Of a stretch of DNA of 32,437 nt, positions 1 through 32,437 are shown piece by piece. Within the stretch, counting starts at the first letter, position 1. Each line of letters opens with the position of its first letter. The DNA is from a virus. The notes under the pieces are model-generated. The model was not told the origin of the DNA. It did no database searches and saw only the letters and a list, made by a program, of their open reading frames with translations. The translations under genes were made by a program, and so were the position numbers. The stretch is taken from positions 1-32,437 of the IMG/VR virus record IMGVR_UViG_3300009553_000810; one strand, 5' to 3'.

Positions 1-594
1 ATGACCGGCGCGACGCCGGTCACTCTGGATCGTTCGCTCCGCGCCCAACTCGCCGAATGCCTGCACTTCACTAAGGCGACGGACAAGCAGACTTCGCAGG
101 CCGCATTCGCAGCTATCCGTCAGGCGCTGAAGTTTCACGCGACTCGCATACACAGGGTGGGGGACATACCCCAGCCAGCGCATATCCGGGTATCGATCGA
201 GAGGATCGTCGCCGCAGCCACCGAGCTTTTAGACGCCATCGACCGAAGCAAATTGCCTCACGCGGTGGTTCGGTCCCTGGAGAGTGAGGTCGTCCGGGAC
301 GGCACGTTATTTCTGTCACTGACGGACATTCAGGTTCGAGGTGCCACCGCGATCGAACGATCGAAGCGCCAGCAGAGCTCAGGGATGCATATCAAAATGC
401 ATGCCGAGGCCCTCTCAAAGGCCAAAGAGCAGTTTGAAGGTATCTTTGATCAGTTCGGCCCCGCAGAGACCTCGGTCCCTGAGGATCGCGCGCGCTGGAA
501 AGCTGACTTCGTGACGCTCTGTTGTGGACGGCTGCCGGCGGTCGGCACCTCTAAGGGGAAAACAGCTAAGAAGAGTGCAACGAAAGACGGGTAG
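1..594 (+). CDS. Hypothetical prophage-associated protein
   Basis: The ORF opens with ATG at the first base, so its ribosome-binding site is outside the window and the true start cannot be judged. The product is 197 residues, mostly helical and charged, with a Lys-rich tail (GKTAKKSATK). There is no signal peptide or membrane segment and I recognise no family. The next gene is an 86-base gap away on the same strand and encodes a prophage ParB/methyltransferase, so this is probably also a prophage gene upstream of the packaging genes. The coding call rests on length, codon use matching its neighbours, and position. Confidence 0.7.
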   Translation: MTGATPVTLDRSLRAQLAECLHFTKATDKQTSQAAFAAIRQALKFHATRIHRVGDIPQPAHIRVSIERIVAAATELLDAIDRSKLPHAVVRSLESEVVRDGTLFLSLTDIQVRGATAIERSKRQQSSGMHIKMHAEALSKAKEQFEGIFDQFGPAETSVPEDRARWKADFVTLCCGRLPAVGTSKGKTAKKSATKDG

Positions 595-615
595 CAACTA
601 CCCGCCTTGCCCTGC

Positions 616-669
616 GCACCCCGAAGCCGGGTGCATTAAGTAAGCCTCCCTGCGGAAATCACTCCGCAG
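616..669 (+). promoter_or_regulatory. Two hairpins in the methyltransferase leader
   Basis: Two perfect inverted repeats lie between the first gene and the methyltransferase. GCACCC (616-621) pairs with GGGTGC (629-634). CTGCGGA (650-656) pairs with TCCGCAG (663-669). The second stem ends where the Shine-Dalgarno-like GAGGAG (669-674) of the next gene begins, so it could affect ribosome access. No T-run follows either stem, so neither looks like a simple intrinsic terminator. The regulatory role is inference. Confidence 0.4.
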
Positions 670-680
670 AGGAGAAGATC

Positions 681-2069
681 ATGAAACAACGAAGCACCCC
701 GGCCCGCCGCGTCCCGCGCCAACGGCCTCCTCTGTCCATTGTCTATCGCGCAATCGCGGAATTGACCGCCAATCCGGTCAATCCCCGCGCGCATTCCCCC
801 GAGCAGATCGACCTGATCGGCAAGTCGATTCTCGAGTTCGGGTTCAACACGCCCTTACTGATCGATGCCCGCAACGAAGTGATCGCCGGCAACGGTCGCC
901 TCGCTGCCGCCATCAAGCTGGGCCTGCGAGAGGTTCCGACAGTCTGTCTGGACCATCTGACGATGCAACAGAAGAAGGCGTACGCGATCGCCGACAACCG
1001 CATGAACGAGCTGTCGAGCTGGGACGGCGCGTTCCTGGCCGAAAGCTTCGCCGAGCTTTCAGCGGTCGATCTTGACTTTGACGTCACCTCGACGGGTTTC
1101 ACGATGGGCGAGATCGACGTGATCTTGCAGCCCGCAGAGGAGGCGGGTGGGCCGGATCCTGACGATGCACTGGTCGAGCCGGAACCCACGGTCAGTCGTC
1201 TGGGTGACGTGTGGGAGCTCGGCCCCGATCACCGCATTGTCTGCGGCGACGCATTGCTCCCCGAGACTTACGAGCGACTGATGTCGGGCGAGCGGGCCGT
1301 GATGGCCTTTTTTGACCCGCCCTACAATGTGCGGATCGCTGGCAATGTGAGTGGCCTCGGCAAGAAGAAGCACGGCGAATTTGTTCAGGCGTCCGGCGAA
1401 CTCAGCAGCGCCGCCTTCACCGACTTCCTCCGCAGCGCGTTTCGCCTCGCCGTGCGCTATAGCGACGATGGTTCGCTTCACTACGTATGTTCCGACTGGC
1501 GCCATGCGGGCGAATACCTCAATGCCGCCAGCGGCATCTACACCGAGGTGAAGAACTGCTGCGTCTGGGACAAAGAGATCGGCGGCATGGGCAGTCTCTA
1601 CCGCTCTCAGCATGAGTGGGTGTGGGTGTTCAAGGCCGGGAAGGCGTCGCACACCAACAATGTCCAGCTCGGTCGGTACGGAAGGACGCGCACCAATATT
1701 TGGCGCTACCCAGGTCAAGTATCGTTCGCCCGCGCCACGGACGAAGGCAATCTGCTCGATCTGCATCCGACGGTGAAACCGGTAGCACTGATCGCCGACG
1801 CGATCATGGACGCCTCCGCCCGCCGCGATATCGTCCTCGACCCGTTCGCCGGCTCCGGCAGCACGATTATCGCCGCCGAGCGCGTAGGCCGACAGGCTCG
1901 GGTCATTGAGCTGGATCCGAAGTACGTCGATGTCGCCGTACGCCGCTACGAACGCCTAACAGGCCGTTCCGCGGTCCATGCGCGCCTGCAGCTGACGTTT
2001 GCCGAGGTGCGCGAGCTGCGCGAGGAGGGCGGTCGTGAGTTAGAAACAGCCAAGCAACGAGACCTATGA
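681..2069 (+). CDS. ParB-domain / DNA methyltransferase fusion (prophage type)
   Basis: This 462-residue protein has two parts. Residues about 20-115 form a ParB/Srx-like nuclease-fold domain (IAELTANPVNPRAHS, then VIAGNGRLAAA and ADNRMNELS). Residues about 170-430 form a SAM-dependent DNA methyltransferase with the catalytic DPPY motif at 212-215 and the SAM-binding DPFAGSGST motif at 387-395. DPPY preceding the SAM motif is the beta-class order, giving N6-adenine or N4-cytosine methylation; the recognition site cannot be read from the sequence. Such fusions commonly sit just upstream of terminase genes in prophages, as here, and probably mask phage DNA from host restriction. The ATG has a GAGGAG site 6 bases upstream. 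The 3' end overlaps the start of the DUF5681 gene. Confidence 0.93.
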   Translation: MKQRSTPARRVPRQRPPLSIVYRAIAELTANPVNPRAHSPEQIDLIGKSILEFGFNTPLLIDARNEVIAGNGRLAAAIKLGLREVPTVCLDHLTMQQKKAYAIADNRMNELSSWDGAFLAESFAELSAVDLDFDVTSTGFTMGEIDVILQPAEEAGGPDPDDALVEPEPTVSRLGDVWELGPDHRIVCGDALLPETYERLMSGERAVMAFFDPPYNVRIAGNVSGLGKKKHGEFVQASGELSSAAFTDFLRSAFRLAVRYSDDGSLHYVCSDWRHAGEYLNAASGIYTEVKNCCVWDKEIGGMGSLYRSQHEWVWVFKAGKASHTNNVQLGRYGRTRTNIWRYPGQVSFARATDEGNLLDLHPTVKPVALIADAIMDASARRDIVLDPFAGSGSTIIAAERVGRQARVIELDPKYVDVAVRRYERLTGRSAVHARLQLTFAEVRELREEGGRELETAKQRDL

Positions 2070-2457
2070 GGTCGGATATAAAAAACCGCCGAAGGCAACG
2101 CGGTTTCAGAAAGGACGGTCGGGCAACCCTAATGGCCGTCCCAAAGGCGGCCGCAACCTCGCCAGCCTCGCCAAGCGCGTCAGCGATCGCAAGATCACGA
2201 TTCAAGAGAACGGGCGCACACGCCGGATTAGTGCCGGCGAAGCAGTGCTGATGAAGATCTTCAGCAAAGCGCTTGCCGGCGACGCGCCGTCCCAGCGCCT
2301 CGCGATCGGCCTACTGACGACCGCGCAGTCCGACGCGTCCACTGCACAGACCTTGTTCGAATCGGACGGTGATCGCGCACTGCTGCGCCAGGCACTTGAA
2401 GAATGGAGTGCTGAGCCGACCGCCGACGAAGAGGAGAGCGTCGATGAGAAGCTCTGA
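2035..2457 (+). pseudogene. DUF5681 protein gene, amber stop at codon 3
   Basis: A strong ribosome-binding site (GAGGAGGG, 2022-2029) precedes a GTG at 2035, followed by AGT and then TAG at 2041-2043. After that the frame is open to 2457 and encodes YEVGYKKPPKATRFQKG then RSGNPNGRPKGG, the hallmark N-terminus of DUF5681 proteins that precede large terminases in prophages. No ATG, GTG or TTG lies between the amber and this motif. The first internal start (GTG 2239 or ATG 2245) would lose the family motif and leave about 70 residues. A single change from GAG to TAG at codon 3 would explain it. The gene overlaps the terminase start by 14 bases, as expected of an original operon. It could be a dead gene or be read by an amber suppressor; the sequence alone does not decide. 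Confidence 0.75.
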
Positions 2458-3898
2458 CGAACAGATCTATGCGGCATTGCTGCGCGAGGATTTCTACACC
2501 TTCATGCTGAAGGTGTTCCAGACGCTGAAGCCTGGCACGACGTTCAAGGCCAACTGGCACCTGCGGGTGGTCGCGGCCGAGCTCGAGCGGGTCGCACGCG
2601 GCGAGCAGCGACGGCTGATCCTGAACCTGCCGCCCCGCTCTTTGAAATCGATCGCTGCGTCGGTCGCGCTGGTGGCTTGGTACCTCGGCCACCACCCCGA
2701 ACGCGAAGTGATTTGCGCCAGCTACGGCCAAGACCTCGCCAGTAAATTTGCGCAGGACTGCCGAAAGATCATGCAGGCGCCTTGGTACCAGCTGATTTTT
2801 TCGACGCGGCTGTCGCGCTCGAAAAGTGCGGTCGATGACTTCCGCACGATCCAAGGTGGCGGTCGCTTCGCCACGTCGGTCGGTGGCCCGACGACCGGCC
2901 GCGGCGCCAGCCTGATCGTGATCGATGACCCGGCCAAACCTGAAGAGATGCTGTCGGAAACGCAACGCGAAGCGGTCACCCGGTGGTTCAACAGCACGGT
3001 CTATAGCCGCATGGACGACAAAGAGGCCGATAGCATCGTCGTCGCGATGCAGCGGCTGCATGTGCTCGACCTGACCGGATTTCTGGAGCAAGCCGGGGGC
3101 TGGAAGCTCCTCAAGCTGTCTGCGATCGCCGACAAGGACGAGACCTTCACGGTCACGCTGCCGACCGGCCGCGTAAGGACCTTTCATCGCAAGGAAGGCG
3201 AGGTGCTGCATCCGCTGCGCGAGTCCAAAGCAACGCTCGACGATATCCGGACGGCGCTCGGCAGCTACCTTTTCAGCGCGCAGTACCTGCAGACGCCGAT
3301 GATGCCGGATGGCAACATCGTCAAGATCAGCTGGTTCGCTCGCTACGACGAAGCGCCTTCGGACGGAACGACACTGCAAAGTTGGGACACGGCGTCGAAG
3401 ACCGGTGAACTCAACAGCTACTCGGTCTGCACGACCTGGCGGCTCAAGGGCAAGAAGGCGTACTTGATCGACGTCTATCGCAAGCGCCTCGAGTATCCGG
3501 ACCTCAAGCGCGCGGTCATCGAGCAGGCGACCAAGCACCGCCCAAGCGTCATTTTGGTGGAAGAGAAGAGTTCGGGCGCTGCGTTGATCCAAGACCTGCG
3601 CCGAGAGAACATTCACACGCTGAAGGCAATCAAGCCCGAAGGCAGCAAAGAAATGCGCATGAGCGCGCAGACGGCATACATCGAGAACGGGTTCGTGCAC
3701 TTACCGAACGCGGCGCCTTGGCTGCAGGCGTACGAACAGGAGTTGATGCTGTTCCCGATCGGCGCGCACAACGATCAGGTCGACTCGACATCGCAGGCGC
3801 TGGCGTATGTCCAAACGCGCCTGGCCGAGCCGGGGATGATTGCCTACTACCGCATGGACCTGGAGGAACGCGGCCTAATACCGAAGCGGGAGGATTGA
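2444..3898 (+). CDS. terL: Phage terminase large subunit
   Basis: This is the packaging motor ATPase and DNA-cutting nuclease (484 residues from the chosen start). The ATPase shows a Walker A-like PPRSLKS at residues 63-69 and a Walker B-like LIVIDDP. The C-terminal RNase H-like nuclease shows SWDTASKTGE, LVEEKSSGAALI and HNDQVDSTSQAL, supplying the expected acidic residues. The start at 2444 (MRSSDEQ) is preferred over the longer upstream frame because GAGGAG lies at 2431-2436 and it gives the usual overlap with the preceding DUF5681 gene. Length is normal and no defect is visible. The portal and head genes that should follow are absent, so the prophage is truncated or rearranged right after this gene. 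Confidence 0.95.
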   Translation: MRSSDEQIYAALLREDFYTFMLKVFQTLKPGTTFKANWHLRVVAAELERVARGEQRRLILNLPPRSLKSIAASVALVAWYLGHHPEREVICASYGQDLASKFAQDCRKIMQAPWYQLIFSTRLSRSKSAVDDFRTIQGGGRFATSVGGPTTGRGASLIVIDDPAKPEEMLSETQREAVTRWFNSTVYSRMDDKEADSIVVAMQRLHVLDLTGFLEQAGGWKLLKLSAIADKDETFTVTLPTGRVRTFHRKEGEVLHPLRESKATLDDIRTALGSYLFSAQYLQTPMMPDGNIVKISWFARYDEAPSDGTTLQSWDTASKTGELNSYSVCTTWRLKGKKAYLIDVYRKRLEYPDLKRAVIEQATKHRPSVILVEEKSSGAALIQDLRRENIHTLKAIKPEGSKEMRMSAQTAYIENGFVHLPNAAPWLQAYEQELMLFPIGAHNDQVDSTSQALAYVQTRLAEPGMIAYYRMDLEERGLIPKRED

Positions 3899-4191
3899 GG
3901 CGGCGAAATGACTCGGTGTCGAGGTCACGGCGGCCACCTTCGTGTTTCGAGGATACGTTAAGGGGCTTGAAGCACCTAGGTGGATTGCTTGGCCTCGAGT
4001 TCAATGGGCGCTACGGGCCGTACAGGCGCTGCCTTGCTTGCAGTAAGATGAGCCTGCCCGCGATTAGAGGTCGGTTGCATCGCGTTCTACCGAATGGACA
4101 AAGAGCGGATGGGAGTCCACGCAACCGGATACAACCGCGGGGTCCCATCGCGGTTCGGAGCCCCGTTGATCCCATCCAGCATCGTGGTGTC
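3899..4191. other. Non-coding junction after truncated prophage
   Basis: No convincing gene on either strand. It separates the plus-strand terminase from the minus-strand nuclease operon and so marks the point where prophage synteny ends. The only structure I noted is a loose pair, ATGGGA near 4109 and TCCCAT near 4144, with a long loop and no T-run. Confidence 0.5.
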
Positions 4192-4569
4192 TTAGAACTT
4201 TCTTTCGCTCTGCGTCTTTATTACGCATGTGCCCGCGCGACGTGTCGTTTTACCTACGACTGTTGTGTCTTCGATGAAGCTCAAATCCACGCGGTTGATC
4301 GTCCGAGTGATGGACAAGAACTGTGAATTGTTGGTCCAGGTGATGGTCTCCTGCCCAAACACGGCTTTTTCGACGTTCGTCGCATTCGCTTCCTTCACAT
4401 AGAAGGTCACCGTGCCGTTGGATTCGTCGACGGTAAACGCAAAATCCCGGCGCTCCTCCCCATCCACACCCGGAAGGCTGCAGTCTAAGTAGACGGGGCT
4501 AGAAGCCAGCGCGGTGCCTGACATGAGAGTGAGGGTGATGGCGAGACGGACGGCATTGTTGATTTTCAT
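4192..4569 (-). CDS. Small secreted protein of unknown function
   Basis: The 125-residue product starts with a clear Sec signal peptide: MKINN, then a hydrophobic core (AVRLAITLTLMSGTA), with likely cleavage after ALA near residue 22. The mature part is about 100 residues, beta-strand-like, with two Cys (YLDC and GTC) that could form a disulfide in the periplasm. I recognise no family. It starts 9 bases after the stop of the nuclease gene; the AAGGAA ribosome-binding site begins inside that gap right behind the nuclease TAA, so the two are almost certainly one operon. Pairing an exported protein with a cytoplasmic nuclease is unusual and may be incidental. Confidence 0.8.
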   Translation of the reverse strand: MKINNAVRLAITLTLMSGTALASSPVYLDCSLPGVDGEERRDFAFTVDESNGTVTFYVKEANATNVEKAVFGQETITWTNNSQFLSITRTINRVDLSFIEDTTVVGKTTRRAGTCVIKTQSERKF

Positions 4570-4578
4570 GAGGTTCCT

Positions 4579-5883
4579 TTATACGTCCGCCTGAGCGGCC
4601 TGCTGAGATCGTCGGGTGGCCATGCTGGGTTTGGCCGCGATCGACTGGAGCCGCTCTAGCAGGGGCTGCATCCCCGCCCAGGCTTCGGCGATCGCCGAGG
4701 CCAAACTGGCGTCGCGTACGCGCGTACTCTTGGCATAGGGAAATGTGACGCCAACCGCGAGCTGCAGATTCGATTGCTTCGCCAGGAAGGCTTGGTATGC
4801 CGCACGTAGCCATTCCTCCTGCAGCTTGACCGCAGGATGTCCACCGACGGCGGTGCGTGGATCGAACTCCACCAACGCATCACGCTCGGGAACGCTGCGC
4901 TGGCTTGCGTAGCGCCGCTGCTGGACGATCACAATCGGGCAGATGCCCGAATCGCTCGCCATCAGCGGTGCCAGCGCCTTTACGCACTCCGTGAGCATGT
5001 GTTTGAACGCGACGAATCCACCGGCGAGAACCGCCTGCCGCAGCGGTCCGAGTAAATCATTAGGCAAGGTGATCTGCGCGATCAGACGGTCTCGCTGTAG
5101 CGAAACCGTGGCATGGGGAAACTTGGTGAAGGCTGCACCCGGCGCCGCCACCGAAAGCGGCAAAAAGTCCCAGACGCTGTCGGCGCCTTCGGTGATCGCC
5201 GGGCGCCCGATTCCCGACCGGTCGATGCCGACTGCATCGAGGGAACGATCGGAGCGCAGCGCTGCCATCATCAGGCGCAGCAGGCGCTTGCCTTCGAGGT
5301 AGGTATAGGGATGGTCCGGTCCAAATGGAATGCCGGTAAAGGTGGTCAAGGTACCCTCCAAGAGATAGCCGTCGTCGACCATGCGTTGCTCGGCGATCGG
5401 GAAGTAGGAAACGAGGTGGCGTGCCCAGGCGCTGCCGCGTTCGGCAGCAGCCCACTGATAGAGATCGGACCAGCGCCGATGCAGGCAGCGGTCGGGCAGG
5501 GCGCGCGAGGGTGAGAGCGGCGACAGCACCAGCAGCTGCGTCGACGAGAACCCGCGCCGCTCGGCGATGGCAAGGTGGCCGCGCAGCTGGGCCGCGTCGA
5601 TCGGCGAGGCGATCTTCGATTCGATCAGAAGGGCCCAGCCGGACTCGGAGTAGATCCAGGCATCGGGCAGACGCCGCTTGACCAGTTCTGATGTCTCACG
5701 CCGTTCCTCGGCATCGCCCGGCAGCCGCTGCTCGACCACCTGCAGGCGCTCGCCCCGCGGTGGCGAGACACCCAGCCAGCGGAGGAAGGTAGCGAGAAGA
5801 GCGGGGTCTTCGGCCAGACAGCACACCAAGGCGTGCGTCAGGCGGTTTTCCGGGTGGACGTATTGATCGAACAGCGCGCGCAT
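4579..5883 (-). CDS. PD-(D/E)XK nuclease-superfamily protein (PDDEXK_4-like)
   Basis: This 434-residue protein begins with FDQYVHPENRLTHALV, an N-terminus I associate with PD-(D/E)XK superfamily proteins of the PDDEXK_4 type. At residues about 72-92 it has LPDAW, a short hairpin, then LLIESKI. Asp followed by Glu-x-Lys is the catalytic pattern of the fold. The remainder has no motif I recognise. There is no signal peptide, so it acts in the cytoplasm. The start is fixed by the family N-terminus; no Shine-Dalgarno is visible, so a very short or leaderless transcript is possible. A near-perfect 28-bp palindrome begins 7 bases upstream, and the divergent gene encodes a C-protein-like regulator, pointing to restriction-type control. 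No methyltransferase is adjacent. A defence role is inference. Confidence 0.8.
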   Translation of the reverse strand: MRALFDQYVHPENRLTHALVCCLAEDPALLATFLRWLGVSPPRGERLQVVEQRLPGDAEERRETSELVKRRLPDAWIYSESGWALLIESKIASPIDAAQLRGHLAIAERRGFSSTQLLVLSPLSPSRALPDRCLHRRWSDLYQWAAAERGSAWARHLVSYFPIAEQRMVDDGYLLEGTLTTFTGIPFGPDHPYTYLEGKRLLRLMMAALRSDRSLDAVGIDRSGIGRPAITEGADSVWDFLPLSVAAPGAAFTKFPHATVSLQRDRLIAQITLPNDLLGPLRQAVLAGGFVAFKHMLTECVKALAPLMASDSGICPIVIVQQRRYASQRSVPERDALVEFDPRTAVGGHPAVKLQEEWLRAAYQAFLAKQSNLQLAVGVTFPYAKSTRVRDASLASAIAEAWAGMQPLLERLQSIAAKPSMATRRSQQAAQADV

Positions 5884-5890
5884 GGCATCA

Positions 5891-5918
5891 AGCTATGTGA
5901 CCTATAGGCAACATAGCT
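5891..5918. promoter_or_regulatory. Nested palindromic operator in front of the nuclease operon
   Basis: The arms AGCTATGT (5891-5898) and ACATAGCT (5911-5918) are perfect inverted repeats around a central palindrome CCTATAGG (5901-5908). Only the two GA/CA positions between them break symmetry. The left half contains GTGACCTATA. This resembles single-dimer operators bound by restriction-modification C proteins of the Esp1396I type (TATGT, GAC, TATAG, ACATA spacing, from memory). It sits directly upstream of the minus-strand nuclease start at 5883, where a bound dimer would block transcription. Confidence 0.65.
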
Positions 5919-5956
5919 CGGTCGGAGGTAAGAAGTCGAGTCGTTCGATTTGTCCT

Positions 5957-5991
5957 AACGTGACTTATAATCCGTGGTTCGATGGTCCACA
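5957..5991 (+). promoter_or_regulatory. C-box-like operator and TATAAT promoter of the controller gene
   Basis: A perfect -10 hexamer TATAAT lies at 5966-5971. It is embedded in GTGACTTATAATCCGTG (5960-5976), which shares GTGACYTATA with the operator at 5897-5906 and closely matches the left half of the C.Esp1396I double operator as I remember it. The right half (to about 5991, ending GGTCCACAG) is a weaker match. The controller gene starts at 6010. This is the layout expected for an autoregulated C gene. No good -35 box is visible, which is common for C promoters that need activation. Confidence 0.55.
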
Positions 5992-6009
5992 GCCGCCTAG
6001 AACAGCGGC

Positions 6010-6288
6010 GTGGATCTCACACGCTACGTCGGCCCCGCCATCCGGTCCTTCCGTCTTGCCGCGGAGCTCAGTCAAGAAGAGCTCGCTGAGCGAGCGGAAC
6101 TTGATCGGACATATATTTCTGGCGTCGAACGAGGCCGCAGAAATCCAACCGTACAGTCTTTGCAAGCCATAGTTGCTGCGATGGGGACAAGTCTCGATGC
6201 CCTCTTTGCGCGCGCGCGCGAGCTTGCAGAAACTTCCGCGCATCACCTCAAGGCGCGGCGGAAAGATCGCGTGCTGCGAAAGCGCTAG
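6010..6288 (+). CDS. XRE-family HTH regulator, restriction controller (C protein)-like
   Basis: A 92-residue protein with an XRE helix-turn-helix at about residues 10-65: LSQEELAERAELDRTYISGVERGRRNPTVQSL. The stretch DRTYISGxERxxRN is typical of restriction-modification C proteins such as C.Esp1396I. The Lys/Arg-rich tail (HHLKARRKDRVLRKR) extends past the usual C-protein length of about 80. GTG at 6010 is the first start in frame after a stop and has no clear Shine-Dalgarno. Two C-box-like operators lie between it and the divergent nuclease gene. The likely role is autoregulation and timing of nuclease expression. A small GCTAGC hairpin covers its stop codon. Confidence 0.85.
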   Translation: MDLTRYVGPAIRSFRLAAELSQEELAERAELDRTYISGVERGRRNPTVQSLQAIVAAMGTSLDALFARARELAETSAHHLKARRKDRVLRKR

Positions 6289-6298
6289 CGAAGCTAGC
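6284..6298 (+). terminator. Small hairpin at the controller stop codon
   Basis: GCTAGC (6284-6289), loop GAA, GCTAGC (6293-6298). The stop codon TAG lies in the left arm. There is only a weak T-content downstream (CCTTATGG), so termination is uncertain. Confidence 0.3.
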
Positions 6299-6664
6299 CT
6301 TATGGCTTGTAGTAAACCTTCCACTCGGAAAAGTTCAGGGGGAATGGCGGCGCGTTTATCCCCAGAGGCTGGCCCAAGGCCGTAGGTGCGTCCACTACTC
6401 CGCAGGCGTCAATATACGAAGAGGACCGATTCGTGCTCTGTCACGACGCGAGACGATTGTCCGTTTGTAGCATGTGCAGAACGCATCGCATCCAAGAGCA
6501 TAGCGTTGCCATCAACTCACGATCGTCAATGTCTGGAAGTCCCGCATCAGCTACGATCGCGTTGGTCCTCCGATGGGTTGCGGTCCTGGCTGGACAGAAT
6601 CCTATCGCAAGAAATGGGACCAGCTCGCACTGAGCGATGTTGGTCGAGAGTCTTAAGGAGCGGC
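6299..6664. other. Gene-poor interval
   Basis: About 366 bases between the controller gene and the next start. One frame stays open toward the next gene and a 66-codon ORF exists at 6433-6633, but neither has a ribosome-binding site or recognisable protein character. The only clear signal is the Shine-Dalgarno AAGGAG at 6655-6660, which belongs to the gene at 6665. Confidence 0.5.
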
Positions 6665-7540
6665 GTGAGCACGACGCCAAACATCAACATCGCCAACTAC
6701 AGCGTCTGCTTCATCGATCTGCTTGGGCAGAAGAAGGCGATGGAAGGTCAGTCATTACTGCCCGAGCATGGAACGAAAGAGCAGTACGACGCACTCATCA
6801 AGCTTATCAAGTCCTCGGTGGGCAAGATTAGCGTCATCCACAAGCACGCGGCAACGATGCTGGATGCGATTCGCGAACCACGAGATCCGCCCGGACCGCT
6901 TGACGAAGAGCAACTGAGAACCTGGCGCGAACTGCACACTGAAAACACCGTTACGCAGCGCTGGTCGGATGGATTGATGGTCTTCGCGTGTTTTGGTGGC
7001 GTTCCGACTACGACGCAAGTGCGAAGCCTCTATATGCAGTTCTGCTTGGCAGGGGCAATGTGCTTGGTAGGCCTCGCTGGAAAGGCCCCAATGCGGGGCG
7101 GCATCGATATTGCGTGGGGCGTCGAATTAAATCCTGGTGAGCTCTACGGACCTGCAGTTGCAAACGCCTACGTACTCGAAAGTGATTGCGCGCGTTTTCC
7201 TCGCATCGTCGTAGGAGAGCATGTTGGAGCTTACCTTCGGGCGGCGGTCGCAGATCCTGCCCAAGACATCAACACGGCGACGAGTCGCATATATGCGTCG
7301 ATTTGTCTTAGTACGCTTTCGCGCGACAGTCAGGGGCAACTCTTCCTTGACTACTTGTCCGAGGGATTTGAGCAGGCGGTGACATCGAGTCGGATCGATC
7401 AACTTTGGTCGAGCGCGCGCAATTTCATCGATGAAGAGCTGGCTGTGCACAAGTCGAGCGGTGACGGCAAGCTTCTTGGTCGGTATGAAGCGCTGGCGCA
7501 ATATTTCGACTCTAGGCCCCCGCCATCGAAGCGTAGTTGA
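6665..7540 (+). CDS. Unknown protein with nucleotidyl-cyclase-like motifs
   Basis: The chosen GTG start has AAGGAG 4 bases upstream and gives 291 residues; the longer upstream frame lacks such a signal. Three motifs fit the class III nucleotidyl-cyclase fold. VCFIDLLGQKK (Asp18) resembles the first metal-binding strand. QRWSDGLMVF (Asp102) resembles the second metal-site hairpin. MRGGIDIAWGVE (residues 143-154) is followed by LYGPAVANAYVLES, resembling the later strand-helix unit. I do not recognise the exact family and canonical substrate-specifying residues are not evident, so enzymatic activity is uncertain. There is no signal peptide or membrane segment. It stands alone; no cyclic-nucleotide effector is adjacent, although the island holds several nucleases. 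Confidence 0.7.
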   Translation: MSTTPNINIANYSVCFIDLLGQKKAMEGQSLLPEHGTKEQYDALIKLIKSSVGKISVIHKHAATMLDAIREPRDPPGPLDEEQLRTWRELHTENTVTQRWSDGLMVFACFGGVPTTTQVRSLYMQFCLAGAMCLVGLAGKAPMRGGIDIAWGVELNPGELYGPAVANAYVLESDCARFPRIVVGEHVGAYLRAAVADPAQDINTATSRIYASICLSTLSRDSQGQLFLDYLSEGFEQAVTSSRIDQLWSSARNFIDEELAVHKSSGDGKLLGRYEALAQYFDSRPPPSKRS

Positions 7541-7610
7541 CATTGCCATTAGTAGCGCCACGGGGGCTAGTAGGATCGATGTTGCGCGAGGGGTTGGTAT
7601 GCCCGCGAAT

Positions 7611-7835
7611 CTACGGATCGAGTTCGAGGGCGCCGACGATGTGGAAGTACTCGGGGAAATCCAGCCGGCGCTCGCCGCGCTTACTTGGAGACGAGGGACT
7701 CCAGCTTCTTCAGCCGGCGAGCCAGCTCGTGCTGGGTGACGTTCGCTTCTTCCGCGCAAGCACCATCTAGGCAATGAACGCCTGATAGGACTTGGAGCGG
7801 AGGGATCGCACCGTGGCCGAGCTCGCAGAGAACAT
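7611..7835 (-). pseudogene. Decayed XRE-family regulator
   Basis: Reading the minus strand in shifting frames restores an XRE helix-turn-helix protein. ATG at 7835 gives ATVRSLRSKSYQAFIA, then an amber stop and MVLARK. A one-base loss shifts to ANVTQHELARRLKKLE, then SLVSK. A second short deletion turns Tyr-Glu into a TAA, after which RGERRLDFPEYFHIVGALEL can be read. This matches the common small XRE pattern (ARKxAxxTQxxLAxxL, SVSKYERGERRLD, ALxxDP). At least two stops and two frameshifts make it non-functional. It shows an older regulated module once stood here. The rest of 7541-8002 holds nothing else I can support. Confidence 0.7.
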
Positions 7836-8002
7836 CGCGGCGCATCATTGAAGCCAAGGTGGGTCAATCCCCGTTGGGTTTGAACAAGAAAGGCGTAGAC
7901 AAAACTTTCATGTTGGTAAGGACAGCATCAAAAAGGACATCGTCGGCACGATAGATGCTTCGACCGAGCAGCCGCTCGAAGACGGCGTCAGGGGATGGGG
8001 AC

Positions 8003-8371
8003 ATGAGAATCGCGGGATACGCGGCCTTGCTGGCCGCGCTGCTGTGCGCAGGCTGTGCGACGACCCAGTATCGGCCCGTGGTCGACTCGGGCGTCAGCAA
8101 AGGCAATTACGAAGACGATGTCGCTGATTGTCAGAACTTGGCCAATCAACGTCCGGCGGCAGCGCCCGCTGCGGGCGGCGCAGCCGTTGGTGCAATCTTT
8201 GGTGCGCTCCTCGGCGCAGCGGTCGGACTTCGAGGCGACGACGTCGCGAAGGTAGCCGCCTGGGGCGCCGCCAGCGGCGGATTGAACGGAGCGGCTTACG
8301 GCGCTGCCGAGCAGCAGGCGATCGTTTCTCGATGCATGGTAGGTCGAGGATATAACGTGGTCGCAAACTGA
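8003..8371 (+). CDS. Glycine-zipper outer-membrane lipoprotein
   Basis: The product is 122 residues. It starts MRIAGYAALLAALLCAGCAT, a type II signal peptide with lipobox LCAGC and the modified Cys at about residue 18. A Gly/Ala-rich segment (AAGGAAVGAIFGALLGAAVGL) forms a glycine-zipper hairpin typical of small surface lipoproteins. Two further Cys (VADCQN and SRCMVG) are probably disulfide-bonded. ATG 8003 is chosen over an upstream in-frame start because it begins the signal peptide and has GGGGA in front. It is monocistronic, and a link to the surrounding defence-like genes is not evident. The 222 bases after it contain only a T8 run near 8480. Confidence 0.85.
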   Translation: MRIAGYAALLAALLCAGCATTQYRPVVDSGVSKGNYEDDVADCQNLANQRPAAAPAAGGAAVGAIFGALLGAAVGLRGDDVAKVAAWGAASGGLNGAAYGAAEQQAIVSRCMVGRGYNVVAN

Positions 8372-8593
8372 GAATTGGTTTGACTGCGCGCTTTCGACCC
8401 AAAGCAGACTATTGCGCTAAATTGAGTGGGTTCCAAAAAGCGCGGCGTCGCAAATGATGAATGGTAGCCCGTATAGTTTTTTTTGAGCGGCGATACTAGA
8501 TGGGTCTCCGTTGAAGAATGAACACAACAACAGCCTCACGGATCAGCTGAAGGTAGCTGTCTGTAAGTAACCAAGGAAACATGGGACAATTGA

Positions 8594-10360
8594 ATGGCTG
8601 TCTACATATCAGAGCTGGATGTACTAAATTTTCGGTCGTGTGTGTCTACTAGCCTACAGTTGACCAATTTCACTCCGCTGGTTGGGTTGAACAACTGCGG
8701 AAAGAGCAATTGCCTCACGGCATTGCAATGGTTAATCCGGAAAGCGAAGTTGGGCGTCGAGGACTTCCATGACCCAAATCGGCTTGTTCAGGTGACGGGA
8801 ACACTGGTTGGCATCTCCAACGCAGATTTGGGTGTCTTAGAGCCCAAACATCGGAGAAAGATTGAGCCGCACGTGCGGGATGGCATTCTCCGTGTTAGGC
8901 GTGTGCAAGAGGTACCAGGTGGTGAGGTGACGTTGACTGTCTGGGATCCGAACACCCGTGAATGGAATCCCAACCCTACTGGGATCGACAACGCCATTGC
9001 GGCACTGTTCCCCGACCCCATTCGCATCGGGGCAATGGAGAACGCTGAAGAGGACGCCAGTAAAGCTAAGACGACCACCACAATCGGCAAACTGTTGGCT
9101 TCAATGCTGACGGCAATCCAGGAGCAACACGAGCAGGCCTTGACCCCGCACCTGACCGCCATCTTGGGGATGGTTTCGGCCGAAGGTGGGGAGCGCTTCG
9201 AAGAGCTGGATCGCATCGACGACTCGATTAACCGCAAAATCTCCGATCTGTTCCCTGGCATTCGCATCAAGCTCGATTTCCCTGTTCCCATTTTCAACGA
9301 TCTGATCAAGGCGGGGACGGTCAAGGTTTACGAGGGCGACGGGCAAGGGCGTTCCTTCGGCTCCTACGGCCACGGGGCGCAACGCGCGATCCAGATGGCC
9401 ATGGTGAGGCACTTGGCGGACTTGAAGCGGGGGGAGGCAGCGGCGGGTGGGGTCACCTTGCTATTGGTCGATGAGCCTGAGCTGTTCATGCATCCTTTCG
9501 CAGTGGAGCAGGTGCGCGAAGCGCTACGTGCCTTGTCCGCGGCTGGGTATCAGGTTGTGTTTTCGACCCATTCTGCTCAGATGATTCTCGCTAAGGACGC
9601 CAAGAACGCTCTGCTGATCGCGAAGAAACATCCTGAAGGGACCAAAGCACGGCCACACTTGCTGTCGATCGTTGAGCAGTTGGTCAAAAACCCCACCCAT
9701 CAACTCCATCAGCTCTTCAGCCTGACGAATTCCTCCCAAATTTTGTTTGCCGACAAGGTCGTTCTCACCGAGGGGAAAACGGAACTACGTCTATTGCCGT
9801 CCATATTCCAGGTAGTTACTGGCAAGACCTTGGGGCAGGCATCGCTGGCGATCGTTGCAATGAGCGGGGTGTCTGACACTCGGAAGTCAATGGAAGTGCT
9901 GTCTGCTCTCGGTCTGCCAGCGTGCGCCATTGTGGATCTCGATTTTGCATTCCGCCAAGCCACTAAGCACGGCTTCTTGCGGGCGGATGATCCGGACATC
10001 GCTGCGTGCAAGGCTGTCTTCGCTAGGTTGGCCAACGATGGTCTTGTTTCTCTCGATGGGGGGTGGCCTCGTAAAGGTGTCCAGGGGTCGGCGGCCAACG
10101 CCTTCGAGTTGCTCGCGGCCGAGAACGAGGCAAAGCCGCATATCGCTGCATTAGTTCAGAAGTTGCGCGACCAGAACGTTTGGCTTTGGGGCGCCGGTGC
10201 CATCGAATCTCACCTCGGTCTTTCCGAAAAAACGGAGCATGCTTGGCTGTCCTTCCAAGTTCGATTGGAGAGCGAACCGCTGGATGACTTCTGCACGGAT
10301 GCCGTAGGCATCCGCTCGTTGGTGGAATGGTTGGACGCTGCACCTCTGGCGACCGAGTAA
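8594..10360 (+). CDS. OLD-family ATP-dependent nuclease (ABC ATPase + TOPRIM), class 1-like
   Basis: This 588-residue protein is close to the length of phage P2 Old. The ABC/SMC-like ATPase has Walker A GLNNCGKS (31-38), the signature SYGHGAQR (257-264), Walker B LLLVDEPE (about 289-296) and the H-loop FSTHS with His326. The C-terminal TOPRIM nuclease has Glu393 in VVLTEGKTE and the Asp448-x-Asp450 pair in AIVDLD, so metal binding looks intact. OLD proteins cut DNA in phage defence. GajA (Gabija) is a relative with a UvrD-like partner, and no helicase or reverse transcriptase gene is adjacent here, so class 1 or stand-alone OLD is the best call. The start is supported by the typical N-terminus (ISELDVLNFRSC) although the best AAGGAA signal lies 15 bases upstream. 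Confidence 0.93.
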   Translation: MAVYISELDVLNFRSCVSTSLQLTNFTPLVGLNNCGKSNCLTALQWLIRKAKLGVEDFHDPNRLVQVTGTLVGISNADLGVLEPKHRRKIEPHVRDGILRVRRVQEVPGGEVTLTVWDPNTREWNPNPTGIDNAIAALFPDPIRIGAMENAEEDASKAKTTTTIGKLLASMLTAIQEQHEQALTPHLTAILGMVSAEGGERFEELDRIDDSINRKISDLFPGIRIKLDFPVPIFNDLIKAGTVKVYEGDGQGRSFGSYGHGAQRAIQMAMVRHLADLKRGEAAAGGVTLLLVDEPELFMHPFAVEQVREALRALSAAGYQVVFSTHSAQMILAKDAKNALLIAKKHPEGTKARPHLLSIVEQLVKNPTHQLHQLFSLTNSSQILFADKVVLTEGKTELRLLPSIFQVVTGKTLGQASLAIVAMSGVSDTRKSMEVLSALGLPACAIVDLDFAFRQATKHGFLRADDPDIAACKAVFARLANDGLVSLDGGWPRKGVQGSAANAFELLAAENEAKPHIAALVQKLRDQNVWLWGAGAIESHLGLSEKTEHAWLSFQVRLESEPLDDFCTDAVGIRSLVEWLDAAPLATE

Positions 10361-10393
10361 GCGTGAGCAGCCGCATGCATAACTGTTCATTAA

Positions 10394-10436
10394 ATCGACC
10401 GCGCTTCTGGCGCAGTTTAATTTATGGGCGGTCGAT
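10394..10436. repeat. Inverted repeat downstream of the OLD gene
   Basis: ATCGACCGC (10394-10402) and GCGGTCGAT (10428-10436) are perfect 9-bp inverted arms around a 25-base loop, 33 bases after the OLD stop. There is no T-run. It may be a weak terminator or a module boundary. Confidence 0.35.
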
Positions 10437-10489
10437 GTCCGTTCCTGGCTGGTGGGCACCCTGTGACCCATAGCGGACATTACTTCGAT

Positions 10490-10840
10490 TCAAGCCGGCC
10501 TGGCTTTACTCGGTGCAACACCGGTCCATTTCCTGTACGCCTGCGAGAAAGTGGTCGGCTCGCTGAACCCCAAGTCGGCAGCGATCTGCGCCAGCGACAT
10601 GCGACCTTCCAGGATCAGCGCCTTGGCCCGATCCAGGCGCGCCAAGTTCGACAGCGTGCGGAAACTCGTCCTTTCGTTCGTCAGCCTGCGCTTGAGCGTT
10701 CGCTCGTGTTGAGCGTGCACGCAAATTCGCCGACTAGAGGCGGGTGTGTCAGGGAGTGGTTCGCAAGGTGTTCGCGGATGAAGGCGGAGATATCGAAGCG
10801 GGGGCTGCGCTTCCTGAGCAACTCTCGGCACAAGCGCTCG
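10490..10840 (-). pseudogene. AraC-family regulator fragment, frameshifted and cut by an IS
   Basis: The 3' part reads ERTLKRRLTNERTSF then LARLDRAKALILEGRM, SLAQIAADLGFSEPTTFSQA and YRKWTG, the complete second helix-turn-helix of AraC-type activators. Upstream of about 10700 the matching protein continues in another frame (FDISAFIREHLANHS, then PPLVGEFACTLNTSE), so there is a short deletion near 10700. The coding sequence then stops abruptly at 10841, where the left end of an IS3-family element begins. The effector-binding N-terminus is missing, so the gene is dead. It is probably unrelated to the neighbouring OLD gene. Confidence 0.75.
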
Positions 10841-11627
10841 TGACCTGCCCCCGTTCTTCAGTGCCACGGTAATCTAAGTATGGTCCGTCAGACGAAGAGG
10901 ACGGACATGAAGAAGCGATACACCGACGGGCAGATCATCGGCTTTCTGAAGCAGGCGGCCGAGGGAGTGCCGATCAAAGAGCTATGCCGCCAGCACGGTT
11001 TCAGCGATGCCTCGTTCTAACTATGGCGCCGTCGGTTCGGCGGCATGGATGTGCCCGATGCGAAGTAGCTGTGCGAGCTGGGAGCGGAGAACGCCAAGCC
11101 GAAGAAGCTGCTGGCCGAAGCGATGCTGGACGCGGCCGCGTTGGGGTGGTGGCGCGGGGAAATTCTGAGCCCGCAGGCGGGCCGCGACGCGGTTGCTGCC
11201 ATGCGGGCGAAGACGAATCTCTCCGAACGCCGTGCGTGTGCTTTGATCTGCCTGTCGCGCACGGCGCTGCATTACCGGGTGCAGCCAACGGACGACACGC
11301 TGCACGCCGTTTGATCGAGTTGGCGAGTGAGCGTCGTCGCTTCGGCTATCGGCACCTGCATACGTCGCTCGAGCGCGAGGGATTCGAGGCCAACCACAAG
11401 CGCGTGCATCGGCTGTATCGGTTGGCGGGTTTGGCGGTTCGCCGTCGGCGCAAGCGCGATCGCGTCGCTATGGAGCGCCGACCGCTGCAGGTGCCGCCCG
11501 GCCCAACCATACCTGGTCGATGGACTTCGTCTTCGATGCACTTGCGAATCGCCGACCGATCAAGTGCCTGACGGTGATCGATGACTATATGAAGAAGGAG
11601 GTCGAAATCCTCGTGATGCCGGCATGA
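10841..11627 (+). mobile_element. Remnant of an IS3-family (IS407-group-like) element
   Basis: The left terminus starts TGACCTGCCCCCGTT at 10841, a typical left end of this IS group, followed 66 bases later by orfA. The right part of orfB and the right inverted repeat are missing. The insertion interrupts the AraC-type gene at its left side; the right boundary is only the last recognisable transposase codon, near 11627. The element cannot transpose. Confidence 0.75.
10907..11627 (+). pseudogene. Decayed IS3-family transposase (orfA + truncated orfB)
   Basis: orfA begins MKKRYTDGQIIGFLKQ, then IKELCRQHGFSDASF, followed by TAA where Tyr is expected, then LWRRRFGGMDVPDAK and a second stop, then a leucine-zipper-like ENAKPKKLLAEAMLD. 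orfB follows with ILSPQAGRDAVAAMRAKT, LSERRACALICLSRTALHYR, a frameshift near 11310, RLIELASERRRFGYRHLH, NHKRVHRLYR, and a further shift before WSMDFVFDALANRR and IKCLTVIDDY. The first catalytic Asp region of the DDE integrase core is present; the rest is gone. Several stops and shifts show long decay. Confidence 0.8.
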
Positions 11628-11790
11628 GCCGACCGTCCGTCCAAAGTTGCCCGATGTGGGCGCGAGTTCGGCAACGCGCGAACCACGCGGCTCACCGGTT
11701 TTAGGAGCCGCCGCACCATTGCCGGGAACGCCAAAGTAGGGTGTTTCGAAGTGCCTTCAAGGGAGGGGTGAACGAGCCGTCGAAAGATAT

Positions 11791-11804
11791 AGAACATTTG
11801 TTCT
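11791..11804. promoter_or_regulatory. LexA-type operator (GAAC-N4-GTTC) of the LexA-domain gene
   Basis: AGAACATTTGTTCT contains GAAC (11792-11795) and GTTC (11800-11803) with a 4-base spacer, the form of Gram-positive-type LexA boxes. It is 24 bases upstream of a gene whose first 65 codons encode a LexA-type DNA-binding domain. A possible -10 (TACATT, 11815-11820) is close to the ATG at 11829 and no Shine-Dalgarno is visible, so transcription may be leaderless with the operator over the promoter. Confidence 0.6.
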
Positions 11805-11828
11805 CTATTCATGGTACATTAGTCCTCC

Positions 11829-14800
11829 ATGAACATTCCGCGCGACCGTAGCCAGAAAATTCTCGCGTTCATCCAGCTCCGAATCGAGGCCGATGGGCGT
11901 CCTCCTACTCTTGAAGAGATCGCCAATGCCTGCGGGTTCAAGTCCCGGAGCGCGGTGCAGAAACACGTGCGGGCATTGGGAGCCAGCGGTGAGCTGCGGG
12001 TAACCCCGGGGCGTGCCCGTAGCGCCAGGCCCAAGCGCGCAAAGGAACAGGCGGCCGGCGCGACGACCTTCTTCGAGGTCGCCTCCAGCGACATCCAAGA
12101 CCTGACTGACGCCGATCTGCGCGCCCTCGTAGCCCGTCTGTGCGCCGCAGGCCTAGCGGACGCGGGACTTCCTTCGACCTGTGTGATCTGGGGCGGCGAC
12201 CAGCGAGCTCCTGATGGCGGGATCGACGTACGGGTCAAGACCGAGCCGAATGCCGGGTTGCCGTCTCCGTTGAATCGCGGAGCTGTCGGGATTCAGGTGA
12301 AAGCGACGCGGATGCCCGCCAACGAGATCCAGCGCGAGATGTGCCCCGGCGGGGTCCTGCGACCCTCGATTCACGATCTGATCCGCGCGCGGGGTGCCTA
12401 CCTCATCGCCGCTTCTGACCTTGTGGCCGACGAGGAGTACCGCCGTCGCGTCGAGGCCATGAAGGTCGCCGCATCCGTTCCCGAGTCGTCCGCGGCGATC
12501 TTCGATTACTACGACGCCCGCCGCCTGGCCGACTGGACCAATCAGCACCCCGGCGTCGTAGCTTGGGTCCGTAGCCGGCTGGGTCGCCCGCTCCAGGGCT
12601 GGCAGCCCTACGCTGCATGGGCGAATCCGGCAGGGGGCCATGCGGCGTTCTTTGCCGATGAAAAGCTACGGGTAGCCGACCCGCTGGATCCCGAGAACAA
12701 GATTTCGCTCGTCGACGGCTTGGGGCAGGTCCGTCGCACGCTGCGCAGCGCAGGGCATTCCGTGCGGCTGACGGGCCTGTCGGGCGTTGGCAAGACGCGT
12801 TTTGCACAGGCGCTGTTCGAGGAGTCCGCCGCCCCGGATGCACTGCCGGCGGAGCTCGCGGTCTATACCGACACCGCCCATAGCCCCACACCGTCGCCCA
12901 CTGCGGTGCTCGACGAGCTGCTGGCTGCACGCCGACGGGCCATTCTCATCGTCGACAACTGCGGCACTCAGCTGCACAACCAGCTCAGTGCGCGCTGCAA
13001 GACCTCCGACCGTGTGAGCCTGCTCACGATCGAATATGACATTCGCGAGGAGCTCGCTAACGAGACCAACGTGTTCCGCTTGGAAGCCGGATCGGACGAG
13101 CTGATCGAGAGCCTCCTCGAGCAGCGGTTTCCGCACATCTCCCAGGTTAACCAGCGCACCATTGCGCGTTTTGCCGACGGCAACTCGCGCGTGGCTATCG
13201 CCTTGGCCCACACGATGGAGCGACACGACTCATTGGCCGGGCTTAAGGACGACGATCTGTTCGACCGTCTGTTCTGGCTCGGCAAGGAAGTCAACCCGGA
13301 GCTCAAGGTCGCTGCCGAGGTCTGTTCGCTTGTTTACTCCTTTGATGTCGAGGAGATGGAGGGCGATCTCGTTCAGCTCGGCGCTCTAGCCGACCTCAAG
13401 GCGCTCCCCTTGTATCGGCATGTCGCAGATCTCGAGGAGCGTGGGCTCGCACAGCGCCGCGGTCCATGGCGCGCCATCCTGCCCCATGCCGTCGCTAATC
13501 GACTCGCGGCCCGCGCGCTGGCTTCGATCCCGGCGGGGCGAGTCAAAAAGCATCTGATCGAGGGCTCCGAACGCCTCTGGAAATCTTTTTCTCGGCGTTT
13601 GGGCTATCTGCACAAGTCGCCAGGGGCGGTTGCGATCGCGCGCAGCTGGTTGGCTCCCGGCGGGCTGCTCGGCGATTTGAGCGAACTCACGGCGCCGCAG
13701 CAGGAGGTGTTGGCTAACATTGCGCCGATTGATCCGGCATCCACACTCGAGGCGATCCAGCGCACCGCCGACGGGCCGCAGGGTGAGCAGGTATTCACCT
13801 TAAGCTCGTTCACTCGCTCGCGTCTGGTCGAGATCCTCCGTCTCATCGCATTCGATCCGGCACTATTTGATGCTTGTATCCGACTGTTGGTCCGATTCGC
13901 CGTGGCCGAACCTTCGGACAATCGGAGCAACCCGACGCGTAGCGTCATCAACTCGCTCTTCCAGATCCACCTATCCGGAACCCATGCGTCCACCGACCAA
14001 CGTGCGGGGAGTGTTAAGGCACTTCTTGGGTCGAGCAATGCGGACATCTGCGCCATCGGCCTGGATGCGCTGTCCGCGGCGCTGGAATGCCACCACCTTA
14101 CCTCGCACTACGGGTTCGAATTCGGTGCACGCGTCCGCGATTACGGCGCATACCCTCGGGGAGCCGACGCGCGGAAGTGGTTCGCCACATTCATTGATGT
14201 CGCGGTCGATACGGCCATCAGCAGCGGGCCGATGGCCCAAGGGGCGCGCAACGTGCTCGGACGGCACTTTCGATCGCTATGGGCGGTAGCGGGCGTGCTA
14301 GACCCGCTGGAGGCGGCAACGGCTGCACTGCTTCCGGGCGGCTGGGAGCGCGGATGGCTCGCAATCCGCCAGACGCTGGGCTTCGATGGAAAGAAGGGGC
14401 TGTCTGCAGAATCGCACACGCGCCTCATGCGCCTCGAGATTCTCGCGCGTCCGCGTACGCTGGCGTCTCAGGTGAAGGCAGTTGTGTTGAATAACCACTT
14501 CGCAGGTGTGGACTACGCGGATGGTGAATCGCCGAGCCATAGTTATGAGCGTGCCGATCGTCGCGCGCGCCAGCTTGGCGAGCTCGTCGCAGTCGATGAG
14601 GCGGTATTCACACAGATCATCCCCCTCGTGGTAGCCAACGTGCAGGGCCGCCAATGGCACTTCGGCGAAGGTTTGGCTGCCACCACGCCATCGCTCGAAG
14701 CCTGCTGGTCCGCGCTGGTTGCCGCCTTGGAAGCGTTGCCTTCGAAAGACCGCAACGTGCAGGTGCTTCGTGGGTTCCTGCGCGCGACCTCCGAGCGCGA

Positions 14801-15851
14801 TCGGGACCTGTTCAACCGGTTTCTCGACGAGAGCATGGTTCGCCCGACGCTTGTGGAATGGGCACCCGTCCTCCAACTCAGCGCTACGCTGGACGATCGG
14901 GGTTGCAGCCGCCTGCTGGCGTCGATGAACGATCCTAACGTTCCCGCATGGGTCTTCCGTTACTTGGCGTACGGCAGCGTAACGGATCCGGTGCCCGAGG
15001 AGCGGCTGGTAGAAATGCTGAACCTGCTGAGCATCAAGCCCGGAGGGCTGGCGATCGCGATCGACATCCTTCACATGCACATCTATAGCGAGCTCAAGCC
15101 CGTGGGACCCGAGCTGACGGCGTGTGCCCGGACGCTTATCGCGAGGGCGCCTCTGGAGCGCGACGACCATGGTCTGGACCACGCACTCGGCCAGCTCATC
15201 AAACGTTTCCTCGCGGGGCCCGAGGCGGAGATTGCCACTCGCCGACTCCTTGAGCGTATCTGTGAGGCGATCGACAGCTACGCCGTCTCGCGGTACGACT
15301 TCAACGAAACCCTCAAGGCGCTGTTCGCGGAGCAACCCACACTCGCCCTAAACGCACTGATCGGCGATGAGAACTTGGACGAGGCGGAGGATCAGTCGGT
15401 CGGCTACATTCGGCGCGATGCGCTGGCCGGCGGCCGGCGCTCGGGCGCTCTCCTTTCCATTTCCGAGGAGGCGTTGCTGGATTGGTGCCGCACCGGTAGC
15501 GGTCCGGAGCGGTGGCTGCGAATCGCCCCCTTGCTTCCGGCATTCGATTCTCCGGCCGCCGATGCGCCGCTGGAGTGGTCGAGTAAGGTAAAGGTGCTGC
15601 TCGCAAATGCGCCCGATCCCGCCGCGGTCGCAGAGACACTTATAGATGTCTTGATACCGACGGGCTGGAGCGGCTCGCGCGCCGACGCAATCCGCCAGCG
15701 TCTGCCGCTGCTCGACCAGCTGGGCGAGATTCTTGGGCCGGATCACGAAAGACAGGTCGCCAACTGGCGGCGCAACGTTATGGAGAGGATCGATCGGGAA
15801 GCACGACGCGAGCTTGAGAATCATCGGTGGCGCAACGAACGATTCGAGTAA
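11829..15851 (+). CDS. LexA-type wHTH / PD-(D/E)XK-like nuclease / STAND-like NTPase fusion
   Basis: The protein has 1340 residues and four visible parts. Residues 1-65 are a LexA-type winged helix: QKILAFIQLRIEADGRPPT, EEIANACGFKSRSAVQKHV, then RALGASGELRVTPG. Residues about 90-250 look like a PD-(D/E)XK nuclease of the Mrr/QxK kind: Asp129-Gly-Gly-Ile-Asp133, then GIQVKA with Gln156 and Lys158. Residues about 295-480 are a P-loop NTPase with Walker A GLSGVGKT (316-323) and Walker B ILIVD (372-376), like STAND ATPases. The remaining 850 residues are helical and probably sense a target, as in Avs proteins. There is no LexA peptidase domain. The start is set by the LexA-domain N-terminus and lacks a Shine-Dalgarno. 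The domain-matched operator lies just upstream. A role in phage defence is inference from architecture and neighbourhood. Confidence 0.85.
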   Translation: MNIPRDRSQKILAFIQLRIEADGRPPTLEEIANACGFKSRSAVQKHVRALGASGELRVTPGRARSARPKRAKEQAAGATTFFEVASSDIQDLTDADLRALVARLCAAGLADAGLPSTCVIWGGDQRAPDGGIDVRVKTEPNAGLPSPLNRGAVGIQVKATRMPANEIQREMCPGGVLRPSIHDLIRARGAYLIAASDLVADEEYRRRVEAMKVAASVPESSAAIFDYYDARRLADWTNQHPGVVAWVRSRLGRPLQGWQPYAAWANPAGGHAAFFADEKLRVADPLDPENKISLVDGLGQVRRTLRSAGHSVRLTGLSGVGKTRFAQALFEESAAPDALPAELAVYTDTAHSPTPSPTAVLDELLAARRRAILIVDNCGTQLHNQLSARCKTSDRVSLLTIEYDIREELANETNVFRLEAGSDELIESLLEQRFPHISQVNQRTIARFADGNSRVAIALAHTMERHDSLAGLKDDDLFDRLFWLGKEVNPELKVAAEVCSLVYSFDVEEMEGDLVQLGALADLKALPLYRHVADLEERGLAQRRGPWRAILPHAVANRLAARALASIPAGRVKKHLIEGSERLWKSFSRRLGYLHKSPGAVAIARSWLAPGGLLGDLSELTAPQQEVLANIAPIDPASTLEAIQRTADGPQGEQVFTLSSFTRSRLVEILRLIAFDPALFDACIRLLVRFAVAEPSDNRSNPTRSVINSLFQIHLSGTHASTDQRAGSVKALLGSSNADICAIGLDALSAALECHHLTSHYGFEFGARVRDYGAYPRGADARKWFATFIDVAVDTAISSGPMAQGARNVLGRHFRSLWAVAGVLDPLEAATAALLPGGWERGWLAIRQTLGFDGKKGLSAESHTRLMRLEILARPRTLASQVKAVVLNNHFAGVDYADGESPSHSYERADRRARQLGELVAVDEAVFTQIIPLVVANVQGRQWHFGEGLAATTPSLEACWSALVAALEALPSKDRNVQVLRGFLRATSERDRDLFNRFLDESMVRPTLVEWAPVLQLSATLDDRGCSRLLASMNDPNVPAWVFRYLAYGSVTDPVPEERLVEMLNLLSIKPGGLAIAIDILHMHIYSELKPVGPELTACARTLIARAPLERDDHGLDHALGQLIKRFLAGPEAEIATRRLLERICEAIDSYAVSRYDFNETLKALFAEQPTLALNALIGDENLDEAEDQSVGYIRRDALAGGRRSGALLSISEEALLDWCRTGSGPERWLRIAPLLPAFDSPAADAPLEWSSKVKVLLANAPDPAAVAETLIDVLIPTGWSGSRADAIRQRLPLLDQLGEILGPDHERQVANWRRNVMERIDREARRELENHRWRNERFE

Positions 15852-16084
15852 CCTGATGGCAACGGCACTGCTAAAGATCGTGAGTAGCGTGCAGCATCGA
15901 ATCGAGCGGGCGCGGTGGACGCAGTGCATTCCCAGATAGATTCGAGTTCATAGAGTCGTGTGATATCGAAGATGACGCGGTGCGGTTTTCGGCTGTACTC
16001 GATCACATAGACGTGACCGGTAAGCTGTCGCTGTTTCTGCCTTTGGCCGAGAGCAGACTCCGCCGCGCAAACCTTCCAACGCAA
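15821..16084 (-). CDS. Possible small protein, unknown
   Basis: An 87-codon frame with a TTG start. Its middle (LTGHVYVIEYSRKPHRVIFD, then ITRLYELESIWECT) has a natural-protein look, with alternating hydrophobic strands, unlike the shadow frames nearby. It begins 23 bases after the stop of another small minus-strand gene, so the two may be an operon. Its end overlaps the end of the convergent large fusion gene by 31 bases. No family recognised and no strong ribosome-binding site; the call is tentative. Confidence 0.4.
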   Translation of the reverse strand: MRWKVCAAESALGQRQKQRQLTGHVYVIEYSRKPHRVIFDITRLYELESIWECTASTAPARFDAARYSRSLAVPLPSGYSNRSLRHR

Positions 16085-16107
16085 TCTTTTGCGAGGTCGT
16101 CGACTTT

Positions 16108-16353
16108 TTACACAACGACTCTAGTTGGTTCGCGCGTGAATTTCAGAAGTGACTCACCGTTGCTCCTTGCCCTTTCGACTAAGCACAGAATCGCCCACGC
16201 AGTGTCTTGGATTGCAGAGTCTGTGTCCGCCTCCATGAGCAGCGAGCCGATGGCGATAGCCTGAGCGCAGCACTGATCTAGGTCGTCGGTGTGCTCGATG
16301 GCTGAGGAGGCGGGAAGATTTGAGCGTCGCTTGCGTCTTGCCTTCCGACTCAC
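16108..16353 (-). CDS. Small hypothetical protein
   Basis: GTG at 16353 has AAAGGAG 9 bases upstream and gives 81 residues. The N-terminus is basic (SRKARRKRRS). The rest is a helical acidic segment (IEHTDDLDQCCAQAIAIGSL, then LMEADTDSAIQDTAWAILCL) that could be a small helical bundle. The same frame is open farther upstream, but the ribosome-binding site favours this start. I recognise no family. It lies between the island and the recombinase pair, pointing away from the latter. Confidence 0.6.
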   Translation of the reverse strand: MSRKARRKRRSNLPASSAIEHTDDLDQCCAQAIAIGSLLMEADTDSAIQDTAWAILCLVERARSNGESLLKFTREPTRVVV

Positions 16354-16515
16354 GGTATCGCGCTCCTTTGATCGCCTGTGATGGCACGAGTTACCATTGA
16401 CGCTCTGGTTGCCGCTCGAAGCCAGCCCTGTCTCGAATTGGGGGTCTCGTGTCGAAACAGTGGCTTCCGAGCCGTAACAGAGCGTCAATGTCGCCGGACT
16501 TTCTGGAGTACCGGC

Positions 16516-16974
16516 ATGGCGCGCGCCCGACTACCCGCACTGGATCAACTTGCTCAACTAGGCTTCGATGAGCTTAAACGGTCGTGGGCCTCCGTGTTCG
16601 TCGGGGCGCCACCCTCACGGATGCCACGTGACTTCTTGGTAAAACTCTTGGCTCAGGGGCTCCAGGAGCGAGGCGCTGGCGGTATTCCCAAAGCGCTCGA
16701 ACGCGCCCTTGGCAAGCCCTGCAGTAGCGGTGGGAAGGTGTCGTCGAGTGAGTCTCCGGACAACCTGACCCTCGGCACGAGGCTGATCCGGTCATGGGGC
16801 GACGCAAACCACGAAGTCATCGTTATCGAGAGTGGCTTTGCATACCGGGGTAAGTCGTATCGGAGCCTGAGCGAGATCGCCCGTGAGATCACCGGGGCTC
16901 GCTGGTCGGGGCCTCGTTTCTTCGGGATCAAACGAGGGGAGCGAGCTGGACACTCCTTGGAGAAGCAGGCATGA
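16516..16974 (+). CDS. DUF2924 protein, partner of the serine recombinase
   Basis: The 152-residue product has the DUF2924 pattern: an N-terminal helical part (ALDQLAQLGFDELKRSWASV, then PPSRMPRDFLVKLLAQGLQE) and a C-terminal module with GTRLIRSW, VIVIESGFAYRGKSYRSLSE and IAREITGARWSGPRFFGI. ATG 16516 is chosen over a longer frame because it starts the conserved part and has GGAG in front. Its stop overlaps the ATG of the recombinase (ATGA), so translation is coupled. DUF2924 proteins are frequently found beside large serine recombinases in proteobacterial elements; their role is probably accessory to recombination but is not established. Confidence 0.88.
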   Translation: MARARLPALDQLAQLGFDELKRSWASVFVGAPPSRMPRDFLVKLLAQGLQERGAGGIPKALERALGKPCSSGGKVSSSESPDNLTLGTRLIRSWGDANHEVIVIESGFAYRGKSYRSLSEIAREITGARWSGPRFFGIKRGERAGHSLEKQA

Positions 16975-18635
16975 ACGCATCTCGCCGCTGCGCGATCTAC
17001 ACCCGCAAGTCGTCGGAGGAAGGGCTCGATCAGAGCTTCAACTCCCTCGACGCCCAGCGTGAAGCCTGTGCTGCCTACATCCTGAGTCAGCGTCATGAGG
17101 GCTGGAAGTTAGTTGCCGACCACTATGACGACGGTGGCTACTCTGGGGGCACCCTCGAACGTCCAGCGCTCCAGAAGCTCCTGGCGGCCATCGCGTCCGG
17201 AACGATCGACTTGATCCTGGTCTACAAGGTTGACCGCCTGACACGAGCGTTGAGCGACTTTGCCAAGCTGGTCGAGCTGTTCGATCGACACAAGGTGTCG
17301 TTCGTTTCGGTGACCCAGGCGTTCAACACGACGACCTCCATGGGACGGCTAACCCTGAACGTCCTGCTGTCCTTCGCCCAATTCGAGCGCGAGGTCACGG
17401 GCGAGCGGATCCGCGACAAGATCGCGGCTTCGAAGAAGAAAGGTATGTGGATGGGCGGGCTGGTACCGCTGGGCTACGACCCGGATGGAAGAACCCTCAA
17501 GGTCAATCCCACTGAAGCCGAGCAAGTCCGAGAGACCTTCCGCCGGTACCTGGAGCTGGGATCGGTCTCACAGCTTCGCAATGTGCTTCGAGCCGAGGGC
17601 GTGCGCAGTAAGCGAAGGAAAACTGCGACCGGTGGCAGCTATGGCGGCTGCTCGCTTACCAGTGGCGCGCTTTTCAAGATCCTGACGAATCCGATCTACC
17701 GGGGCGAGATCGCGCATCGAGGCGAGCGATATCCAGGGCAGCATGAGGCGATAGTACCGGAGGAATTGTGGAATCAAGTTCAGGCGCACCGTGAGCGTAC
17801 TCGACGGGCTAAGTCGACATTACCGAAGGCGCAGGCGAAGTATCCCTTGCTCGGCCTACTGACTGATAAGCAGGGAAAGAGTTACAAGCCGGTCCATACC
17901 ACCAAGAGACATCGGCGTTACCGGTACTACGTTGCAAAGACCGATCTGACGGCAACGCCAGGTGCTCGCTATCCCGCGGATGAGCTGGAACAACACATTG
18001 GCGAACGCCTGAGCATCTTCTTCGCACGATCCAAGGCGATCGTTGACGCCGTCCTAGAGCCCGACGACTCCGCAGCCGCGCTGAAGTCAGCGGTGAATCA
18101 AGCAACAAGGCTCGAGGCCCGGACGGGAGAGTTCAACTGGGGCTCGTGGCGGACTCTCGTAGCAGGGATCGTGATTGGCAATCAAGAACTGAAGATCAAG
18201 ATTGATCGGCGGGCACTGCGGAGCGAGCTGGGCCTGATGGCCACTGAGGACGCCGAAGCGACGATCGAGCTTGTTCAGCCCATGCGGCTCCGCCGGACCA
18301 GCTACGAGATCCGCTTGGTGATCCCCACGGTCATGGCGCCCTATGAAGCTGGGCAGCGCAATGAATCGCTCATCCGTTTTCTGGCGAGAGGCCGGCGTTG
18401 GTACCGCCAGATTACGAGCGGCGAAATGCCGTCGATCCAGGATATCGCCAAGGCCGAGAATGTCACCGAGCGGTATGTTGCCCGAGTGCTTCGAGGCTCA
18501 CTACTAGCTCCAGAACTAATGCAGCGCATCCTGGACGGTCGCCAACCCGTTGGTATGACCGTCCGGCAGCTCCTTGATCCGCCACCACTGAATTGGGACG
18601 ACCAGCGACGGCATTTCGGACTTGATCCGGCCTAA
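16971..18635 (+). CDS. Large serine recombinase
   Basis: The 554-residue protein is a site-specific recombinase of the resolvase/invertase superfamily. The catalytic N-terminal domain begins CAIYTRKSSEEGLDQSFNSL with nucleophile Ser14. It continues with VADHYDDGGYSGGTLERPAL, LILVYKVDRLTRALSDFAKL and SFAQFEREVTGERIRDK, all standard motifs. A 'Recombinase' domain follows (RGEIAHRGERYPGQHEAIVP, then EELW), and the zinc-ribbon region is reduced. The C-terminal part ends in an HTH-like segment (IQDIAKAENVTERYVARVLR). No truncation is visible. Together with DUF2924 it probably belongs to the mobile unit that carried the left-hand island, though no matching attachment pair is visible. Confidence 0.93.
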   Translation: MNASRRCAIYTRKSSEEGLDQSFNSLDAQREACAAYILSQRHEGWKLVADHYDDGGYSGGTLERPALQKLLAAIASGTIDLILVYKVDRLTRALSDFAKLVELFDRHKVSFVSVTQAFNTTTSMGRLTLNVLLSFAQFEREVTGERIRDKIAASKKKGMWMGGLVPLGYDPDGRTLKVNPTEAEQVRETFRRYLELGSVSQLRNVLRAEGVRSKRRKTATGGSYGGCSLTSGALFKILTNPIYRGEIAHRGERYPGQHEAIVPEELWNQVQAHRERTRRAKSTLPKAQAKYPLLGLLTDKQGKSYKPVHTTKRHRRYRYYVAKTDLTATPGARYPADELEQHIGERLSIFFARSKAIVDAVLEPDDSAAALKSAVNQATRLEARTGEFNWGSWRTLVAGIVIGNQELKIKIDRRALRSELGLMATEDAEATIELVQPMRLRRTSYEIRLVIPTVMAPYEAGQRNESLIRFLARGRRWYRQITSGEMPSIQDIAKAENVTERYVARVLRGSLLAPELMQRILDGRQPVGMTVRQLLDPPPLNWDDQRRHFGLDPA

Positions 18636-18791
18636 GACTCCGTGGCGGGCGCGTAGCCGGAAAAAACGCGAGTTCGGTCGAGCAATTCTGCAGAACGACT
18701 CCGAACTCCTGCGAAGTGCCGCGAGAGACGCCGCCCCAAATTCGCCCGATCAGGCCCTAAACGACAATTCCGCAGTTCGCCTCAGAAACAA

Positions 18792-18817
18792 AAAAGCGCG
18801 CCATATGGCGCGCTTTT
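18792..18817. terminator. Strong hairpin terminator
   Basis: AAAAGCGCGCCAT (18792-18804) and ATGGCGCGCTTTT (18805-18817) form a perfect 26-base palindrome with an A-run on one side and a T-run on the other, so it can work on both strands. It lies about 160 bases after the recombinase stop and just before the tRNA fragment. Confidence 0.8.
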
Positions 18818-18857
18818 CGGCTTTCACAGAGACCCGAACTCACAAGGTCAGTCTGCG

Positions 18858-18918
18858 TGGCGGAGAGGGTGGGATTCGAACCCACGTTACGGCATAACCG
18901 TAAACCGGATTTCGAATC
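18858..18918 (-). other. 3' part of tRNA-Ser (CGA), integration attachment site
   Basis: On the minus strand the sequence ends in CCTCTCC-G-CCA, preceded by the T arm GTGGG-TTCGAAT-CCCAC and a long variable arm (TTACGG, CCGTAA) typical of class II tRNA-Ser. Farther upstream is an anticodon loop TTCGAAA (anticodon CGA) with its 3' stem TCCGG. The 5' half of the tRNA is absent; beyond about 18918 the sequence is unrelated. It is therefore the crossover core of an element inserted in a serine tRNA gene, not a working tRNA. The integrase starts 170 bases to the right. Confidence 0.75.
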
Positions 18919-18944
18919 CTTTTACCGCTGTATACGGCCGTCTA

Positions 18945-19059
18945 CGGGTGACCCCGCACTTGCGCCAGATAGCGCGCTGTGGCAACGTCTGCGCCGTCCG
19001 GTCAAGCCACGCACATCCCGTATACCTACGGAACCGCCGGTGACCCCCGGGTGACCCCG
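18945..19059. repeat. Direct repeats beside the attachment core (possible integrase arm sites)
   Basis: CGGGTGACCCCG occurs at 18945-18956 and again at 19048-19059, with a near copy CCGGTGACCCCC ending at 19049. Each group is preceded by GTATAC plus CTACGG. Repeats of this size between the tRNA core and the integrase start are where arm-type integrase sites are expected. Confidence 0.45.
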
Positions 19060-19087
19060 TTGTCTGACGCCGTGTGCACCGGATTTC

Positions 19088-20362
19088 ATGAAACGTATCT
19101 CCTTCCATCGCAAGACACTCGACGCGCTGCCGCTGCCGCGCGTTGGTGTGCGAGAGGAATACCAGGATGCCGACGCACCGGAACTGATCCTGCGCGTCAG
19201 CTCGACGGGGCAGAAAACGTTCGCCCTGCGTCGGAAGATCGACGGCAAGGCGGTGCGCGTGACGCTGGGCACGTACATGCGGGCTGGCGCCACCGAGCCC
19301 GACATGACCGTTGCGCAAGCGCGCAAGGCGGCGGGTAAGGCGAAGACTGCGGCGGCTGATGGAAAGAACCCGAACGACATCAAGCAGGCGCGTCGTGTCG
19401 AAGGGCTCACGCTGCGTGCGGCGCTCAAGGCCTACGTCGAGGATTCGAACAGGTTGAAGGAAAGTACCGCTGCGGGCTATGCGGCGATCCTGCAGGAAGT
19501 CGTGCCGGACTGGATGGATCGCCCTTTGCGCGAGACGACCGAGGAACAGGTGCTTGCCCGACTCAAGCGTCACGGGCAGCGATCGAAGGCGAGGGCGAAT
19601 GCTGCCATGCGCGTTGTGCGCCTGCTCTGGAACTACGCCCGCACGTTCAACGTGAAAAACGCGCCACCGGTCTACGGCGACAATCCTGTGTCAATCCTTT
19701 CATCGCGTAACGCCTGGTTCCGCGTCGAGCGTCGCCGCACTCGCATCAAGGACGACAAGCTGCCGGCGTGGTGGTCAGGCGTCACTGCGCTACGGGATTC
19801 GAAGCTGCCGGCAGCGGCCGATGCCGCGGACCTCTTCACCCTGATGCTATTCACTGGACTACGGCCGATCGAAGCGTGCGCGCTTGAGTGGCGCTACGTG
19901 GATCTCCACGAAAAGACGATCGAGATTCCCGATCCGAAGAACCGCGAGGCGCACTCGCTGCCGCTACCTGCCGTGCTGGTCGACCTGTTCAAGGCTCGCC
20001 ACAAGGAGAAGGCGTCAACGTTCGTCTTCCCGTCAACCAGCGATCCGAAGTTGCCCTTCAAGAAGCCGACGCTGCACAAGTTCGTGCGCGTACTGAAAGA
20101 CGAAACCGGCGTCGAGTTCACGCCATACGATTTGCGCCGCGGATTTGCGACGGTCGCGGAGTCCATGGATATCAGCGCGCTCGCGGTAAAGCGCCTGCTG
20201 AATCACCGAATCGCGGAAGCAGACGTCACCGCTGGCTATGTCGGCCGCGACCCGCGCCGACTTGCTGACGCAATGGAACGTATCGCCACCAAGATCACCG
20301 AGATTGCTACAGCGACGACCGACAACGTCGTCGAGCTCAAGATTCCGGCGAAAGTCGGGTAA
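19088..20362 (+). CDS. int: Tyrosine recombinase integrase (P4-type)
   Basis: The 424-residue integrase has a DUF4102-like N-terminal domain (LILRVSSTGQKTFALRRKID), an SAM-like core-binding domain near residues 105-200, and the catalytic domain. Catalytic residues visible are Arg259 (TGLRPIEACAL), Arg350 (YDLRRGFAT), His373 (LLNHR) and Tyr384 (VTAGYV). The first His of the usual HxxR motif is replaced by Tyr347. It reads away from the adjacent tRNA-Ser fragment, its probable target. Length is normal for the family and the gene looks intact. Confidence 0.94.
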   Translation: MKRISFHRKTLDALPLPRVGVREEYQDADAPELILRVSSTGQKTFALRRKIDGKAVRVTLGTYMRAGATEPDMTVAQARKAAGKAKTAAADGKNPNDIKQARRVEGLTLRAALKAYVEDSNRLKESTAAGYAAILQEVVPDWMDRPLRETTEEQVLARLKRHGQRSKARANAAMRVVRLLWNYARTFNVKNAPPVYGDNPVSILSSRNAWFRVERRRTRIKDDKLPAWWSGVTALRDSKLPAAADAADLFTLMLFTGLRPIEACALEWRYVDLHEKTIEIPDPKNREAHSLPLPAVLVDLFKARHKEKASTFVFPSTSDPKLPFKKPTLHKFVRVLKDETGVEFTPYDLRRGFATVAESMDISALAVKRLLNHRIAEADVTAGYVGRDPRRLADAMERIATKITEIATATTDNVVELKIPAKVG

Positions 20363-20425
20363 TCGCTGCGATGGCTTGCTAGAGATACGCCGTCGCGACC
20401 TCCGCCACTATTCAACTAAAGAACT

Positions 20426-20446
20426 ACGCGTTCACGACGAACGCGT
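20426..20446. repeat. Perfect hairpin after the integrase gene
   Basis: ACGCGTTC (20426-20433) and GAACGCGT (20439-20446) pair perfectly around a 5-base loop, 18 bases before the next start. There is no T-run, so it may be an operator or a weak terminator. Confidence 0.4.
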
Positions 20447-20463
20447 CCTCTCCGGAATTTTGC

Positions 20464-21021
20464 ATGTCACGACAAGCTCAATATGCGATGCTCGGACAGA
20501 TGATTTCGCCGGGCGCGTATGCCAAGAATCTGATGCGTGATGATCTTGCGCCAATCCTTCCTAATCTTGCCGAGCTTCTCACGACGAGACATGCGACTGA
20601 ATTTCGCGACTATGGGTTGATCGTCGATGCAGACGTGAACGAGACAGAGCGCTTGGCGCTTTGCCTCCAATGGATCATTGATTCGAAACTGGCGGTCGTG
20701 CCCGTCTACATCGTCACCCAGGTGTCGGAGATCGCGGCACGCGTGCTTGACTATCCGGTCCTGGCGCAGCACGCGGTCGCTATATCTCAGGGCAATCGTC
20801 GGCGGGGGAAAGGTGCCGATGATCGTATCCGACCAGATGAAAGGCAGAACGCAGTCGATGTGGCGCTTCGCAAGCGTGGCAGTGTCGATCGTGATGTCGT
20901 TGTGACGGACCTCATGCAGTCATTGAACGTGAGGCGCGCGCAGGCTAGCAAGGTGCTTGCCGCCGCTGGATGGGGCGACAGTCAGGGTCGGCCGAAGAAA
21001 ACGCGCCAATCCGGAAAGTAG
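20464..21021 (+). CDS. Hypothetical protein of the integrated element
   Basis: The 185-residue soluble protein has a helical N-terminal half (LAPILPNLAELLTTRHATEF) and a basic C-terminal tail (GDSQGRPKKTRQSGK). A segment near residues 145-175 (DVVVTDLMQSLNVRRAQASKVLAAAGW) could be a winged-helix-like unit. I recognise no family. It follows the integrase on the same strand and precedes the small regulators. The ribosome-binding site is weak (CCGGAA). Confidence 0.75.
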   Translation: MSRQAQYAMLGQMISPGAYAKNLMRDDLAPILPNLAELLTTRHATEFRDYGLIVDADVNETERLALCLQWIIDSKLAVVPVYIVTQVSEIAARVLDYPVLAQHAVAISQGNRRRGKGADDRIRPDERQNAVDVALRKRGSVDRDVVVTDLMQSLNVRRAQASKVLAAAGWGDSQGRPKKTRQSGK

Positions 21022-21108
21022 AAAGTAGCGAATATTGTCGTGTTCGTCCGGGCAAAGCCGGATGGGCCGACGCAATACCGCGTGCGCCCATTGAAGAGGG
21101 GTGCATAC

Positions 21109-21324
21109 GTGTCGAATCCGCTGAAAACGCAGTCGCTACCCGAACTGCTCACGCCGCTGCAGGTTGGTGAAATCCTGCAGGTCAAACCTCGGACACTTGA
21201 AGACTGGCGCGCGCGCAGGTGTGGTCCCGCGCTTCCGTTCGTCCGTCTTGGCCGCACCGTCCGTTATCGCCGCGCAGACGTATTGCGGCTCGTCGAATCC
21301 AACGTGACAGGGGAGGCGGCATGA
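21109..21324 (+). CDS. Helix-turn-helix regulator, AlpA/excisionase-like
   Basis: The product of about 71 residues contains LPELLTPLQVGEILQVKPRT, then LEDWRARRCGPALPFVRLGR and TVRYRRADVLRLVES, the MerR-like winged helix found in excisionases and AlpA-type activators. GTG at 21109 has GAGGGG in front; an in-frame GTG at 21040 would add 23 residues of unlikely sequence. Its stop overlaps the next start (ATGA). In satellites and integrative elements such proteins switch on excision or the replication operon, and its place ahead of the primase genes fits this. Confidence 0.85.
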   Translation: MSNPLKTQSLPELLTPLQVGEILQVKPRTLEDWRARRCGPALPFVRLGRTVRYRRADVLRLVESNVTGEAA

Positions 21325-21599
21325 TGGTCGACCATCTCGCCCAGGTCCGCCAGCTGCGCGCGCTGAGCGGCAACACGCGGCCTACCGATGATCTCGTCGC
21401 CGACATGCTCGCCGGCACCAATCGCGTACGCGACATCCTCGACCACGCCCGAGTTTTCCCGCTGCGACCGAGGACGCTCCAGGATCTCGAAAGCGGAATC
21501 GTTGGGCTCCAGCGTTCGCTCGTAGAGCTTCGGAATCGGGTCGAGCCGACGACACTGGGGGCGGCATGGAGGCCCGTCCATGCTCTACCCACAATTTAA
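21321..21599 (+). CDS. Small hypothetical protein
   Basis: ATG at 21321 (MMVDHLAQVRQLRALSGNTR) follows GGGGAGGC and overlaps the stop of the upstream regulator. It encodes 92 residues, helical and charged, with no recognised domain. The gap to the primase zinc-finger gene is short, so it is part of the same operon. Confidence 0.65.
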   Translation: MMVDHLAQVRQLRALSGNTRPTDDLVADMLAGTNRVRDILDHARVFPLRPRTLQDLESGIVGLQRSLVELRNRVEPTTLGAAWRPVHALPTI

Positions 21600-21654
21600 G
21601 GATGGCGGAGGATTCGGCAGCGCCATACGTTCTTGCCGGTACAAGGAGCACGGC

Positions 21655-22038
21655 ATGAGCCAACCCCAGAAACGACCAAAGCCGCTGGCAGGCGGCTTCG
21701 GAGGCAAAGCTAGACAATCTCGGTTTCGTGATTCTACTCGTAGCGAGCGCAGCAGCAACTACCTTCCCAACAACTGGCGCGACCGCATACCTGCGCCGGC
21801 GATTTACTACGCGCAGCATCTGAAGTTGTCGCCGCCGAACGCACTCGGGTGGGCGCAGGCGCCGTGTCCTTTCCACGAGGATCGCAACGCTAGCTTCAGC
21901 GTCAACCTAACCGGCGAACGCGGTGCTTGGCGTTGCTTCGCGTCTTGTGGTGGTGGCGACATGGTTGGCTTTCATATGCGTCGATCGGGCATGTCTTTTG
22001 TGGATGCAGTGCGCGACCTGATCGGCGGTGCTCGATGA
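21655..22038 (+). CDS. CHC2-type zinc-finger protein (primase zinc-binding part)
   Basis: The 127-residue protein contains APCPFHEDRNASFSVNL and GAWRCFASCGGGDMVGFHM. Cys, His, Cys, Cys in this spacing form the CHC2 zinc finger of bacterial and phage primases. ATG 21655 has AAGGAG at 21641-21646; the frame is open farther upstream but less convincing there. The gene overlaps the next one (ATGA), which supplies the TOPRIM domain, so the primase is divided between two coupled genes. Role: template binding for primer synthesis. Confidence 0.88.
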   Translation: MSQPQKRPKPLAGGFGGKARQSRFRDSTRSERSSNYLPNNWRDRIPAPAIYYAQHLKLSPPNALGWAQAPCPFHEDRNASFSVNLTGERGAWRCFASCGGGDMVGFHMRRSGMSFVDAVRDLIGGAR

Positions 22039-24164
22039 GCGCGCTGCCGAAAATGGAGACTCCGCAGGATGCCGCGCTCCGCCTCCTTCGCGGCGCCATC
22101 CGCGATGGGTTCGTTCTGCAGACTCTGCACGAGTACCGCGACCTCGACGGCACACCACTGTATTGGCGCGCGCGAGCCAAGAACGCGGCGGGCGACAAGT
22201 TGATCCGGCCAATCCGGTTTCTCGGCGACCGCTACGTAATGAGCGAACCGCCTGCGCCAAAGAACGGGAAGCCACTCTATGGACTTCACTTGCTGGAACC
22301 CGCAAGTGAGTCGAAATCGGCCTGGATCGTCGAAGGCGAGTCGTGCGCCGACGCTCTGGCCGAGCTCGGACTGATTGCGGTCACGAGCGGTAGCGCATCC
22401 AGTGCGGAAGCCGCCGACTGGTCAGTGCTGGCCGGTCGCTCCTGCATCGTCTGGCCCGACAACGACGGTCCAGGCATGGCGTACGCCGCGACGGTCGCGA
22501 AGAAGCTCACCCATCTCGGATGCGCCGTGAAAGTGATCGGCGCCGATCAACTTGGCCTGCCCGAGCACGGCGATTGCGTGGACTGGCTGTCGGAAAATCC
22601 CGGTGCAGGGCCCGATGCCTTCCTGGCGCTGCCGACCGTATTGGCGGAAACCGCCAGCATCGAAACCGCCAGACCTTTTGTCAGTTATGGCAGTAAGCAG
22701 AATGGCACATTCGTAGAATTTCGCGCCCTTCCAAGTGAGCTTCCGGACGTTCCCGCGTTCGATCTCTCGCTGCTGCCGGCCAACATGCGGGCGTGGGTAG
22801 AGGATGCTGCCGACGGTCTTCAGGTGCCGCCCGACTTCTGTGCGATACCCGCGGTGTGCGCGCTCGCTGGAACGATCGGCCGACAAGTGGGAATAGCGCT
22901 CAAGGTCCACGAGCGCTGGATCGAACGATGCGTCCTATGGGCAGCCATCATCGGTCGGCCCAGCAGCGGAAAGTCACCTGCCATGCGGCCAGCGCAGCGC
23001 ATGTTGACCCGTCTGGAAGTCGCCAAGCGCAAGCAATGGGAGGAGGACTGCCGCGCCGCCGCTCTCGATATGCAGGTGTTGGCAGCAGAGAGGTCGCAGG
23101 CGAAGAAGGACGCAGTGAAGGCCATCAAGGCCGGAGATAGAGCCGGCGCGCGAGCAGCATTGGAGTTGGATGCAGAGCCGGAGATGCCGTCCGAACCACG
23201 GCTGGTGGTAAACGACGCGACAGTCGAAAAGCTCGGTGAACTGCTCAACGGCAACCCGCGTGGGCTGGTTCAGTTCCGCGACGAGTTGGCCGGATGGCTG
23301 GCCGGTCTCGATCGCGAAGGCCGCGAAGCCGATCGCGGATTCTGGCTGGAATGCTGGAATGGACAAGGGCCCTACACATGCGATCGCATCGGACGCGGAA
23401 CGGTGCGGATCGAGGCGCCGGCGGTGTCGATTCTCGGTGGTGTCCAGCCCGGCAAGCTCGCCGAATACGTCCGCGGTGCAGTCAAAGGAGGATTTGGCGA
23501 CGACGGCCTGATGCAGCGCTTCCAACTCGCTGTGTATCCAGATGTGCCGGCATCCTGGCGCTACGTCGATCGCATGCCATCGCTTTCTGCCGAGCGCAGT
23601 GCACTGCAAACCTTCCAGCGTCTCGACTCACTCAGCATCACGGGCATCGGCGCGGAGCAGTCCGAGTTTGTTGACGTGCCCTTTCTGAGGCTCGCGCCGG
23701 ACGCGCAAGAGATATTCGTTGAGTGGCAGACGTCTTTGATGCTGCGGCTGCGCGCTGGGGACGAGCCGCCCTTCATGGAAAGCCATCTCGCCAAGTACCC
23801 GGCGCTGGCGGGTCGACTCGCACTCGTCCTGCACCTGGCTGACAACGAACGCGGACCGATAGGCGCGGAAGCGCTCGCTACTGCACTCGACTGGATTCCG
23901 TACCTCGAAGGACACGCACGAAGGATTTATGCGCCAGCGACAGACAACGGTATCGGCGCAGCCTATCTGCTGAACGCGAAGAGGAAGGAACTCGGATCCC
24001 GATTCACCGCTCGCGATGTCTATCGGAAAGGCTGGGCAGGCCTGGACAGGGATTCCACCGAGGCTGCGATCGACGTGCTGCTCGAATACGGGCATTTAGA
24101 TGAGCATATGGCCGAGACCGGCGGCAGGCCGCTTGCTCAGTTCGTATGGAGGAATCCGGTATGA
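22035..24164 (+). CDS. TOPRIM / DUF3987 primase-helicase-like protein
   Basis: The 709-residue product has a TOPRIM domain at about residues 90-175 (SAWIVEGESCADALAELGL, then SCIVWPDNDGPGMAYAATVA), with the catalytic Glu and the DND acidic cluster. A DUF3987 region starts near residue 235 (VPAFDLSLLPANMRAWVEDA) and has a P-loop, GRPSSGKSPAM, near residue 310, suggesting a helicase-like NTPase. ATG 22035 overlaps the stop of the CHC2 gene; the open frame before it has no start signal. Replication of the element is the expected role. The stretch PFVSYGSKQNG is encoded by a DNA repeat shared with the next gene. Confidence 0.9.
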   Translation: MSALPKMETPQDAALRLLRGAIRDGFVLQTLHEYRDLDGTPLYWRARAKNAAGDKLIRPIRFLGDRYVMSEPPAPKNGKPLYGLHLLEPASESKSAWIVEGESCADALAELGLIAVTSGSASSAEAADWSVLAGRSCIVWPDNDGPGMAYAATVAKKLTHLGCAVKVIGADQLGLPEHGDCVDWLSENPGAGPDAFLALPTVLAETASIETARPFVSYGSKQNGTFVEFRALPSELPDVPAFDLSLLPANMRAWVEDAADGLQVPPDFCAIPAVCALAGTIGRQVGIALKVHERWIERCVLWAAIIGRPSSGKSPAMRPAQRMLTRLEVAKRKQWEEDCRAAALDMQVLAAERSQAKKDAVKAIKAGDRAGARAALELDAEPEMPSEPRLVVNDATVEKLGELLNGNPRGLVQFRDELAGWLAGLDREGREADRGFWLECWNGQGPYTCDRIGRGTVRIEAPAVSILGGVQPGKLAEYVRGAVKGGFGDDGLMQRFQLAVYPDVPASWRYVDRMPSLSAERSALQTFQRLDSLSITGIGAEQSEFVDVPFLRLAPDAQEIFVEWQTSLMLRLRAGDEPPFMESHLAKYPALAGRLALVLHLADNERGPIGAEALATALDWIPYLEGHARRIYAPATDNGIGAAYLLNAKRKELGSRFTARDVYRKGWAGLDRDSTEAAIDVLLEYGHLDEHMAETGGRPLAQFVWRNPV
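22642..22656. repeat. Small perfect hairpin inside the primase gene
   Basis: TGGCGG (22642-22647), loop AAA, CCGCCA (22651-22656), a few bases before the repeat at 22674. It lies within codons joining the TOPRIM and DUF3987 parts. Confidence 0.3.
22674..22705 (+). repeat. Copy A of a shared intragenic repeat
   Basis: This 32-base stretch (CCTTTTGTCAGTT at its start, CAGTAAGCAG near its end) matches 24242-24273 with about 4 differences. It encodes PFVSYGSKQNG between the TOPRIM and DUF3987 parts. The same gene has no inverted partner. Confidence 0.55.
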
Positions 24165-24775
24165 ACGCGGTGAGCTGGCGCCAGAGGTTGAAAATTTCGC
24201 GGGATACGCCCTCCTGCTTACTGCCAAAGCTGACAAAAGCCCCTTCTGTCAGTTCTGTCAGTAAGCAGGATGGGGATGCGCGAGAAACCGAGGCGGAGAA
24301 TGCCGGGCTACGGTTGCGTCTTCTGGCAATCGCTCGGGCTGCACTGATAGACGACCAGGCCGTCACTGGATTGCCGGACGACGACATCAACGGGTGCGTT
24401 GGACTTAGCGACGACGTCCTCAGAGCCTATGTACTCGCGCTGCGCGACTCGTTACACCGTGAACGCGGTCGATGCCCTGAAGGCGAAACCGCGCGGGCCT
24501 TGTGCAAGCACTGCGGCCCGATCTGGCTCAGTACCGAGGTAGCCGCCTGCGCACCCGCTGTCGATGGCTGGCCGCAAGTTCTGGGATGCCCCTGGTGCCA
24601 CGTCAAGAATCGCCGAGCGATCCCACGACCGGAAGTCACATGTGGCGAGTGTACGTTCTTCGAGCGAGACCGGATCAACCCGGATGGTGGCCTCGGACGT
24701 TGCGGCGCCGGGTTGGAACCAGAAACGCCTTATCCACATGCCCGGCGGCAATGCGAGGCATGGAGGTCGGCGTGA
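24161..24775 (+). CDS. Zinc-ribbon-like protein of the element
   Basis: The 204-residue protein has a disordered N-terminus, a helical middle, and a Cys-rich C-terminus: CKHCGP, LGCPWCHVKN, VTCGECTFF and then GRCGAG and QCEAW. These CxxC pairs suggest one or two zinc sites. The start has GGAGGAAT immediately upstream and overlaps the end of the primase gene by 4 bases. The N-terminal codons contain a long imperfect hairpin (24213-24269). Function unknown; the position suggests a replication or regulatory accessory. Confidence 0.8.
   Translation: MNAVSWRQRLKISRDTPSCLLPKLTKAPSVSSVSKQDGDARETEAENAGLRLRLLAIARAALIDDQAVTGLPDDDINGCVGLSDDVLRAYVLALRDSLHRERGRCPEGETARALCKHCGPIWLSTEVAACAPAVDGWPQVLGCPWCHVKNRRAIPRPEVTCGECTFFERDRINPDGGLGRCGAGLEPETPYPHARRQCEAWRSA
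24213..24269 (+). repeat. Long imperfect hairpin in the 5' part of the zinc-ribbon gene
   Basis: The left arm (24213-24239, starting CCTGCTTACTG and containing CTGACAAAA) and the right arm (24244-24269, containing CTGTCAG twice and ending CAGTAAGCAGG) pair over about 26 bases with about 4 mismatches, most of them G-U tolerable in RNA, around a loop of about 4 bases. The right arm is also repeated at 22674-22705. A stem of this size within coding sequence, conserved in two genes, suggests a DNA or RNA structure under selection. Confidence 0.6.
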
Positions 24776-24786
24776 GGGCCTACGAT

Positions 24787-24975
24787 TTAGCTTTGCCTAC
24801 TGGGCTTGATCTGCCGAAGTTCTGCTTGCCGATCGTCCGACCAGGCTTCACGAAGCTGACGGTACTCGAAAGTCTTGCCGCACTTCGGGCAAAGGATCTG
24901 TTCATCAATCGCGTGCAGCCTTGTCACGCCCCATTCTTTGGCACAAGAGGGACACCGCAGTGGGCTCGTTTGCAT
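24787..24975 (-). CDS. Small zinc-ribbon protein
   Basis: The 62-residue product has CPSCAKEW and LCPKCGKTFEY, two CxxC pairs about 20 residues apart, as in small zinc ribbons. The C-terminal half is charged. It is the only minus-strand gene in the element and lies in a 248-base gap with no competing plus-strand gene. The best Shine-Dalgarno (GGAG) is about 14 bases from the ATG, so the start is not secure. Confidence 0.5.
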   Translation of the reverse strand: MQTSPLRCPSCAKEWGVTRLHAIDEQILCPKCGKTFEYRQLREAWSDDRQAELRQIKPSRQS

Positions 24976-25023
24976 CTGAAACCATCGATCTCCGTTGGAC
25001 GAGAAATTGATATCACGGAGGGC

Positions 25024-25494
25024 ATGGAATCGACAAGACGGCCATGCAGTCCAGAGTTCGAGCGATTGCTATCGGTGGCGCTGCTCAACGATGCGGAATG
25101 GGCGCAGTGGTCTGGTCGAGAGATTGCGCGTCGGTGCGGCGTTAACCCGGAAATGCCGGGAAAGCTGAGGCCCTTTCCGTCACTGTCGGTAACCGACAGT
25201 GAGACCCGCAAATTCGTCTCCAAGCACGGCACCACGACCACGATGAAGACAGACAATATCGGCCGCCGAAAGGGTCAGGCCGGCGCTCGTTTCTGCTGCG
25301 CGCCATCGTCGCTTCGTGGGACCGAACCCCGCGAAATTGCGCGCCAAGGCCCCGCAAACCTTGCGCGTACGCCATTCCTAGTCCGGGACCGAACTCGGAA
25401 TACCGGTCTCGCTTATCTGCGACATCGGAATTCCTATATCGGAACCGCTCGTGCGCTTCGAGTGCTGCGGCACGGAGGTCTGCATGAGCGGTGA
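25024..25494 (+). CDS. DNA-binding protein of the phage ParB/replication-adapter type
   Basis: The start has GGAGG 3 bases upstream and gives 156 residues. The N-terminal half reads LSVALLNDAEWAQWSGREIA, RRCGVNPEM, LSVTDSETRKFVSKHGTTTT and MKTDNIGRRK. This is the helix-turn-helix block and tail common to a group of prophage DNA-binding proteins (WSxREIARRCGV, KHGTxxTMxTxNIG). The C-terminal 60 residues are basic and unlike the rest. The end overlaps the next start by 11 bases. Confidence 0.7.
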   Translation: MESTRRPCSPEFERLLSVALLNDAEWAQWSGREIARRCGVNPEMPGKLRPFPSLSVTDSETRKFVSKHGTTTTMKTDNIGRRKGQAGARFCCAPSSLRGTEPREIARQGPANLARTPFLVRDRTRNTGLAYLRHRNSYIGTARALRVLRHGGLHER

Positions 25495-25774
25495 TGCAAT
25501 CGATCAGATGCCGTTGACACCGTTCATCGTTGTCGTGTCGCCACCCACGATCTACCAAACCAAGCATGGCGACATGGACGAGGACAATGCCGCGAAATAC
25601 CTCTCGTATCGCATGTGCCGGGCGATCAGCGCGAGGACCCTGCGGCACTGGCGGATGAAGAGAGTTGGTCCTCCCTTCCATTCTGGGGATGGCGGCCGGC
25701 CGATCTGGTATCGACTGCCCGACATCGACGAATGGCTTGAGATCACGTGCGCGGTTGATCCTCTCGCGGCGTAA
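25484..25774 (+). CDS. Small MerR-like/excisionase-type DNA-binding protein
   Basis: ATG 25484 has GGAGGT in front and gives 96 residues. AKYLSYRMCRAISARTLRHW is followed by RMKRVGPPFHSGDGGRPIWY and RLPDIDEWLE, a winged-helix of the excisionase/MerR kind: recognition helix, then GPPF and a strand, then the RxxDIDEWL helix. It overlaps the previous gene and is followed directly by the 20-bp-period direct repeat, a plausible binding site. Confidence 0.75.
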   Translation: MSGDAIDQMPLTPFIVVVSPPTIYQTKHGDMDEDNAAKYLSYRMCRAISARTLRHWRMKRVGPPFHSGDGGRPIWYRLPDIDEWLEITCAVDPLAA

Positions 25775-25775
25775 G

Positions 25776-25813
25776 TGGCAATCCGCGCCACGATCTGGCA
25801 ATCCGCGCCACGA
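25776..25813. repeat. Tandem 18-bp direct repeat (period 20)
   Basis: TGGCAATCCGCGCCACGA occurs at 25776-25793 and 25796-25813, separated by TC. Each copy contains TGGC and GCCA as a short dyad. It lies in the 69-base gap between two genes, so it is either an operator pair or a minimal iteron set. Confidence 0.7.
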
Positions 25814-25843
25814 CTGGAAGATGCTGGCGTGTAGCTTGGCTAC

Positions 25844-26335
25844 ATGGATAACACACCAGCAATCGCATCCGAGCCCGGCGACGACATCAACGCGCCGGCC
25901 ATCGTCATCGAAGCGCCAATCTGCCCAGCCGCTACCGTTATCGCCAATCGCATCAAGGCAGAGCGCGAACGCCTTGCGGCCGAAGAGAAGATCGAACGGG
26001 AACTCGCTGACAAGCGCAAGGCGCTCTTGGTCGACGGCAGTGACGCTCAGGTCGATGATTGCGAACGCCGGATCGATGCCAGCCGATCGGCTCAGGTTCG
26101 CATTCTAGAGCGCATTGATCTTCTCGCACCCCAGATTGCTAATGCCAACGAGGCGCATCGAGCCGTCGAGCTTGATGCCCTAACCGCTAGCGCGAACAAA
26201 GCACGTGAGTCAGGCGAGAAGCTCATCCGAGAGTATGAACCGCACGCAGAAGATCGCCGAGATCCTCACGAAGCTCGTCTCCATCGAACAAGAGATTGCC
26301 GACACAAACCGGAAGTTGCAGCGCGCAGGCCGTGA
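25844..26335 (+). CDS. Coiled-coil protein, probably 5' part of a frameshifted gene
   Basis: Residues 1-130 are acidic and then strongly coiled-coil (AERERLAAEEKIERELADKR, then QVRILERIDLLAPQIANANE). After LIREYEPHA the frame turns into low-quality sequence (EDRRDPHEARLHRTRDCRHK), while another frame continues a coiled coil (QKIAEILTKLVSIEQEIADT). The natural protein is therefore probably 25844-26651 with a one-base gain or two-base loss near 26240. As written, the ORF ends at 26335. No family recognised. Confidence 0.6.
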   Translation: MDNTPAIASEPGDDINAPAIVIEAPICPAATVIANRIKAERERLAAEEKIERELADKRKALLVDGSDAQVDDCERRIDASRSAQVRILERIDLLAPQIANANEAHRAVELDALTASANKARESGEKLIREYEPHAEDRRDPHEARLHRTRDCRHKPEVAARRP

Positions 26336-26651
26336 GCTGGTGCGCAGCCCCAACCATATCCGCTGCCGGCGTCCGCAAGAAATCAAGCGCGTCGTCCGCA
26401 AGAAGGTCGGCATCGGCGAACCTGATCATCCGTTCTATGGTCGCCACCTCGTTCGTAGCGCACAAGGCGACGTCCTTACCGACCGCACCACCGGCGAGCG
26501 CGTCGAGCAGTTTGTCGAGGCAGACGTGACCGTAACCGAGCGCATCGCCCCTTGGTATCCGACAGCACTACAGAGCGTCGTGCAGTTGCCGCCCATCGAC
26601 CCGAACGCACAGCACCCGATTTGGCGCGGCAACGCGAAACCGGACGTCTGA
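26235..26651 (+). CDS. Hypothetical protein, probably 3' part of the frameshifted coiled-coil gene
   Basis: From ATG 26235 the frame gives 138 residues: a coiled coil (KLVSIEQEIADTNRKLQRAG) and then a globular part (IGEPDHPFYGRHLVRSAQGD, then ADVTVTERIAPWYPT and QHPIWRGNAKPD). The ATG has no proper ribosome-binding site, only GAGAG one base away. It overlaps the upstream ORF by 101 bases in another frame, which supports one original gene. If it is a true separate gene, it would depend on coupling. Confidence 0.6.
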   Translation: MNRTQKIAEILTKLVSIEQEIADTNRKLQRAGRELVRSPNHIRCRRPQEIKRVVRKKVGIGEPDHPFYGRHLVRSAQGDVLTDRTTGERVEQFVEADVTVTERIAPWYPTALQSVVQLPPIDPNAQHPIWRGNAKPDV

Positions 26652-26661
26652 GGAGAACGCC

Positions 26662-27294
26662 ATGAACGTTGAAGACATCAATGCCCGGTATCTGGAAGTC
26701 ACGGCCAGCGGCATCCGCTCACACGGCATGGTCGAACAGGATGACCTTGGTTGGGCCATCTACAAATGCGGCCCACTAGGCGGCGGGAGTTGGCATCGCA
26801 TCTCTGCAGAACGCGTGCCGGGCCTGCGTAAGGCGTTCATCAAGGAAGCTGAGGCCGCGATCGCGCAGACCACAGCCATGGAGCGCAACGCTGAGCGAGA
26901 GCGGGAATCGGCCACTCACGAAGGCAGTCCGCCGACCGTCACGGACAGTCAGCCGATTCCCGCGAAACAGCTCACGGTGCACGAGCAGATTGCGCGAGAC
27001 GAGATGAAACCCGTTGCTGTTGAGACCACCACTGCCACGCCCGCCAAGACGCTGGTGCTTTGGATGCCGCCGACGCATGCGACCGCCAAGCCGATCGACC
27101 ACTGGAGAAGCGTCGTGGCCCGCTACAACGGTCGCCCAGAGCCGACCGTGCCGAAAGGATGGGAGCGAACGATTGCAGATGCTCAAGCGCGCGTCGCCAT
27201 CGAGCGCGGCGAGGCACCCAAGCTTTCGCATGGGTGGGATCGCGTAGTCGCCAAGCACAAGGCAGAGGCGACTCAGGCTGCGCCTGCGAAGTAA
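26662..27294 (+). CDS. Hypothetical protein of the element
   Basis: ATG follows GAGGAG closely. The 210-residue product has a compact start (MNVEDINARYLEVTASGIRS, GWAIYKCGPLGGGSWHRI), a Glu/Arg-rich helical linker, and two similar C-terminal units: IDHWRSVVARYNGRPEPTVP-KGWERTIADAQ, then LSHGWDRVVAKHKAEA. No known domain recognised. It is followed by a terminator-like hairpin. Confidence 0.7.
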   Translation: MNVEDINARYLEVTASGIRSHGMVEQDDLGWAIYKCGPLGGGSWHRISAERVPGLRKAFIKEAEAAIAQTTAMERNAERERESATHEGSPPTVTDSQPIPAKQLTVHEQIARDEMKPVAVETTTATPAKTLVLWMPPTHATAKPIDHWRSVVARYNGRPEPTVPKGWERTIADAQARVAIERGEAPKLSHGWDRVVAKHKAEATQAAPAK

Positions 27295-27314
27295 TCCGGA
27301 GCAACGCCTCCTTT

Positions 27315-27365
27315 GGCCGGCCCGTGTTGCTTCGGGCTCATTTGACGGGCCGGCCGCTCTTTTTC
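27315..27365 (+). terminator. Intrinsic terminator
   Basis: GGCCGGCCCGT (27315-27325) and ACGGGCCGGCC (27345-27355) form a perfect 11-bp stem, followed by GCTCTTTTTC. It closes the operon ending at 27294. Confidence 0.8.
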
Positions 27366-27387
27366 ATCGGACAACCTAGAGGCGCTC

Positions 27388-27852
27388 ATGCGTCACTGCA
27401 ACGTCTGCAACACGACCCTCGCTCAGCACAGGAAGCCCAAGCATCGGTCGTGCAGTCGGCGGTGCCAGAAGGTCTGGGCGGCCTGCTCAGCAACGCACGC
27501 GCACGCAGAGAGACCAACCGCAGACGGCGACTCGGCTGCCGCGTCAGGCGAAAGGCGAGTTCGATTTGTGATCGAGCGAGTCTTACCAGCCGCAGCAGCT
27601 CGCAACGCGGGTGCGACGACCGCGAATTCTCACTACTCACGACATTCGCCCGAACGAGGTTGTTGTTTATCTATGCCGAGAAAATACCGTGATTCACGGG
27701 CCGCTGCGTCAGGCATACAACAAGCTGGCAACGATCGTGCGACCAGCGCCGAGCCGCGATTGCGTTTTGCAGTCGAGCGGGTCCCGGGAATGGTGTTTTC
27801 GCCAACCACGGGTATCCCAACCGCGTGTATCGACAGTTTTTCGGGTCGCTAG
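27388..27852 (+). CDS. Small protein with N-terminal zinc-finger-like cysteines and an internal repeat
   Basis: The 154-residue ORF begins MRHCNVCNTTLAQHRKPKHR followed by SCSRRCQKVW; the C-x2-C and C-x3-C pattern resembles a small zinc finger. Two similar units follow: RRVRFVIERVLP and PRLRFAVERVPGMVFSPTTG. Such an internal repeat supports real coding. AGAGG lies upstream of the ATG. I recognise no family; overlapping frames of similar length exist, so the end is less certain. Confidence 0.5.
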   Translation: MRHCNVCNTTLAQHRKPKHRSCSRRCQKVWAACSATHAHAERPTADGDSAAASGERRVRFVIERVLPAAAARNAGATTANSHYSRHSPERGCCLSMPRKYRDSRAAASGIQQAGNDRATSAEPRLRFAVERVPGMVFSPTTGIPTACIDSFSGR

Positions 27853-27915
27853 GGAGCAGCAGCAGATGCCCGAAACCCCTCACTCCGGCCCATTTCAGGC
27901 TGCGCAAGGTGCTCT

Positions 27916-28431
27916 ATGAGTCAGATCCTTTCCCTCGATGACCGCTTCGTCCGCCTGAGCATTGCGCGGCTTGCCGAAAGCTTCGGCATGTCGCGGACGA
28001 CGGTCGCCGCGCGTCTCGCGATGTATGGCGTGCAGCCTGATGGCCGGCGCAATGGATACCCCGTGTACCGCTTGAAGGATGCCGCTGCGGCTCTGGTCGG
28101 GTCGACTGGCACCGACGCCGAGGGAAACCTGGATCCGCGCTTTCTGCCTCCGCAGCAGCGCAACGCCTGGTATCAGAGCGAGGCTCGCCGCCTAGATGTC
28201 GAGATGACGACGGGCCAGCTCATCCCCGCCGCCGAACACGAGGCTGACCTCGCCGACATGACGAAGGAGTTCGTGCAGTTCCTGGAGACCCTGCCCGACG
28301 TCATGGAGCGCGACTGCGGCCTGAGTCCTGAGCAAGTGGTCGCGATGTCCGAATCCGTCGATCGCACCCGCGAATCCTTCTACCAACGCATCGTCGCCTC
28401 GCCTGACGAATCGATCGAAGCGTCCGAATGA
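27916..28431 (+). CDS. DUF1441 protein, terminase-small-subunit (Nu1)-like
   Basis: The 171-residue protein has an N-terminal HTH (LSIARLAESFGMSRTTVAAR, LAMYGV), a short linker with YPVYRLKDAAAAL, and a helical C-terminal part (RNAWYQSEARRLDVEMTTGQ, LIPAAEHEADLADMTKEFVQ). This is the DUF1441 layout, related to Nu1-type small terminase subunits that mark DNA for packaging. No large terminase follows in the window; the next gene is a tape measure 22 bases on. In a satellite a small terminase would redirect a helper's packaging machine. Confidence 0.8.
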   Translation: MSQILSLDDRFVRLSIARLAESFGMSRTTVAARLAMYGVQPDGRRNGYPVYRLKDAAAALVGSTGTDAEGNLDPRFLPPQQRNAWYQSEARRLDVEMTTGQLIPAAEHEADLADMTKEFVQFLETLPDVMERDCGLSPEQVVAMSESVDRTRESFYQRIVASPDESIEASE

Positions 28432-28453
28432 ACACGAACCTGGGGAACACCTA

Positions 28454-29539
28454 ATGGCCGGCGCCTCCCGCGACACCGTACTGCGCTTCGTCTACGAAAC
28501 GACGGGCGACAAGGATCTGGCGAATACCGCCAACCTGCTCGTCAAGATGGCTGACGACGGCAAGCTGGCCGATAAGGAAGCGATCGAGCTTGCGGCGACG
28601 CTCAAAGCCCTGGCCGCGCAGTCCAAGGCGGTCGGCGACGCGCTCTCTGCGAAGGCCGGCATTGCCGAGACCACGGCGCAACTGAAGGCTGCGAAGGAAG
28701 GGGCGGCCCAGCTCAATGCCGAGTTCGACCGCACCGATACGACGAACCGCAAAGTCACCGCCGCGTTCGCCGCATCGGACAAGGCCGTTGCCGATCTCAC
28801 GGCTAAGCTCACGCAGCAGCAGCTGACCCTCGCGAAGTCTGAGGGTCTGTTGCAGAAAGCCGGGATCGACACCACGAATCTTGCGGCAGCGAACGCCAAA
28901 CTACAGGCTAGCTCGTCGGCGGCAGCGGCATCCATCAGCAAGGTCGCCACCGGCGCCTCTGCGGTCGAGGCTTCGAACAAGCGCGTCGGCGAAAGCTACG
29001 ACGGCGTCGCCGGGAAGATCGAGCGGCTGAAGGCGCTGGCCGAGGGCATCGTCGTTTTCCTCGGGCTGGAGAAGATCGGCGAGGGTTTGAAGTCCATCGT
29101 CGAGGAAGGTGAGAAGTTCGACGACCTGCAGAAGCAGTTCGCGACCGCGTTCGGTGGACTGGACGAAGGCGCGCAGACGCTTGAAAGGGTTCGCGACTTC
29201 GCCAAGACCGTTCCGCAGCCGTTCGAGGACATCGCCGCCGCTGCCATTCGCCTGAAGCGCGCGGGCTTCGATCCACTCGACGGCACGCTGCAAGCGCTGG
29301 TCGACAACAACAACGCGCTGAACGGATCTCAGGAAGACCTGCTCGCCACGATCGAGGCGCTTGGTAAGGCGAACGTCAAGGGCGCCGTCAATATCAAGTC
29401 GCTGGTCTCGTTTTTTGACCGAACAGGGCATCCCAGTCTTCGACCTGCTCGGGACGGCGCTCGGCGTCTCGGCGGACCGCGTGCGCGAACTCGCGAACTC
29501 CGGCCAGCTCGGCCAGAACTCGATCAAGCTACTCATTGA
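28454..29539 (+). CDS. Tail tape-measure protein, N-terminal part (frameshifted)
   Basis: ATG 28454 with GGGGAAC upstream starts a long helical protein: DTVLRFVYETTGDKDLANTA and repeated Ala/Lys-rich coiled coil (ETTAQLKAAKEGAAQLNAEF). The conserved tape-measure segment around residues 215-300 follows (FDDLQKQFATAFGGLDEGAQ, VRDFAKTVPQPFEDIAAAAI). Around codon 320, a T6 run at 29411-29416 throws the frame off: the expected SLVSFLTEQGIPVFDL continues in the next frame, and this ORF runs on only as FFDRTGHPSLRPAR to 29539. Removing one T restores a 1249-residue protein from 28454 to 32204. Confidence 0.8.
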   Translation: MAGASRDTVLRFVYETTGDKDLANTANLLVKMADDGKLADKEAIELAATLKALAAQSKAVGDALSAKAGIAETTAQLKAAKEGAAQLNAEFDRTDTTNRKVTAAFAASDKAVADLTAKLTQQQLTLAKSEGLLQKAGIDTTNLAAANAKLQASSSAAAASISKVATGASAVEASNKRVGESYDGVAGKIERLKALAEGIVVFLGLEKIGEGLKSIVEEGEKFDDLQKQFATAFGGLDEGAQTLERVRDFAKTVPQPFEDIAAAAIRLKRAGFDPLDGTLQALVDNNNALNGSQEDLLATIEALGKANVKGAVNIKSLVSFFDRTGHPSLRPARDGARRLGGPRARTRELRPARPELDQATH

Positions 29540-32204
29540 CCAGCTTGGCAAGCTCCGCGCGGGTGCGGCAGCGTCCGAACTCGGCGACACCGATTCACAA
29601 CTGACCAAGCTCAAGGATACGGCACGTGAGTTCCTGGAGACGATCGCCTCGTCTGGCGTGCTGCAGGTCTTCCGCGACAACCTGAAAGACCTTAATGACG
29701 AGGTGGAGGAAGCTGCAAAGTCCGGCAAGCTGAAGCAGCTTGCGCAGTCGATCAGTGATGGCATCGTCGCGACGGCTGGAGCGATCAAGACGACCGTCGG
29801 GTTTGTCGTCGACTACTCAGGCGCCTTGCTCGAACTCGGCAAGACTTACTTGGTCATCAAGGGCATCAATATCGCGGGTTCGCTGCTCGAAACCGCGACA
29901 GCGCTGGGGGTGACAGCCAAGGCGTCGATCGCCGCTGCCGCCGAGGCCGGCACGACCGCGGGAGCCTTCGGGAAACTGTCGGCGGCAACGAAAGCGATTC
30001 CGGCCAAGATCGGCATTGTGGTCGCGGCTGCCGGCGTCGAGTTCACGCTCACGCAGCTAGCGAATCTGGTCGCTGCGCGCGGCGACGAAGTGAAGGCCGA
30101 GCACGACCTCAAGGATGCCGAGTCCGATCGCACGGAAACGCTGTCCAAGCTCGCTGAGCGTATCGCCACCGTCAAAGCGCAATACCAGCAATACGCGGAT
30201 GTCGCCCTGCAGTCTGGCGCGCAGCTGAAGACGCAGAGCACCGACCAGCTCAAGGCGTACGAAGACCAGCTTGCCGGCGCGCAGAAGTTTTATCAGGCAC
30301 TCGTCGTCCAAGCGCGTCTCGCCAATGATGCCGCTGGCTTGCAGGACGCCAAGGCGAAGCTCGCGGGTGTCACCGCAGAGATTGCCGCGGTCAACGCGCA
30401 GCTCGCGGTTACGAAAGAACTGGGCGGCGCCGCGGCGAACGGCCTGACCGCCGGCGCGGCAGCACTTGTCGCGAAGCTGAGTGAGGTCAAGGACGACGCC
30501 AAGGCGTTGGGCGAGTTCATACAGAAGGCGTTTGAAGGATTCGACCTCAGCAAGGACATCGTCCAAGTCGGTGACTTCGCGCTTGCGATCGACACGGTTG
30601 CGGCACAGGGCGGCAAGGCCGCAACGACGATTGACTCGACGCTGCTCGAATCGCTCAAGAAGCTCTCGGGCCAGGACCTGCTCAAGTTCCAGTCGTCGGC
30701 CATCGCGGCAATCGACTCCGTTGGCGTCAGCGGCGAGAAGACCAGCGAGACCCTCAAGGCAACGCTCGAAGCCGCGCTTGACCGTCTGGGCGTCAAGGCG
30801 TCCGACACCGGCCAGAAGATCACCAAGGCCGGCGCCGACGAGATCGCAGCGTTCACCGCAGTGGCCGAGAACGCACAGGCGTCGTCCAAGACGATTGTTG
30901 CGGCCTTCGATGCGGCGCTGATCGGCGCGAAGACCATCGAAGAAGCCAAGGCCCTGGGAGCCGCCCTGAAGGCGGCAGGCGATACAGGAAAAGTAAGCCT
31001 GCAGGACATGGCGATCGCCGGGCGCGATCTCGACGAACGCCTGCGTTCGATCACAGCGGCCCTGTCGCCTCTTCAGAGCCAGTTCGACTTGCTGGGCATC
31101 AAGAGCCAGGCACAGCTCGCTGCGACAAGGGACAACGCCAGGGAGGCCTTCGACGCGATCGTGGAAGGCGCCAGGAACGGTACGGCCGCGCAGGAGGACG
31201 TCGTCCGCGCCTTTGTCGCCTACGCCAACGCCGCGCACGAGGCTGGCGCCGCGAGCAGCCAGTCCACAAAGGAGCAGATCGACGACCAGCTTGAGCTACT
31301 GGCGACCATCAGCGGCATTCCAGACGCTTTCGTTCGCGCCGGCGATGCAGGCAAGAAGGCCGGAGACGACACCGCGCAATCCTTCGACAGCGCCAAGGGG
31401 TCGATCGACCAGGCGAAGGACTCAGCAGACGAGTTCGGCGACGCCGCGAAGAAGGCGCACGACACGGCGGGCCAAGCTGCTACCGCGTCGGGTGCAGCCT
31501 TCGGTGCCGTCATCGCGCTCACAGCCGACCAGACCGCGGCGATGAAGGACCTCAACGAGCAGCTTGCTCGTGGGGCGACCTATCAGACGCTCGATCTGAC
31601 CAGCGCGCGGAACATCCTCGACCAGATCGGCCCGCTGATCGGTGCAGGGGCTCAGGTTCTGCAGCAGCGCCTCGATGACATCACGCAGGCGGCGGAGCAT
31701 GCCCAGGAAGTCGCAAAGCAGATGGCCGATCAGGCGGACTCGATCCAGGACCAGATCGACCAGCTCACCGGCAACGATCAAGACATTGAGGACCGCCGCC
31801 ACGAGAACGCGCTGAAGAACATCCAGGAGGAAGCCGAGGAAAACGGCACGCTCAACACGGCCGAGTACAACCGCCTCGTATCGCTCGAAAACCAGCTGCA
31901 CCAGTTGAAGATGGCGAACATCCGCAAGGAGCAACAGGCGAATGGCACCGCGCCGCAGTCCGGCGACGGCAGCGGGCGAGCGCCCCAGAATGGCGACAAC
32001 GCGCCATCGCGCGGGCCTCAGAACGGGGACAACACAGGCAGGCAGCCGAGCCAGCCGCAGAGCACACCCAGCGCACAGCCGGCACCCAACATCACAGTCA
32101 CTGTACAGGGGTCAGTCATCGGCACGGATCCGAACAAGCTCGGCGAGCAGCTAGCTCGATTGGTCAAGCCCCAGCTCGATCGCATCTCTGCGAATCGGTT
32201 CTGA
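29361..32204 (+). CDS. Tail tape-measure protein, C-terminal part (frameshifted)
   Basis: The real sequence begins at about 29411, with FLTEQGIPVFDLLGTALGVS directly continuing the previous ORF; the TTG at 29361 is only the first start codon in frame. There is a hydrophobic stretch near 30000 (IGIVVAAAGVEFTLTQLANL), then long Ala/Lys/Gln-rich helical repeats, and a Gly/Pro/Gln-rich tail before NITVTVQGSVIGTDPNKLGE. Tape-measure proteins set tail length and plug the tail tube of siphophages and myophages. The size of about 1250 residues is normal. Finding it beside a small terminase without head genes is unusual. Confidence 0.8.
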   Translation: MVRRTSRAPSISSRWSRFLTEQGIPVFDLLGTALGVSADRVRELANSGQLGQNSIKLLIDQLGKLRAGAAASELGDTDSQLTKLKDTAREFLETIASSGVLQVFRDNLKDLNDEVEEAAKSGKLKQLAQSISDGIVATAGAIKTTVGFVVDYSGALLELGKTYLVIKGINIAGSLLETATALGVTAKASIAAAAEAGTTAGAFGKLSAATKAIPAKIGIVVAAAGVEFTLTQLANLVAARGDEVKAEHDLKDAESDRTETLSKLAERIATVKAQYQQYADVALQSGAQLKTQSTDQLKAYEDQLAGAQKFYQALVVQARLANDAAGLQDAKAKLAGVTAEIAAVNAQLAVTKELGGAAANGLTAGAAALVAKLSEVKDDAKALGEFIQKAFEGFDLSKDIVQVGDFALAIDTVAAQGGKAATTIDSTLLESLKKLSGQDLLKFQSSAIAAIDSVGVSGEKTSETLKATLEAALDRLGVKASDTGQKITKAGADEIAAFTAVAENAQASSKTIVAAFDAALIGAKTIEEAKALGAALKAAGDTGKVSLQDMAIAGRDLDERLRSITAALSPLQSQFDLLGIKSQAQLAATRDNAREAFDAIVEGARNGTAAQEDVVRAFVAYANAAHEAGAASSQSTKEQIDDQLELLATISGIPDAFVRAGDAGKKAGDDTAQSFDSAKGSIDQAKDSADEFGDAAKKAHDTAGQAATASGAAFGAVIALTADQTAAMKDLNEQLARGATYQTLDLTSARNILDQIGPLIGAGAQVLQQRLDDITQAAEHAQEVAKQMADQADSIQDQIDQLTGNDQDIEDRRHENALKNIQEEAEENGTLNTAEYNRLVSLENQLHQLKMANIRKEQQANGTAPQSGDGSGRAPQNGDNAPSRGPQNGDNTGRQPSQPQSTPSAQPAPNITVTVQGSVIGTDPNKLGEQLARLVKPQLDRISANRF

Positions 32205-32206
32205 CC

Positions 32207-32437
32207 ATGCCCGCGACGAATGTCATCTCGTTTCTCGATGCTGGCCGGCGCCGTCTCGCCAAGAAGATCACTGCGCTCGAATCTGAAGTCGAACTCGGGC
32301 TATTGACCCTCAAGGTGATGACGCGCCTGCGATCGTTCCCCGAGATGGAGGGATGCACGATGTCGGGTGACGAGCTGTACAACTTCGTTCGGTCGGCGCT
32401 CAGGGCGCAGCTGATCCTCGACAAGAACCGGAAGTAG
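32207..32437 (+). CDS. Hypothetical protein after the tape measure
   Basis: ATG at 32207 follows the tape-measure stop by 2 bases, so it is co-translated. The product has 76 residues and the stop TAG is the last codon in the window. It is helical and charged (AGRRRLAKKITALESEVELG, then MTRLRSFPEM). No family recognised. Confidence 0.65.
   Translation: MPATNVISFLDAGRRRLAKKITALESEVELGLLTLKVMTRLRSFPEMEGCTMSGDELYNFVRSALRAQLILDKNRK

Follow-up and report, generated by a model that had tools for sequence, protein, structure and literature searches.

Why would a predicted immune effector carry the DNA-binding domain of a repressor at its N-terminus? How toxic immune proteins stay quiet is an open question, and the regulators known from the literature consulted are separate genes. 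The window studied here (the whole stretch of DNA analyzed, 32,437 nucleotides) is a viral record with terminase, integrase, primase, and tail genes. A first-pass annotation had proposed that one of its genes joins a LexA-type winged helix, a PD-(D/E)XK-like nuclease, and a STAND-like NTPase, followed by a long helical C-terminal part. All of these parts lie in a single intact reading frame, arranged as follows.

11829..15851, + strand: LexA-wHTH::PD-Lambda-4_A fusion gene, an intact ORF encoding 1340 aa
11844..12020, + strand: LexA-type winged helix-turn-helix (wHTH), residues 6-64 (Pfam, PDB sequence matches, purifying selection)
12021..12077, + strand: variable linker, residues 65-83 (AlphaFold model and relatives; residues 60-79 of low confidence)
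12078..12611, + strand: predicted Mrr/DUF4365-like PD-(D/E)XK nuclease domain, residues 84-261, with D133, Q156, and K158 (conservation, predicted topology, profile comparison)
12612..13523, + strand: predicted STAND NTPase core, residues 262-565 (motifs, AlphaFold model, Foldseek, VIA)
12774-12797, + strand: Walker A, GLSGVGKT, residues 316-323 (ORF translation)
12942-12956, + strand: Walker B, ILIVD, residues 372-376 (ORF translation)
13524..15848, + strand: C-terminal alpha-solenoid, the presumed sensor, residues 566-1340 (predicted structure and structural matches)

The winged-helix match at the N-terminus is real: Pfam LexA_DNA_bind (PF01726) matches residues 6-64 above its cut-off (E 4.6e-13), and LexA repressors match residues 6-74 in a PDB sequence search (best E 1.1e-10). 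Peptidase_S24 has no Pfam match in the fusion protein, and a model of full-length LexA scores 42.7 bits, far under its cut-off of 110.95 bits. Thus, the protein is not a LexA, but is LexA-derived at its N-terminus only. The PD-Lambda-4_A profile and most relatives begin at residue 79-83, at the end of the LexA-like part. Modeled by AlphaFold, residues 1-640 (pLDDT 85) form a small helical wHTH, a linker, a nuclease-like domain, and a P-loop NTPase; at residues 60-79 the pLDDT falls to 31-34, and the linker is probably flexible.

A PD-(D/E)XK nuclease domain of the Mrr/DUF4365 kind is predicted on weaker evidence than the other parts. The motifs picked out at first reading (D129-G-G-x-D133 and Q156-x-K158) are conserved in 70 aligned relatives, with D129, D133, Q156, K158, and also E170 invariant. 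The family profile aligns these motifs with those of Mrr_cat (E 2.8e-4, against 0.2 or more for column-shuffled controls), and the alpha-beta-beta-beta-alpha-beta order of the AlphaFold model is compatible with a PD-(D/E)XK fold. Pfam DUF4365 matches weakly in 7 of 51 members, rising above its cut-off once, in a fused relative, with neighboring sequence. Against PDB sequences, the nuclease profile gave chance matches only. The structural match lists are filled by the ATPase domain, and a missing nuclease match there carries no meaning.

In the predicted structure, both Walker motifs lie within a STAND/NLR fold, and on this combination we assign the NTPase to the STAND class. The top PDB matches to the 1-640 model in Foldseek are the STAND/NLR proteins 6mfv, Apaf-1, CED-4, and Avs4. 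VIA gives a Z of 11.2 to STAND 6mfv over 296 residues at an rmsd of 8.4, with AAA+ proteins scoring similarly. Residues 560-1340 are modeled as an all-helical solenoid (pLDDT 90) with importin/HEAT-like structural matches, in keeping with the helical C-terminus that had been described.

The bulk of this protein belongs to a described system. Residues 81-1340 match PADLOC PD-Lambda-4_A (PDLC03991) with an E of 6e-295 over profile positions 3-1283 of 1283, that is, with full-length homology; the LexA wHTH and the operator described below are extra in the fusion. The PD systems were reported by Vassallo et al. 2022 (PMC9519451), who found the PD-lambda ones by functional selection in E. coli. The suffix “_A” suggests a partner gene, but the neighbors scanned have no PADLOC match to one. 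The first-pass annotation had compared the protein with Avs-type systems. At E 10 or better, PADLOC returns PD-Lambda-4_A models only and no Avs profile. By profile, the protein comes from another sequence family than Avs4/Avs5 and, further, has an N-terminal repressor domain, while sharing with them the nuclease (effector)-STAND-solenoid plan common to Avs; 8dgf (Foldseek rank 6) and 9jap are among the structural matches, and the likeness is in fold only. The first-pass annotation also knew of no described system with this domain order. This holds for the LexA extension, which is confined to one clade; the rest is PD-Lambda-4. The fusion therefore extends a described system within one clade and is not new as a whole. 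An incomplete literature search found no description of a repressor domain fused into a defense protein or of a LexA-STAND fusion in defense.

How widespread is this extension? About 100 usable relatives, drawn from plasmids, genome contigs, and viral contigs, were searched for copies with all parts in one ORF, and the LexA domain was present in 8 of 100: the window, Frateuria, Dyella, a Paraburkholderia MAG, an Acidovorax MAG, Pseudoxanthomonas, X. prunicola, and an X. campestris plasmid. A screen of whole families (233, 395, and 398 genomes) turned up LexA-less copies and no further fused ones. Phage records contained no homologue; a viral scan with the single protein returned nothing, and alignment-based viral scans returned LexA-less copies only. 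In a tree of residues 81-640, the eight fused members and one LexA-less member, L020, form one clade (100/100). Because L020 nests inside the fused clade, one gain and one loss make the simplest history, and L020 probably lost its LexA domain; its upstream region has neither an operator box nor a LexA remnant. Where it was retained, the domain is under purifying selection, with dN/dS of about 0.1 or less where measurable (about 0.1 between the window and Frateuria) and zero replacement changes at a pS of 0.36 between the LexA parts of Pseudoxanthomonas and X. prunicola. On the X. campestris CN13 plasmid (L001, 6001-10010), the gene is frameshifted in one of two assemblies, and the start chosen in RefSeq excludes the LexA domain. 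The fusion is thus easily overlooked in annotation.

The retained domain has a matching candidate target directly ahead of its own gene.

11790..11805, + strand: putative operator box 1, TAGAACATTTGTTCTC, with 1 mismatch to GAGNACANNTGTNCTC; its position is conserved in relatives
11812..11827, + strand: putative operator box 2, TGGTACATTAGTCCTC, degenerate, with 3 mismatches; its 22-bp register is common to L017, L018, L019, and L022

The window promoter reads AGAACATTTGTTCT. Apart from box 1, every site in the window has at least 3 mismatches to GAGNACANNTGTNCTC. This 16-bp palindrome occurs with at most one mismatch within 250 bp upstream of all eight fused loci, and with up to two mismatches upstream of none of the 92 LexA-less loci. 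The association of domain with operator has a Fisher p of 5e-12, or of 1e-9 after two of the three Xanthomonas-type copies are dropped, in a statistic that ignores phylogeny; as the eight loci are one clade, the link amounts to about one gain and one loss rather than eight independent events. A second box is present in six of the eight fused loci, with a start-to-start distance of 22 bp in five and 23 bp in Pseudoxanthomonas, and the weaker of the two boxes often carries 2-3 mismatches. Box 2 ends one base ahead of the ATG in 7 of 8 fused loci, including the window, and it is strong in all 7 relatives. Across six divergent promoters, it averages 1.67 bits per column, compared with roughly 0.3-0.5 far upstream; promoter conservation is restricted to the boxes. 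Box 2 may contain a -10 element, TACATT (11815-11820), from which transcription would be leaderless; no promoter passed a strict sigma-70 scan.

In five of six host genomes, the exact GAGNACANNTGTNCTC pattern occurs once, each time at the fused gene. The sixth has no exact pattern, its box carrying 1 mismatch. A viral scan for the operator beside an ATG returned four unrelated short ORFs, and the box alone is therefore not diagnostic in metagenomic DNA. The lexA1 boxes in L106 and L109 (about position 1500; Xanthomonas and Pseudoxanthomonas), TTAGTAGTAATACTACTAA with a one-base variant in L109, end 2 bp before the ATG; start-adjacent operators are thus common for LexA in this group.

Both the domain and its box point to LexA2. 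A stricter form of the palindrome, GAGTACANNTGTACTC, is found in 6 of 233 Rhodanobacteraceae genomes, once in each. One of these sites belongs to the Frateuria fused gene, and the other five each immediately precede a lexA2-type gene. Identity between the fused domains and these LexA2 proteins reaches 74%, and the 16-bp box immediately ahead of the start codon is common to both. The recognition helix is (F/L)ASR(S/G)xARKHV in the five LexA2 proteins and (F/L/V)xSRSAx(Q/R)KHV in the fusions. Boxes of other LexA types are TTAGTAGTAATACTACTAA, GTGTACAAATGTACAC, GGTATAAATATTTATACC, and TTCACCTATTTAGGTGAA, of which GTGTACAAATGTACAC is the related box of X. prunicola LexA2. Given the operator match and the near-identical recognition helices, it appears that the gene gained the LexA2 DNA-binding domain jointly with its operator. 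In P. putida, the lexA2-imuABC cassette is under LexA2 control, and lexA2-imuA-imuB-dnaE2 cassettes with a LexA2 repressor have been reviewed (PMC3901139). In Pseudoxanthomonas (L177, 1300-12835), the fused gene and a 553-aa gene lie in convergent orientation immediately after a lexA2-(imuA region)-imuB-dnaE2 cassette, the 553-aa gene, of unknown family, separating the fused gene from the cassette. The LexA2 of this cassette has a different box, so the arrangement hints at a location without establishing the donor. Apart from the 553-aa gene in the Xanthomonas group, no neighbor is conserved across the fused loci.

Taken at the level of sequence, these observations argue well for the self-repression that the first-pass annotation had suggested. 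We consider it probable that this is a PD-lambda-4-type NLR-like protein with a captured LexA2 DNA-binding domain and operator, which lowers its own transcription; negative autoregulation of a single-protein NLR-like nuclease is its most likely function. In one lineage, the 5' end of a PD-lambda-4-type gene would have gained both elements. The wHTH would bind the two palindromes over the promoter beside the start codon, and the resulting autorepression would keep a potentially toxic nuclease scarce and buffer its amount whenever mobile elements transfer the gene. We infer DNA binding, repression, and defense activity for the fusion protein alike. Unlike LexA2, it has no self-cleaving S24 part, and so RecA-triggered cleavage cannot lift repression and RecA-dependent inactivation is not expected; relief would have to come from dilution, a conformational change of the protein itself, or competition at the promoter. 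Affinity may be low without the C-terminal dimerization domain of LexA, unless STAND oligomerization or DNA binding itself supplies the dimer. The degenerate box 2 of the window and the empty strict sigma-70 scan also count against this reading.

Target sensing might also govern the promoter: the solenoid would sense phage, the NTPase would oligomerize, and operator occupancy would change, so that the promoter is either released (positive feedback) or shut by higher avidity (limiting self-damage). One chain does hold sensor, NTPase, and DNA-binding domain, and one oligomer could bridge two operators about two helical turns apart. On the other hand, the linker is variable, poorly predicted, and probably flexible, such that coupling is not required and plain concentration-dependent autorepression is also allowed. 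We regard such gating as possible, but doubtful.

It is less probable still that a host LexA or LexA2 recognizes the operator, the gene being simply SOS-inducible and the fused wHTH secondary. The identity of the box with that of lexA2-type genes in five Rhodanobacteraceae genomes would suit this explanation, as would the related box of X. prunicola. Yet the host lexA promoters have boxes of other sequence, and the exact pattern is private to the fused gene; control by host LexA is therefore unlikely in the hosts examined, some of which are drafts or MAGs that limit this inference. Further, LexA-less relatives lack the box, and in the draft genome of Dyella tabacisoli (G002, locus L108) the fused gene encodes the sole clear LexA-type DNA-binding domain above threshold, the other match being marginal and MarR-like. 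Could the wHTH instead be a targeting or sensing module that steers the nuclease to particular DNA, and no repressor at all? It does adjoin the nuclease domain, but the gene's own promoter is the sole exact genomic target in five hosts, and relatives without the wHTH keep nuclease and sensor intact; we hold this to be very improbable. That a lexA fragment was joined to a defense gene by faulty assembly or annotation, as a viral and possibly metagenomic record might invite, is hardly credible, being already contradicted by the same fusion in isolate genomes of Frateuria, Dyella, Pseudoxanthomonas, and Xanthomonas and on a plasmid, and by a LexA-domain dN/dS of about 0.1.

The surroundings of the gene are consistent with a defense cargo region. 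An OLD-family nuclease and IS3-like remnants flank it on one side, and DUF2924 and a serine recombinase on the other.

4579-5883, - strand: 434-aa ORF matching nothing in Pfam or PHROGs and perhaps not a true gene
8594-10360: OLD-family ATPase-TOPRIM nuclease (PADLOC Old, E 3e-233)
10984-11600: decayed IS3-like transposase fragments, HTH_21 spanning 10984-11571, immediately ahead of the operator region
16378-20362: DUF2924 gene, large serine recombinase, and tyrosine integrase (19088-20362), in that order

The OLD-family gene is likely a second defense gene near the fusion. Two mobile elements may meet at 16378-20362; primase/helicase, small terminase, and tape-measure genes lie beyond the tyrosine integrase.

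In MalT-like STAND transcription regulators, a STAND NTPase and a helix-turn-helix also share one chain, the latter serving as an activator output, and there is no nuclease. The DNA-binding domain of the fusion differs in being LexA-type, N-terminal, beside a predicted nuclease, and apparently aimed at its own gene. Its inferred role in transcriptional repression is shared with CapW/BrxR, CapH+CapP, CapK+CapS, RptR, and CdxB, which repress immune or immune-like operons (PMC9122601, PMC9122589, PMC13373217, PMC12255303, PMC13236601). The first three are responsive to DNA damage (PMC13373217), and CdxB represses the NLR-like LypABC in trans, overexpression of lypABC being toxic (PMC13236601). 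All of these repressors are separate proteins, whereas in the fusion the repressor domain lies within the effector/sensor chain.

This gene combines a predicted immune effector with its own repressor domain and a matching predicted operator, both apparently from the SOS system, and it ties NLR-like immunity to the evolution of LexA. As a compact autoregulated module, it would be mobile as one gene, and its exact binding site is predicted. A one-protein immune switch, in which phage sensing leads through an oligomeric change to altered occupancy of the protein's own promoter, is a tentative and rather unlikely extension. If true, detection, nuclease attack, and transcriptional feedback would be the work of one molecule, and where a host LexA2 recognizes the same box, this switch would also cross-talk with SOS mutagenesis.
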